A DNA stretch of 64,000 nucleotides. Origin: Candidatus Krumholzibacteriota bacterium (GTDB lineage Bacteria > Krumholzibacteriota > Krumholzibacteriia > LZORAL124-64-63). Positions 1-64,000 of the stretch are shown piece by piece (position 1 is the stretch's first letter; each line of letters opens with the position of its first letter). The translations under genes were made by a program, and so were the position numbers. Location of the stretch: the NCBI GenBank assembly GCA_024275485.1, contig JAJRZA010000009.1:1-64000 (forward strand). Direction: 5' to 3'. Under the pieces are notes generated by a model. The model was not told the origin of the DNA, did not search any database, and saw only the letters and a program-made list of their open reading frames with translations.

Positions 1-1
1 C

Positions 2-256
2 CGGACCGAACTGGTCCTCACGCCGCTGGAACTGCTTGACCGATTATCGAACCTGATTACTCCACCTCGGATACACAAACATCGGTATTGTGGGGTGTTG
101 GCACCGAACGCAAAGTTGCGAAAGGCGGTCATTGAAACAGCGGGGCCATCGGGTGCGACCTTGCAATTGTTGACCGAGGCTGGGCAGAAGATGGCAATCG
201 ACCAGCCGGACCCATCGCAGGAGAAGAACAGAAGTGGCCCGCCTTTTCCACCCTAG
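2..256 (+). pseudogene. C-terminal fragment of IS91-family (Y2-type) transposase, truncated by the window edge
   Basis: Frame 2 reads RTELVLTPLELLDRLSNLITPPRIHKHRYCGVLAPNAKLRKAVIETAG...PPFPP*. The 'LTPLELLDRL..L.PPRIH.HRY.GVLAPNAKLR' block is typical of IS91/'putative transposase' proteins. The usual C-terminal zinc-ribbon tail (CPKCG) is missing. Confidence 0.7.
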
Positions 257-389
257 TTCCTTCGGAACTGGATCAAGAGAAGAAATTACAGAAGAGAAGA
301 TGCTTTACCTTACTGATTCAGCCCATAGTCTTTCGTTCAAGCACACCTGAGAAATCCAAGGTATTTCGTATAGTGCACCTGCAATTTCT

Positions 390-701
390 GTGTTAATACC
401 AAAATCGGCCGAAATGCCTGCCCTCACTCACAATCTCCACGCCGCCCCGAACCCCTTTAATCCCTCGACCAGATTCTCTTTTGAATTGGGCAGTGAAAGT
501 TCCGTGGATCTTCGGGTTTTCGACCTGTCCGGTCGTTTGGTGAAAGTTCTTTTAGACAGTGAGGTTCGGCAACCTGGGTCGTATTCCGTCACCTGGAATG
601 GTCACAACAATCGCGGGGAGAGTCTGCCTTCAGGAATGTATTTTTGTCGGTTGAAATCCGGTGGGATTACTGAAACTGTGCGTGTGAGTTTAATTAAGTA
701 A
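390..701 (+). pseudogene. Orphan FlgD-Ig/T9SS type A-like C-terminal sorting domain; passenger missing
   Basis: PNPFNPSTRFSFELGSESSVDLRVFDLSGRLVKVLL...GSYSVTWNGHNNRGESLPSGMYFCRLKSGG matches the secretion C-terminal domain pattern. An in-frame stop lies at 348 and there is no passenger ORF upstream. Confidence 0.7.
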
Positions 702-714
702 CCAGAATAGACCG

Positions 715-866
715 CCACTTTTCGCCACGACCCCCCAAAGGGCCGTTTTGGCTGTTTTATCCAACTTTCCTCAAATAATTGAATTTTTCTATAAAAGTGG
801 GTTGACACTGTCCGCTGGTTTGGGTATTGTCCGGGAGTCAGGTGGAGATTTTAGGCGAAAAGTGGA
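715..866. promoter_or_regulatory. Cluster of AAAAGTGG boxes, candidate MraZ operator
   Basis: AAAAGTGG at 793-800 and 858-865 (+) and its complement CCACTTTT at 715-722. The 793 copy abuts the -35. Some GTGG cores recur at 10-bp phasing. Confidence 0.4.
802..830 (+). promoter_or_regulatory. Putative sigma70-type promoter of the dcw cluster
   Basis: TTGACA (802-807), 17-bp spacer, TATTGT (825-830), about 200 bp upstream of mraZ. Confidence 0.5.
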
Positions 867-1036
867 GAAAATTCGGGTGACGGCCCACGGACGGGCAACA
901 GACGCACGGATGCGGAAGACGTCACCAGGATTTTTTACAAATCAAGTCACTGCAGCGAGTTATCTGCCAAGATCTCCACCTGACACGATATTCTTTGGAC
1001 TTCGCCTCCCGAAAGGCTCTCTCCAGGTTACCAATC

Positions 1037-1531
1037 ATGAATTCCGAACCCACGGCAGCACCCAACGAAGAACAGGCACCTACTTTTTATGGGTCCCATA
1101 CCCGAAAAGTGGACGCCAAAGGGCGGTTTCATCTGCCTTTTCAGTTCCGTGGGGGCAAATCCGGGGAAGAAGAGCCCACGGATGATATCCAGGGACAATA
1201 CATGATCAGCCCCGGGCCCCATGGCTCCATAGCCTTGACTCCCCTCGAAATTTGGCTGAAGCGGTTTCACACCAGATACGAAGGCCAAAGCAAAGACAAG
1301 TTCATCATCAACAAGCGAAAGATGAGTTTGAGCAGCTCCCAACTCGCCCCGGACAAGCAAGGGCGTATGGCCATTCCTCTCGCCTTCAAAACGAAAATGG
1401 GAATTGACAAGGAAGTCCTGGTCGTGGGCATGGGCACCAACATGGAGTTGTGGGCCCCCGCCAAGATCACTGGTGCCGATGCAGGTGACCAGTCCCCGAG
1501 CGAGGACTACCTCAACGATTTCTTTGAGTGA
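1037..1531 (+). CDS. mraZ: Transcriptional regulator MraZ
   Basis: Two AbrB-like halves with DAKGRF and DKQGRM motifs; first gene of the dcw cluster. Confidence 0.93.
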   Translation: MNSEPTAAPNEEQAPTFYGSHTRKVDAKGRFHLPFQFRGGKSGEEEPTDDIQGQYMISPGPHGSIALTPLEIWLKRFHTRYEGQSKDKFIINKRKMSLSSSQLAPDKQGRMAIPLAFKTKMGIDKEVLVVGMGTNMELWAPAKITGADAGDQSPSEDYLNDFFE

Positions 1532-1568
1532 TGCCCACGGATGGGCGTTAAGTAGGGAAGGAGCCCTC

Positions 1569-1970
1569 ATGCCGAGAGAGTTGACCCGGCAGTCCACAAG
1601 GCAGGAGGCCTGCGGCAGCCATTTGGACATTGAGGTCCACAGCAAGGACACGACTGTCAGGGTCGCTCTCTCGGGTGTATTGGATCAGGATGGCCTCACG
1701 CGGGTCATCGCCAGGGTGGCCCCATCGCTTTTGGGATGTGGATACCGGGTGATTCTCGATGGATCGGGTCTCATCCACATGGATTACCGCTGCACTCGCG
1801 ACTTGATCCGCTGGAACCGCAATCTGAGGCATTTCCGTCATCAACTCTATTTAAAGAACTGGAACGATTACCTCAAGGCCATCCTCTGCATGGAAGATTG
1901 GGACCGGGAGTTGGGGTTGCCCATGGTTTTTGCCGCCCCGCCTTGCGCGCGCTTTGGGGCTCGATCATGA
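1569..1970 (+). CDS. STAS-like (anti-anti-sigma-like) domain protein
   Basis: Pattern VRVALSGVLDQDGLTRVIARV...GYRVILDGSGLIHMDYRCTRDLIRW; stop overlaps the rsmH start (ATGA). Confidence 0.55.
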   Translation: MPRELTRQSTRQEACGSHLDIEVHSKDTTVRVALSGVLDQDGLTRVIARVAPSLLGCGYRVILDGSGLIHMDYRCTRDLIRWNRNLRHFRHQLYLKNWNDYLKAILCMEDWDRELGLPMVFAAPPCARFGARS

Positions 1971-2887
1971 GCGATGCTCCCCACATTCCCGTGCTCAAAG
2001 AGGAGACCTTGTCACTGCTTGAGCCCGGGCCGGGAAAAAAATTCATTGATGGCACCTTTGGCTTTGGGGGCCACAGCAAGGCCATCCTGGCCGCCGGCGC
2101 CGAAGTTTTGGGCCTGGATCTCGATGGGACCGCTTTTGCCGCCTGCCAGGAAATTTCCGGGCGGGAGCCCAGGCTGCATTGCTGTCGCATCTCATTCCGG
2201 GATATGGATGAAGCCCTGGAAATCCAGAATTGGGACCAGGTGGACGGCGTTTTGTTGGACCTTGGGGTCAGCTCCCTGCAATTGGACGATCCCGACAAAG
2301 GCTTCAGCTATCGGTCCGATGGGCCTCTGGATTTGCGCTTCAATCAGGACAAAGGCCAAACGGCTGCTGATCTGGTGGCCACCCTCACGGAAACGGAACT
2401 GGCGGATTTGATTTACGGCTACGGCGAAGAACGGGGCAGCCGCCGCATCGCCAGGGTATTGGTCAATGCCCGTGAAGAAGAACCCATTGAAACCACTTCC
2501 CGGTTGCGGAACTTGATCGAAGATCTCTTGCCACGGGGAGTCAAGAGTGCCCCGGTTTTGAGTCGTGTTTTCCAGGCTTTGCGCATAGCCGTCAACGAAG
2601 AGTTGGACGCTTTGCCCGAGGCCTTGGAGAAACTGGTTCAGGTGATCCGCCCCGGCGGGTCCTTTGTGGTTATTTCCTATCACTCACTGGAGGACCGTCT
2701 GGTCAAAAGATTCATTGATCGGGAAAAGAGGGATTGTCTCTGTCCGCCCGAATTGCCTGTGTGCCGTTGTGGGCACAAGGCTCTTTTGAAGCCGTTGACC
2801 CGCAAGGCGGTCAAAGCGTCGACAACCGAAGAACGAGAAAATCCACGATCCCGCAGCGCGCGCCTGCGGGCGGCCAGAATTTTATAA
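1967..2887 (+). CDS. rsmH: 16S rRNA (cytosine1402-N4)-methyltransferase RsmH
   Basis: HIPVLKEETL, DGTFGFGGHS, LLDLGVSSLQLD, FSYRSDGPLDLR, RPGGSFVVISYHSLEDRLVK. Confidence 0.97.
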   Translation: MSDAPHIPVLKEETLSLLEPGPGKKFIDGTFGFGGHSKAILAAGAEVLGLDLDGTAFAACQEISGREPRLHCCRISFRDMDEALEIQNWDQVDGVLLDLGVSSLQLDDPDKGFSYRSDGPLDLRFNQDKGQTAADLVATLTETELADLIYGYGEERGSRRIARVLVNAREEEPIETTSRLRNLIEDLLPRGVKSAPVLSRVFQALRIAVNEELDALPEALEKLVQVIRPGGSFVVISYHSLEDRLVKRFIDREKRDCLCPPELPVCRCGHKALLKPLTRKAVKASTTEERENPRSRSARLRAARIL

Positions 2888-2909
2888 GACCATTTGGGAG
2901 GATTGAGAA

Positions 2910-3431
2910 ATGTACGGCCGGCCAAATTCTGCAGTTTGTTTTTCAGGGAACGCAGTGGTGGGCGGCGATGGCGCCATGGCTCGACGCAAGGGTGTGATCA
3001 CCACCCGGGTGGTGATGGTCATCGGTTTGATCGTACTGGTGGGCGGACTCATGGCGGGTCGCATTTTCCTGACCAATCAAATCACCGGGTTGAGGTCCCG
3101 GGTGGCGGATCTTGAAAGCCAGAAGGAATTTCTGGAAGCGGGATCGGCAGAGTTGCACCTGCAGTGGAATCGCGTCTCCAATGCGGAAGTTGTCACGAAA
3201 AGAGCAAGGCTGGAATTGGGTTTGGTTGTTCCCGAGAGTCCAGGGCCGGTGCTGGTTTGCCTGGGCAAGAAAGAGAACGGCAAAAGTGTTTGGGGCAAAT
3301 TGAAGGCGGGTGTTTTTGGGAGGGACCTGGCCAGGGTGCGCTCTGAAGCGGGTGTGGCCGTGGCCGGTGCCATGGTTTCGCTGGAACCCCGAGGTGCCTG
3401 GGCGGGAACCTATGAAGGCGGGGATGAGTGA
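2910..3431 (+). CDS. ftsL: FtsL-like single-pass division protein
   Basis: Basic N-terminus, single TM segment, coiled-coil-like region, position between rsmH and ftsI. Confidence 0.6.
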   Translation: MYGRPNSAVCFSGNAVVGGDGAMARRKGVITTRVVMVIGLIVLVGGLMAGRIFLTNQITGLRSRVADLESQKEFLEAGSAELHLQWNRVSNAEVVTKRARLELGLVVPESPGPVLVCLGKKENGKSVWGKLKAGVFGRDLARVRSEAGVAVAGAMVSLEPRGAWAGTYEGGDE

Positions 3432-5539
3432 TGTTCCAAAAACCCGGAGACCGCTTCCGACTTCTCCAGATTTTCATCGTTCTGACCGGCCTGGCTTTGG
3501 CCGGTCGTGTCGTACAGGTCCAGGTTTTCCAGCATGAACACTATCTGGAAATTGCCCGGCGAACCTGGACCGACGACATCGATATCCATCCCGAGAGAGG
3601 CAATCTATATGATCGTTCCCTGCGGCCGCTGGCTTTGTCGGTGGTGGCCTGGCGTGTGGGAGTAGCCACTTCGTTGTTGGATGAAAACCAGGCTGACCTC
3701 TGTGATACTCTGGCAGTGATCCTGGGCAAGGATCCAGTGTATTTGGCCAAAAAGTTGCGGAAAGCCAGGGGTAAACATGTGGTGGTGGCCGCCAACCAGG
3801 TTCTGACCCGCAGGGACATGATGCGTCTGCAGGGAATCAAGGCCGTCACCGTGGAAGACTTGCGGGCGCGAATCTACCCCTATGATGGGCTGGCTGCTTC
3901 GTTGATCGGGTTTCACCGGCAGGAAGGGGAAGATGGTTTCTCCACCGGGTTGGAATCCAGTCTCAGGAGTTATCTGGACGGTAGTCCGGGCAAAGCCCGG
4001 GTCATCGCCACCGGTCATCTGGGCGAAAATCTGGGCCAGGTTGTTTTGGAAGAAGCCAGGCATGGCCAGAACCTGGTTTTGTCCCTGGATGCGAATTTGC
4101 AGCAGATTTGCGAAAAACACCTGGCCGATGCAGTGGAGAAAACCGGTGCCATTGGTGGTTCCGTTCTGGTGCTGGCCCCCGACACCGGTGATGTTTTGGC
4201 GGCGGCCAGTTGGCCTCTTCTGTCAACCCGCCGGGGTCGCCACGGGGATCCTGCTGTCTGGAACAACCGGAATTTCACCAACCAGTACGAACCGGGCTCG
4301 GTGTTCAAGATTTTCACCACCTCCAGTTTGTTGCGCCATGGGGCCATCGATACGGCCATGGTTTTTGATTGCTCCAACAGCGATTTCGGCAGTTTCCATA
4401 TTCGCAACGACGAAGGGCATGCCTACGGTAATTTGTCCCTGATGAAGGCTTTTGCCAAAAGCAGCAACATCTTTTTTGCCCGGGCGGCGGGCAATTTGCG
4501 GTCCGAAGAACTCTACCGTGATCTGCTTGATTTTGGATTTGGCCAGGACCCGGGATTCCCGTATCCGGCTTGTCCTGATGGTTTGTTGAAAAGCCCCAGC
4601 CAGTGGTCGGGACGATCCAAGCCAACCATTTCCATTGGACAGGAAGTGGCCGTCACACCTTTGCAACTGGGACTGGCCGTGTGTGCCGTCGCCAACGGAG
4701 GCACGTTGTATTCGCCGCGCCTTATTCGTGAAGTCAGAGACGATCGGGGACGGATTCTGGAACGGATTCCCCCAAGAGCCCTGCGCAAGGTGATGGCCGA
4801 ACCCCTGGCCGAATTGCTGCGCGATGCCATGGCCAGGGTTGTGGATCACGGGACCGGCATTGGTGCCAAGGAAGGCTGGATCACCACTGGAGGAAAAACC
4901 GGAACTGCTCAGAAAAGCTGCGATGGCCGAGGTTATACTCCCGGCGCCTACATCGCCAGCTTCACTGGAATCGTTCCCGCCGATGATCCCCGCCTGGTCA
5001 TTCTGACCATTCTGGATGAGCCCGAAGGAGTAATGCACTATGCTTCCCTCAGTGCAGTTCCTCTTTTCAAGGAAATCGTCAGGGATATCAGGAGTGAAAC
5101 CGGTTATCTGACCGATGCGCCGGGACCCCGCACTGCCCCCATGGAAGTGGCCACCAAATCCAATCTGGTGACCGTGCCGGACGTTTTGCATCTCACCCTG
5201 GACAACGCTGGTTTGCGGCTGGCCACCGCCGGTTTGAAAGTGGCCGGGATAGAAAAGGGCGGCCTGGTCGTTCAACAGGTGCCCTTGCCGGGCACCCGGA
5301 TGGGAATTGGCAGCGTGGTTCATCTGACAACGGGTCGCGCTCCGGCGCAACTTGCCGACCAGGGGCTGATTTGCCCGGATTTTTCAGGGTTGAGCAATCG
5401 CCAGATCAACAGCCTGGCGGCCCGAATGGGTTTGCGGGTGCAGGTCAGTGGAGTGGGTTATGCCGTGGGTCAGAACCCCGCTGCAGGGTTGTCCCTCGGC
5501 GCAGGTGCCGTCAAAGTGAAGATGGAGAAAAAGTGGTGA
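3431..5539 (+). CDS. ftsI: Penicillin-binding protein FtsI (transpeptidase) with C-terminal PASTA domains
   Basis: N-terminal TM, dimerisation domain, EPGSVFKIFT, SSNIFF and TGGKTGTAQK motifs; PASTA-like repeats after about residue 580. Confidence 0.95.
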   Translation: MFQKPGDRFRLLQIFIVLTGLALAGRVVQVQVFQHEHYLEIARRTWTDDIDIHPERGNLYDRSLRPLALSVVAWRVGVATSLLDENQADLCDTLAVILGKDPVYLAKKLRKARGKHVVVAANQVLTRRDMMRLQGIKAVTVEDLRARIYPYDGLAASLIGFHRQEGEDGFSTGLESSLRSYLDGSPGKARVIATGHLGENLGQVVLEEARHGQNLVLSLDANLQQICEKHLADAVEKTGAIGGSVLVLAPDTGDVLAAASWPLLSTRRGRHGDPAVWNNRNFTNQYEPGSVFKIFTTSSLLRHGAIDTAMVFDCSNSDFGSFHIRNDEGHAYGNLSLMKAFAKSSNIFFARAAGNLRSEELYRDLLDFGFGQDPGFPYPACPDGLLKSPSQWSGRSKPTISIGQEVAVTPLQLGLAVCAVANGGTLYSPRLIREVRDDRGRILERIPPRALRKVMAEPLAELLRDAMARVVDHGTGIGAKEGWITTGGKTGTAQKSCDGRGYTPGAYIASFTGIVPADDPRLVILTILDEPEGVMHYASLSAVPLFKEIVRDIRSETGYLTDAPGPRTAPMEVATKSNLVTVPDVLHLTLDNAGLRLATAGLKVAGIEKGGLVVQQVPLPGTRMGIGSVVHLTTGRAPAQLADQGLICPDFSGLSNRQINSLAARMGLRVQVSGVGYAVGQNPAAGLSLGAGAVKVKMEKKW

Positions 5540-7053
5540 AAACCCTTCGGGATCTGTTTGCAGATTTGAAGTCCCTGGAAATCCAGGGCGACCCCGATGT
5601 GAAAATTTCTTCCGTGACGGCGGATTCACGTTTGGCCGGACCCGAAGCCCTCTTTGTTGCGGTGAAGGGAACCGGGGGAGATGGTCATGGGTTTCTTCCC
5701 CAGGCCATCGCCAGGGGCTGTGTAGCAGTTGTTCATCAGAAGCCCCTGGAAGAGTTTTTGGCGGAAGATCAACGCGACGGTTTGAAAGTTGCCGTCAGGG
5801 TGGAAAACACCAGGGCCTTTCCAGCCCTTTTGGCCCGTGAACTGGCTGGTCGACCGGATCAAAAATTGATCACCGCGGCGGTCACCGGAACCAATGGAAA
5901 AACCACCGTTTCGTTTCTACTCCGGGAGATGCTGAACCAGTTGGCCGGTCCCTGCGGATTGATCGGGACCATTTGTTACGACGATGGAAAGGAATCGGTC
6001 CCGGCGCCTCTGACAACGCCGGGCGGTCCGGTTTTCTACCATTGGTTGAAAAGAATGGTGGGCAACAAATGCGGCAGTGTCGCCATGGAGTTGTCGTCCC
6101 ACGGCCTGGATCAGCAGCGCACCGCCGGCCTGGAGCTGGCTGTGGCGGTGATGACCAACATCGGACGGGATCATCTGGATTATCACCGGGATATTGCCGC
6201 CTATGTGAAGGCCAAGGCTGCTATATTCGAGTTGTTGAAACCTGATGGCAAGGCTGTCATCAACGCTGCTGATGAGCGCCTGCTCGCCCTGGAAACAGGT
6301 GGCCATGCGACTTTGTATTTTGATCCCAGGCCCAGGCCGCGCAAGTCTGGAAGTGCCGACTTGATTCTGATCGCCGCGGATCTTGAATTGGCGGGCACTC
6401 GCCTCGAGTTGGATTTCCACGGCCGTAGCCAGATATTGGAAAGCCCGCTGGTGGGACGCTTCAACGTGGAAAACCTGATGGCCTCATTTTGTGCAGGTGT
6501 TGCTTTGGGGTTTGCCGCGGATGAAGTTTGCCGGGCCCTGGCCCAGGTTCGGCAGGTGCCCGGTCGTCTGGAAAGATTTTTGCTGCCGAACGGTGGCTTG
6601 GCGGTGGTCGATTACGCCCATACCCATGATGCCCTCGAGGCTGTCCTGAAGGCCTGCGATGAAATCTCCCCGGGCCGGTTGCTGCTGGTGGTTGGGTGCG
6701 GTGGCGACAGGGACAAGGGAAAGCGCCAGCTCATGGGGCAGGTAGCCGCGGCCATGGCCGATGGTGTTTGCATCACCTCGGACAATCCGCGCACGGAAAA
6801 CCCGTCTGCCATTTGTGAAGAAATAGCTGTGGGTTATCATTCGATTGGCAATGCCAGGTCAAAGGCCATGGATGTTATTGAGGATCGAACCGAAGCCATT
6901 CGAACCGCCCTGGCCCGGGCTGATGCCGCAGATGTGGTGATCGTGGCCGGCAAGGGACACGAAGATTACCAGTTGGTCGGCGATCTTGTTTTGCAGTTGG
7001 ACGACCGGCAGATCATTCGAGACTGGATAGGGGAGCAGGAACTTGGCAACTGA
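5536..7053 (+). CDS. murE: UDP-MurNAc-tripeptide synthetase MurE
   Basis: TGTNGKTTVSFLL, SSHGLDQQR, SDNPRTENPSAI. GTG start overlaps the ftsI stop. Confidence 0.95.
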   Translation: MKTLRDLFADLKSLEIQGDPDVKISSVTADSRLAGPEALFVAVKGTGGDGHGFLPQAIARGCVAVVHQKPLEEFLAEDQRDGLKVAVRVENTRAFPALLARELAGRPDQKLITAAVTGTNGKTTVSFLLREMLNQLAGPCGLIGTICYDDGKESVPAPLTTPGGPVFYHWLKRMVGNKCGSVAMELSSHGLDQQRTAGLELAVAVMTNIGRDHLDYHRDIAAYVKAKAAIFELLKPDGKAVINAADERLLALETGGHATLYFDPRPRPRKSGSADLILIAADLELAGTRLELDFHGRSQILESPLVGRFNVENLMASFCAGVALGFAADEVCRALAQVRQVPGRLERFLLPNGGLAVVDYAHTHDALEAVLKACDEISPGRLLLVVGCGGDRDKGKRQLMGQVAAAMADGVCITSDNPRTENPSAICEEIAVGYHSIGNARSKAMDVIEDRTEAIRTALARADAADVVIVAGKGHEDYQLVGDLVLQLDDRQIIRDWIGEQELGN

Positions 7054-8503
7054 GCAGCCATACACCATTGAGCAGGCCATCGGAGATCTTGAGCAGGCAG
7101 GTTTGCTTCACTCGATTTTGCTTCCCAACGGGTCAGGCATGGATTCAGTCACCTTGGCAACAATCCGGCCGCAAACTGTTGGCGCAACTTTTCAGGGCGC
7201 CGGCCTGGACTCGCGAGATCTTTCCGGCACGGCTTTGTTTGTAGCTTTGGCAGGGGAAAATGTTGATGGTCGGGACTATGCCGCCAGTGCCTTGAGCGAG
7301 GGAAACTGGGTGTTGACCAGAACCATGAACCAAGGCCAGGATGATCCACTGCTGGCTGCGAATGGGGCCCCGGATAGTGGCGTGCTGTTGTGCGCCGAAC
7401 CGGAGCTCGCACTGGCACATCTGGCGGGATGTTATCGCCGGCGATTGGCAGTCGAAGTGGTGGGCGTCACCGGCACCAATGGAAAGACCACCACCAAGGA
7501 TTTTATCAGGGCCATGCTCGGCGCCGCCGGGAAAACCCAGGCAACACCAGGAAATCTGAACAATCAATTGGGCCTCCCACTTACTCTTCTGAACCTGCAG
7601 CATGATACAAAATATGCGGTGATCGAAATGGGTGCTTCCGCAGTGGGGGACATTCGTTTCCTGGCTGAAATCACTCACCCAAAAGTGGGAATTATCACCA
7701 ACGCCGCCCCGGCGCATTTGGCCCATTTTGGTTCCCTCGAGAATATTATCGATGGCAAGGGAGAGCTGTTGGCAGCGCTTCCTTCAGATGGTACGGCAGT
7801 GCTCAATGCGGACAGCCCCGGTTATGAACGGTGGCAGGAAAAGGCATCTTGCCCGGTAGTTTCCTGGGGAATTGAAACCGGTGATCACCACTGGTCCTGG
7901 CTGGCTTCCGAAACAAGCCCCGGTGGTCATCTCCTGCTTGGCGATGAGTCCTGGCCGGTTCCTTTGCCCGGGCGCCATAACGCCGCAAATTTGTGTGCCG
8001 CGATTCTGGCTTGTAGGGCCCTGGGTATTGGCGACGATATTCTGCGTCGGGGCCTGCAGGACTTTGCAGCCTCCGATCACCGGGGGAAGTTGCTCTCCTG
8101 GGAAGAACGCCTCATTCTGGACGACACCTACAACGCCAACCCTGTCAGCATGCTGGCTGCCGTGAATTCCCTGGCCGAATTGGCCGGTGACGGACGCACT
8201 ATCGCCGTGCTTGGCACCATGGCCGAACTGGGAACCGGCAGCGATGAAATCCATGAAGAAACCGGAAAAGACCTGGGAGTTGGCCCGTTGGACATTCTGC
8301 TGGCAGTGGGAGAAAATGCCTTTGGGCTGGCGGACGGTTTTTCAGGTACTGAGGCAGGGGTTGCCCACAAAATCATTGGCCATCAAGAGGCGGTTGATTG
8401 GTTGATTCTGAATTCGGCACCCGGAGATCGCATTTTGATCAAGGGATCACGCAGTTCGTCCATGGAGACCATCATCCAGAAACTGGGTTTGAATGAGACC
8501 TGA
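7043..8503 (+). CDS. murF: UDP-MurNAc-tripeptide-D-Ala-D-Ala ligase MurF
   Basis: GVTGTNGKTTTKDFI, LDDTYNANPVSM, AVIEMGAS. Confidence 0.95.
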   Translation: MATEQPYTIEQAIGDLEQAGLLHSILLPNGSGMDSVTLATIRPQTVGATFQGAGLDSRDLSGTALFVALAGENVDGRDYAASALSEGNWVLTRTMNQGQDDPLLAANGAPDSGVLLCAEPELALAHLAGCYRRRLAVEVVGVTGTNGKTTTKDFIRAMLGAAGKTQATPGNLNNQLGLPLTLLNLQHDTKYAVIEMGASAVGDIRFLAEITHPKVGIITNAAPAHLAHFGSLENIIDGKGELLAALPSDGTAVLNADSPGYERWQEKASCPVVSWGIETGDHHWSWLASETSPGGHLLLGDESWPVPLPGRHNAANLCAAILACRALGIGDDILRRGLQDFAASDHRGKLLSWEERLILDDTYNANPVSMLAAVNSLAELAGDGRTIAVLGTMAELGTGSDEIHEETGKDLGVGPLDILLAVGENAFGLADGFSGTEAGVAHKIIGHQEAVDWLILNSAPGDRILIKGSRSSSMETIIQKLGLNET

Positions 8504-9887
8504 CGTGAAAGGCAAAACCTGGTGGGTGGTGGGACTGGCGCGCAGCGGCTGCGCTGCCGGCGCCTTGTTGCGCCGGCATGGTGCGCATGTTCTGGGCATT
8601 GACGACAACAGTGAAGAGATGGTCCGCCGCCGGTGGAAGAGCGAGAGCCTGTCCAATCTGGCACCCCGGGCTTTTGACGAACTCGCCACCGGCGGCGTCT
8701 GGCCATCTCATCCTCCTGATGCCGTGGTGATCAGCCCGGGTGTTTCCCTGAATCACCCGGGTCTGGCACAACTTCCCGCGGGCACTCCGGTCATCGGTGA
8801 GATGGAACTGGGAGCCGCTTTCTGCCAAGCCGATTTGGTGGCCATCACCGGTACCAACGGCAAGTCCACCACCACGGAATTGGTCGCCCATCTTATCCGG
8901 CGCAGTGGTCGGCGGGCCGAAGCCCTGGGCAACCTGGGCACACCCCTCTGTCAGATTGCCGATGAGCTGCCCGACGATGCGGTGGTCAGTCTTGAGGTCT
9001 CCAGTTTCCAGTTGGAAACGGTGAGGGATTTTTCTCCCCTGATTGGCATGGTCCTGAACCTGGCTCCTGATCATCTGGATCGTTACCCGGACCTGGCATC
9101 GTACTACCAGTCCAAACAGGTGCTGGCACGCAGGACGCGTTCTGACGGCTGGTTCATCACCTGGACCGAGTGCACCGAAGCATTGAATTGGCCCACTTCC
9201 GCCAAAAAATTGCTGTTCGGCCAGGACAATGGTCAGGCGGAAGTTTTCTATCGGGACGGCAGCTTGTGTTTGACCCGGGATGACCGTCTTGTTGAGTTGT
9301 TGCCATCTGAAGAGCTGGCTTTGCAAACTCCTCCCAATCTACTGAACGCCCTGGCCGCCGTGGCTGCCGGTCTGACATTGAATCTGGATGACCAGGCCAT
9401 GGCCGAGGGGTTGCGCGACTTTCCTGGTTTGGCCCACCGACAGCAATGGGTAGCCGACTTGGGCCCCATACGTTTTATCAACGATACCAAGGCCACCAAT
9501 GTGCACGCGGTTTGCGCTGCCCTGCAGGGTTACCGGCGGCCGGTGGCGTTGATCGTCGGCGGCAGCGGCAAGGGCGAGTCCTACGAACCGTTGACCCAGG
9601 TCCTGGATTCGGTGGTGCAGGTGGTGACCATCGGGGAGGAAGGCCCTGCCATCGGGCTGGTCCTGGCCGATCTTGTGCCTGTCACAAGTGCCGACAACAT
9701 GGAAGAAGCAGTGGCCACAGCCACCAAAAAGATCGAAGCCCTCGGCCATGAAAATGGCGGCGATGTCATGCTCAGTCCGGCCTGTGCCAGCTTTGACATG
9801 TTTGCCAATTACCGCCAGAGGGGTGAAGCCTTTTTGAAATCCGCGATCCGCCTGGGGGCTCAATCAAAGGTGAATTTCCATGAATAG
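8493..9887 (+). CDS. murD: UDP-MurNAc-L-Ala:D-Glu ligase MurD
   Basis: GLARSG, AITGTNGKSTTTELV, LNLAPDHLDRY, FINDTKATN, LSPACASFDMFANYRQRGEAF. Confidence 0.96.
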   Translation: MRPDVKGKTWWVVGLARSGCAAGALLRRHGAHVLGIDDNSEEMVRRRWKSESLSNLAPRAFDELATGGVWPSHPPDAVVISPGVSLNHPGLAQLPAGTPVIGEMELGAAFCQADLVAITGTNGKSTTTELVAHLIRRSGRRAEALGNLGTPLCQIADELPDDAVVSLEVSSFQLETVRDFSPLIGMVLNLAPDHLDRYPDLASYYQSKQVLARRTRSDGWFITWTECTEALNWPTSAKKLLFGQDNGQAEVFYRDGSLCLTRDDRLVELLPSEELALQTPPNLLNALAAVAAGLTLNLDDQAMAEGLRDFPGLAHRQQWVADLGPIRFINDTKATNVHAVCAALQGYRRPVALIVGGSGKGESYEPLTQVLDSVVQVVTIGEEGPAIGLVLADLVPVTSADNMEEAVATATKKIEALGHENGGDVMLSPACASFDMFANYRQRGEAFLKSAIRLGAQSKVNFHE

Positions 9888-11046
9888 GAAAATTCGGGTC
9901 TTGATGGCGGCGGTCGAGGGCGGCGACCGCATCATGCTGGCATCCATGGGGCTCCTGATTTTTTTGGGCATCTTTGTGGTGTATGGAGCCGGCAGTTACA
10001 ACAATCCCGGGGGCGGTACGGTGTTGGGTCAGCACTTTCTCATCGCCAAGCATCTATTCATGATCGGCATCGGCCTGGTGGTGATGCTACTGTTGGCCAA
10101 CCTGAACTACCATTTTCTTCGACGACGCTGGTTGAACTGGACTGCTCTTGCCGTCGGTCTGGTCCTGGTGGCCCTGACCCTGAAACAGGGGGCTGACGGC
10201 ACCATAAACCGTTGGGTGACCATTGGGGGTTTTCGTTTTCAGCCGGTGGAGTTGACCAAGCTGGCGGTCATTCTTTTTCTGGCCGAACGCTGGGCATTGT
10301 TGGCACAAATGGGCAAACTGACCTGGCGAACCATCCTGCCTGGATTGCTGGTGGGGCCGCTTCCGCTTTTCTACGTTTTGTACAAACAACCGAATTTCGG
10401 AAATATCCTGACCATGTCGGCGGTCATTCTGGTGGCCCTTTTGGTGGCGGGGGTTTCCTGGAAACGAATGGCCCTGGCCATTTCGGTGCCCGCCATGGCA
10501 GGTGTGGTGGCCTTCATGACTTCCAGCAAACTGGAAAAACGCCTGGGCGAGTGGTGGACCGGTGTTCAGGGCGGAAGCTATGGCTATCAGGTTGATCAAA
10601 GCCTCATGGGCATGGGTGCCGGCGGCACTTTGGGGTTGGGCCCCGGCAACGGCCACAACAAATTTGCCTTTTTACCGGAGGCCCATACGGATTTTATTTA
10701 TTCAGTGATGGGCGAAGAGTTGGGCTTGTGGGGATCGCTGGCGGTGATTCTCCTTCTGGTGCTCTTTCTCTGGCGGGGGTACAGCATCGCCGCCAGGGCG
10801 GCCGAACCTTTTGGTCGCATGGTTGCCGCCGGTCTGACTACCAGTCTTGCGGTCTATGGCCTGACAAATATTGCCATGGTCACCGGGGCCTTCCCGGTGG
10901 TGGGCTTGCCCCTGCCGTTTGTAAGTTTTGGCGGCACCGCCATGGTGGCCGCCCTCGCCTCGGTAGGAATCCTGTTGAATATTGATCACACCAGCGCCAA
11001 TATGAATCTCTCCCTGAAGCGCGCCAGGGATCGCAGCAGAATATGA
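9880..11046 (+). CDS. ftsW: SEDS glycosyltransferase FtsW
   Basis: Polytopic SEDS pattern: GHNKFAFLPEAHTDFIYSVMGEELG, GLPLPFVSFGGTAM. Confidence 0.95.
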   Translation: MNRKIRVLMAAVEGGDRIMLASMGLLIFLGIFVVYGAGSYNNPGGGTVLGQHFLIAKHLFMIGIGLVVMLLLANLNYHFLRRRWLNWTALAVGLVLVALTLKQGADGTINRWVTIGGFRFQPVELTKLAVILFLAERWALLAQMGKLTWRTILPGLLVGPLPLFYVLYKQPNFGNILTMSAVILVALLVAGVSWKRMALAISVPAMAGVVAFMTSSKLEKRLGEWWTGVQGGSYGYQVDQSLMGMGAGGTLGLGPGNGHNKFAFLPEAHTDFIYSVMGEELGLWGSLAVILLLVLFLWRGYSIAARAAEPFGRMVAAGLTTSLAVYGLTNIAMVTGAFPVVGLPLPFVSFGGTAMVAALASVGILLNIDHTSANMNLSLKRARDRSRI

Positions 11047-11069
11047 ACCGGCCAGGAGCGGCCGGTTTT
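11046..11069 (+). terminator. Putative intrinsic terminator or hairpin between ftsW and murC
   Basis: AACCGGCC-aggagc-GGCCGGTT followed by TTg: 8-bp perfect stem with a short T-run. Confidence 0.5.
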
Positions 11070-11093
11070 GTCTGAACCAAGCAACAGTCTGGA

Positions 11094-12515
11094 ATGTCCG
11101 TGAAGAAGCCCCAGCCAAACCAACCCACCATTTTTCGCAATACGCGACATATCCATTTTGTGGCCATCGGCGGCATCGGTATGAGTGGCATCGCCGAAGT
11201 ATTGCTGAGCATGGGTGGCTTTGTCATCAGCGGCAGTGATTTGCGGGATTCGCCCATCACCGAACGACTGGAATCACTGGGCGCCCGGATAACCATCGGT
11301 CACGCAGGTTCCAACATCGAAGGTTCCGATGTGGTGGTGCGCAGCTCCGCCGTAACCGAAGCCAACATCGAAGTGAGGGAGGCGCGCCAACGCGGGATTC
11401 CGGTTATTCGCCGGGCTGAAATGCTGGCCGAGCTCATGCTCCTGAAACAGGGCATCGCCATCGCCGGCTCGCACGGCAAAACCTCCACCACCAGTCTGGT
11501 GGCCTCGGCCCTGCAAAGTGGAGGATTGCAACCGACTGTAATCGTGGGTGGTGTGATCAAGAATATCGGCAGCAATGCCGTGTCCGGTCCCGGCCAATAT
11601 CTGGTCGCTGAGGCCGATGAAAGCGACGGGACCTTTCTGCATCTGACACCAACGGTGGCCGTGGTCACCAACATTGATTTTGAACACGTGGACCATTATC
11701 GAGACATGGACGCCCTGCGCCAGGCTTTCCGGGATTTTCTGGGCCGGGTGCCATTTTACGGCACCTGTGTGCTGTGCTTGGATGATCCGGAAGTTCGGGC
11801 CCTGATTCCCCATCTGGACCGCCGAACGGTGACCTACGGCTTTGCAGAAGAGGCCGACGTATCGGTGGAGGCAGGCACCATGGCCGATACCGAAGCAGGC
11901 CAGACGGCTCGGGTTTTGATCCAGGGACAACCAGCTGGTGTGCTGAATCTCCAGATGCGTGGCCGGCACAACCTTGCCAATGCCCTGGCCGCCTTGGCGG
12001 TGGCTTTGGATGTGGGTATTGGTTTTGAGCAGGCCGCCGAGGGGATTGCCGCCAGCGAAGGCGTGGGTCGGCGTTGTGATCTGAAAGGCCGGCACGACGG
12101 AGTCCTGGTCATTGACGACTATGCCCATCATCCAACGGAAATCCTGGCGACCATGGAAGTTGCTCTCAGTTACGGTTGTCCGGTATCGGTAATTTTCCAA
12201 CCGCACCGCTATTCGCGCACCCTGCAATTCCACCGGGAATTCGGCGAAGCCCTCTCCAGCGCCAATGAGGTGACCTTGCTGCCGGTTTATGCGGCCAGCG
12301 AAGAACCTGTTGATGGAGTTGGCAGCGAACTCATTGCAGATCGGTTGCTGGAGCTGGGCATGAAGGATGTGGAAATTGCCGAAGATTTCTCCGTGGTGGC
12401 GGACTGGTTGAACCGCCGGGTGCCCTCGGGAAACCTGCTGTTGATTCTGGGTGCTGGTGATGTTGGTCGGCTGGTGCCGCAAATATGCGCTGTTCTGGAC
12501 GAGAGGAGCCGCTGA
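11094..12515 (+). CDS. murC: UDP-MurNAc:L-Ala ligase MurC
   Basis: IGGIGMSGIAEVL, AGSHGKTSTTSLV, DDYAHHPTEI, FQPHRYSRT. Confidence 0.96.
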   Translation: MSVKKPQPNQPTIFRNTRHIHFVAIGGIGMSGIAEVLLSMGGFVISGSDLRDSPITERLESLGARITIGHAGSNIEGSDVVVRSSAVTEANIEVREARQRGIPVIRRAEMLAELMLLKQGIAIAGSHGKTSTTSLVASALQSGGLQPTVIVGGVIKNIGSNAVSGPGQYLVAEADESDGTFLHLTPTVAVVTNIDFEHVDHYRDMDALRQAFRDFLGRVPFYGTCVLCLDDPEVRALIPHLDRRTVTYGFAEEADVSVEAGTMADTEAGQTARVLIQGQPAGVLNLQMRGRHNLANALAALAVALDVGIGFEQAAEGIAASEGVGRRCDLKGRHDGVLVIDDYAHHPTEILATMEVALSYGCPVSVIFQPHRYSRTLQFHREFGEALSSANEVTLLPVYAASEEPVDGVGSELIADRLLELGMKDVEIAEDFSVVADWLNRRVPSGNLLLILGAGDVGRLVPQICAVLDERSR

Positions 12516-13318
12516 TGTCTCCACAGAATAATCGCCCGGCAACTTCGCCGGGTTATGCGGTTCGCCGCCGGACTGAAAAGTCCCGCCGTGGCCTTTGGTT
12601 GAAATTTTCAGCCGTTGCTTTGGTGCTTTTTCTAATTTCCGGGGGAGTTTTCTACGCCTTGAATTCCAGTTTTTTTTCGGTGGTCCGGGTTGAGTCGGGG
12701 TCGTACCGATTCACCGTTAAGGATGATCTGGACCAGGTACTCACCGGGTATCTGGGACGCAACATCTGGACCCTGTCCGAAACCCAGGTGTCCAGCAGCC
12801 TGGAGTCCTTGCCCTGGGTCAGGGACCTGAAGGTTTTCAAGCGACTTCCGGGCACCATTGAAGTTGATTTTCGCGAATGGTGTCCGGTGTTGGCATTGGA
12901 CATACAGAGTGAGACGGGCGCATCCCTGGTGATGGTTGAGGATGGCCGAGTTCTGGAATTTCCCGGTCATCTGCCGCTGGCTGCGCTGCCGGTTTTGGTA
13001 GGCGTCTCGTGCGCGCGTGGCAGCGATGACGGGGCTATGCGGTTGGACCCAGCCTGGGCCACGGATGTTCTGGATCTGGTGGACGCCATGGCTACGACCG
13101 GGTTGGAAACTACGGGGCCGATTGATTTTGTGGTTGCTCGTCCCGAAGGATTCGCTATCGTACTGCAACAGGGGCAAGGTCGGTTGTTGGTTGGACACGA
13201 GAAATTTGCCGACCGGCTGGCTCGTTTTATGGCCGCCCGCGATCATTTGGAACCTGGATTGCAGATGGATCTGCGCTTCCGGGACCGGATCACGTGCAGT
13301 CGGCTTGATAATTTGTGA
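12515..13318 (+). CDS. ftsQ: FtsQ/DivIB division protein
   Basis: Single N-terminal TM, POTRA-like region (LPWVRDLKVFKRLPGTIEVDFREWCPV), position between murC and ftsA. Confidence 0.85.
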   Translation: MSPQNNRPATSPGYAVRRRTEKSRRGLWLKFSAVALVLFLISGGVFYALNSSFFSVVRVESGSYRFTVKDDLDQVLTGYLGRNIWTLSETQVSSSLESLPWVRDLKVFKRLPGTIEVDFREWCPVLALDIQSETGASLVMVEDGRVLEFPGHLPLAALPVLVGVSCARGSDDGAMRLDPAWATDVLDLVDAMATTGLETTGPIDFVVARPEGFAIVLQQGQGRLLVGHEKFADRLARFMAARDHLEPGLQMDLRFRDRITCSRLDNL

Positions 13319-13370
13319 GTGACATTCGGCGTAGGCTTGAAGACAACTAATTGGCATGGAAAGGCACGGC

Positions 13371-14618
13371 ATGAGTCAGGGAAGACTGATTGTCGCCTGT
13401 GATTTTGGAACCACCGGCTTTCGTGCCCTGGTGACTGAAACCACCGCAAACGGCGATCTCGAAATTGTTGGATGCGCCCACGAAAGAGTGGAAGGATTCC
13501 AGGACGGGGACTTTGTCGACCTCGGCGCCGGCGCCCGTTGTATTGCCCGCTGCATCCGCGATTTGGAAGCCGATTCCGACATTTATGTTTCAGGTTTTAC
13601 TTACAATATTGCCGGTTCCCATCTGCACAGTGTTCGCGCCACCGCCCAGGTCTCCATCGGCCCCGGGCCTCGTCCCATCCGTCAGAGCGATGTGGATGAA
13701 GTCATCAAGATGGCGCGCAGCATGGCCATCCCCTTCGATCAGAAAATCCTGACCGTCACTCCCGTGGAATACTCTGTTGACCGCGTCCGGGGTATTGTTG
13801 ATCCCCTGGGTCGGGTGGGCAGTTTGCTGGAAATCCAGGCCCATCTGGTCACCGGTTCGCGCAGCGTCTTGAACAACATTGAAAATGCGGTGGAGACCGC
13901 CAAGTACAAGCCCCTCGGTGAAGAAGTCGATGTCATGGCTGCGGGCATGGCCCTGCTTGAAGCCCAGGAAAAGGAACAAGGGGCCATGCTCATTGATATC
14001 GGTGGAGAAATCACCAATTGGGCGGTTTACCGTAAGGGCGCCATCCTGGCCAATGGTTCCATCCCCTGGGGTGGAAACCACCTGACAGCCGACCTGGCTC
14101 ACGGCTTGCGTGTGGAGTGGGAAGAAGCCGAAAACATCAAGCGTCAACGTGGCGTGGTGATGCGCAACCTGGTGCCGGAGGTTGCCCTCAGCTCCTTGTT
14201 CGAAGAGGAACGTCCGGAAGGCACCAAGGGGTTGATCGCCGCCATTCTGGAACCGCGCATGGAGGAAATCCTCACCATGGTGAAAAATGATTTCGGAGAT
14301 CTGCGGGAGCTGGCCTCCCTCGGCGCCGGGGTTGTGCTCACCGGTGGCGGCAGCCTGTGTCGTGGAACCAAGAGTCTTTGCGAGGAAATTTTTGATTTGC
14401 AGGCCCGCAAACGGTATTTGCCGCGCAAGCTGGCCGGAGCACAGCAACTTCCCGAAGGGCAGTGGGCCACGGTGATCGGTTTGTGCCGCTGGTCGGCCAG
14501 GGATGTGAACCAGAGCGGTCTGGAGGAAGATCTCGGACAGGGTGGAGGTCTCTTGGGTAAATTGCGGGGAATGTTCCGAAAATCCGTTGGACAGGAAAAG
14601 ATGGCGGCGGAGGGTTAG
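13371..14618 (+). CDS. ftsA: Cell division protein FtsA
   Basis: Actin-like fold: VACDFGTTGFRALV, AMLIDIGGEITNW, GAGVVLTGGGSLCRG. Confidence 0.95.
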   Translation: MSQGRLIVACDFGTTGFRALVTETTANGDLEIVGCAHERVEGFQDGDFVDLGAGARCIARCIRDLEADSDIYVSGFTYNIAGSHLHSVRATAQVSIGPGPRPIRQSDVDEVIKMARSMAIPFDQKILTVTPVEYSVDRVRGIVDPLGRVGSLLEIQAHLVTGSRSVLNNIENAVETAKYKPLGEEVDVMAAGMALLEAQEKEQGAMLIDIGGEITNWAVYRKGAILANGSIPWGGNHLTADLAHGLRVEWEEAENIKRQRGVVMRNLVPEVALSSLFEEERPEGTKGLIAAILEPRMEEILTMVKNDFGDLRELASLGAGVVLTGGGSLCRGTKSLCEEIFDLQARKRYLPRKLAGAQQLPEGQWATVIGLCRWSARDVNQSGLEEDLGQGGGLLGKLRGMFRKSVGQEKMAAEG

Positions 14619-14701
14619 TCAATCCTTCCATAAAAGAATAAAAGGCTCTTTTTCTGCTTGGATCCTTCAGATCCTTGTGCTAGAAATAAAAGCAAAAGTA
14701 G

Positions 14702-14720
14702 CCTGGAAATCGATTCCAGG
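14702..14720 (+). promoter_or_regulatory. Hairpin in the ftsZ leader
   Basis: CCTGGAA-atcga-TTCCAGG, 7-bp perfect stem, about 40 nt upstream of the ftsZ start. Confidence 0.4.
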
Positions 14721-14758
14721 ATTCATGTATGGCCCAACTCAAGGAGGAGGAGGGTACA

Positions 14759-16327
14759 ATGATGTTTGAATTTGCTGAAGAAGTGCAGCGCCTGACGGAT
14801 ATCAGAGTTGCTGGAGTCGGAGGCGCCGGTGGCAACGCTGTAGATCGCATGGTCACATCGGGGCTCCTGGGTGTCGAATTTTTGGCCCTCAATACGGATC
14901 TTCAAGCTCTCGGTGACAGTCAAGCCCACCATACCATGCAGATTGGAGCCCAGCTGACCCAGGGACTGGGCAGTGGCGGCGATCCATCCGTAGGTGAAGC
15001 TGCCGCAGAAGAGGATCGCGACGCCATCCGTATGGCCTTGGGCGACGCCAATCTGGTGTTCGTCACAGGGGGTATGGGCGGTGGTACCGGAACCGGCGCA
15101 GCTCCCGTGGTGGCTGAGATCGCCCGCAAGCTGGGTGCTCTTACCGTGGGCATTGTCACCAAACCTTTCCTCTTTGAAGGAAGGGTGCGCATGGCCCAGG
15201 CCGAAGAGGGCATTGCCCGGCTGCGCAAGGTGGTCGATACCCTCATTGTGGTTCCCAACCAGCGACTTCTGGAAATTGTCCCGCCCAGTACCTCCATGGA
15301 CGAGGCCTTCCTGATTGCCGATCAGGTCTTGTATGAGGCCACCCGGGGGATTTTCGATATTATTTCCCGTCACGATACCCTGAACCTGGACTTTGCCGAT
15401 GTGCGCTCAGTCATGCAGGGCATGGGCGTGGCCCTCATGGGCACCGGTAGGGCCAGTGGCGAAAACCGGGCCATGGAGGCAGCCAAGGCAGCCATCAACA
15501 GTCCCCTGTTGGAGGATCTGGACATATTCGGCAGCAAAGCCGTGCTGGTCAATGTGCTTGGTGCCGAAGTCGGTTTGCACGATACCGCCGAGGCCATGCA
15601 ATTTGTCCAGGAAGCTGCGGGGCCGGATGCTCACGTCATCTTTGGTTACGGCATCGACAAAAATCTGGGCGATACCCTGCAGGTTACGGTCATTGCCACC
15701 GGTTTTGACTCTGATAAGAACCTTTCAGGGACTGTTTCGCTGGCGACCGCGCCTGCCATCACCGAGGCCCCTGCCGTGCCTGTGATCGAGGCTGAACCAG
15801 AACCTTCCCCAGAACCCGCCCCGGAAGTGGTGGTCCAGGCTGACGATGATCTGGAAGGCCACGAGCCGGAATTGGATTTTGAACCGGAGATGATTTCGGT
15901 TCTGGATGAATGGGATGCCGATGAACCCGTTTCTTCGGTTGTCGGTTCGCAGGAAATTGTGCCTGAAACTGTGCCATCCCCTCAAGCCGAGGAACCGCCG
16001 GTTGCCCTGGAAGAAACGGAAACGGCTGTTTCTGAACCGGCCGGGGAATCGGAACCGGCGTTGCTTGAAGCAGCCGAGGTTGAACCCCAGCCTGCATTTC
16101 TGCAGAGGGCTGCCTCTGCTGGTGGAGGCACTTTGGACGTGGACTCATCTGCGGCCAATACCCGGTTTTTGCGTCCTGTCGGGCGGCGAAACATAGGTGA
16201 AGTCGAGGTGCCTGAAACAGACAGGGGACCGGTGCCCATCAGCCGTTCCACCGCTTCAGGCCTGGGGCCGGACAAACCTGGTGAAGACCGGGCCACTCCG
16301 GCCTACATTCGAAAGTACATGGACTGA
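14759..16327 (+). CDS. ftsZ: Cell division protein FtsZ with long acidic C-terminal linker
   Basis: GVGGAGGNAVDRM, FVTGGMGGGTGTGAAPVVAEIAR, MGTGRASGENRA; Glu/Pro-rich linker; C-terminal TPAYIRKYMD peptide. Confidence 0.97.
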   Translation: MMFEFAEEVQRLTDIRVAGVGGAGGNAVDRMVTSGLLGVEFLALNTDLQALGDSQAHHTMQIGAQLTQGLGSGGDPSVGEAAAEEDRDAIRMALGDANLVFVTGGMGGGTGTGAAPVVAEIARKLGALTVGIVTKPFLFEGRVRMAQAEEGIARLRKVVDTLIVVPNQRLLEIVPPSTSMDEAFLIADQVLYEATRGIFDIISRHDTLNLDFADVRSVMQGMGVALMGTGRASGENRAMEAAKAAINSPLLEDLDIFGSKAVLVNVLGAEVGLHDTAEAMQFVQEAAGPDAHVIFGYGIDKNLGDTLQVTVIATGFDSDKNLSGTVSLATAPAITEAPAVPVIEAEPEPSPEPAPEVVVQADDDLEGHEPELDFEPEMISVLDEWDADEPVSSVVGSQEIVPETVPSPQAEEPPVALEETETAVSEPAGESEPALLEAAEVEPQPAFLQRAASAGGGTLDVDSSAANTRFLRPVGRRNIGEVEVPETDRGPVPISRSTASGLGPDKPGEDRATPAYIRKYMD

Positions 16328-16328
16328 T

Positions 16329-17996
16329 ATGTCTTTGCTTGGCCGATTTCTTGGCGGAGATCGCAGCAATGCCTTCGCTGAAGGCATGACTTTGTTGGAA
16401 GCGGGACGGTTCGCCCAAGCGGCGGACCGTCTTCGCATTGCGGCCCTGGGACGGAGTGATTCGGCCAGCGGCTCCCTGGCCTCGTTTCACTTCCGGCAGG
16501 CCCTGGTGAACGAAGGCCGTCGCCTGATGCGGCTGGGGCGTTTCCCCGACGCTCTTGATGGTTTGTCTGAGGCCGTTCGACTGTGGGAGAACTACCCTGA
16601 TTTGCACTGTCTTTACGGTTCGGTGCTGGCCCAGGTGGGCGATTTGGACCAGGCTCTTCAGGAAGCCCTGTTCGCTTTGCGTTTGAATCCCGATTATTCC
16701 GAAGCCCGCCTGTTGAAGGCTGTGGTCCTGGAAAAGCTGGGTCGCAATCGGGAGTCCGCCGACAGTCTCAATACCCTGATCGAGTCGGGACGGCGGGTGG
16801 ATCATTGGCTCATTGATACCTTCGGAAAATCAACCCAGTACACACAGGACCAATTGCCGCCGGACATGATTGACCACCTGATCAAAAGCCTCAGTGGGGA
16901 ATCGGAAAAAGAAGAAGTTGCCGCGGGTGTTGCGCTGTGTCGCGAGGGGGACTGGACCAAGGGGCTGGAGATTTTTGCATCACTTGTTTCGCGTCGTCCA
17001 CGTTACCCTGATTACCGAACCCGCCACGCTGCGGCTCTTTTTCAGCTGGGCAGACAGAGAGAGGCTCTCCTGGAGGTGGAGGCTGCATTGGCCTTGAACG
17101 AATCCTACGGCATGGCCATCGATCTGAAGGGTTTGATCCTGGCCGATTCGGGGCAATTGCTGGCCGCCCGGATCTTTCTGCATGATGCTGACAAGAACCT
17201 GGCTGGAGATTCTCGCGCCGGGGCCCATGAAGAACTGTTTGGCTCTTACCTGCGGGGCGTATTGGCACTTTTGACCGGACAGGCGGGGAAAGTGGCCGAT
17301 TACCTTAATGGTTGGCCTGATTTGTTGCGTACCTTCGCCAGGGCGGAGCTGCTGCAGGCGGCGGCTGATGATTTGCTTCATCGACCTTCTGCCTGTGGCC
17401 GTCGGCTGACCGATCTTGCCGATGAATGGACCGATGAATCCCTCTACTTTGAATTGTTGGCCTACCACCATCTGGGACAACATCATTTCGGGGATGTTGG
17501 TGGGGTTTTGGCTCGCTGGCCAGGTGCGGCCAGGAAAACTTCGGAGTATGCCTATTTGCAGGGGTTGCTGGCCCTGAGCCGGCATGATCATCAGGCTGGA
17601 CAATGGAAAGCACCTGAACATCAGAAGGGGGATATCGCTCCGGAGGCTTGGCAGTTTCTGGTGGCCCGGGCCGCGTACCAATCCGGTGATGACACCGGGG
17701 CCTGGAAGAAATGCCAGGCGCTCATGGAAAATGGGATTCAGAGTGAGCGACTGGTGCGTTTGCAGACGGCTGCTGCTGCGAGTGATCCCGACCTTCCGGA
17801 AGTCGGCTGGCAACCCCCGAAGGTTGTTCCGGATTCCTGCCTGGCTCAACTTGTTTATTTTGATGTGGGTAGGGGGAAGCCGGAAAGGGCTGTTGCAGCG
17901 GTGGAAAGCACTTTGCGCATCCACCCTGATTGTTTGACCGCTCGTTGGTTGAAACCGGAATTCTGGCTGGGCCCCATCAGAACGTGGATTGCCTAG
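16329..17996 (+). CDS. TPR-repeat protein
   Basis: Repeated helical-hairpin pattern (MRLGRFPDALDGLSEAVRL, LAQVGDLDQALQEALFALRLNPDYSEARLLKAVVLEKLGR). Confidence 0.75.
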   Translation: MSLLGRFLGGDRSNAFAEGMTLLEAGRFAQAADRLRIAALGRSDSASGSLASFHFRQALVNEGRRLMRLGRFPDALDGLSEAVRLWENYPDLHCLYGSVLAQVGDLDQALQEALFALRLNPDYSEARLLKAVVLEKLGRNRESADSLNTLIESGRRVDHWLIDTFGKSTQYTQDQLPPDMIDHLIKSLSGESEKEEVAAGVALCREGDWTKGLEIFASLVSRRPRYPDYRTRHAAALFQLGRQREALLEVEAALALNESYGMAIDLKGLILADSGQLLAARIFLHDADKNLAGDSRAGAHEELFGSYLRGVLALLTGQAGKVADYLNGWPDLLRTFARAELLQAAADDLLHRPSACGRRLTDLADEWTDESLYFELLAYHHLGQHHFGDVGGVLARWPGAARKTSEYAYLQGLLALSRHDHQAGQWKAPEHQKGDIAPEAWQFLVARAAYQSGDDTGAWKKCQALMENGIQSERLVRLQTAAAASDPDLPEVGWQPPKVVPDSCLAQLVYFDVGRGKPERAVAAVESTLRIHPDCLTARWLKPEFWLGPIRTWIA

Positions 17997-18009
17997 TTTC
18001 CCAGCAGCT

Positions 18010-18405
18010 CTAGTATTCCTGTCTCGCCAAAGCACAAAGTCGCTGCACTTCGTCAGTCAGCTCCTGAAGGTCATAGGGCTTGCTCATATAGGTATCGGCC
18101 TGATACTGGAAACCACGAACGCGATTGCGTTCGTCTTCGCTGGCTGTCAGAATAAGAATTGGTATGTCCTGCAGGTCCATGACGCTACGCACCCGTTTGA
18201 GAAAACCAAAGCCGTCCATCACCGGCATCATCAGGTCGAGGATCACACAATCCGGGGTATTTTCCTGCATAGCCTGGAACCCTTCGGCACCATTGGAAGC
18301 CTCGTGGATTTCATAACCCTGGCTTGAAAGCTGGAGGCGCACGATGGTGCGCAGGTCCGGATCATCTTCCACAACCAGGATTCGGGGTTTCGCAGAGTCT
18401 GTCAT
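18010..18405 (-). CDS. Stand-alone response regulator receiver (REC) protein
   Basis: ILVVEDDPDLRTIV, DCVILDLMMPVMDGFGFL, ILTASEDERNRVRGFQYQADTYMSKPYDLQEL; no output domain. Confidence 0.9.
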   Translation of the reverse strand: MTDSAKPRILVVEDDPDLRTIVRLQLSSQGYEIHEASNGAEGFQAMQENTPDCVILDLMMPVMDGFGFLKRVRSVMDLQDIPILILTASEDERNRVRGFQYQADTYMSKPYDLQELTDEVQRLCALARQEY

Positions 18406-18571
18406 GACAGTATCTTTCCGTTTGGCTTTGCAGGCCGGGCGCGGTCTGTTGCGGAAAACCATGGAACCTGATTTGGTCCCCGGGTTTCCTTTGTATGCTA
18501 TCGACCCAAGTTGCCCGAACTTGAATCAATATCCTGGCCGCCGGAATGGTTGCTGCGGGTATTTCTGAAGG

Positions 18572-20035
18572 ATGAAAAAATTGTACCAGTCCAATCGCAC
18601 TGCCATTTCACTTTGCCTGGGGATTTTGCTCCTGTTGATCCCCTTGTGGGCAAGTGGACAAATGGAAGTTCTGGCAACTGGCGATGACTGCGCCGAAGGC
18701 AAGGCCCTGTACGAAGCCGCCCGTTTTCCCGAAGCCCGCAAGGCTTTCATTCGCTGCGTCGCCCTGGGCGAGCCCGATCTGGATACCTTGCTCCCGCTGA
18801 CGGTGATGGGAATCAGTGATGAACGATTGGATGAAGCCCAGAAATACGGCAGTATGGCCGTGGAGTTTGATCCCGAGGACCCGGACGCACGATACTGGTA
18901 CGGTCGTGCTCTTTTGCGGTCCAATCGGGTGGAAGAAGCTCGTCGGCAATGGGAAGCAGGACTTCGGCTTTCCCTGAAACACAAGGGTATTCTGGAAGGG
19001 TTGGCCCGCCTGGCCCTGAACGAAGGGGAGCCGGCCAAGGCCTATCAACTTTTGGACCAATTGCGGCGCCAGGGCCTTGATGAAGCCTGGCTTCACCGGA
19101 TGTTGGCCGATATTGCAGCCTCCAGAGGGATCTGGGCCCAAAGCCTGGCTCATTTGGAAGACGCCATAAGAAGTGGGCCACCCGGCCTGTCCGATTACCT
19201 GGCTGCATCGGAACTCAGTTTGATGTTGGGTGATAAGGACGCAGCCATTGTCTATTGCCAGAAGGCCGTGGATCTGAAGCCTGCAGGACCCAGTTTCGGC
19301 GCGTTGGGCGAGGCCTTTTTTGCCGCCGATGTTATGGATTCCGCTCTGGTTTACCTGCGCAAAGCCGTGGATTCCGATGCGTCCAACCCCCGTCATCGTT
19401 TCAATTTGGCGAATGCCCTGGAAATCACGGGCCAATACAATGAAGCAGAGAAGCATTTTCAGTATTTCCTCGCCTCGCAGCCCGATGATGCGGTGGGTCA
19501 TTTCAACTATGGTGTTCACCTGGAAAAACAGGGACGGGAGGTGGAGGCCCTATACCACATCAACCGGACCATCCGTCTGGAGCCGGGTATGCTCAGCGCC
19601 CACATCGTCAAGGTCCAACTGCTTGAAAAAATGAATCAGTACGATTCTGCCGTGCAGGAGGTGACCTTCCTGAAAGCAGCCGACCCGGCCAGCATTGAAG
19701 AACTGACCATCTGGGAAAATCGTCTGGTAAAACTCCGTGATGAGGCCAACGGCGCGCGCCAGGAGGGCAAAGTGCATCTCTTGCACATGATTCTGGTGGA
19801 CCCTTCAATGGTGGAATTGGTCCAGAATTATCTGCAAACGGGGGCCGATTTTGGCAGCCTGGTGACTCAGTATTCCACGGGCCCGGCTGCAGCACGGGGC
19901 GGCGACATCGGCTGGATTGCTCCCAATGATTTGGTGGAGGCCATGCGGGAGGTCATTAAAGGGCTGGGAATCAATGAAATTAGCCCTCCGATTGAATCGA
20001 GAGGGCTATATCATATTTTTAAAAGGTTGCCTTAA
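18572..20035 (+). CDS. TPR protein with C-terminal PpiC/parvulin-like domain
   Basis: Multiple TPRs, then HMILVDPSMVELVQNYLQTGADFGSLVTQYSTGPAAARGGDIGWIAPNDL...EISPPIESRGLYHIFKRL. Confidence 0.75.
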   Translation: MKKLYQSNRTAISLCLGILLLLIPLWASGQMEVLATGDDCAEGKALYEAARFPEARKAFIRCVALGEPDLDTLLPLTVMGISDERLDEAQKYGSMAVEFDPEDPDARYWYGRALLRSNRVEEARRQWEAGLRLSLKHKGILEGLARLALNEGEPAKAYQLLDQLRRQGLDEAWLHRMLADIAASRGIWAQSLAHLEDAIRSGPPGLSDYLAASELSLMLGDKDAAIVYCQKAVDLKPAGPSFGALGEAFFAADVMDSALVYLRKAVDSDASNPRHRFNLANALEITGQYNEAEKHFQYFLASQPDDAVGHFNYGVHLEKQGREVEALYHINRTIRLEPGMLSAHIVKVQLLEKMNQYDSAVQEVTFLKAADPASIEELTIWENRLVKLRDEANGARQEGKVHLLHMILVDPSMVELVQNYLQTGADFGSLVTQYSTGPAAARGGDIGWIAPNDLVEAMREVIKGLGINEISPPIESRGLYHIFKRLP

Positions 20036-20076
20036 GCACTTCTGAACCCATTCTGGTCCATTTCGGTAAAACCGGT

Positions 20077-20268
20077 TCAGACAACTTTCTTGACGCTCCC
20101 AGTGCGGATGCAACGAGTGCAAACATAACCGCGCTGGACTTTTCCGTCCTTTTCGAACCTGATTTTTTGCAAGTTGGGCAGCCAGCGATGACGAGTCAGG
20201 TTATGGGCATGACTAACTCGGTTGCCATACTGGGGGCCTTTGTCGCAAATAGAGCACTTCCTGCTCAT
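20077..20268 (-). CDS. rpmB: 50S ribosomal protein L28 (Cys-containing form)
   Basis: [38 protein letters not shown]...[13 protein letters not shown]. Confidence 0.95.
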
Positions 20269-20372
20269 GGCACTCCTCCTACATAGAGTATCGCGAGGGT
20301 TGAATTCCAAGGCTCGGCAATTTAACATCCAGATTCCGGTCCAGCAAGTTATTTCCCCAATAGGTTGATAAA

Positions 20373-22481
20373 ATGAAACCAGAATTCAGTTTGGAAACAC
20401 CAGTGCAGTTCCTGAAGTCCGTGGGCCCTGCCCGGGCCAGGGGGTTGTCACGTCTTGGTTTGGAGACTGTGGGCGATCTTTTGGCGCACTATCCGCATCG
20501 GTATTTTGATCGCACCACTGCGGTTCCGGTAGGCAGGATAGCTGAAGGCAAAGAAGTGACCGTTGTGGCTGAAGTGCTGACCACCAACGAGCGACGGACT
20601 CGGCGCGGAGGCAGCATTCAAACCGTAACTGTGGGGGACGATACGGGTGTTTTGTTTTGCATCTGGTTTAATCAAAGTTACTTGCTGAAGCAGCTGCGGG
20701 CGGGCCAAAGGTTAATGGTCAGTGGTTTGGCCCGGTGTCACAACGGGCGCATGCAGCTTACCCACCCGGATTTCGAATTGGCCGTAACCGCAAATAAGGA
20801 AAAGAACACTGTAGGATTGCACACAGGCCGCGTGGTTCCCGTTTATGGTTTGACGGCTGGGATTGGGCAACACTGGCTGCGGGCCCTGGTCTTTCAGGCC
20901 CTACAGAGACTGACCAGTGAAGGCAATGGAATCAAGGAAACGCTGCCAACTAAGATTCTCAGAGACCGGAAGCTGTGCTCCGCCATCACTGCCACCAGCG
21001 ATATTCATTTCCCAGCCAACGGTTCCGCCCTGGAGATGGCCCGTCACCGTCTGAAATACCAGGAAGGTTTTTTTATCCAGCTGTTGATGGCCTGGCGACG
21101 CGGACAGAACCAGGATTTGCCGGGGGTGCGTCTGGAAAAGCCGGGGGATTTGACCAAGCGCCTGGTGGACGATTTGCCGTTCACTATGACAGGTGCCCAG
21201 CGTCGGGTGTTGGTGGAAATCCTGGCCGATCTACGTAGTGGCCGGGTGATGCACCGCCTGGTTCAGGGGGATGTGGGTTGTGGAAAAACCCTGGTGGCTT
21301 TCATCGCCTGCCTTTTTGTGGTGGAACAGGGTTATCAGGCGGTAATGATGGCCCCAACAGAGGTTCTTGCCCGGCAACACGGGCATACCCTGGCCAAGTG
21401 GGCGAGCCCTCTCGGCGTGACGGTTGAAACCCTGACCGGAAGCACTCCTTCTGCTGAACGCCGGAGAATTTTGTCCGGGGTAGGGTCCGGTGAGGTGGAT
21501 TTGCTGATGGGAACCCACGCGGTGATTCAAAAAGATGTGCGGGTACCCCGGCTGGCTTTATCGGTAATTGATGAACAGCACCGGTTTGGTGTGCGCCAAA
21601 GGGGCAAATCTACTACCAGCGGAGAAGTGACCGACCAGAGCCACGTTCTGGTCATGAGCGCCACACCAATTCCCCGCAGCCTGGCTTTGACACTGTATGG
21701 AGATCTGGACCTCAGTTTGATCGACGAATTGCCCACCGGACGGGGTGCCACCCATACGGAAATTGTTCGGTCCGCCGATGAAGCACGTGTCTGGCAGGGC
21801 TGCCGCCGCGAATTGTCTGCTGGGCGTCAGGTCTTTGTGGTGCATCCGGTCATTGATGAAACCGAAGGTCAGGACTTGAAAGCTGCAACGGTGGAGTTTG
21901 AGCGAGTGAGTCGGACAGTTTTCTCCGAGTGGCGGGTGGCCTTGTTGCATGGGCGCCTGAAAAGTTCAGAGAAGCAGGAAATCATGACCCGCTTTTCAGC
22001 AGGGGAAATTCAGGTTCTGGTGGCCACCACCGTGGTTGAGGTGGGAATCGATGTCCCCAACGCCACCGCCATGGTGATTCACAACCCGGAACGTTTCGGT
22101 CTGGCCCAGTTGCACCAGCTGCGGGGCCGCATAGGCCGGGGATCAGGCGCAGCAACCTGCTATCTGCTGTGCGATGGTTATTTGTCGGATGACAGTTATC
22201 AGCGCATCAGCTTCTTTGCTTCCAATCACGATGGCTTCGCCCTGGCTGAACAGGACCTCAGAACCCGGGGACCCGGGGAGGCCTGGGGTACCCGTCAACA
22301 CGGTGCTCCCGGATTCCAACTGCTCAATCCCATCGAGGATGCTGATTTGATCAGAATCTGTCATGAAGACAGCCGCCGTGTTCTGGAACTGGATCCTGGG
22401 CTGAAAAGTTCGTCGGGACAACGCCTCCAGGAGGCACTGGCCATGCATATTGGTCGTCACCAAAACGAACTGGCCGGTTGA
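20373..22481 (+). CDS. recG: ATP-dependent DNA helicase RecG
   Basis: OB wedge domain, [60 protein letters not shown]. Confidence 0.97.
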
Positions 22482-22591
22482 GGCCATTGCCGCAGTGCTT
22501 TGCCGAGAGGCCACTTGAAAGCAGATTATGTCTTGCAATGCTCTCTGGGGGCGGGTATATTTCCCCCATCTCAAATCGTCCCCCCATATGG

Positions 22592-22653
22592 GTGGACCGG
22601 TTGGGGTGGGCATAAGTCCACTTCTTTTTTTTAATGGATTGTTTTAGTGGACT
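22592..22653 (+). promoter_or_regulatory. Attenuator-like leader with mutually exclusive hairpins before rimP
   Basis: GTGGAC (22592-22597), GTCCAC (22616-22621) then TTCTTTTTTTT, and a second GTGGAC (22647-22652) just before the SD GGAGG. The central segment can pair with either flank. Confidence 0.45.
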
Positions 22654-22664
22654 GGAGGCAGGCC

Positions 22665-23330
22665 GTGGCAGAACGTGTCCGTCCCAACCTGAAACGGATG
22701 GCAACAAAGGTGATGGAGCTGTTGGAGCCTGAGCTGGCTGCCGATGGTTTCGAGATCCTTGATGTCAGGGTTTTTCAGGGTGGAGGGCGTCTGCAGGTGC
22801 GGGTCTATTTAGAAACAGATAGTGCTGGGGGGATTACCTTGGGGGAGTGTGCAAAGGCCGGGCGCAGCATTAACATGTTGATGGAGGAGGCGGATCTCTT
22901 TTCCGGTCAGTATGTGATGGAAGTCTCTTCACCGGGCATTCGGCGTCCTTTGCGCCTGGATCGTCATTTTGCGAAGGCGGTGGGACAACGGGTGGACCTG
23001 AAGGTTCGCCAGGCCAACAAGAGCCGTAGGGTCAGGGGAGAGCTGCTGTCCTTCGATGGCAAATCGCTACTGGTTCAGCCACCCTCTCCAAGTGAAAAAG
23101 GGGAATCAATCCCGGCCGTTGTTGAAGTGAACCTGGCGGAAGTGCTAGAGGCGAATGTGGATCCGGATTTTGATGCCAAGGACCTGATCAACGCCGACCG
23201 TCGGCAGAAAAAAGAAGATCGCAAGAAAAAGCGGTTGGCCATAAAACGACCCAAGAAAAATCGTCCCCGCGCACGAGCGGGCAACCGGAAAACTAGTGCT
23301 GGAGACGGCGATTCTTCTCCAGAAGACTGA
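22665..23330 (+). CDS. rimP: Ribosome maturation factor RimP with basic C-terminal extension
   Basis: ADGFEILDVRVFQGGGRLQVRVYLETD, ITLGECAKAGRSI, YVMEVSSPGIRRPL. GTG start preceded by GGAGG. Confidence 0.92.
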   Translation: MAERVRPNLKRMATKVMELLEPELAADGFEILDVRVFQGGGRLQVRVYLETDSAGGITLGECAKAGRSINMLMEEADLFSGQYVMEVSSPGIRRPLRLDRHFAKAVGQRVDLKVRQANKSRRVRGELLSFDGKSLLVQPPSPSEKGESIPAVVEVNLAEVLEANVDPDFDAKDLINADRRQKKEDRKKKRLAIKRPKKNRPRARAGNRKTSAGDGDSSPED

Positions 23331-23359
23331 CTGAGCCGAAGCCGTAGGAGAAACCAGGC

Positions 23360-24871
23360 ATGGACCACAATATCCTGAACGCCCTGAGTGAGATCACCAG
23401 GGAAAAAAATATTGATAAGGCTATCATCATTGAATCCCTCGAGGCGGGGTTGCAGTCTGCTGCCCGCAAGAAGCTGGGGGCCGAGGCCAATATTGATGCC
23501 AAAGTGGATCCCGATTCCGGTGAAATGACGGTGGAACGGGTCATGACCGTGGTCGATGAGGTCGATGACCCCGACACTGACATTTCCCTTGAGGAAGCGG
23601 AGATCGAATTTGGCGACGAAGTGGAAATTGGGGATGAGGTGCGCTACCCGCTGACCCTTTCCGATTTTGGTCGCAATGCCATCCTGGTTGCCAAGCAGAT
23701 ATTGGTACAAAAAGTTCGCGAAGCCGAGCGAGCCCAGATCTTTGAAGAATTTCGCGATCGGGTGGACGAAATCATCGTCGGCACCGTGCAGCAAGTCGAT
23801 CGAGGGAATGTCCTGGTCAACCTTGGTCGCACCGAAGCACTGATGCCCTATCGTGAGCAAATCAAGGGCGAACGTCTGGGTCAGGGCAAAACCGTTCGAG
23901 CCTATATTATTGAGGTGCTGGATTCGGTGAAGGGCCCACAGGTTATTCTTTCGAGGAGCCATCCCGGTTTTCTGAAAGCGCTGTTCCATCAGGAAGTCCC
24001 CGAGATCCAGGAAGGCATCGTCACCATCAAGGGTGTGGCCCGGGAGCCGGGCACCCGCTCCAAGATTGCCGTCAGCAGCAACGACGATCGGGTTGATCCC
24101 GTGGGCTCTTGTGTGGGCATGAAAGGCAGTCGAGTGCAGGCCGTGACTCGTGAACTGGCTGGTGAACGGGTGGATATCGTGCCCTGGAGCGCCGAGCCCA
24201 GTCTGCTGATCAGCCGGGCCTTGAGTCCGGCCGTTGTCAGCAATATTATTTTGCATCGGGAACGGAACGAAGCCACCGTCATCGTCAATGACGACCAACT
24301 GAGCAAGGCCATCGGCAAGGAAGGCAAGAATGTTCGTCTGGCCGCCAAGCTGACCGAGTGGAAAATCGATCTGGTCAGTTCCAGGGAGTACAATACCCGC
24401 CAACGGGTCAGAGAAGAGATGACCATGCCATTGGCTGATCTGCCCGGTGTTACCGAAGAATTGCTGGTGCTGCTGGAAGCCTTTGCCGTGATGACCATCG
24501 ACGACTTGGCGGACACACCGCTGGAACGTCTGGCCGGCATTGAAGGATTGGATGCCGAGGGTGCCGATAGTCTTCTGGCCACTGCTCAGGCCACCCGGGA
24601 TGAATTGCGTCGCATGATTGAAAAGACGGTAAAAAGTGAACTGGAAGCCGAGGCCGCTGAAAACGAGGCCCTGTTTGCCGACGATGTATTCGTCAATGAT
24701 GATGAAGCAGATGAAGTTGTCGATTCCGAGGATATCCCCATCGATAAAGAGGCGATCTTCAAGGATTTTCCTGAGGGAAATGTAGACAAGGATGCAGCTG
24801 AGTCTGTGGAGGATGACCAAGAGGATGAAGAGAAGATTGATCCCTTTGCCAACACCGAGTTGGAGGATTAG
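23360..24871 (+). CDS. nusA: Transcription termination/antitermination protein NusA, acidic C-terminus
   Basis: S1 and two KH domains, VDPVGSCVGMKGSRVQAVTRELAGERVDIVPWS, AIGKEGKNVRLAAKLTEWKIDL. Confidence 0.97.
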   Translation: MDHNILNALSEITREKNIDKAIIIESLEAGLQSAARKKLGAEANIDAKVDPDSGEMTVERVMTVVDEVDDPDTDISLEEAEIEFGDEVEIGDEVRYPLTLSDFGRNAILVAKQILVQKVREAERAQIFEEFRDRVDEIIVGTVQQVDRGNVLVNLGRTEALMPYREQIKGERLGQGKTVRAYIIEVLDSVKGPQVILSRSHPGFLKALFHQEVPEIQEGIVTIKGVAREPGTRSKIAVSSNDDRVDPVGSCVGMKGSRVQAVTRELAGERVDIVPWSAEPSLLISRALSPAVVSNIILHRERNEATVIVNDDQLSKAIGKEGKNVRLAAKLTEWKIDLVSSREYNTRQRVREEMTMPLADLPGVTEELLVLLEAFAVMTIDDLADTPLERLAGIEGLDAEGADSLLATAQATRDELRRMIEKTVKSELEAEAAENEALFADDVFVNDDEADEVVDSEDIPIDKEAIFKDFPEGNVDKDAAESVEDDQEDEEKIDPFANTELED

Positions 24872-24900
24872 GGGCCGTCTTTGAGGCGGCCTGACGGGTC

Positions 24901-25209
24901 ATGAACGAAACGAATGTTACAAAAATGTTGGCTCTGCTGGGGCTGGCACGACGGGCAGGACGGTTATCCATCGGCTTCAGCGCAGTGGAACAGTTGGTCC
25001 GCAAACCGGCACGAGTTCTGGTGATCACCGCTTCGGATATGGGAGCGGCTCAAAAGAGCAAAGTCGGGCGGTTCGAAAATCTGGCAGGGTTGATTGATGA
25101 CGTCCTGACCAGTGAGCAGTTGGCCGAAGCCTTCGGGCGAAACAAATTGGCCATCATTGGGTTGAGCGATCCCGGATTTGTCAAGGGGATCAAGAAACTG
25201 ATCGACTGA
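24901..25209 (+). CDS. L7Ae/L30e-like ribosomal protein (YlxQ family)
   Basis: LGLARRAGRLSIGFSAVEQLVRKPARVLVITASDMG; located between nusA and infB. Confidence 0.85.
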   Translation: MNETNVTKMLALLGLARRAGRLSIGFSAVEQLVRKPARVLVITASDMGAAQKSKVGRFENLAGLIDDVLTSEQLAEAFGRNKLAIIGLSDPGFVKGIKKLID

Positions 25210-25285
25210 ATCTGAATGGTTTCGGTGAAACGCCGGAATTTCAGGAAGTCGGCAGACGAAAGCCAAGCGGCTGGAGGTAAAGGGT

Positions 25286-28200
25286 TTGTCGAAGAACCTC
25301 AGGGTTTACGAATTAGGACGCCACTATGGTGTGGATAGCAAACAGGTTATGGCCCTTCTGGAAAAGATGAAGGTTGAGGTCAAAAGCCATATGAGCGTTG
25401 TGGAGGAATCGGATGTGGACCGTGTCCATGCCGTTTTCCAGCGCAAGCGTGAGCTGGCCAGGGAGAATTATGCCAAGGCCCACGGCCTGAATCCCAACCA
25501 GCTGAAAAACGTTGCGGCTCTCAAGCCTCTGGAGAGGCCCCAGCCAGAAGCAGAAGCGGAAAAACCCAAAAAGAAAAAGAAGGTGACCAAGAAAAAGGCC
25601 GCCAAGAAAAAAGCACCTGCCAAACCCAAGGTGGTCGTGATCACCAAGGCTGGTACCATGACCAAGGTGGCCAAGGCGGCCCGGGCCAAAAAAGATGCCG
25701 AGATAGCGGCTGCTGAAGCCGAAACTGCGCGTAAAAAGGAAGAAAAAAGGACCAGGGAAGCCGAGTTGGCCCTCAAACGGGAAGACCATGCCAAGGTTCG
25801 CGTCGTCAAGTTGGTAAAGAAGGCCGATATTCCCGAGGAGGAAACAGCCACCGAAGTGGCTGCCGAGGCCGGATCCAACGAAGTGGTCGAGACCGTTGTT
25901 GAAGCAGCCGATACTTCAGCGGAAGTTACTGAACAGGCAGGCAAAACTTCTGCCGAAGAAACCGAGCCGGTTGTTGAAACCACGCCGACCGCCGAAGCTT
26001 CTGTTTCTGATTCGGAAATGACCGTAGATGGTGACGAAAGCAAAACAGCAAAGACGGTCGAATCGGATGCCCCGACGGTGGACATTCCTGCCGATGACCC
26101 GGCTGCCGGGGATGATGCTGAAGTTTCTGCAGAGACCGTGGGGACTACCGACGATGCCGAAGTGAAATCTCAAATAGAAGAGGTAATTGAAAAAGAGGAT
26201 GACTCCGACCGTCTCTCCGATGTGGGCACCAAAAAGCATGATGGGTTCAAAATCGGCGATATCATCCGACCGGCTCCGAAACGTACCCAGCCCAAGACCA
26301 AGACCAAGACCAAGCCCAAGACCGAAGTCAGCAGCCAATCGGTTCGCGATTCCATCGAAAAGGCCTTGCGCAAACGCAAAGACGAGGCTTCCAGTCCTGA
26401 ACCGCCATCAAGGCGCAAGCGGACTCGCAAGAAGAAGAAAAAAGTCGACCAGCAGGAAGTTGAACGCCAATTGAAGCAGACCATGGCGGAATTGAGTGGT
26501 GGCAGCACCAAGAAACGCCGCAAAAAAAGTGGCTCCGATACCGAAGAAGATGGCACCGAAACCCTGGTTCAGGAGGTCTTGAAGCTGACCGAGTTCATCA
26601 CTGTTCAGGAGTTGGCCGAAAAGCTCGACGTCAAGGCCCAGGAATTGATTGCCAAGCTTTTCATGCTGGGAATCATGACCACAATCAACCAGCGTCTGGA
26701 AAAAGAAAATATCCAGCTTCTGGCCGAAGAGTTTGGGCGTGAAGTTGAGTTCCTGGCTGAGTTTGGTGATGAGGTGCTGGAGATCGAGGCGGCACCCGAG
26801 AGTGAATTGACCGCCCGTCCTCCCGTGGTGACGGTGATGGGTCACGTTGATCACGGTAAAACATCATTGCTCGACAGCATTCGCAAGACCAACGTAATCG
26901 CCGGAGAAGCGGGTGGCATCACCCAGCATATTGGTGCCTACAAGGTGGAAACCGCTGGCGGTCCGGTGACCTTCCTCGATACCCCTGGTCACGCCGCCTT
27001 TTCGGCCATGCGTGCCCGTGGTGCCCAGGTAACGGATATCGTAATTTTGATCGTGGCTGCCGATGACCGGGTCATGCCCCAGACCATTGAAGCGATCAAT
27101 CACGCCAAGGCCGCAGAGGTGCCCATCGTGGTGGCCATCAACAAGATTGATCTGCCGGCGGCGAAACCCGACCAGGTGAAGCAGGAGCTCCTGCAACACA
27201 ACATCATGGTCGAGGAGTATGGTGGCGATGTGCAGTGCGCCGAGATCTCCGCCAAGGCGGGAATCGGCGTAGATCATCTCCTGGAGTTGATCCATCTGCA
27301 GAGTGAGGTCCTTGAGCTGACCGCTTCGGCAGAAGGACCCGCCCGTGGTGTGGTTGTGGAAGCCAAGAAGGATCCTGGCCGCGGAGTTCTGTTCACAGTT
27401 CTGATTGATCGCGGAACCCTTCACATGGGCGATACCTTCCTGGTCGGCATGCAGGATGGTAAAGTTCGCGCCATCATGGATGAACGCGGCAATAAAATCC
27501 AGGAGGTCAAGCCGGGTGAGCCCTGCGAGATCCTAGGTGGCAACGATGTGCCAGAAAGTGGCGATCGTTTCTACGTTATGGACAGTGAGCGGGAAGCGCG
27601 AGAGATGGCCACCAAACGCCGCAACCTGCAGCGCCAGCAACAGCTCATGGGACCGAAGCAGACCATCGACCTGGACAATCTGGCCAGTTTGATGGAAGCA
27701 GGTGACCTTAAAGAACTGCCCATCATCATCAAGGGTGATGTGGCCGGATCGGTGGAAGCCCTGGCCGACCAGCTGATGGAGTTGAACACTGAAGAGGTGC
27801 AGGTCAAGGTGGTGCACAAGGCTGTGGGTGCCGTCAGTGAGTCCGATGTTCTGTTGGCCGCCAACACCGGCGCCATGATCATCGGTTTCCACATGCGTCC
27901 GGGCCCCGCCATTCGTGAATTGGCCAAAAAGTATCACGTGACCATTGAGGTCTTCGATATCATTTACGAGGCCGTCGATACCATGCGCAAGGCCATGGCC
28001 GGTCTGCTCGGCAGTATCCAGCGCGAGGTCTCCACCGGCCGTGCCGAGGTGCGCCAGGTGTTCACCATTCCCAAAACCGGTCAGGTTGCTGGTTCGATGG
28101 TGGTCGACGGTGTCATCCAACGCAAGACCATGGCCCGCCTGATCCGCGACGAAGTCGTGGTATACGAAGGCAAGGTCAACAGTCTGAAGCGCTTCAAGGA

Positions 28201-28324
28201 TGACGTGAAGGAAGTGGCCAGCGGCTACGAATGTGGCATTGGTCTGCAGAACTTCTACGACATTCATGAAGGCGATTTCCTGGAGACCTTCGAGATCGAA
28301 AGTATTGAGCGTACGGAACTCTGA
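25286..28324 (+). CDS. infB: Translation initiation factor IF-2
   Basis: Long charged N-terminus; [54 protein letters not shown]. Confidence 0.97.
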
Positions 28325-28405
28325 TGATAGGTGGAGTACCGGCTCAGACAACTATCGGCCGGGGTGTTTCGGGAGCGAATCCCGGAGCGGCCCGGCTGTT
28401 TCTGA

Positions 28406-29824
28406 ATGAGAGAAGTCATGGATCCTTATCGCTCCAACAAATTGAACCAATCCATTCTGGAAGTTCTCAGCCGTATGCTGCAGGTCTCGGTCAAGGACCC
28501 CCGAGTGGGGTTTGTAACCATCAACGCCGTGGAAGTGAACCGTGATCATAGCGTGGCCCAGATCTACTGGTCCGTGCTGGGCGATGACGAGGATCGCAAG
28601 TCGAGTTTTGCCGGGCTGAAAAAAGCCAGAGGCTATATGATGAGCAACCTGACCAGGACCCTCGGTCTGCGTCAGGCTCCGGATTTACGTTTTATCTACG
28701 ATGATACCGTTGCCAAGGGTTTGGAGCTGGACAATGTGCTGGACCAACTGGCCCAAGAAGGTGAATTCAAATCCGAAACCGACCGAAAGAGGGAAATGAC
28801 CCTGGAAGACCTTCAGCCACCCCTGGAATTGATCCAGGGCTTTCGTCGGGCCGAAAAGATCTGGGTGGTTCCTCATCACAATCCCGATCCGGATGCCATG
28901 GGCAGTGCCCTTGCTTTATCAGCTGCCCTGACCGAGATGGGCCGCGATGTCAGGGTGGTCAGTTATGAAAATCCTCCGGTGGGATTCAATGATATGCCCG
29001 GGTTTGATATGGTGGTGACCAATGAACAGGCGGAACAGATCTACCGGGATGAAGAGCCTGATACCCTGATCCTGGTGGACTGCCATAACATCTCCCGATG
29101 CGGTCTCCTGGAAGAAACCCTGGACCGATTCCAAACCCGCTGTTGTGTCGATCATCATTTGGTCAGCGGACGTAAAGCCCCGGAATCAGGCTGGATCGAG
29201 GCGAAATCCTGTTCCACCTGCACTCTTGTTTATCAGGTTATCGAAAACCTCGCCCAGGGCAATCCCGAATTTGATGACGAGTCCTTCACCATGACCGTGG
29301 ACATGGCTACGAATATTTATGCGGGTCTGATCAATGACACCGGAGGCTTCAGATTTTCCAACACCATGCCCCTGACCTTCGAGCTGGCCCGACGCCTTTC
29401 CCTGATGGGGGTTGATACGGCGGCGGTATCCCGGCAAACGATGCACCGTTACCGCCCGCAAGGTGTTGCCCTTTTGCAAAGGGTTCTGGAAACCTTTGAA
29501 TACCATCAAAATGGAAGAGTCCTTATTTTGCGAGCTACCAAGGCGATGTTGGAGGAAACCGGGGGCAGCATGCCCGACACCGAGAGTTTTGTCAACATAG
29601 CCACTGCCGTCGATGGCGTGGTATTTATTGCCTTCATGAAGGAGCTGGACCACGAGGTCTGGCGAGTTTCCCTGCGCGTGCGTGGTGAGGGCGATGTGCA
29701 GATTCTGGCGGCCAAACACGGGGGAGGCGGGCACAAACAAGCCGCTGGTTGCACCATTGAAGGTGCTGGCGATGAGGTCGCTGCCAATTTGGCCATGGAC
29801 CTGGGCGCCCTGCTGGGCCGATGA
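28406..29824 (+). CDS. RbfA - DHH/DHHA1 phosphoesterase (NrnA-like) fusion protein
   Basis: N-terminal residues 1-120 are RbfA-like (KDPRVGFVTINAVEVNRDHSVAQIYWSVLG...PDLRFIYDDTVAKG). C-terminal residues have PHHNPDPDAMGSALAL, CCVDHHLVSG, GGGGHKQAAGC. One continuous ORF. Confidence 0.9.
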   Translation: MREVMDPYRSNKLNQSILEVLSRMLQVSVKDPRVGFVTINAVEVNRDHSVAQIYWSVLGDDEDRKSSFAGLKKARGYMMSNLTRTLGLRQAPDLRFIYDDTVAKGLELDNVLDQLAQEGEFKSETDRKREMTLEDLQPPLELIQGFRRAEKIWVVPHHNPDPDAMGSALALSAALTEMGRDVRVVSYENPPVGFNDMPGFDMVVTNEQAEQIYRDEEPDTLILVDCHNISRCGLLEETLDRFQTRCCVDHHLVSGRKAPESGWIEAKSCSTCTLVYQVIENLAQGNPEFDDESFTMTVDMATNIYAGLINDTGGFRFSNTMPLTFELARRLSLMGVDTAAVSRQTMHRYRPQGVALLQRVLETFEYHQNGRVLILRATKAMLEETGGSMPDTESFVNIATAVDGVVFIAFMKELDHEVWRVSLRVRGEGDVQILAAKHGGGGHKQAAGCTIEGAGDEVAANLAMDLGALLGR

Positions 29825-30846
29825 GTGATCAGCCTCAGGTCTCGTCGGGCCTACTGCTGGTAGACAAACCAGCGGGTGTTACATCGCACACCGTGGTTGC
29901 CCATGTGCGGAAATCCCTGCTCTTGGTTTACCCTCAATGGGATCCTCGGCGCCGCGTCGTCCGGAAACGGGGAGGGCCGAGGCCGCCTCGTTTCAAGGTT
30001 GGCCACGCAGGTACGCTGGACCCGCTGGCAACGGGGCTGCTTCTGATCCTGGTGGGCAAAGGTTCTCGCCTTTCGCCCTTCCTCATGGGCCTTGATAAAT
30101 CCTATCTGGCCACGGTTCGTTTTGGAGAGGCAACCGACTCACTCGATGCCGATGGCACGGTTGTTGCCACTGCTGAAGTTCCTGCTGATCCGACAGTAAT
30201 TCATCAGCAGCTGGACCGGTTTCGCGGGAAAATCCAACAGGTACCGCCTGCCGTCAGCGCACTGAAATTCCAGGGCCAACCCCTTTACAAATTGGTGCGA
30301 CAGGGAAAACCATTGCCGGAACTCAAGGCCCGTCCGGTGAATATTTCCAAGCTGGTGATTCAGGGTACGCGCTGGGCCGATGCAGAGGTGGATTTGCTGG
30401 TGGAATGCTCTAGCGGCACCTATATCCGCTCTCTGGCCCGGGATCTGGCCCAGGCCTCAGGAACTGAAGGCCACATTGCCGGACTCAGACGTTTGACGGT
30501 GGGTCCATATTCCGTTGACCAGGCGGTCAGTCGGATCATGGAAATCGCTGGAGAGCAAATGGCCGCCGGACTTTTGTCTTTGAGCGAGGCCCTGGATCAC
30601 ATACCCTGTCTTGAAGTGGACGAGGCCCAGGCTGCGGCCTTGCGGCAGGGGACCCAGCCGGAACCATCCCTGTTGGATCAACTTGGCGAAAGCTTTGGCA
30701 AGGATGACAAAGTGGGGGCCATTTTTCGCATGGTCGGCCCAACCGGTGATCTGGTTGCCGTTGGCCGTGTGGAAGAAGAAACCGGGCTACCAAAACTTGC
30801 AGCGGTCATTCCGACGGAAACGGAGGATCCCGATTCATGCGTCTGA
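29821..30846 (+). CDS. truB: tRNA pseudouridine55 synthase TruB
   Basis: LLLVDKPAGVTSH, GHAGTLDPLATGLLLI, SSGTYIRSLARDLA. Confidence 0.95.
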   Translation: MSDQPQVSSGLLLVDKPAGVTSHTVVAHVRKSLLLVYPQWDPRRRVVRKRGGPRPPRFKVGHAGTLDPLATGLLLILVGKGSRLSPFLMGLDKSYLATVRFGEATDSLDADGTVVATAEVPADPTVIHQQLDRFRGKIQQVPPAVSALKFQGQPLYKLVRQGKPLPELKARPVNISKLVIQGTRWADAEVDLLVECSSGTYIRSLARDLAQASGTEGHIAGLRRLTVGPYSVDQAVSRIMEIAGEQMAAGLLSLSEALDHIPCLEVDEAQAAALRQGTQPEPSLLDQLGESFGKDDKVGAIFRMVGPTGDLVAVGRVEEETGLPKLAAVIPTETEDPDSCV

Positions 30847-31925
30847 TCAGGCTGACGGAACAATACATCACGGAAATTATTGAGGGACGCCTGGGTTTGC
30901 GTGGGCCGCAGCTTGAATCCTGTTCACTGACCCTGGGCTCCTTTGACGGATTGCACAGGGGTCACCGAAAACTGTTGGCCGTCACAGGGGAAGCCCGCCG
31001 TCGATTGAACCTGGCCGAGAGTGCCATCTTCACTTTTCGACAACATCCCCGTCAGCTGTTGGATGCAGGAACCACCCCCTTTTTGCTGACCACCTGGAGG
31101 GAAAAGCTGAGTCTGTTGGAGGACTTGGGTTGCCGGGTCATCGTGGCGGCTGATTTTTGCCCTGCCCTGGCTGGATTGGACTATCGCACTTTTGTAGATA
31201 AATTCCTGGTTGGCTACCTGGGAATGCGTCACCTGGTTGTGGGGCACGATGCCCATTTGGGTGCCGGCCGCCAGGGAACTGCCACGACGCTGGCTGCCCT
31301 GGGTGCAGAATTGGGTTTTGGTTTTGAAGCTTTGGAGCCGGTGCGGGAAGGTAATTTGGTTGTCAGCAGCTCGGTCATCCGCCAAGCTGTGTCCGCCGGA
31401 AAAATGGAGCAGGCTACTGCCTTGCTGGGGCGGCCCTTCACTCTTTGGGGTGAGGTTTGTCCAGGTGATCGACGCGGTCGTGAGATTGGTTATCCAACAG
31501 CCAACGTGCAACCCCTGGACCGACTGAAATTACTTCCCGAGCCGGGTGTGTATGCCGTGCGGGTTCAGGTGCCGGGAGATGTGGTTGATGAAAAATGCGC
31601 CGGTGTCCTGGCGGAAGTGAGCGAAAGCCTGCCGGAGGTGGATTCCCAGGGCGAGTTGGTTGGAACCGGTGCCGGACGCTGGTGTGTCTTTGGTGGTATG
31701 CTGAACTACGGACATGTGCCCACTTTTCATGGCGACGGGCTCCTGGAGCCCCGGATCGAAGCCAATATTTTTGGTTTCGAGGGTGACTTGCGCGGACGCA
31801 ACATCAAGGTTGACTGGATCAGCCGGTTGCGCAGGGAAAGACGATTTGACAGTGCCACACAATTGGTTGAGCAATTGACCATAGATGGCAGGGAGGCCAA
31901 GAAGGTATTGGGTCTCCCGATTTGA
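30837..31925 (+). CDS. ribF: Bifunctional riboflavin kinase/FAD synthetase
   Basis: LTLGSFDGLHRGHRKLL, SSVIRQAVSAGKMEQATALLGRPF, GREIGYPTANVQP. Confidence 0.92.
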   Translation: MRLIRLTEQYITEIIEGRLGLRGPQLESCSLTLGSFDGLHRGHRKLLAVTGEARRRLNLAESAIFTFRQHPRQLLDAGTTPFLLTTWREKLSLLEDLGCRVIVAADFCPALAGLDYRTFVDKFLVGYLGMRHLVVGHDAHLGAGRQGTATTLAALGAELGFGFEALEPVREGNLVVSSSVIRQAVSAGKMEQATALLGRPFTLWGEVCPGDRRGREIGYPTANVQPLDRLKLLPEPGVYAVRVQVPGDVVDEKCAGVLAEVSESLPEVDSQGELVGTGAGRWCVFGGMLNYGHVPTFHGDGLLEPRIEANIFGFEGDLRGRNIKVDWISRLRRERRFDSATQLVEQLTIDGREAKKVLGLPI

Positions 31926-31967
31926 AGGAATGCCAATGGGGTTGTTGCACAATCCGGGGAGAGTTGA

Positions 31968-33248
31968 ATGAGAGTTGCTGTAATCGGTGCCGGTAAAATG
32001 GGGTTGCCCCTTGCCGCCTTCATGGCCTCCAGGGATCTGACTGTGGCCGTATGTGATATCAACAAGGAACTGGTTGAGGAAATCAATTCCGGACATTGTC
32101 CCATTGAAGAACCGGGTCTGCCGGAAATTTTGGAATGCTCGGTGGCTGATGGGAATCTGGTGGCAACCACGGAGACGGTGGAGGCAGTGTGCCAGGCCGA
32201 TGTGGTGGTGATCATCGTGCCGGCACTGATCAATGACGAATACGACATTGATCTTTCGGTTCTCGAATCGGTGACTGAACAGGTTGCCGAAGCCTTGCAC
32301 CCGGGATTGTTGGTCTGCTTTGAAACTACAGTTTCGGTGGGCACTGTCCGCACCCGCTTTGTACCGATCCTGGAGCAAAGCGGCTTAAAGTGTGGGGAAG
32401 ATTTTCATGTTTGTTTCTCTCCCGAGAGGGTCAAAAGTCGTATGGTGTTGCAGCGCCTTAGCGAGACTCCCAAGGTGGTTGGGGGCTTCAACGAAAAGTC
32501 ATGCCGACTGGGAGAAGAATTCTACACTCGGGCCCTCGGGGCCGAGGTGCTGGACGTTGGCACCCTGGAGGCCGCGGAATTCACCAAATTAGTGGGCATG
32601 TTGTACCGGGACGTGAACATTGCCCTGGTCAATCAGATTTCCCGTTACGCGGAAACCATCGGCATGGATTTGGGCCGCATCATTCCGGCGGCCAACACCA
32701 ATGGCGAGGCCCATCTCCTTTTACCCGGCATTGGCGTGGGAGGCCATTGCGCTCCCGTGTATCCCTGGTTCATCATTCGTGATGCTGAACGGCACGGTGT
32801 GGATTTGACCCTGGCCAAAACTTCCCGCAGTTTGAACGATGGGCAATCCGAACACGTTGTCCAGAGGCTGGAGGAAGAACTGGGTGGTCTGACGGGCAGG
32901 CGCGTTCTGGTATTGGGCCTGGCCTTCCGTCCCCAGGTCAAGGAACCGGCATTTTCACCGGCTTTCCTGGTGCGCGAGGCCCTGGCCAAACGGGATGCGG
33001 AAATTTTTCTCCACGATCACCATTTCACCGCTGGCGAAATAGGTGATCATGGCTTCCGCACTGGTGAGTTGGATGATCCTGACGGTTGGGATGCCTTGGT
33101 GCTGGTGACCGGGCACCGTCGTTATCGGGATCTGGATTTCAAGTCCCTGGCCGCCGCAGGACTGAAGGTTGTTGTTGATGGCCGGAACCTCTGGAGCCCG
33201 GATTCGATTCGTGATGAGGGTTTGAGTTATATTGGCATTGGTCGGTAA
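31968..33248 (+). CDS. UDP-glucose/GDP-mannose dehydrogenase family nucleotide-sugar dehydrogenase
   Basis: MRVAVIGAGKMGLPLAAFMA, GVGGHCAPVYPWFI, VLGLAFRPQVKE. Confidence 0.88.
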   Translation: MRVAVIGAGKMGLPLAAFMASRDLTVAVCDINKELVEEINSGHCPIEEPGLPEILECSVADGNLVATTETVEAVCQADVVVIIVPALINDEYDIDLSVLESVTEQVAEALHPGLLVCFETTVSVGTVRTRFVPILEQSGLKCGEDFHVCFSPERVKSRMVLQRLSETPKVVGGFNEKSCRLGEEFYTRALGAEVLDVGTLEAAEFTKLVGMLYRDVNIALVNQISRYAETIGMDLGRIIPAANTNGEAHLLLPGIGVGGHCAPVYPWFIIRDAERHGVDLTLAKTSRSLNDGQSEHVVQRLEEELGGLTGRRVLVLGLAFRPQVKEPAFSPAFLVREALAKRDAEIFLHDHHFTAGEIGDHGFRTGELDDPDGWDALVLVTGHRRYRDLDFKSLAAAGLKVVVDGRNLWSPDSIRDEGLSYIGIGR

Positions 33249-33417
33249 TATTTTGGCCGAGCCAGTGGCCTTTTGCCCGTATGGGTACAACAGCTGACTC
33301 TTGACCAGTGCCTGCAAGTCGGGCATCATACGATGGTTCAGGTCTTCAGTGGAACTAAATTTATCATTCCCGATTCGGGGTGGTTTTCCAGGCCAAGGAT
33401 GGCCGGGTGGTGAAAAA

Positions 33418-35895
33418 ATGAGTTTGGAAAAATTCCGTCAGGGTCTTGGGCTGGCTGGGCTGTGGCTGGTACTTCTCATCTTGGTGAATTTTGCCTTGCC
33501 ATGGCAGGTTCTGGCCAATCCCACACCCGCAATGGTCGACGAAGCCATGCGACGAACAGGGCTGAGCCGTGAAGAAGTACTGCGCCTGTATGCCGAGAAG
33601 AAGGGGGCAGCCAATACAGAGGCATTCTCCGAGCAGGCACCAGATGTTCAGGCTCCCGGCCGCCAAGATATGCAGGGTATCGATGATAGTCGCCCTGGTT
33701 CAGATTCCAGGGACCGCAACCAGCGCAGCAATCTTGATGGCCTAGCCGATGACTATCTGCCCACGGCTGTGCTTCCATTTCAAATGGCTCTGGCCCAGAA
33801 AGATTCTCTCGGCAAGGGTTTTCCCGATTCCTTGATGCTGGAAATGGAATTTGTTCCTCTCTTTGGTCACAATTTTTTTCGTCTGGATGAAGGCCTTTTC
33901 ATCCCGCCATCTTTTGGACCGGTACCTCGGGACTACCAGTTGGGCGTGGGGGACGAAGTGGTAGTCGATGTATGGGGAGGAGTGGAGTTCCGCCTGACCC
34001 GTCTGGTTGACCGCGACGGTTCAATCATCCTGCCGCGAGCCGGTAAAATCCACTGTGCAGGACGAACCCTGGAACAGGTCTCCAAGAGTATTCGGCACAA
34101 ATTGGGCCAATTCCATTCCAGCATTGATGAAGACGGCCCCGATAACGATGGCGACGATGGGGATACTTTTGTTGAGATTTCGCTGGGTACCCTACGGGGA
34201 ATCCGGGTTTTCGTTATTGGCGAGATCACTCGGCCAGGCAGTTACGAATTGAGCTCTCTTTCCACGGTTCTGGGTGCGCTGTACGCCGCCGGTGGGCCGG
34301 CAGAAACTGGTTCCCTGCGGGAGATTCGTCTGGTACGCCATGGACAGACTTTGGGAACCCTGGACCTGTATGGCTACCTTTTGGATGGAATGCGCGATGG
34401 CGATCTGCGCCTGCGCGATGGAGATACCATTCTGGTTCCCGGCCGTGGCCCCACTGTTCGCATTGAAGGAGAAGTCCAGAGACCCATCCGGTTTGAAATG
34501 AAACAGGGCGAAAACCTTGGTGATCTTTTTCGTTTTGCCGGTGGTTTCACCGCCCTGGCCGCTCCTTCTACTGTTCATTTGCGCCGAATTGTTCCCATTG
34601 CCGAACGTCGGCCCGGTCAACCGGACATGATCCTGTTGGATGTTCCTTTCGACGCGGTCAAAATGCAGCCCGTTTCCGGGGAACCTTTTTTGGTGTCGGA
34701 TGGCTGCCTGGTGCTTGTCGATATCATCGATGATCGATTGGAAAACTGGGTTGAGGTCATTGGTAGCGTCAAACAGCCCGGTATCTATGAATTCCGTCCA
34801 GGAATGAGGGCTGCCGACCTGATCGTCGTTGCTGGCGGTTTGTGGCCTGATGCCCTGACTGAAAGGGCAACGATTGATCGCATGGACAGTGATCGTCGTT
34901 TGACGTCCTTGTCGTTCAAGTTGGACATGGAATTGAAAGGTGATGCCGAACCTGTTTTGCTGCAGGCCATGGATGAGTTGCACGTGTTTTCCCGTTGGGA
35001 TGTGCTGGATCGGCCGCAGGTTCATATCACCGGTGAGGTTTACGAGGAAATCACCGTGGATTTCCGCGAAGGAATGACCGTTCGGGATCTGGTGCTCAAG
35101 GCCGGTGGGTTGAAACAAAGTGCCGATTTGTTTGAAGCCCAGATCAACCGGGTTCGTATGGATGCCGTGAGCAGTCATGACATGATCAATCGGCCCAACC
35201 AGACTATTGAAGTCATCCAGGTTGTTCTAGGTGAGGATTTTCTTGCGGCGGACGAGAGTATTTCTTTGCAGGCCTATGATCGAGTGGCCATTCGCAAACT
35301 CCCGTGGTGGGAATTGCAGCGGACGGTGTCGTTGAGTGGGGAAGTCTTTTATCCGGGCGTATTCAGTCTGGAACGCCAGGATGAAAGGATCTCGTCCCTC
35401 ATATCCCGAGCCGGTGGTTTGAAACCGGATGCGTATCTTCTTGGAGCCCGAGTGATCCGCCAGCAAGACGAGGTGGGCAACATCGCCATTGATCTTATGA
35501 AGGCCCTGAGCCATCCGGGCAGTCAATTTGATTTGGTTTTGCAGAACGGAGACCAGGTCCTGATTCCCGACAACATGCAAACCGTCAAAGTGGTTGGGGA
35601 AGTTGGGTTTCCCACCAGCCTGATCTTTGAAAACGATAAGGATATCGATTTCTATGTGAACAGGGCGGGCGGATATCTGGACCAGGCGGATAAGGGAAAA
35701 TCCAGGGTTGTATGGCCCAATGGAATGAGTCTGCCGAACAAGGGAGGCTCGCGGGTGGTTGCCGGTTCTACCATTATTGTTCCAATCAAACCTCCTCAAC
35801 TCGGAAAATCCAAGATGGAAACCATGACTGAAATCACTGCCATTCTGGCGGGGTTGGCGACAGTCTGGTTGGTCATCGACAATACAAGCAGATGA
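33418..35895 (+). CDS. Polysaccharide export outer-membrane protein (Wza-like) with multiple SLBB domains
   Basis: PRDYQLGVGDEVVVDVWGGVEFRLTRLVDRDGSIILPRAGKIHCAGRTL, then several SLBB repeats (RPGSYEL..., QPGIYEFRPGMRAADLI). Confidence 0.9.
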   Translation: MSLEKFRQGLGLAGLWLVLLILVNFALPWQVLANPTPAMVDEAMRRTGLSREEVLRLYAEKKGAANTEAFSEQAPDVQAPGRQDMQGIDDSRPGSDSRDRNQRSNLDGLADDYLPTAVLPFQMALAQKDSLGKGFPDSLMLEMEFVPLFGHNFFRLDEGLFIPPSFGPVPRDYQLGVGDEVVVDVWGGVEFRLTRLVDRDGSIILPRAGKIHCAGRTLEQVSKSIRHKLGQFHSSIDEDGPDNDGDDGDTFVEISLGTLRGIRVFVIGEITRPGSYELSSLSTVLGALYAAGGPAETGSLREIRLVRHGQTLGTLDLYGYLLDGMRDGDLRLRDGDTILVPGRGPTVRIEGEVQRPIRFEMKQGENLGDLFRFAGGFTALAAPSTVHLRRIVPIAERRPGQPDMILLDVPFDAVKMQPVSGEPFLVSDGCLVLVDIIDDRLENWVEVIGSVKQPGIYEFRPGMRAADLIVVAGGLWPDALTERATIDRMDSDRRLTSLSFKLDMELKGDAEPVLLQAMDELHVFSRWDVLDRPQVHITGEVYEEITVDFREGMTVRDLVLKAGGLKQSADLFEAQINRVRMDAVSSHDMINRPNQTIEVIQVVLGEDFLAADESISLQAYDRVAIRKLPWWELQRTVSLSGEVFYPGVFSLERQDERISSLISRAGGLKPDAYLLGARVIRQQDEVGNIAIDLMKALSHPGSQFDLVLQNGDQVLIPDNMQTVKVVGEVGFPTSLIFENDKDIDFYVNRAGGYLDQADKGKSRVVWPNGMSLPNKGGSRVVAGSTIIVPIKPPQLGKSKMETMTEITAILAGLATVWLVIDNTSR

Positions 35896-35997
35896 GATTT
35901 CGAGGTTTTCCTTGTGAAGTGACCCCCAAATCTTCTATTCTTTCCTGAAGATTGGCACTTTATTGTGATATTGAATTCCCCGAAGGGGTTTTAGCCA

Positions 35998-36660
35998 GTG
36001 TATGAAATTTTTTTTAAGCGTCTTCTGGATTTCTTTCTGGCTTTCTGGGGGTTGGTCTTTCTTTTTCCCATACTGGCGGTGACCGCCCTTTTGATTCGTT
36101 TCCCGGTGCAGAGCCGGGAGCGTGGGCCGATTTTTTACCGTGGGGAACGAACGGGGCGACACGGCGTTTCTTTTAGCATGTTCAAATTTCGTAGCATGGT
36201 GACCGATGCCGACAAGATCGGACCGTCATCCACATCTGCGGATGATCCTCGCCTGACCAGCATGGGGCTTTTTTTGCGGCGTTTCAAACTTGATGAACTG
36301 CCCCAGCTTTTGAATGTTCTGGCTGGTGACATGAGTTTTGTCGGCCCGCGGCCAGAGGTGAAGAAATTCACCGATCAGTTCAACGAAGAAGAGCAGGGCA
36401 TTCTCAGTGTCAGACCTGGAATTACCGACTGGGCTTCCCTGAACTGTCCCAACGAAGAAGACGTTCTGGATGCCTGCAAGGATCAATATCCCGATGCGGA
36501 TGCCGCTTATGCAGCGATCATTCGACCGGAAAAGCTGCGTCTGCAGCTGAAATACGTGCGCCACCATAACCTGATCATCGATATTAAAATTATCTTTCTG
36601 ACTGTCCTGGCAGTTTTGAAGAAGACCAATGCGGATGCGGTAAGCGTCCCAGCCCCATAG
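35998..36660 (+). CDS. Polyprenyl-phosphate sugar-1-phosphate transferase (initiating glycosyltransferase)
   Basis: KRLLDFFLAFWGLVFLFPI, MFKFRSM, FLRRFKLDELPQLLNVLAGDMSFVGPRPE. Confidence 0.93.
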   Translation: MYEIFFKRLLDFFLAFWGLVFLFPILAVTALLIRFPVQSRERGPIFYRGERTGRHGVSFSMFKFRSMVTDADKIGPSSTSADDPRLTSMGLFLRRFKLDELPQLLNVLAGDMSFVGPRPEVKKFTDQFNEEEQGILSVRPGITDWASLNCPNEEDVLDACKDQYPDADAAYAAIIRPEKLRLQLKYVRHHNLIIDIKIIFLTVLAVLKKTNADAVSVPAP

Positions 36661-36668
36661 GAGACAAC

Positions 36669-38846
36669 ATGAGCAGCATTGCCAAGGGCAATGAGCAGGG
36701 CGGCTTTCGCGGAATCTGCGCCAATGATCTAAAGGGGTACCACCGCATGATGGTGCGTATTCGTTGTGCCGAAGAGAAAATTGCGGATCTGGTGCGGGAT
36801 GAAAAAATTGACGAAAACGGCGATCTTGTCTACGACGAAAACGGCGAAGTCGTGCGTCTGAAAAAGGAAGTTATCTGTCCCGTACATTTATATTCCGGTG
36901 AAGAAGCGGTGGCCGTTGGCATAAGTGCCCATCTCACCGATGATGATTTTATTTTTGGCGCCCACCGTTCCCACGGTCATTATCTGGCCAAAGGCGGCGA
37001 TCTGCAGGAGATGATGTCCGAGGTTTTTGGCAGGGTGACCGGTTGTGCCCATGGTCGAGGTGGATCCATGCATCTGGTGGCTCCGCATATTGGCTTCCCT
37101 GGTGCCACTCCCATTGTCGCCTCCTCCATTCCCCATGCCGTGGGTGCGGGTATGCGTTCGGTCATCAGGGGCGAGGCCCGGGTTGCCGTAAGTTATTTTG
37201 GTGACGGAGCCACCGAAGAAGGTCGCTTTCATGAGAGTCTGAATTTGGCGGCGACCATGAAGTTGCCGGTGATTTTTGTCTGCGAAAACAATCTTTATTC
37301 CAGCCATGTGCGCATCGACAACAGGAGGCCGGCCGATACCATTTATCAGCATGCCATTCCATTTGATATGCCCGGGGTCCGGGTCGATGGCAACAACTTC
37401 TTTGAAGTCTACGATGCGGGCAGGGCGGCTGTGGAACGTGCCCGCAGCGGAGCCGGACCGACCCTCATTGAAGCCCGCACCTATCGCATTCATGGTCACG
37501 TTGGTGCCAATCTGGACTTGGAAAAGGGACTCCGAAACCGCATGGAATTCGACATGTGGATGGACCGTGACCCGATTCCCAAGCTGGAACGGCTACTGAT
37601 CAGTGAGGGAATTCTGGGAAAAGAAGAGGCCCAGGAGGTTCACGACTTCGAAACTTCCGAGGTTAACCGGTGTGTGGAGCAGGCGCGCACTGATCCCTGG
37701 CCCAAAGTTGCCGATATGATGGCTTACACCACCAGCGAGGTCAGTCAACCAATTCCCGATGCAAAAAAGTTGCCGCGCCTGGACAACCATGGCAACGAAC
37801 TGGACCACGATATCCTGAACATCGGCGATGCCATTCGAGAAGCCACCGAGCAACTGATGGATTCCGATGACAGTTACGTCATTATCGGGCAAGGGGTGAA
37901 CAGCCCCTGGTATGTCGGCAATACCGCCAAGGGATTGTTCCGCAAATTCGGCCCCAAGCGGGTTATCGATACGCCCATCAGCGAGGATGCCGTATCGGGT
38001 GCCGCCATCGGCATGGGCATGGTTGGCATGCGGCCCATGGTCATTCATCCCCGAGTTGATTTTGCCCTGCTGGGCACCGAACAGTTCCTGGGTCAGGCTG
38101 CCAACTGGCATTACATGACCGGGGGCCGGGTGACAGTGCCCATTGTGGCCCGATTGATTGTCAACCGCGGAGGCGAGCAGGCGGCCCAGCACAGCCAAAG
38201 CCTGCAGGCCATGTTTGCCCACGTGCCTGGTCTCAAGGTGGTCATGCCTTCCAATGCTTATGACGCCAAGGGCCTGCTCGTGGCGGCTTTGCTGTCCGAC
38301 GATCCGGTTATCTATATCGATGATCGTTGGGCCTACGACAATACCAGTGAAGTTCCCCGTGAGCTCTACACGGTGGAGTTGGGTAAGGGTGTTGTCCGCC
38401 GCTGGGGTACTGATTTGACAGTGGTGGCCTCCAGTTATTTGAACCCCATGGCCATCAAGGCTGCCGAAGAGTTGGCTGCCGAAGGTGTGGAGGTGGAGGT
38501 CATTGACCCGCGCACTCTCAAGCCTTTGGATACCGAGATGATTCTCAAATCCGTGGCCAAAACCGGTAAATTGTTGGTGGCTGACGGTGGTTGGGATGCT
38601 TACGGGTTTACGGCTGAAGTTGCCGCGGTGGTAGCTGCCAGCGAGGTTGTTACCAAGTTGAGGGCTCCAGTCTCAAGGGTGGGCTTGCCTGCCTGCCCGG
38701 CGCCCATGAGCGCTCCCCTGGAAAAGAATTATTTTATTGATGTGGAACGCCTGAAGGCCAAAATCATGGCCTTGCATCTGGCTGGGGTGGAGAAATCCCC
38801 TTATGATTCCAGGCAGGAATCTCGCCGCAAGGCTGGCACTGAATAA
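36669..38846 (+). CDS. Thiamine-pyrophosphate 2-oxoacid dehydrogenase E1-like protein, alpha and beta subunits fused
   Basis: Alpha half: HLYSGEEAVAVG, GRGGSMHL, SYFGDGATEEGRFHESLNLA. Beta half: DTPISEDAVSGAAIGMGMVGMRPMV, NRGGEQAAQHSQSLQAMFAHVPGLKVVMPS. Confidence 0.9.
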   Translation: MSSIAKGNEQGGFRGICANDLKGYHRMMVRIRCAEEKIADLVRDEKIDENGDLVYDENGEVVRLKKEVICPVHLYSGEEAVAVGISAHLTDDDFIFGAHRSHGHYLAKGGDLQEMMSEVFGRVTGCAHGRGGSMHLVAPHIGFPGATPIVASSIPHAVGAGMRSVIRGEARVAVSYFGDGATEEGRFHESLNLAATMKLPVIFVCENNLYSSHVRIDNRRPADTIYQHAIPFDMPGVRVDGNNFFEVYDAGRAAVERARSGAGPTLIEARTYRIHGHVGANLDLEKGLRNRMEFDMWMDRDPIPKLERLLISEGILGKEEAQEVHDFETSEVNRCVEQARTDPWPKVADMMAYTTSEVSQPIPDAKKLPRLDNHGNELDHDILNIGDAIREATEQLMDSDDSYVIIGQGVNSPWYVGNTAKGLFRKFGPKRVIDTPISEDAVSGAAIGMGMVGMRPMVIHPRVDFALLGTEQFLGQAANWHYMTGGRVTVPIVARLIVNRGGEQAAQHSQSLQAMFAHVPGLKVVMPSNAYDAKGLLVAALLSDDPVIYIDDRWAYDNTSEVPRELYTVELGKGVVRRWGTDLTVVASSYLNPMAIKAAEELAAEGVEVEVIDPRTLKPLDTEMILKSVAKTGKLLVADGGWDAYGFTAEVAAVVAASEVVTKLRAPVSRVGLPACPAPMSAPLEKNYFIDVERLKAKIMALHLAGVEKSPYDSRQESRRKAGTE

Positions 38847-38852
38847 ACCTTT

Positions 38853-38884
38853 CGGCCCGCCTTGAGACGGGCCGATTCTTTATT
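38853..38884 (+). terminator. Putative intrinsic terminator
   Basis: CGGCCCG-ccttgaga-CGGGCCG followed by attcttt. Confidence 0.5.
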
Positions 38885-38935
38885 ACCTGGTTTTTCCGAC
38901 CCGTCCGGTTGGGCAGCAGCAGGAGGCTGAAAATC

Positions 38936-40042
38936 ATGGCTTTTAAAGTCAAATTCATCGATCCACCCCGCAATTATGCCATGATCAAAGAAGAAATCGA
39001 CGCTGCCTATTTTGACGTCATGAACAAAGGCGATTTGATCATGCGTGGGCACCTCAGCCAGTTTGAAGAGAATCTGGCCGATTTTGCCGGTACGAAATAT
39101 GCCATTGGCGTCAATAGCGGGTACGACGCGCTGCAGGTTTCCATCCGGGCTCTGGGTATTGGCACCGGGGACGAAGTCATCGTCCCCGCCCACACCTTTG
39201 TGGCTTCTGCCAGCGCAATTGTCAATCATGGTGCCAAAGCCGTGCTGGTAGACGTTGGAGCTGACCACAACATCGATTGCGACCTGATCGAAGCGGCGAT
39301 CACCTCCCAGACCAAAGCCATCATGCCGGTACACTTGAATGGACTGATGGCGGATATGCAACGGGTAATGGAAATATCGGAAAAACATGGACTGAAGGTA
39401 ATCGAAGATGCCTGTCAAAGTCTGGGAGCCAATGTGGACGGCAAGGGGGCAGGCAGTTGGGGCGATACCGGTTGTTGGAGTTTCTATCCGTTTAAAATTC
39501 TTGGTGGATATGGAGATGGCGGTGCGATCACCACCAACGACAAGGAACTCTACGATTTTGCCCGGCGAATCCGCTTCAACGGTGAAGAACGCGAGACCGG
39601 TCAATACCATGGCCATGGCTATACCTGTCTTTTGGACAATTTGCAGGCCGCCTGGTTGGATGTGAAGCTGGCACATTTGCCTGGCTGGATCGAACGACGT
39701 CGGGCCATAGCAGCCAAATACGGTGGAGGTCTATCAGGAGTGGGTGATCTTGTGCTGCCTCTTGACAACCGGGACAATTTCCGGCATGTCTACCAGAATT
39801 ATGTCATCAGCACCTCACGTCGGGAAGAACTCTTCAACTACCTCACCGAAAATGGTGTGGAAACTTTGGTGCACTGGCGCAAACCTTACTATCACCACAC
39901 GGCCCTGGAACTGGAAGACAAGGGTTATCCGGTGACCGAAAAACTGTCCGCCGAAGTAATCTCCCTGCCCATGAATGTCGAGATCAACGATGAGGAGGTT
40001 GGTATCGTCATAGATACGGTGCGGGCCTTCTTTGCCTCCTGA
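38936..40042 (+). CDS. DegT/DnrJ/EryC1/StrS family PLP-dependent aminotransferase
   Basis: GVNSGYDALQVSIRALGIGTGDEVIVPAHTFVASASAI, VIEDACQSLGA, GCWSFYPFKILGGYGDGGAITTND. Confidence 0.93.
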   Translation: MAFKVKFIDPPRNYAMIKEEIDAAYFDVMNKGDLIMRGHLSQFEENLADFAGTKYAIGVNSGYDALQVSIRALGIGTGDEVIVPAHTFVASASAIVNHGAKAVLVDVGADHNIDCDLIEAAITSQTKAIMPVHLNGLMADMQRVMEISEKHGLKVIEDACQSLGANVDGKGAGSWGDTGCWSFYPFKILGGYGDGGAITTNDKELYDFARRIRFNGEERETGQYHGHGYTCLLDNLQAAWLDVKLAHLPGWIERRRAIAAKYGGGLSGVGDLVLPLDNRDNFRHVYQNYVISTSRREELFNYLTENGVETLVHWRKPYYHHTALELEDKGYPVTEKLSAEVISLPMNVEINDEEVGIVIDTVRAFFAS

Positions 40043-40052
40043 AGGTGAGATA

Positions 40053-41249
40053 ATGAAAGAACTGTCACGCATCACCGACCGCTTCACCGAATCGGTGATC
40101 CGGGAAATGACCCGGGTATGCGATGAACTGGGCGGGGAGAATCTCTCCCAGGGCTTTCCGGATTTTGATGCCCCGGAAGTGGTCAAACAGGCGGCCGTTC
40201 AGGCGATAGTCGATGGTCACAACCAGTACCCGGTTACCTTTGGGGAACCGGACCTGCGCGAGGCCATCTCCGTCAAGGCGGCCCGCTACAATGGCATCAA
40301 ATGTGATCCGGCCACGGACATCACCGTGACCTGCGGTGCCACCGAGGCCATGATCGCCACCTTGAAAGCCCTGATCAACCCGGGTGATGAGGTGGTAATC
40401 TTCGAGCCTTTCTACGAAAACTACGGGCCCGACGCCATCCTCTCGGGAGCAACTCCACGTTTTGTCAGTTTGCGTACCCCGGACTGGGATTTTGATCCTG
40501 ATGAACTTGCAGCGGCCTTCAACGAGAAGACCAAAGCCATCATCATCAACACTCCCAACAACCCTACTGGCAAGGTTTTTACCCGACAGGAACTGCAGGT
40601 TATTGCCGACCTCTGCCAAAAATGGGATTGTTACGCCATCACGGATGAAATCTACGAACACATTTTGTATGACGGCTGTGAACACCTCTCCTTGGCTACC
40701 TTGCCGTCCATGGCCGAGCGCACCGTCACCATCAATGGGCTGACCAAAACCTATTCGGTGACCGGCTGGCGGGTGGGCTGGGCCATTGCCCCTGCTGTGA
40801 TCACCAAACGAATTCGCAAGGTTCATGATTTTCTGACCGTGGGAGCGCCAACACCTCTGCAAGTGGCTGGAGTCACCGCCCTGGCCATGCAAGACGAGTA
40901 CTATACCAAACTTGCCGAGGGGTACCTCTGGAGCCGGGACTATCTTTTTGAGGGACTTCAGGAAGCGGGGTTCAGGCCTTACAAACCAAAAGGGTCATAC
41001 TACATCATTGCCGAGTGTGATGGACTGATGCAACGGTTGGGGGCGGTGGACGATGTCACCTTCAGTCGCAAGCTGATTGAGACCATCGGTGTGGCAACCG
41101 TGCCGGGTAGTTCGTTTTATTCAGATCCCGCTCTGGGGGCCAATCAGGTGCGGTTTGCCTACTGTAAGAAACCATCCACCCTGGAGCGGGTGCGGAGTCG
41201 TTTGGCTGACTTGGCTGGTCCAGCCGGTGGGGGAAGCCAGCGTGGCTGA
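40053..41249 (+). CDS. Class I/II pyridoxal-phosphate aminotransferase
   Basis: NLSQGFPDFDAPEVV, INTPNNPTGKVFTRQEL, GLTKTYSVTGWRVGWAIAP. Confidence 0.93.
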   Translation: MKELSRITDRFTESVIREMTRVCDELGGENLSQGFPDFDAPEVVKQAAVQAIVDGHNQYPVTFGEPDLREAISVKAARYNGIKCDPATDITVTCGATEAMIATLKALINPGDEVVIFEPFYENYGPDAILSGATPRFVSLRTPDWDFDPDELAAAFNEKTKAIIINTPNNPTGKVFTRQELQVIADLCQKWDCYAITDEIYEHILYDGCEHLSLATLPSMAERTVTINGLTKTYSVTGWRVGWAIAPAVITKRIRKVHDFLTVGAPTPLQVAGVTALAMQDEYYTKLAEGYLWSRDYLFEGLQEAGFRPYKPKGSYYIIAECDGLMQRLGAVDDVTFSRKLIETIGVATVPGSSFYSDPALGANQVRFAYCKKPSTLERVRSRLADLAGPAGGGSQRG

Positions 41250-42018
41250 TGTAGACTACAGCACGGTGACAGAAACTCCGGGGCGCGGAGCTCTTCCAGA
41301 AACCCTGTCCGCTCTGCGAACCCGTTATGAGTTGGCGGCTGATCTGGCCCAAGGCAAGGATGTCTTGGAGTTGGGTTGTGGACCCGGCATGGGCCTCGGC
41401 CTTCTGGCTCGCAAAGCCCGCCGGGTTGTGGGTGGGGACTTTGACCCTGGGCTGGTGCAACAGGCTCTGGATCATTACGGGTCCCGTTTTGAAGTCCAGC
41501 AAATGGATGCAGCTGATCTGCCTTTTGAGTCTGATTCATTTGATGTGGTTCTTTTGCTGGAGGCCATCTACTACCTGCCTGATCCTGAAAAATTCGTTGC
41601 TGAGAGTAAACGGGTGTTGCGTCCTGGAGGAGCTCTTCTTGTGTGTTCAGCCAATTGTGAACGGCCGGATTTCAACCCCAGCCCCTATACCCATCGTTAT
41701 TTCAGCGCGAAACAGCTGGGGCATCTTCTGACGGGAGCGGGTTTTTCAGTTGAACTGGCGGCCGCATTCCCCACTGATGACCCTGATGCCGGAAGCAGCT
41801 TTTATGGTTTCCTGCGGAATTTTGCCGTGAAGTATCACCTGATTCCCAAGACCATGGGCGGCAAGGAATTGCTCAAAAAAATTCTTTATCGCAATCTCGA
41901 TCCATTTCCACGGGAATTGAAGGATGAGGGTGCCTTGGAACCTTTGGTCCCTGTTTCCTCAGATGCAACCGTCCCAGGGTTCAAGGTAATTTATGCCACG
42001 GGGAAGTTGCAGGATTAA
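41242..42018 (+). CDS. SAM-dependent methyltransferase
   Basis: DVLELGCGPGMGLGLLARKARRVVGGDFDPGLV, VVLLLEAIYYLPDPEKFVAESKRVLRPGGALLV. Confidence 0.88.
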   Translation: MADVDYSTVTETPGRGALPETLSALRTRYELAADLAQGKDVLELGCGPGMGLGLLARKARRVVGGDFDPGLVQQALDHYGSRFEVQQMDAADLPFESDSFDVVLLLEAIYYLPDPEKFVAESKRVLRPGGALLVCSANCERPDFNPSPYTHRYFSAKQLGHLLTGAGFSVELAAAFPTDDPDAGSSFYGFLRNFAVKYHLIPKTMGGKELLKKILYRNLDPFPRELKDEGALEPLVPVSSDATVPGFKVIYATGKLQD

Positions 42019-43271
42019 ACTTTGGCAGCCTTGGGGATTTCCTCAAGATAGTCAGCCAAATGTCCATACACCTTATCTGCGGAAAACCGATCCAGAAAGA
42101 GACGATACGCCGCTTCACCGCGGCGTTTCCTCTTGGCCGAATCAGTAATCAGGTCTTCCACTGCTTTTTTCAGGGATTCCACATCACCCGTTTGGTAAAA
42201 GTAGCCACAGTCGTTTTCAGTCAAAAGCATTTTTGTATAGCCCTCAAGACTGGACAGCACAGGTAAGCCTGAAGCCATGTATTCCACAGGCTTGTTGGGC
42301 AGGCTTTCCATAAAAGTGGCTGTTTGACGATAGGGAGCCAACCCAGCCACGGAACGATTCATCAGGGATTTCAGGGCCGGCTCATCCAACCAGCCGGCAA
42401 AAACAATCGACTCCAGCCCTTTGGCCTGCTTTTTCAAGCTCTCCAGATCATCTCCGAGACCACCAAGAACAAAACGCACTTTGCCCTGCAAATCACGGGC
42501 GGCTTCAATGACCGGATCAAAATCCAACACCGTATTGCGTATTGTGCCCAGAAAACAGATATTTGCAACACCATCATCGGCTAACACGCCCATCTCATCC
42601 CAGGTTTGGTCGGCTTCCACAAGATCAGAATCTTCCAGGGTGGAGATGGGGTAGCCATGGGGAAAGAACTTATCCAAAGGTGCAACTTTACGACCTCCGT
42701 GCTTAGCTCCCCACGGTATGAAACCAGGGGCATTGCTCAAAATACTCGTGGCTTTCTGGCAGGATTCTTGTAAATCATCACGCATGGGTTTGAGCAGCAG
42801 GTGTGCCAGTGGGCGCAGCCACCTGGGGAATTGCTCCATCATGAAATCAGGCCATTGGTCGCGGATGTCCAGAACCACAGGAACGTGGTGCGTTTGGCCG
42901 TACCGTACCGCCTCTCTGGACAGTTCCAGGGTCGGCAAGCTGCACAGGATGACATCCGGTTTAGGGTGATGTGGGGCCAGTTTACGGAAATGGGCTCCCA
43001 GCTGACGATGGTTCAGGATTCGTTGAAGGGAAAGAGCGCTCTTGTAGGGCATCCCGTGCAGATAGATGAGGCGGTGATTGGGAGCCAGCTCCCTGATCTC
43101 ACCGGGCTGGTACTGCAGCACTTTGCCAAAGTGATCCATGGTGGACGTCCACCAGGTGACATCGTGCCCTCGTTTGGCCATGAGGGCAGCGACCAGTCCT
43201 GAGCGCCACAGACGTTTGCGGCCGGGGTCTGTGGGCAGTGGTTCACCAACAGTTATTATCCAAAATTTCAT
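42015..43271 (-). CDS. Family 4-like glycosyltransferase
   Basis: Rossmann GT-B pattern: ICFLGTIRNTVLDFDPVIEAARDLQGKVRFVLGGLGDDLESLK, NKPVEYMASGLPVLSSLEG. Confidence 0.82.
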   Translation of the reverse strand: MKFWIITVGEPLPTDPGRKRLWRSGLVAALMAKRGHDVTWWTSTMDHFGKVLQYQPGEIRELAPNHRLIYLHGMPYKSALSLQRILNHRQLGAHFRKLAPHHPKPDVILCSLPTLELSREAVRYGQTHHVPVVLDIRDQWPDFMMEQFPRWLRPLAHLLLKPMRDDLQESCQKATSILSNAPGFIPWGAKHGGRKVAPLDKFFPHGYPISTLEDSDLVEADQTWDEMGVLADDGVANICFLGTIRNTVLDFDPVIEAARDLQGKVRFVLGGLGDDLESLKKQAKGLESIVFAGWLDEPALKSLMNRSVAGLAPYRQTATFMESLPNKPVEYMASGLPVLSSLEGYTKMLLTENDCGYFYQTGDVESLKKAVEDLITDSAKRKRRGEAAYRLFLDRFSADKVYGHLADYLEEIPKAAKV

Positions 43272-43530
43272 GCCGAGCCTCCGTGCTTGGGGATGAAACC
43301 TTACAATAGGACCTGGGCAATCACATGGCCAGTATCAATAATTCTTTGGGAAGGGTTATGGAGACGGATGATAAAGAATATAATAGAAAGACCTTGCCCC
43401 GGGAGAATGATTCAGTCATCATTCGTTCAAAAATTAGGCTGGCGGTTGCAACTGCGTTGCTAGCCTCTGCCTGGAATGTCTACATTTGCAGGACGGAATA
43501 TTTTCGGGGCTCAACGCAAAGGAGTGCGGT

Positions 43531-44541
43531 TTGGATCATCCAAAGCCCGTAGACTTGGAAAACGAGGGCTTGGCCGGATTGATTGACCTGGTCTCCAATT
43601 ATCGTTTTCTTATTTTGGGAGTATTTCTTTTCGGGACTCTGGCAGCTTGCCTGGTGGCTATTATGTTGCCAGTGCAGTGGCAGGCCAGTGCGACACTGGT
43701 GCCCTGTTCCATGTTGTCCGGTCAAACCAATTCAACAGGGTTGGGGGTGCTGGCATCGGCTGCCAGCGGCATGGGGCTTAACGTTGGCGGTGGCAGAGAG
43801 TCCTTATCTTCCCTGTTTCCTTACATTGTAAAGAGCAGGCAGTTGGGCTTGCAGGTTCTGGCCCAGGATTTTCCAGATTCCGACAATCAGATAAAAACTC
43901 TACTGGATCGCCTTGTTCCAGCAGATAAGGATTCCCTGACACGCCAGAAAGAGGCTCTCCGGAAATTCCAGAAAAGATTGCTCTGTCGGCTGGATCAGAA
44001 AAGTGGGGTGACAACCATTTCCGTTCGTTTGTCCGACCCGGTTCTGGCTGCCTCGGTGGCCAATGCCGTGGTTGCGGAACTGGACCAATTCAGCCGCAGG
44101 GCGCGGGTTTCCCAGGCGCGGCAAAACAGTGTTTTCATATCCCAGCGCCTAGAGAGAATCGGTGGCCAACTTGAAAAGGCGGAAGTGGCTCTCAAGGTTT
44201 TCCGCCAGGGTAACAGCCGGTTGAACAACTCGCCCCAACTGAGGATGGAAGAAAGCCGTTTGGCCAGGGATGTGCAGCTGCAGACCGAACTTTTCATTTC
44301 GCTCCGATCACAAATGGAGTTGGCGAGAATCGAAGAGGAGCGAAATCTGCCGTTGATCTCCGTCATCGATCCGGCATACGAACCGGATCGCCAATACTCG
44401 CCCCATTTGGCTCGCGTGGCAGTTGGCAGCGGCCTTGGCTTTTTGGCGTTTGGGTTGATCCTGGCTTTCTTTCTTAATTTCTTGCGTTTTGTCAAATCAG
44501 GTGAAGGTAAGGGTACTGACGTGCCTGTGGAGGAATCCTGA
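43531..44541 (+). CDS. Wzz-like chain-length determinant protein
   Basis: Two TM segments flanking a coiled-coil region, PVQWQASATLVP, SVIDPAYEPDRQYSPHLARVAVGSGLGFLAFGLILAFFLNF. TTG start assigned from an AAAGGAG SD; uncertain. Confidence 0.75.
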   Translation: MDHPKPVDLENEGLAGLIDLVSNYRFLILGVFLFGTLAACLVAIMLPVQWQASATLVPCSMLSGQTNSTGLGVLASAASGMGLNVGGGRESLSSLFPYIVKSRQLGLQVLAQDFPDSDNQIKTLLDRLVPADKDSLTRQKEALRKFQKRLLCRLDQKSGVTTISVRLSDPVLAASVANAVVAELDQFSRRARVSQARQNSVFISQRLERIGGQLEKAEVALKVFRQGNSRLNNSPQLRMEESRLARDVQLQTELFISLRSQMELARIEEERNLPLISVIDPAYEPDRQYSPHLARVAVGSGLGFLAFGLILAFFLNFLRFVKSGEGKGTDVPVEES

Positions 44542-44589
44542 TGGCCGGGCCCGAGGATTCCCGAAATACTCCCTTGTCGGTTCAGGGAG

Positions 44590-46023
44590 ATGTCCTGGAG
44601 GTTTTACCCTTTTACCCAGATGCCACGGGGACTTGACTTGGAATTTACGCTTTTGCTTCTCGGGTCCACTCTCTTGTTCTGCTTCCTGGGCGGACTCATC
44701 TGGTATCGAACACGCAATGCTGGATTCGCGTTGGGGCTTTTTTTTCTTTATTACTGGTCCTTGTACGGGGCTTGGGCCATTGTCACGGATTTGAGCGGCG
44801 GTCAAAGTGGCAAGCGCTACCAGTATCTTTATGACAAGCTTTTTTTCATTTATCTGGATGGAGACTATTTCCTGTCTCTGGTCTACTATTCCCTGTTTTT
44901 GATTCTGGTCGCCGTTATGGTGCTGGCGGTGGCTGGAACGGCAAAAAAGAGATTGCCTTCAAAAACCAAGGCCATTGAAATTTTCCCCTGGCGTATGATT
45001 TTGGGCGGCGCCACTGCTTTGCTGGTCAGTTTTCTGCTGATTAGGGACCAGCTGGCTTACGCCATGCTGATGGGAATGTCCGGTTACCAAGTTACGGCCT
45101 CAGGAGAAGAACTGGGGGCCCTTTTTATTTTGCACCAGGCTTTTACAGTAATCGCTGTGTTGCCAGCGGCTATTGGGATCGCTGTGGCTGCCAGTGGGCA
45201 GGACGGTCTTTTTCTGAAGTCCCGGCACGATCCCAGCATCATGGTGGGATACCTGCTGTTTGCCGGTGCCCTGTTCGGTTATGGCATGCTGATGGGTAAC
45301 AAGGATGAACTTTTTTGGGGCATGATCCTGTCGGTGACCCTGTATCTTGTCAATGCTCGACGCCCGCGGTTTTGGCGGTTGTCGATTTGGGGCGCGACAG
45401 CTTTTGCCGCCATTGCCGTCATTGACTTCATAAGAACCTTGGCCATTGCTGATCTTACACAAGGGTTTGCCTGGCACGATGCGGTCGATACGGTGACTGG
45501 GATCACCAGCAGCAATGAGGCCTTCGGAGCCCATTTCTCCCTCTACGGGATATTGCATTATGATGTGCCGCTGACCTATGGTTCGAGTGTCGTCAGTTTG
45601 GTTGCCTCCCTGGTTCCCCGGGTTTTTTGGGCGGATAGACCGCCCACCGTATATGGTCATTATGCTGATACTGTAGGAGCTTTGCCTGACCAGGGGTACA
45701 CCATTCACCACGCTGCGGGCTGGTATTTGAATTTTGGTTTCTGGGGTGTGGTTGTTGGCGCCGTGGTTTTTGGGCTAATCTGGGGCCTTTTGTTTCGGGG
45801 CATCATGGTTCATTCAGCTCGAAATAGTACCTGGAAAGCAGTGTTTTGTGCCCTGGGTTTTGCAGGGTTCACGGGGGGTATTCCAGACTTGATCAGAATT
45901 GGTTTGGAAGGATATAAAGCGATCATATTATATTCGATCTTTGTCCCCTTTGTCATGGTGAAGTTAGCTTCAATTTCCTGGGGAAGCCGAGCCACCGGTG
46001 GATTGGAAGAACATGGTGGATAA
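44590..46023 (+). CDS. Wzy-like polymerase/polytopic membrane protein
   Basis: Multiple TM helices with a periplasmic loop (VFWADRPPTVYGHYADTVGA) and position between wzz-like and wzx-like genes. Confidence 0.6.
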   Translation: MSWRFYPFTQMPRGLDLEFTLLLLGSTLLFCFLGGLIWYRTRNAGFALGLFFLYYWSLYGAWAIVTDLSGGQSGKRYQYLYDKLFFIYLDGDYFLSLVYYSLFLILVAVMVLAVAGTAKKRLPSKTKAIEIFPWRMILGGATALLVSFLLIRDQLAYAMLMGMSGYQVTASGEELGALFILHQAFTVIAVLPAAIGIAVAASGQDGLFLKSRHDPSIMVGYLLFAGALFGYGMLMGNKDELFWGMILSVTLYLVNARRPRFWRLSIWGATAFAAIAVIDFIRTLAIADLTQGFAWHDAVDTVTGITSSNEAFGAHFSLYGILHYDVPLTYGSSVVSLVASLVPRVFWADRPPTVYGHYADTVGALPDQGYTIHHAAGWYLNFGFWGVVVGAVVFGLIWGLLFRGIMVHSARNSTWKAVFCALGFAGFTGGIPDLIRIGLEGYKAIILYSIFVPFVMVKLASISWGSRATGGLEEHGG

Positions 46024-47302
46024 CTCTACCTCCGTCACCAGGGTAAGCTCCCTCGTCAGAGCCGATTTTTTCTGGTTGTATTTATCCAATGCTGTGGTCT
46101 TGCTGTCCGGCTTGCTCGTGTACCGTTTTGCCGGAGACTTCCTGGGCATTGATGGTTTTTCTGAATATTCACTGGCTCGCAGAACCGTGACGTTCCTGGC
46201 GCCGGCTCTGGTCATGGGGCTGGTGGTGGCTCTTCCGCGGAAAATGGCCATGGTTGAAGTACAGGAGGGTCCGCAGGCTGCAGAATCCCGATTTTGGTCT
46301 GCTTTGGCGATCATGGCACTGATCCATGGACTTCTGGTGGTAGCTGCTTTTTTTCTGCCTGGTCCAGCCGCCACCCTGTTTTTTGGAAAAGAGGAATATT
46401 CCGACCTTATTCTACCGTTGGCATTTTTTATAGTGGGACTCTCTTGGCATGATTTAGTTTCAGCCTTTTATCGTGGGCGCATTCGGATGCGCGTCTACAG
46501 TTTATTGGAAATTCTAAACCGGGGAATCGTGCCGATCATGGTGTTCCTGTTGTTGAACGATGGCACTCGGGGAGTATTGCTTTGGACTGGGCTTTTGACC
46601 ATGGGCACCAGCGCAGTGGCCACTATTGTGATTGCCTCTGCCGGAAATCTAAAGTTGGGGGGGATCTTGAGTCATGGGCGGGACCTGCTGTCCTACGGTT
46701 TGCCCAGGGTTCCCGGGGATTTTATGTTGGGTGGCATTCTGGGTCTCCCCAGCATGTTGGCGGCTCATACTGTCAGCACCGAAGTGGCTGGCCAAGTGGC
46801 CTTTGGAGCGACCCTGCTGGCCCTCGGTGGTACTGCGGTAAGCCCAATAAGCGTGGCTATGTTGCCCCATGCGGCCAAACTCATCCAGTCGGGAAAAATG
46901 CAGGATTTGAAGGTCGAAACGATTCGCATGCTGCGCTTTGCTGTCCCCCTGGCTTTGGTTGGGGTTCTGGTTGCTGAAATCGGCATGACATGGATTATTC
47001 GTTGGTATCTGGGTGGGGAATTTTTGCACGCGGTGCCCATTCTTCGCGTCATTGCCCTTTGTGCCCTTCCTTATGTGGTGTTTTTCACTCTGCGCAGCAT
47101 CATCGACGCGGCCCATCACAGAGCAGTCAACAGCCGGAATTGCTTTTGGAGTCTGCTGGTTTTTTTCCTGGTCTGGGGAGGCTGGAATATAGTGTCATCT
47201 GGTTTGGGTGCCATTCTTGCCGGTATCGTTGCTGCCCATTACTGCCTGGGGTGTTTAACAGTATGGGAAACCCTGAAACTTTTTCGGCGAAAAAGGGGTT
47301 AG
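46013..47302 (+). CDS. Wzx-like oligosaccharide flippase
   Basis: About 12 TM pattern with SYGLPRVPGDFMLGGILGLPSMLAAHTVSTEVAG; MATE/PST-like. Confidence 0.7.
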   Translation: MVDNSTSVTRVSSLVRADFFWLYLSNAVVLLSGLLVYRFAGDFLGIDGFSEYSLARRTVTFLAPALVMGLVVALPRKMAMVEVQEGPQAAESRFWSALAIMALIHGLLVVAAFFLPGPAATLFFGKEEYSDLILPLAFFIVGLSWHDLVSAFYRGRIRMRVYSLLEILNRGIVPIMVFLLLNDGTRGVLLWTGLLTMGTSAVATIVIASAGNLKLGGILSHGRDLLSYGLPRVPGDFMLGGILGLPSMLAAHTVSTEVAGQVAFGATLLALGGTAVSPISVAMLPHAAKLIQSGKMQDLKVETIRMLRFAVPLALVGVLVAEIGMTWIIRWYLGGEFLHAVPILRVIALCALPYVVFFTLRSIIDAAHHRAVNSRNCFWSLLVFFLVWGGWNIVSSGLGAILAGIVAAHYCLGCLTVWETLKLFRRKRG

Positions 47303-47547
47303 CCTCGATTTCCGATTTATTTCTGTTTGAGGTCGTTGCTGTCCTAACAAGAATTTGCTGGAGAAGTTGACTGAATAGGGGGTGGGCTTTAGCATGTGGT
47401 TGCCCTATTGGTTTTGGGTTTGGATTCGACCTGTGGTAAAAACGATTTCCCCATTTTTACGGCGGGCCTCGCCGATAATTTGGTTATTTTTTAAGAACAA
47501 GAGTGGTTAGAGATCATAATTTATCTTCAGGCAGTAAGGAGAAATTC

Positions 47548-48615
47548 ATGCTGGTAATAATTCCTTCAAATCGAGAAATTACCTTATCCTATCTGACCCC
47601 TCTCATTGAATATGGTGCCAGGTTCATCATAGTTGATGATACCCCAGGCTCTATCACCATCGACCACCCACAGTTCCGAGTATACAATTGGGAAGATCGC
47701 AAGAAAATGCTTGGGCCCCTTGATGTTGCCATTCCGAAGCGAACAGGGGCCAGCATGGTGTTTGGGTTTTTCATTGCCTGGCAGGAGGCGGAAGACGATG
47801 AGATCATCATCACTTTTGGAGATGATTGCGAGGTTACGGATTCCAATTTTCCCATGGCTGTGGAAAATGCGTTATCCCATATGGTGCGGCCGGAGATGAA
47901 GGGCCAGGGCCTGCATCTAAACATCCTCAACCTGTACGAAGACGTTTCGAAGGACCTGTTCCCACGGGGCTTTCCCTATGCTGCCCGGGCAACCAACCGA
48001 CCCTGCACACTCGGCCCGGAAGTTTCCAGTACTGCTGATTTTAACCTTGGTCTCTGGCAAGGTGCTTTCGACGTGAACGCTGTTGACAAGATATCCGGTC
48101 CCGAGTGGTACCATCCGGAGGCTCGATTGAAAAGTGATTCGACACTGGTTCCTCCAAAAGCGCTTGTGTCGGTGTGTTCCATGAATATGCAGTTCCGCAA
48201 ATTTCTTATTCCGGCCGTTTACCAGCTGCCCATGCACGTGAAGAACATGGAGCATTGGGTCATCGACCGGTATGGAGATATTTGGGGTGGTTTTATTCTG
48301 AAGATACTCATGGATATCGCAGGTCACCGTATGGCCGTCGGCAGTCCCATGATCAGGCACAACAAGATCCACGGATATGAGCGAAATTTATGGCAGGAAC
48401 ACATCACCCATTTTGTCAATGACGAGTTCATTGATCTATTGCTCGAATCCAGCCTGGAAGTGAAACCCGCCGGTTACGTATCGATGCTCGGTGATCTTCA
48501 TGAGGGGATGGCACGTCGCTCTCACAATTGCAGTGTTCTGCTTAAACCCTATGTGCAACCGCATCTCTTGGATTGCCTGGGCGCATGGATTGAAATCTTC
48601 AGTCGATCAAATTGA
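47548..48615 (+). CDS. Reversibly glycosylated polypeptide (RGP)/UDP-arabinopyranose mutase family protein
   Basis: VIIPSNREITLSYLTPL, FRVYNWEDRKKMLGP, ITFGDDCEV, FPRGFPYAAR, LWQGAFDVNAVD, CSMNMQFRKFLIPAVY, RYGDIWGGFILKILMDIAGHRMAVGSPMIRHNK and WQEH each align with plant RGP motifs. Confidence 0.85.
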   Translation: MLVIIPSNREITLSYLTPLIEYGARFIIVDDTPGSITIDHPQFRVYNWEDRKKMLGPLDVAIPKRTGASMVFGFFIAWQEAEDDEIIITFGDDCEVTDSNFPMAVENALSHMVRPEMKGQGLHLNILNLYEDVSKDLFPRGFPYAARATNRPCTLGPEVSSTADFNLGLWQGAFDVNAVDKISGPEWYHPEARLKSDSTLVPPKALVSVCSMNMQFRKFLIPAVYQLPMHVKNMEHWVIDRYGDIWGGFILKILMDIAGHRMAVGSPMIRHNKIHGYERNLWQEHITHFVNDEFIDLLLESSLEVKPAGYVSMLGDLHEGMARRSHNCSVLLKPYVQPHLLDCLGAWIEIFSRSN

Positions 48616-49044
48616 TTTCAATGTTGAGCCCCTGAAAGTGTTTTACCTTTTCTACCTTGGCAGTCCTGTCCTGCCAAGGCAATCCCCCTATCAAGCATAA
48701 CTCAAAGTGTGCTCGCAATTCATCGGCAGTGCTCTGGTCTGCACCTTCCGATCGTAGTATTCAGCCCATCTCTGGGGTTCCCACAAACGGTTATTCTTGC
48801 CCGTTTCCGGTGTTTCGTGCATTAGTTGTATCACGTTTTCTTGAAAGTGGAGTCGTTAGGCAAGGGTTATTGGTGCCTGCACTTGAAAGATGGGCAGTGT
48901 GGTGGTTGCCAGCCTATGGATAGTTTCTTGAGTTATTCATTCTCAGGATCAAGCAGGATATATGCCGGGAACATTTTCTGGGGCACAACTAAGGCTATTG
49001 CCATATGGGTCGATACCTGGGAGAATAGAACACATTGCCGGACT

Positions 49045-49082
49045 TAAGGAATAAGGAATAAGGAATAAGGAATAAGGAATAA
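49045..49082. repeat. Heptanucleotide tandem repeat (TAAGGAA)5 plus partial unit
   Basis: TAAGGAATAAGGAATAAGGAATAAGGAATAAGGAATAAG, read directly. Confidence 0.97.
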
Positions 49083-49190
49083 GATGAATAGTCCCCATTT
49101 TTTTGGCCATGCAAAAGCACGCTATGTTCAGCCTGATTTTGCAGGGATATTTACCATGATTCCAGGCGTTGAGTCCTGTCGGGCGGACGT

Positions 49191-50351
49191 GTGGTGAAAT
49201 TGAACTCCCTGGCCTTCCTTGTTCTCATCTTGTTGGTTTCCGGCGGTTGCGGAGCAGTGGACATGGCGCCGGTCCAGGAACTGGGATCTCCCCGTAGCCA
49301 GGCTATCCGATCCTTCTGGTCAGCCCAGGACAGTTCGATTCGCAGCCGCCCCGATATGGTCTTCGACCAACAATCCAACGTGTTTGATCCCCGGGTTTAC
49401 CCTTCTGAGGCCGCTGTTTCTTTTCTTTCTGCCTGGTTGGTGACTGGCGAAAGCCGCTTTCGGGAGGATGCCGTCAGGCAGTTGGAATACGCCCGTTCTC
49501 TTGAGGACTCTTTTCATTATCAAATCTATCCAGAGGATTTACGGATTGAAGAGGAAGAACCCCTTGTCAGCACCAACGCCCAGGCCCGCCTGGTTCAAGG
49601 GTATTTCCTTGCATGGAAAATCCTGGAGGATAGGCGCTACCTGGATTGGGCCGACCAGGCTTTGACTGCCCTGTTGAGTCTACCTTTGAGTGAGGCCTGC
49701 TGGCAGATGGAATGCTTCCCTGCTTGGGCTTTTCTTTACACCCGGGAGGCATCACCGCAACCGTGGACCAGTTGTTTTGTCAATCCCAACCAGAACGCTG
49801 TTATTGGTCTGGTCCTGACTCTTTTGCATCACGAGCCGCTTTCGGCTCATTTTGGCTCCGAGGAAACTGGCCTACTGGCCTTGTCACAGCTTAGGTGCGC
49901 AATGGTGATGATGGACGACCTGGGGCGAGTCCCGCTTTCGGCCAGTGGAGGTGATCCTCAATTGTTCGACACTCGCTATGGACACTACACTTTGTTGCAT
50001 GTTCTCTGGGCACAGCGTTTCTGGAACGACCCGCAACTACAGCTGGATTTGCAAAAGTCCAACCAGTGGGTGGATGAGTATAATCGCAACCATTCGGTGA
50101 CTCTTCGGTATTATCCGGAATACATTTACGGTCCGGTCCCTGATCCCACGGAGTTGTATTCCCGGTATCCAATGACCTACTTTCTGGGTGGGGACATGCA
50201 AGCCCTGGAGGAGGGGCTGGACGAAGTTTGGCTCCGGCATGAGTCCTTCACTACAGTCCAGGGTGGCTTTATCAGTGGACAGGCGGTCCTGCACGCCATG
50301 GGGATTCCGCGCAGAGATTATTGGCCTGAAGAGGTTGTGAACCCTGATTAG
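49191..50351 (+). CDS. Putative lipoprotein with alpha/alpha-toroid-like helical repeats
   Basis: Lipobox-like VSGGC; helical repeats (AQARLVQGYFLAWKILEDRRYLDWADQALTALLSLP) as in C5-epimerase or glycan-processing toroids. Confidence 0.5.
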   Translation: MVKLNSLAFLVLILLVSGGCGAVDMAPVQELGSPRSQAIRSFWSAQDSSIRSRPDMVFDQQSNVFDPRVYPSEAAVSFLSAWLVTGESRFREDAVRQLEYARSLEDSFHYQIYPEDLRIEEEEPLVSTNAQARLVQGYFLAWKILEDRRYLDWADQALTALLSLPLSEACWQMECFPAWAFLYTREASPQPWTSCFVNPNQNAVIGLVLTLLHHEPLSAHFGSEETGLLALSQLRCAMVMMDDLGRVPLSASGGDPQLFDTRYGHYTLLHVLWAQRFWNDPQLQLDLQKSNQWVDEYNRNHSVTLRYYPEYIYGPVPDPTELYSRYPMTYFLGGDMQALEEGLDEVWLRHESFTTVQGGFISGQAVLHAMGIPRRDYWPEEVVNPD

Positions 50352-50526
50352 TGCTCTCTTGCCTTTCATATTATTTTTCATCTGCTATCTTTTTTCCATT
50401 GAAGATGATCCCGATTCACCCTTGATATCAATGGAATTGAAGCCATTTTCACCGCTGGATGCGAAGTGAAAACAAGGGTTGGCTTCATCCATATGGCCAG
50501 AGATGGTCTGCTATGGAGGATACTTG

Positions 50527-51504
50527 ATGCGTGTGCTGTGGCCCCACAATTTCGATCTGGCCGTGAAAAATTCCGGTATTTTCATGACTACCCTGGCCGA
50601 AGGGGTGCGCGATCTGGGTGTGGAACTCGATTTGTTATATCTTGGGGCACTTGGTGATCCACGAAACCTCCGTCGCGCTTTTGCCCTGGTTCAAAAACGT
50701 TCCGAGGGTTACGATATCGTCCATGCTCAGTATGGTTCCCTTTGTGCTGTTGCTTGTTCCGGAGCAAGGGCCAAAACGGTTCTTTCCTTGCGAGGATCGG
50801 ACTGGCATCGATATCAGGGCCCGGACCGGCGGGAGAGTTACCATGGTTTGGTCGCCCACTGGCTATCCCGAGTGGTGGCTCGAAAGTACGATTGCGTGGT
50901 AGCCATGTCGAATCGCATGGCAACTGAAATCGTTGCCAAAACCGGGCATCCGGATGTCGCCGTCATACCGGATCCTATCGATCTGCGACTTTTTTCCGAA
51001 GAGCACGCTTGGCCTGCCTCTGCTCCAAAGGGAGATCTCTCTCCCAGTGGTTTTTCAGTGCTTTTTACAACGGTCCATCGGGACAATCCCATCAAACGAG
51101 GGGGTCTAGCTGCTGAAGCGGTGGCTCTAGCCGAGCGTACCCTCGGTAAGGTGAAACTGAGAGTGGCCAGTGGCCTCACCCACACCGAGATGCCAGATTT
51201 TGTTGCCGGATGTGATGTGGCACTTTCGACCTCCACTCACGAGGGGTGGCCGAATGCGATAAAGGAAGCCCTCGCCTGTAACGTGCCTTTTGTGGCCACC
51301 GATGTTAGTGATTTGCGGGGAATTGCGGACATCGAGCCAAGTTGTTTTGTTGTCGGGGCCAATAGCCAAGAATTAGGCCAGGCGCTTATTGAAGTTCTTC
51401 AGATGCCCCATCGACCTGATCTGCGGCGTCATGTGGCTGTGATGGATTTGCCCTTGGTCAGTGCCCAACTGGTTGACAAGTACCAGAAACTCAGGACCCG
51501 GTAA
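50527..51504 (+). CDS. Family 4 glycosyltransferase
   Basis: VLSLRGSDWHRY, VAVIPDPIDLRLF, LSTSTHEGWPNAIKEALACNVPFVATDVSDL. Confidence 0.9.
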   Translation: MRVLWPHNFDLAVKNSGIFMTTLAEGVRDLGVELDLLYLGALGDPRNLRRAFALVQKRSEGYDIVHAQYGSLCAVACSGARAKTVLSLRGSDWHRYQGPDRRESYHGLVAHWLSRVVARKYDCVVAMSNRMATEIVAKTGHPDVAVIPDPIDLRLFSEEHAWPASAPKGDLSPSGFSVLFTTVHRDNPIKRGGLAAEAVALAERTLGKVKLRVASGLTHTEMPDFVAGCDVALSTSTHEGWPNAIKEALACNVPFVATDVSDLRGIADIEPSCFVVGANSQELGQALIEVLQMPHRPDLRRHVAVMDLPLVSAQLVDKYQKLRTR

Positions 51505-51609
51505 TTTGAACCCGGTAATTCGGCTCAATTGACTATTACATTCCGGCTGGCTATTATAAAATCGAATTGGGAAAAAAGAGTGTAACAATGCGGGTGAAAT
51601 AATCCATCA

Positions 51610-53229
51610 ATGTCAAAAATTTTTAAGGAAATCATGCTCTCGTTCTTTAACTCCCAGAGGTATTTGTTTCCTTTGGTTGTGATTGCTGCTTTTCTGTTCA
51701 CCGTTTTCTGGTTGCGCAGCAGTAATCAGGTTCCCGATGACGCATTTATTTCCCTTCGCTATGCTCAACACCTGGCTGAAGGATTGGGGTTCAGATTTAA
51801 CCCCGGTTGGGAACGGGTAGAAGGGTTTTCCAGCCCTCTTCATGTGGTCCTTTTGGCCGGTTCCATCCTGCTAGGGGTTGCCCCACTGGCGGCCAGTCAG
51901 CTTTCTTCGATTTTGCCGGGGTTTCTTTTGCTGATGGCTTTTTTTGTTTGGTCTCGGAAAATCCTAGGCAGGGTTTGGGGCTTTGCGGCAGCTTTGGCCT
52001 TGGCCGTAAATCCGGCTTTTACCATTTGGTCCCGGGGGGGGTTGGAGACGACCCTCTTTGCTCTTTGGATTTTTCTGGTGCTGGTTGCCGGGATTGAGCG
52101 AAGATGGTCGATCATGGGTATTCTGGGTGGATTGATCGCCTTGACCAGGCCTGAAGGAATGTTGTACTGGTTACCTGTCGCAGGTTGGATGTTTTTTTTC
52201 GCCCGGAATGACGATGGAAAGTTTGGTGGCGCTGTCAAGAAAATGTGCTGGATGCCGGCCATTTACCTACCATGGCTGATTTTTCGTTTTCTTTATTTCC
52301 AGGACTTTTTCCCCAACACCTATTACGCCAAAATGGATGGTGTTCGCCTGGCCCAGATTAACCGTGGGGCAAACTATTTGTGGGATTTTTTAGGCCGCAA
52401 TGACCTTCGCCTGGCGGAAATATTGGCCATCATGGCCGCCATTTTCGTATTAAATAAAAGTGGTTGGAAGTTTCGAACCGGCACTGTGCAAACATGGCAG
52501 ATTTTGGCCTTGGGATTGGCCGTATGCGCTGCAACTTTTGTTCTTCTGTCTGGTGGGGATCACATGGCTCAGCATCGTTTCCTGCTACCGATCATTCCGA
52601 TAATCCTTTTGTTTGGGGCCTGGGGAGGGAAAACCCTGGCGGAGTTGGCGGCACAAAGTAGCCTGCGAGTTGCCGTTCAGGGACTTCTTCTTTTGGTCTT
52701 CCTATCACCGCATGCATTGGTTTTCAACAAAGATCTGCGAAATCCCATCAACCCGCTGCATCGCCCGGTTGGGTTGGTGGAGCCATGGGGATCCCACGGT
52801 ATTCCTGGCTTGTTTAAACTTGGTCTGAAGCTGGGAGAAATTCTTCCCCACACCGCCACGTTGGCTCTGGTCCCTGCCGGGGCTCTTCCTTATGCCAGCG
52901 AGTTGCCATGTATCGACATGTTGGGTTTGAACGATAAGGAAATTGCACGACAACATGTGTCTAGTATGGGTCGGGGCCGGATGGGTCACGAGAAGGGCAG
53001 TGGCGCAATAATAATGTCCCGGAAGCCGGATTATATTCTATTGCGAACCGCCCCAGCTCCTGTCGATGCCGGCGTTCAGGATCCCAGGGAGCATTCCCTG
53101 GACTTGACGCCGGTGAGGGAACTCTGGTTGGATGAGGGTTTTCACCAACAGTATGAACCATTTGTGGTGCCGGTTGATGAAAATTTGGCCTTCACTCTTT
53201 TTCGACGGAAAATGGATTCGGCCCAATAA
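51610..53229 (+). CDS. Polytopic membrane glycosyltransferase, AftB-like/GT-C
   Basis: VPDDAFISLRYAQHLAEGLGFRFNPGWERVEGFSSPLHVVLLA matches the DDAFI.lRy...G.GpvFNpGeRVEg.tsPLw pattern; CIDMLGLNDKEIAR; multiple TM helices. Confidence 0.65.
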   Translation: MSKIFKEIMLSFFNSQRYLFPLVVIAAFLFTVFWLRSSNQVPDDAFISLRYAQHLAEGLGFRFNPGWERVEGFSSPLHVVLLAGSILLGVAPLAASQLSSILPGFLLLMAFFVWSRKILGRVWGFAAALALAVNPAFTIWSRGGLETTLFALWIFLVLVAGIERRWSIMGILGGLIALTRPEGMLYWLPVAGWMFFFARNDDGKFGGAVKKMCWMPAIYLPWLIFRFLYFQDFFPNTYYAKMDGVRLAQINRGANYLWDFLGRNDLRLAEILAIMAAIFVLNKSGWKFRTGTVQTWQILALGLAVCAATFVLLSGGDHMAQHRFLLPIIPIILLFGAWGGKTLAELAAQSSLRVAVQGLLLLVFLSPHALVFNKDLRNPINPLHRPVGLVEPWGSHGIPGLFKLGLKLGEILPHTATLALVPAGALPYASELPCIDMLGLNDKEIARQHVSSMGRGRMGHEKGSGAIIMSRKPDYILLRTAPAPVDAGVQDPREHSLDLTPVRELWLDEGFHQQYEPFVVPVDENLAFTLFRRKMDSAQ

Positions 53230-53381
53230 TATTATTGCCACGGCTCACCCAGCAGATAATCCCAATTCAACTCAGAAAATTTTCTTTGGAGGAAAATGGA
53301 AATTTTCTCTGCTTGCCCCAAAGCACAATCCAGTCCTACCATACCAAAAAGGTGGACTCATTCAATGGCATGGAGGATGAA

Positions 53382-53963
53382 ATGCGAAAAAGAAAATTGA
53401 TCATGGCTCTGGTCCTGGCTACCTCTGTGGTGGCCTTGGCCGGATGTGGGGACAAGGATGAAGCCCCGGTTACCAGTGAAATCAAACAAACCAAAGCTAT
53501 GGTTCCTGAATCAGTGACGGAGATTGATCTCGACAGCGCCACTGATTCCCACATGCAGGCAGCGGACGTTCGTCCTGAAGGTTACCAGGGGACACCGACC
53601 CAATCAACTGAACACCCAGTTGCAAATACTCCTGAACCAGTGGGCGAAGGTGAGGTCGGCCGGGCTGCACCCCCTGCGAGAGAAGTGGAACAGATTCCCG
53701 CAGCACCTCCGGTACCCAATATCTCCGGACCCTACAGTCTGCAGTTGGGGTCTTTCACTGTTTTGGCCGTTGCCGAGGAAAAGGCTGCCAATTTGCGAGA
53801 ATTAGGCTATCCGGCGACCATTGAGCAGGCCGAAGTGGGAGGGCAACTCTACCACCGCCTGTTTATCAGGGGCCTTGCCGATCGCAAGAGTGCCGAAAAA
53901 CTTGGTGAAGATCTGCATTCAAGTCTCGGTTTGAGTTATCTTGTGAAACTCAAATTAAACTGA
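53382..53963 (+). CDS. SPOR-domain lipoprotein
   Basis: Signal peptide with lipobox LAGC; C-terminal YSLQLGSFTVLAVAEEKAANLRELGYPATIEQAEVGGQLYHRLFIRGLADRKSAEKL. Confidence 0.85.
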   Translation: MRKRKLIMALVLATSVVALAGCGDKDEAPVTSEIKQTKAMVPESVTEIDLDSATDSHMQAADVRPEGYQGTPTQSTEHPVANTPEPVGEGEVGRAAPPAREVEQIPAAPPVPNISGPYSLQLGSFTVLAVAEEKAANLRELGYPATIEQAEVGGQLYHRLFIRGLADRKSAEKLGEDLHSSLGLSYLVKLKLN

Positions 53964-54031
53964 ATCCCTATACCCAAATTGGGTGGTCTGCCCCCGCCAT
54001 GGTGCCGGGGCGAGACTTTCCTGGAGGAACA

Positions 54032-54289
54032 ATGTCCAAGCTGAACAGGAGCCTGCTCGTGGCTCTCGCTCTTGTCTTAGGGCGTGGCTCTTTGGCCATT
54101 GCGGCGGAGGGCCCAGTTTTTGTTCGTCTGACCACCCAACCCGGTGAGATGCTGGGAGTGTTTTTTCCGGGATTGGCTCCTCATCAGGCGGTCATTTTTG
54201 TCTACCTGAGTCGCATGGGTTATTACACCGGAATTGCCTTCCAACGTATTGTCCCTGGGCTGCGTTGTCCTCTAAACTCAGAAATGTGA
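54032..54289 (+). pseudogene. Truncated cyclophilin-type peptidyl-prolyl isomerase
   Basis: Signal peptide, then VFVRLTTQPGEMLGVFFPGLAPHQAVIFVYLSRMGYYTGIAFQRIVPG, matching the cyclophilin N-terminus. Sequence diverges and stops just after the FHRVIPG-like motif. Confidence 0.6.
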
Positions 54290-54296
54290 AGTAATC

Positions 54297-57164
54297 TTGG
54301 CTCAGCAGAAAACGAAATTTGATCCTGTGCACGGGGATATCACCATCACCGGTGTGCGAGTCCATAATCTAAAAAATCTCAGCTTGAAATTGCCCCGGCG
54401 CAAACTGGTAGTGGTCACCGGTCCGAGCGGGTCCGGGAAATCCAGCCTGGCCTTTGATACCCTTTACGCCGAAGGTCAGCGTCGGTACATCGAGAGCCTG
54501 TCGAGCTACGCCCACCAATTTCTGGATCAGTTGCCCAAGCCTGATGTTGATCGCATAGAAGGTCTTTCGCCGGCCCTTGCCATCGATCAGAAAGGTTTGG
54601 GACGCAGTCCCCGCTCCACCGTGGGTACGGTGACGGAAATCTATAATTTTTTGCGATTGTTGTACGCTCGTTGCGGGGTTGTTTATTGTCCCGACTGCAA
54701 AGTACCGGCCACCGGTCGCCCTCTTGCTGAAATCGAAGACGAGATCGCTGCCCTGCCCGAGAAAACCCGGTTTTATCTGCTGGCACCGGTGGTCATTGGT
54801 CGCAAGGGACAGCACAAGAAGCTACTGGATGGTCTCCACCAGGAAGGCTATCTGCGGGCACTTGTGGATGGGGAGATGATTGAACTGGAAGACGGTACCG
54901 ATCTGGATCGCAACAAGGTCCACGACATCGCCGTGGTCATCGACGGCATGATCAGCCGGCCGGGTATTCGGGATCGTGTGAAAGCCGGTCTGGAGCGGGC
55001 TGCGGAGCTGGGTCAGGGCAGGGTTATCGTTTGGCGTGACGGCAAACATCAAATGTACAGTCGGGAGAGTTCCTGCCCGGGTTGCGGTCGCGGTTTTCCT
55101 GCATCTGAACCACGGCAATTCTCCTTCAACTCACCTGCCGGCAGTTGTGACGGATGCAACGGTCTGGGCGCCCTTCGCTCAGTACACCCGGAGGCTCTGG
55201 TTCCCGATTCGGAAATGAGCATCGCCTCAGGTGCCATCGAATTTCTCAAGGGCAAGGAAACCAGCTGGCTGTATGTGCAAATCGAAGCCCTGGCCGATGC
55301 AATGGGCTTCACTTTGGAGCAGAGCTTTGAATCCATCGACCAGGAAGCCCGCGACACCCTTTTTCACGGTCCATCCCCCGAAGTGGAAAAGCGACTGCGC
55401 GAGCACAAGCATTTCAACGCCTTTCTGCGCGATTGGACCGGACTGGTGCCCGAATTGGTTCGCCGTCACCAGGAGACCAAAAGCGAGAAAGTCCGGGGCT
55501 CCCTTGAGCGTATGATGATTTTGCAGGAATGCGAAGAGTGCGGTGGGCATCGCCTGCGAACCGAGTCCTTGAATATTAGAATTGGTGGCCTGCACATTGG
55601 TGAAGTCAGCGCCCTTTGTTTGGATGAATTCGCTGAATGGGTGGACAGTCTCGAATTCACCGGCGAGCGGGATCTCCTGGTCAGTCAGCCGGTTCTGGAT
55701 CAGATCCGTTCCCGACTCAAGTTTTTGCTCCAGGTGGGTGTCAGTTACCTCAGCTTGTCGCGGGGCACCAATACTCTCAGCGGTGGCGAAGGCCAGCGGG
55801 TGCGTTTGGCGACCCAGGTTGGCAGCCAACTGACGGGTGTGCTTTACATTCTGGATGAACCCAGCGTGGGGTTGCATCACCGGGACATCAACAAGCTGGT
55901 GAGCACCCTGAAGGCTTTGCGCGACCGCGGCAACTCCGTAATCGTAGTGGAACACGATCGGGATGTGATGCTGGCTGCCGATCATCTGATTGATCTGGGC
56001 CCTGGCGCGGGAGAGCATGGCGGCGAATTGGTGGGTCAGGGTACGGTGCAGGAGATCATGGCCAATGAGGGCACTGCTACGGGAGATTTGCTTGCCGGTA
56101 GAGTTGGAATGGGTGGGCCCGATCCTCTTACCGGAAAATCCAATTTCAAGGGCCCACGACTGCTGCTGACCGGTCTGAGGGGGCGCAATCTCAAAAATAT
56201 TGATTTCGAAGTTCCCCTGGGTCAACTCACGGTGGTCACAGGTGTTTCCGGTTCGGGAAAAAGCAGTGCCGTGCACGAGACTCTATACTTGGCTTTGGCC
56301 GCCAAGCTGCACCGGGCCCGCAAACGTCCCGAACCTTTTGACAAGATGAGTGGCGACGAGCATCTCAACTCGGTGGTGCTGGTGAATCAAACACCCATTG
56401 GGCGATCTCCCCGCAGTACTCCCGCCACCTACACGGGACTATACAACCACATCCGATCTCTCTTTGCCTCCACCAGTCTGGCCAAAATGCGGGGATACAA
56501 GACGGGGCGCTTTAGTTTCAACACCGCCGGCGGACGTTGCCCGGTTTGTGAAGGGGCGGGGTTGCGCAGGCTGACCATGGACTTCCTGCCGGATGTGGAG
56601 GTGCTTTGCGAAGAGTGTGGTGGACGACGTTTTGACCGTGAAACCCTGGAAGTTCATTTCAAGGGTTGCGACATCGCCCGGGTCCTGGAGATGACTGTCG
56701 AAGAAGCCCACCAGCTACTGGAAAAAATCCCTCCCTGCCGCAAGATCCTGGAAACCATGGAGGGTGTGGGCCTGGGGTATCTGCGCCTGGGGCAATCCGG
56801 CGGAACCCTCAGCGGAGGAGAAGCCCAGCGAATAAAACTGGTGAAGGAACTGGTCAAGGGCGGTGCCCGACATACCCTTTATATCCTGGACGAACCCACC
56901 ACCGGTCTGCATTTCTGCGATGTGGACCGGTTGATGAGTGTTCTGGGCCGACTGATTGGGCAGGACAATTCGGTTTTGGTCATTGAACATCATTCGGAGG
57001 TTATTCGTCGGGCCGATCACATCATCGATCTGGGACCCGAGGGTGGAGGACCGGGTGGGCACCTGGTGGCCACTGGCACCATGCAGGATATCATGGCAGT
57101 GGACCATTCCTACACCGGAGCGATGCTGAGGGAACTGTTCGGAAACCAAACAGCTTCTTCCTGA
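54297..57164 (+). CDS. uvrA: Excinuclease ABC subunit A
   Basis: [70 protein letters not shown]. Confidence 0.97.
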
Positions 57165-57360
57165 AATTCCGGTGACTTTTGGCAGGGGCTGGATTCTTGG
57201 GAACAGGGAAAAAGTTGGCTCCGGCACAGGTTGCGGCTTGGCTAACAGCCAACCAAAGGTTATTTTTGGGCCATTGCCAAACTGGAGGTTTTCCGACCGC
57301 CTCCCGGGAATCCATATTCCTGAGCAAAGGCCTTCATTAGCCACCAAAAAGGGTTCTGTT

Positions 57361-58509
57361 GTGAGCGAAACCAACCTGAAACAAACACCCCTGACCGCCT
57401 GGCATGCCTCTCACGGGGCGCGAATGGTGGAATTTGCCGGTTACGAAATGCCTGTACAATATGAAGGGGTTTTGGCCGAACACGCTGTGGTGCGTGAAAA
57501 AGTGGGGTTGTTCGACATCACCCACATGGGCGAAATCTATGTCAGCGGGCCCGATTCCCGCACCTGGATCAGCAGTTTGATTACCAACAGTCTGAAAAAG
57601 AGTGAACCCGGCAATGTGGTGTACAATGCCATGTGCCGTCCCGATGGTGGTGTCTTGGACGACATGCTGGTCTATTGCCTGGCGCAGGAACGCTGGCTGG
57701 TGGTTTGCAATGCCGCCAACCACCATAAGATCATTGGTTGGATGCTGGACAACCTGCCTGCCGATGGCGTGACCCTGGACGACCAAACCGACAGCATTGC
57801 CTTGATCGCCGTGCAAGGACCCGACAGCAGGGAATTGGTTCTACGCCTGGACCCTCTGGCCGAGCTCAAAACCGACATCGCTGGTCTCGACTTTTACACG
57901 GCTCTGACCTACGAAGGACCCGGTGGGCAATGGCTGATTTCCCGCACCGGCTACACCGGTGAGCATGGCTACGAGCTGTACCTGCCCAATTCGGACGCGG
58001 TGCCTGTCTGGGAAGAACTTCTGGCCAAGGGCGAAGATCTGGGCGTGGCACCCATTGGTTTGGCCGCCCGCGACACGCTGCGCTTTGAAGTTTGCTACTG
58101 CCTTTACGGGCACGAACTGGGGGAAGACATCACTCCCCTGGAAGCGGGCATCGGCTGGGCAGTGAAGATGAAAAAGAAGGGTGGCTTCGTGGGTCGCGAC
58201 GCACTGTTGGCCCAGCGAGAACAAGGCGTTCCCCGAAAAATAATCTGCCTTGAACTTGACGGTAAAGGCATCGCCCGCCAGGGTGCCCGTGTTTTGGTTT
58301 CGGGCAAGGATGTGGGGTATGTCACCAGTGGCACCTTCAGTCCGACCTTGAAAAAAGCCCTGGCCATGGCTCTGGTGGAAAATGAACTGCCTGAAGGAGA
58401 ATTGGTCGTGGACGTGCGCGGCCGTCATATCCCATGCCACACCGTGGCGTTTCCATTCTTGTCGGCCCGGACCAAAGATGATCCACAGGCCGATCGGTCG
58501 CTGTCCTAA
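57361..58509 (+). CDS. gcvT: Glycine cleavage system T protein (aminomethyltransferase)
   Basis: TPLTAWHASHGARMVEFAGYEMPVQYEGVLAEHAVVREKVGLFDITHMGE. Confidence 0.96.
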   Translation: MSETNLKQTPLTAWHASHGARMVEFAGYEMPVQYEGVLAEHAVVREKVGLFDITHMGEIYVSGPDSRTWISSLITNSLKKSEPGNVVYNAMCRPDGGVLDDMLVYCLAQERWLVVCNAANHHKIIGWMLDNLPADGVTLDDQTDSIALIAVQGPDSRELVLRLDPLAELKTDIAGLDFYTALTYEGPGGQWLISRTGYTGEHGYELYLPNSDAVPVWEELLAKGEDLGVAPIGLAARDTLRFEVCYCLYGHELGEDITPLEAGIGWAVKMKKKGGFVGRDALLAQREQGVPRKIICLELDGKGIARQGARVLVSGKDVGYVTSGTFSPTLKKALAMALVENELPEGELVVDVRGRHIPCHTVAFPFLSARTKDDPQADRSLS

Positions 58510-58537
58510 CCGATGGCCAACAGCTCAGGAGGCTGAT

Positions 58538-58915
58538 ATGGTTCCCAACGATCGCCAATACACCAAATAACACGATTGGGTCATGGTGGAAGATGGTGTG
58601 GCCACCATCGGCGTGACCGACTTTGCCGCTGGTGAACTGGGTGATATTGTATTTGTTGAAATGCCCGAAGTGGGCGACGATATGAACGCCGAAGATATCG
58701 TCGGGTCCATCGAATCGGTCAAGGCTGTTGAAGACCTTGTCGTACCAGTTTCCGGTGAAGTGGTGGAGGTCAACGTAGCCATCGATGCCACACCAGAACT
58801 GGTCAACAGTGATCCTTTCGACACCGGCTGGCTGTTCAAGGTGAAGCTTAGTGATGAATCCGAACTGGACAAGCTGCTGGATGCCGCTGCTTACGACGAC
58901 ATTCTGGGAGGCTAA
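58538..58915 (+). pseudogene. gcvH: Glycine cleavage system H protein with in-frame TAA at codon 11
   Basis: ATG (58538, SD AGGAGG) reads [45 protein letters not shown]...GSIESVKAVEDL...GG. TAA at 58568-58570 replaces the Glu of the KEHEW motif; the rest is in the same frame and intact, including the lipoyl-Lys region. Confidence 0.9.
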
Positions 58916-58921
58916 AAGGGG

Positions 58922-60283
58922 ATGCCCTACGTTCCACACACGCCTGAAGATATTCAGGCCATGCTCAAGGTCATCGGCGTTGAAAACGTCGACGACCTTT
59001 TTTCTGATTTGCCGGAAAATGTGCGACTGAAAGAGGCGTTGGATTTGCCGGACGGTTTATGCGAAGAAGAAGTCCTGCGCTATTTCATGAAAACCGCCGG
59101 CCAAAATCACGGGCAGGATGAACTGACCAGCTTCCTCGGGGGCGGCGTCTACGATTGCGCGATTCCGGCAGCCGTGGATGCCATCATCAGCCGCAGCGAA
59201 TTTCTGACGGCCTACACGCCGTATCAGCCTGAAGTCAGTCAAGGAACCCTGCAGGCCATTTACGAGTGGCAAACCTTTGTCTGCCGCTTGACCGGTCTCG
59301 ACGTTGCCAACGCCAGCATGTATGACGGAGCCACTGCTCTGGGTGAGGCTGTTCTGCTGGCATTGGCCTCTTCACGCAAACAATCGGTGATCTTGCCCGA
59401 GACCCTGAACCCGCGTTACCACCGGGTTGTGGCCACCATGATGCGTGGATCAGGCAACAAAATTCTGATGGCAAAGGCTGCACCAGTCGGCACCATCGAT
59501 CCTGACAATCTGGCTGAAATCATGACTGATGACATAGGTTGCGTGGTCATCCAGAATCCCAATTACCTGGGACTTGTGGAACAGGTGGATGCCTTGGCCA
59601 AGGTTGTCGAAGGCAGCAAGGCCATCATCGTCGCCGCAGTCAATCCGGTGTCCCTGTCCGTGTTGAAGACACCGGCGCAATACGGTGCCCAAATTGCGGT
59701 GGGTGAAGCCCAACCTTTCGGGATTCCCTGCAGTTGGGGCGGGCCCCTGTTGGGCTTCATGGCCTGCACGGATAAATTGAAACGACGGTTGCCAGGCCGG
59801 GTGGTGGGAGCTACCACCGACAACCGGGGCAACAGTGGTTTTGTATTGACGTTGCAAACCCGGGAGCAACACATTCGGCGAGAAAAAGCCACCAGCAACA
59901 TTTGCAGCAATCAAGGGTTGAACGCCCTGAAAGCAACTGTCTACATGTCCATGCTTGGTACTGAAGGTCTTTTGGAGCTGGGAGAGGCCAACCTGATTCG
60001 CATTGCGGCTGTGCGCAGGGCAGTTGAAGGAATTGAAGGAGTGGAGTTGCCGTATGAGGGACCTGTTTTCAACGAGATGGTTCTGCGGTTGAGTCACCCC
60101 GCCCGGGAGTTCATCGCCTTTGCCCGTCAAAACGGCGTTCTGGCGGGTATCAATCTGGAAAGTTTTCCCGTGGGCACTGAAAATGACCTGCTGGTTGCTG
60201 TGACCGAAAAACGCACGGCTTCTGAAATCGACAATCTGGCTGAACTGCTGACCCGGTTCCACCGTGAAGCGGAGGCGAAGTGA
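58922..60283 (+). CDS. gcvPA: Glycine dehydrogenase (decarboxylating) subunit 1
   Basis: MPYVPHTPEDIQAMLKVIGVENVDDLFSDLP, FLGGGVYDCAIPAAVDAIISRSEFLTAYTPYQPEVSQGTLQAIYEWQT. Confidence 0.96.
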   Translation: MPYVPHTPEDIQAMLKVIGVENVDDLFSDLPENVRLKEALDLPDGLCEEEVLRYFMKTAGQNHGQDELTSFLGGGVYDCAIPAAVDAIISRSEFLTAYTPYQPEVSQGTLQAIYEWQTFVCRLTGLDVANASMYDGATALGEAVLLALASSRKQSVILPETLNPRYHRVVATMMRGSGNKILMAKAAPVGTIDPDNLAEIMTDDIGCVVIQNPNYLGLVEQVDALAKVVEGSKAIIVAAVNPVSLSVLKTPAQYGAQIAVGEAQPFGIPCSWGGPLLGFMACTDKLKRRLPGRVVGATTDNRGNSGFVLTLQTREQHIRREKATSNICSNQGLNALKATVYMSMLGTEGLLELGEANLIRIAAVRRAVEGIEGVELPYEGPVFNEMVLRLSHPAREFIAFARQNGVLAGINLESFPVGTENDLLVAVTEKRTASEIDNLAELLTRFHREAEAK

Positions 60284-61770
60284 TGAACAACCAACGTTGG
60301 AACGCCACGGCTCCCAAATCACTCTTTGATCAGGGGGTTGCCGGTCGACGTGCCACAACATTTCCCCGCTGGGATGGTGAAGACCTGCTGGTGGAATTGC
60401 CTGCGGAGGTTCGCCGGGCCGAAGCCGCCGATTTCCCATCCCTCAGTGAACCCGAGGTGATGCGCCACTTCACCCAGCTGAGCACACTGAACCATCATAT
60501 AGAACGTGGAATGTATCCTCTGGGCAGTTGTACCATGAAATACAACCCGCGCATCAATGAAAAAGTGGTGGGTTTGTCGGGCCTAGCCGATCTTCATCCG
60601 GAGCAAAGCATCGACGATGTGCAGGGGCTTCTGGGGGCCCTCAAACTTCTGGAGAAAAGTCTTTGCACCATCACCGGTTTTGATTCCTGCAGTTTGCACC
60701 CGGCTGCCGGGGCCCACGGGGAATACCTTGGCATGCTGGTGATTCGGGCTTTCCACCTGGGCCGGGGCGACCGTGACCGTGTGGAAATTCTGATCCCCGA
60801 TTCCGCCCACGGCACCAATCCCGCTTCGGTCGTTATTGCCGGCATGATTCCGCGCACCATCAAGTCTCGCCACGATGGGCGCATTGATCTGGATGCTTTA
60901 CGGGAAGCGGTTGGTGGAAAAACCGCCGGCATCATGATCACCAATCCCAACACCCTGGGATTGTTTGAAAACGGTATTCGGGAAGTGGCCGACATCATTC
61001 ATGAGGCCGGTGGCAAACTGTACATGGATGGTGCCAACATGAATGCCATCATGGGCAAGGCCAGGTCCGGCGATATGGGTGTTGATGTGGTGCACCTGAA
61101 TTTGCACAAAACCTTCAGTACTCCCCACGGGGGTGGAGGCCCAGGTTCGGGTCCCATTTGTGTGACGAAAGAGCTTGCTCCATTTCTTCCCGGCCCCTGG
61201 ATTCATGAAGAGGATGACGGCAGCTACAGTTTGAAGAAAATGCCGGTTCAGGGTAGCAACAGCATCCATACCCATTTCGGCAACGTGGGAATTTGCTTGC
61301 GGGCGTTGGCCTACATTCTTCGTCTTGGCGGCAACGGTTTGACGCGTTGCACCGAAGCAGCGGTGCTGAATGCCAACTATCTGCTGCGCCAGTTGGAACC
61401 AATCATGGATGTAAAGCACGGCCAGGGCTGTCTTCATGAATTCGTGGCCAGCGGCTCTTCCTGGAAAAATGATTTCGGTGTGCGCACTCTGGACATCGCC
61501 AAACGCATGTTGGATTTCGGAGTACACGCACCGACGATTTATTTTCCGCTCATCGTGGAGGAGGCCTTCATGGTCGAGCCCACTGAGACCGAGTCTCGCG
61601 AAAGCCTGGACCATCTTGTTCAAGTTTTGCGGGCAATCCACCAGGAAGCACGGGAAAATCCGGAAATTGTAACCGGGGCGCCGCACACCACTCCGGTTGG
61701 GCGCCTGGACGAAGCAACCGCCGCCAGAAACCCGGACCTTCGTTGGGCCGGACCCTGCAACTGCGGGTGA
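60280..61770 (+). CDS. gcvPB: Glycine dehydrogenase (decarboxylating) subunit 2
   Basis: YPLGSCTMKYNPRINE, LHPAAGAHGEYLGMLVI, HLNLHKTFSTPHGGGGPGSGPI. Confidence 0.97.
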   Translation: MMNNQRWNATAPKSLFDQGVAGRRATTFPRWDGEDLLVELPAEVRRAEAADFPSLSEPEVMRHFTQLSTLNHHIERGMYPLGSCTMKYNPRINEKVVGLSGLADLHPEQSIDDVQGLLGALKLLEKSLCTITGFDSCSLHPAAGAHGEYLGMLVIRAFHLGRGDRDRVEILIPDSAHGTNPASVVIAGMIPRTIKSRHDGRIDLDALREAVGGKTAGIMITNPNTLGLFENGIREVADIIHEAGGKLYMDGANMNAIMGKARSGDMGVDVVHLNLHKTFSTPHGGGGPGSGPICVTKELAPFLPGPWIHEEDDGSYSLKKMPVQGSNSIHTHFGNVGICLRALAYILRLGGNGLTRCTEAAVLNANYLLRQLEPIMDVKHGQGCLHEFVASGSSWKNDFGVRTLDIAKRMLDFGVHAPTIYFPLIVEEAFMVEPTETESRESLDHLVQVLRAIHQEARENPEIVTGAPHTTPVGRLDEATAARNPDLRWAGPCNCG

Positions 61771-61774
61771 TGAG

Positions 61775-62509
61775 GTGTCGGTATTAAGGGTTCATTTCGA
61801 TGGTGCCTTGACGGGGACCGTCAATATGCAACGCGACCGTGATCTGCTGACTGGCCAGCAGCCCGGCGATGATCCCGTGTTGCGTCTTTACCGCTGGCAA
61901 CCTTTTGCCATTACCATCGGGTATAACCAGGATTTCGAAAACTTCAACCAGGCGGCCATCGGCGATAGTGGATTTACCTTGGTGAAACGGCCCACCGGCG
62001 GACGGGCAATCTTTCATGCCGAAGAACTGACCTACTGCATCTGCGGTGCATCACCGGGGCCGTTGTTCGGTAACTCCCTGCACGATTCCTACATGAAAAT
62101 CAATGAAGCCCTGGTTTTGTTTCTGGACCGATTGGGCTTGCAATCGGAAGTCAGCGGAGGAGAAAGCCGCGAGGCCATGAATTCACTAGTCTGTTTCACG
62201 TCCACGGGCAAGCATGAAATCGGGGTTGGCGGGCGCAAGCTGGTTGGTTCGGCCCAGCGCAGAACCGGAGGTGTTTTCCTTCAGCACGGATCCATCCTGA
62301 CGGGGCAGCAACATCTGCGTTTGCCTGAATTCTTGTTACCAGGTAGTCATGGTGCGGGAATGTCTAAGGAAGAGCTGGCTGGACTGACCACTGATCTTGG
62401 CCGGGAGTTGGGCCGTGATATTACTGTCGGTGATCTTGTAAAAATGGAACATGAACTGGCGGAATGTTTTTCCCAGATCCTGGGACTTGACCTGGTAGTT
62501 GAAAAGTAA
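61775..62509 (+). CDS. Lipoate-protein ligase/octanoyltransferase family protein
   Basis: VLRLYRWQPFAITIGYNQDFENFN, LVKRPTGGRAIFHAEELTYCI, GGRKLVGSAQRRTGGVFLQHGSIL. Confidence 0.9.
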   Translation: MSVLRVHFDGALTGTVNMQRDRDLLTGQQPGDDPVLRLYRWQPFAITIGYNQDFENFNQAAIGDSGFTLVKRPTGGRAIFHAEELTYCICGASPGPLFGNSLHDSYMKINEALVLFLDRLGLQSEVSGGESREAMNSLVCFTSTGKHEIGVGGRKLVGSAQRRTGGVFLQHGSILTGQQHLRLPEFLLPGSHGAGMSKEELAGLTTDLGRELGRDITVGDLVKMEHELAECFSQILGLDLVVEK

Positions 62510-62622
62510 TAAAAACTTGCTGTATTAATATCTACTAATCACCCCGGCAACTCCGTTCACCATACCATCCACGAAGAGTCACCGAGGCGATTGTTATTCA
62601 GTCGTTGTTGCTTGGCCCGAGA

Positions 62623-63912
62623 TCAGAACTTCAGGGAAGTCCCGGCCGCAAAGGCTACGCCCTTGGGGTTGTTGGGGTTCAAGCTGCCGCGGGAAACAGC
62701 AGCCAGGTCGAGGCGCCAGAATCCCATTTTCAGACCCAGGCCAGCACTCGCACCAGTCCCGGTCGCTCCGCCGAGACCCAGGCCGAAGCGGGGTTGAACC
62801 CAATTCGTCAGCCACCATTCGGTGCCGACATAAACGTGGGGGGTGGTACTGGTTGCCCCGCGGTCTTCAAATCCCTGGACATAGTCGAAGGCTACCTCAA
62901 AAGATCCAAAACGGTTGGCTGCGCCTAAACGCAGCTGCCGAGGCAGGGTGGTGGAATAGGAGGCCGCGGTGTAACTGGTGTCCGAGTTGACCACCGCATT
63001 GCCCAGGTCGTCGTTCATGACATTGATGGCCGAAGCATCGACACGGTATTCATTGACTTGCACATTACGATCCCAGCTCACGTTGGTATAAAGGTTTTCC
63101 ACGGAAAAACCCAGGGTCCAGCCCTTGGGCGCCTGCATGGCCAACCCAATATCCAAACCATACCCTTGGCCGCCTTCACTGCTGATGGTGGAAACAAAGG
63201 CATCGCCGGTGATTTCATCCATGCCGGTGTAGAGGTTGCCGTAGGCGTCTTCCACGTGCATTTCATAGATGCCGTAGAGGTATTTTGCGGTCAGGCCATA
63301 ACTCAGGCGGCTGCGTTCCCCGGAGCGTAAAACGCCACCATAGGAGAGTGCAGTCGAGCCCATGGCATAACCTTCGCCTCGGGTATTGCTGAAGTCCACG
63401 GTTTCGCCCAGTTTGTTTCCGAACAACACCAGGTCGAAGTAGTCCTTGTCCAGATTGCCGGAACCGGCGGCGATGGCGTTGAACGTCAGGGCAAAAGATC
63501 CAGACTGAATCCCGAAGACCGAAGCATCCACATCCGCGTCCAGTTTGAATCCGGAATCGGGAATGTCGTCGAGCAGTTGTTTCTTGGCCGCTGTGTCCAT
63601 GTAGGAACCGGTGATTTCATTGTAACGATCAAGGCTGATGGCGTTGTTGTGCACGTCCACTGCCACCGCCGCCAGTCCCAGGCTGAAACCTTCGCTGAAG
63701 GCCAGGTTGGCCGGGTTGAAGCTGACGGCGTCCAGTCCGCGAGCGGTGGCCACGCCGGTGCCGCCCATACCCCAGGACCGAACCGATCCCTGGGCCAAAG
63801 CAACGCCTGGAAGTAATATTCCCACCAGGGCCAAACTCGTGGCCAGGATGGTGACCGCTGCGAGGGCTTTGCCCCGTCCGTGCCGCATTTTTGTGAATTT
63901 TCTGCTTTCCAT
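62623..63912 (-). CDS. Outer-membrane beta-barrel protein (PorV/FadL-like)
   Basis: Signal peptide; SVRSWGMGGTGVATARGLDAVSFNPANLAFSEGFSLGLAAVAVDVHNNAI; alternating beta-strand pattern to a C-terminal ...GTSLKF. Confidence 0.6.
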   Translation of the reverse strand: MESRKFTKMRHGRGKALAAVTILATSLALVGILLPGVALAQGSVRSWGMGGTGVATARGLDAVSFNPANLAFSEGFSLGLAAVAVDVHNNAISLDRYNEITGSYMDTAAKKQLLDDIPDSGFKLDADVDASVFGIQSGSFALTFNAIAAGSGNLDKDYFDLVLFGNKLGETVDFSNTRGEGYAMGSTALSYGGVLRSGERSRLSYGLTAKYLYGIYEMHVEDAYGNLYTGMDEITGDAFVSTISSEGGQGYGLDIGLAMQAPKGWTLGFSVENLYTNVSWDRNVQVNEYRVDASAINVMNDDLGNAVVNSDTSYTAASYSTTLPRQLRLGAANRFGSFEVAFDYVQGFEDRGATSTTPHVYVGTEWWLTNWVQPRFGLGLGGATGTGASAGLGLKMGFWRLDLAAVSRGSLNPNNPKGVAFAAGTSLKF

Positions 63913-64000
63913 TTCTTTATCCTTCCTGACTTCCGCCGACGGTTTCGCGTCCTGCGGAAGGTGAAAACCTACCACTCGTCGTTAACGTTCACGTCCATTT

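Follow-up and report, generated by a model that had tools for sequence, protein, structure and literature searches.

The reassignments of stop codons on record in bacteria involve UGA, according to a large genome screen that also cautions over erroneous stop inferences (PMC8629427). A glutamate meaning of UAR is described for the trypanosomatid Blastocrithidia, in which UAA and UAG occupy Glu positions and UAA continues to serve as a terminator (PMC12153298). G-to-T errors are known to arise when guanine is oxidised as DNA is sheared (PMC5521083). Here we analyze an in-frame TAA in the gcvH gene of a Krumholzibacteriia draft genome assembled from environmental DNA (3.98 Mb, 106 contigs, about 96% complete), located in a window of 64,000 nucleotides (contig JAJRZA010000009.1, positions 1 to 64,000). 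The gene resembles other members of the GcvH family (PF01597) in its full-length match, its ESVKA region and its place in a gcvT-gcvH-gcvPA-gcvPB operon, and differs from them by a single TAA at codon 11, seen in this assembly alone. We conclude with considerable confidence that this TAA is one of many consensus substitution errors of the draft, and not a sign of new decoding.

Reading from the ATG at 58538, the frame encodes 10 residues, meets the TAA at 58568-58570, and continues in frame as HDWVMVEDG ... DILGG up to a terminal TAA, as the preliminary description had stated; it therefore lacks the uninterrupted frame of a regular GcvH. A search with PF01597 returned a match that runs through the stop (141 bits, E 4e-41, profile positions 1-118 of 122, with "1 TAA" inside) and covers the whole length of the gene, including the ESVKA lipoyl-lysine region, so that the claim of an intact downstream part is borne out. 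Comparison with sister genomes, which the preliminary description had proposed, placed the TAA at the Glu of the KEHEW motif: the five same-genus genomes read MVPxDRKYTKEHEW, and all five carry GAA or GAG at the site, in agreement with the single G-to-T step suggested earlier. In the source genome the motif reads stop-HDW, with E13 also altered to D; besides the stop, three private changes (K7Q, E13D and T54I) fall at conserved positions. The features of the locus are listed in Table 1.

Table 1 Features of the gcv locus in window coordinates.
Feature	Position	Strand	Basis
gcvT, intact (start approximate)	57391..58509	+	76.8-89.5% identity to congeners
Shine-Dalgarno sequence AGGAGG of gcvH	58527..58532	+	Sequence; kept in congeners
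gcvH, glycine cleavage H protein, broken at codon 11	58538..58915	+	PF01597 across the stop; five-congener alignment
In-frame TAA at the KEHEW Glu codon (GAA/GAG in congeners), most likely a wrong consensus base	58568..58570	+	Sequence; congeners; genome-wide stops
Next in-frame ATG, possible restart, without Shine-Dalgarno sequence upstream	58583..58585	+	Sequence
gcvPA, intact	58922..60283	+	74-91% identity to congeners
gcvPB, intact	60280..61770	+	78-92% identity to congeners
Lipoate ligase-like frame, intact	61697..62509	+	65-78% identity to congeners

To place the gene among its relatives, 58 genomes were searched, the source genome included. GcvH was present in 56 of them, and the main copy is interrupted solely in the source genome, the main copies of the other genomes being free of internal stops. 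Among named records, the closest are for the most part drafts of Candidatus Krumholzibacteriia. A PF01597 profile search of the source genome (3.98 Mb, 106 contigs) gave no second GcvH, so the earlier suggestion that a second intact gcvH could mark this copy as a plain pseudogene does not apply.

The surrounding genes (gcvT, gcvPA, gcvPB and the lipoate ligase-like gene) are all intact against the congeners, as previously proposed, and share 78-92% identity with the nearest one. The start of the lipoate ligase-like frame (window 61697-61775) overlaps the end of gcvPB; because codon 15 of this leader is a stop in congeners, the true start probably lies near 61775. Across uvrA and the gcv operon (window 54297-61770), private third-position G-to-T changes number 19 in the source lineage versus 4 in the nearest congener. 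This surplus, mostly CTG to CTT, is silent codon drift, and the coding-strand G-to-T excess in six genes was for that reason rejected as evidence of error.

We then surveyed 1.28 Mb of the source genome (32%), studied in stretches, for comparable stops, using a six-frame coding-signal scan, a reciprocal comparison of its proteins with those encoded in about 1 Mb of G003, a congener, and profile and structure-library matches. About 22 stops inside conserved genes were found (11 TAA, 10 TAG and 1 TGA), a count that is a matter of judgement, since many scan candidates (ordinary gene ends, opposite-strand shadows) were discarded by eye. The density is about 1 per 17,000 codons, which, if the sample is typical, extrapolates to about 60-70 such stops genome-wide. 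The interrupted genes include rpoA, thrS, prfA (RF1), guaB, hutU, uup, gmhA, an amidase, a sigma-54 activator, a sigma-70 factor, a response regulator, an HDOD protein, an RND pump and a protein kinase. The Uup-like gene with its in-frame TAA surfaced through an ABC ATPase profile search; a release factor profile search found RF2 intact and a single RF1 gene, broken by a TAA that structure alignment places at a Glu position. The gcvH stop is thus not special to gcvH. Reciprocal comparison revealed no convincing in-gene TAA or TAG stop in the approximately 1 Mb of G003, and no stop interrupts the corresponding site in the thrS, gmhA, amidase, rpoA and RND pump genes of the sisters; the stops flagged for rpoA in two sisters lie in the leader of the query sequence. 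Three in-frame TAA/TAG codons lie within 20 kb (L219:5058, 8874 and 15809; G000:C18:1-20000), above the average density, and this cluster may mark a region of low depth in the draft. A single in-frame TGA (L275:7853) lies in a TPR/SPOR-domain protein, in a context that is not selenoprotein-like.

The residues replaced by the stops were assigned where possible. Sister sequences place Glu at the stops in gcvH, guaB, rpoA (GAA/GAG in three congeners) and L263:14821, Ser (TCG) at L221:14307 and, in a membrane-spanning segment of the RND pump, Gly or Ala. Alignment with solved structures gives Glu for RF1, and Glu or Asp for the sigma-54 activator and hutU. Judging by what is typical of their families, the stops in the response regulator and the sigma-70 factor presumably fall at Glu sites, and that in a PD40 repeat at L217:7125 we take to replace, probably, Trp. 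The aligned residue varies in Uup and ThrRS, and is Lys in GmhA. Glu accounts for 10 of about 14 assigned sites, a predominance to be expected of G-to-T changes, which turn GAA and GAG into TAA and TAG.

These observations are best explained by a wrong consensus base at 58568, in which case the living cell would most likely carry an ordinary sense codon there and make a normal H protein. Comparable damage occurs in genes of all kinds, essential ones included. Cells in which the RNA polymerase alpha subunit, threonyl-tRNA synthetase and RF1 were truncated should not be viable, and the stops are therefore either absent from the cells or read through. Long-read indel errors were rejected as the cause: only one or two frame breaks are apparent in about 70 thousand codon pairs, and since indels are nearly absent, the pattern is of the substitution type. 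The sequences flanking the stops share no motif of the kind that would indicate modification-linked miscalls. At L210:14987-14991, two frames of the source genome that form one long frame in the sister G003 (L203:12602-15908) meet with a frame shift, which may be a gene split, a fusion or an indel error.

The consensus errors would be substitutions in which G-to-T (C-to-A) changes are prominent, as in guanine-oxidation artefacts. The likeness to the C:G>A:T artefacts of 8-oxo-G (PMC5521083) lies in Glu-to-TAA/TAG being a G-to-T change, and Ser TCG-to-TAG the corresponding C-to-A change on the opposite strand. However, the artefacts described there are low-frequency variants at read level, whereas in the source genome they would have reached the consensus, and the probable Trp-to-TAG case needs another change. 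Missense and silent errors would be expected from the same process. Given G-to-T base errors, Asp-to-Tyr should arise about as often as Glu-to-stop, and an Asp-to-Tyr surplus may be the visible hint of this: private Asp-to-Tyr changes number 5 in the source genome versus 1 in reverse, and 4:0 in the most conserved stretches, small numbers that alone are not significant. Some observations count against consensus error. Glu is over-represented at the stop sites relative to a plain two-stranded process, since an evenly two-stranded G-to-T/C-to-A error would, by codon usage, give Glu a share of a little over half; G-to-T changes are in no general excess at first codon positions in the six genes surrounding gcvH; and the contigs are long, so that depth should have been fair.

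The preliminary description had left four options unranked: sequence error, nonsense mutation, readthrough and restart. The approximately 22 similar stops, several of them in essential genes, now favor the first and lower the other three. A real, recent nonsense mutation would make gcvH a pseudogene in this strain and switch off the glycine cleavage system. It would take one G-to-T step from GAA and affects the source genome only, and the three other private changes that gcvH carries at conserved sites also count in its favor. Yet the remainder of gcvH and its operon are intact, and like stops in indispensable genes make a separate cause for gcvH improbable, so that we regard this explanation as unlikely.

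Less likely still is a dual meaning of TAA and TAG, in which both would still act as stops but also be translated, for the most part as Glu, at about 60-70 positions within genes, among them those in rpoA, thrS, gcvH and the RF1 gene, through an altered tRNA and a weakened RF1. Such recoding would agree with the almost exclusive involvement of TAA and TAG, with Glu as the commonest replaced residue and with the interruption of the RF1 gene itself, and the Glu meaning of UAR in a trypanosomatid is in its favor (PMC12153298). That organism is, however, a eukaryote, whereas the sites of the source genome are rare (about 1 internal use per thousand Glu codons), are not all Glu and have no matching tRNA: no suppressor tRNA with a TTA or CTA anticodon was present among the tRNAs found in the genome, which is about 96% complete. 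Stops also fall at Ser and Gly/Ala sites and probably at a Trp site, and a simple code in which TAA and TAG mean Glu therefore does not fit. In addition, TAA and TAG terminate 301 of 640 long frames, which upholds the earlier doubt about a global reassignment. Nor is the trait common to relatives: congeners have GAA or GAG in gcvH (5) and rpoA (3), and their thrS, gmhA and amidase genes are open. The bacterial reassignments on record, which concern UGA, likewise speak against recoding of this kind.

Equally improbable is a real stop bypassed locally, by leaky readthrough (the TAA is followed by C) or by restart at the in-frame ATG 58583, which begins 15 bases downstream of the first base of the stop codon, for this ATG is preceded by no Shine-Dalgarno sequence, as had been noted before, a restart there would drop the conserved KEHEW segment with which the fold begins, and the other interrupted genes would be left unexplained.

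As for UGA, a tRNA-Sec gene that scores above the Rfam cut-off lies at G000:C51:92769-92862 on the minus strand (L156:12769-12862), and in-frame TGA codons occur in thioredoxin-like UxxC motifs of the source genome (L211:17196) and a sister (L232:13892), and in a SelD-like start of a sister (L167:1658). From these sequence contexts together with the tRNA gene, the data suggest that the genus really recodes UGA as selenocysteine.

With consensus error as the preferred explanation of the gcvH stop, the draft carries a caution: a completeness of 96% does not protect a draft from base errors by which dozens of genes look broken on paper, and any proposal of readthrough or recoding for a single interrupted gene should first take into account how often such stops occur across the whole assembly. 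Were the stop real and bypassed, UAA and UAG would have a dual meaning in a bacterium, where the known stop reassignments concern UGA; and if recoding were true, readthrough of the RF1 messenger would itself determine the level of RF1.
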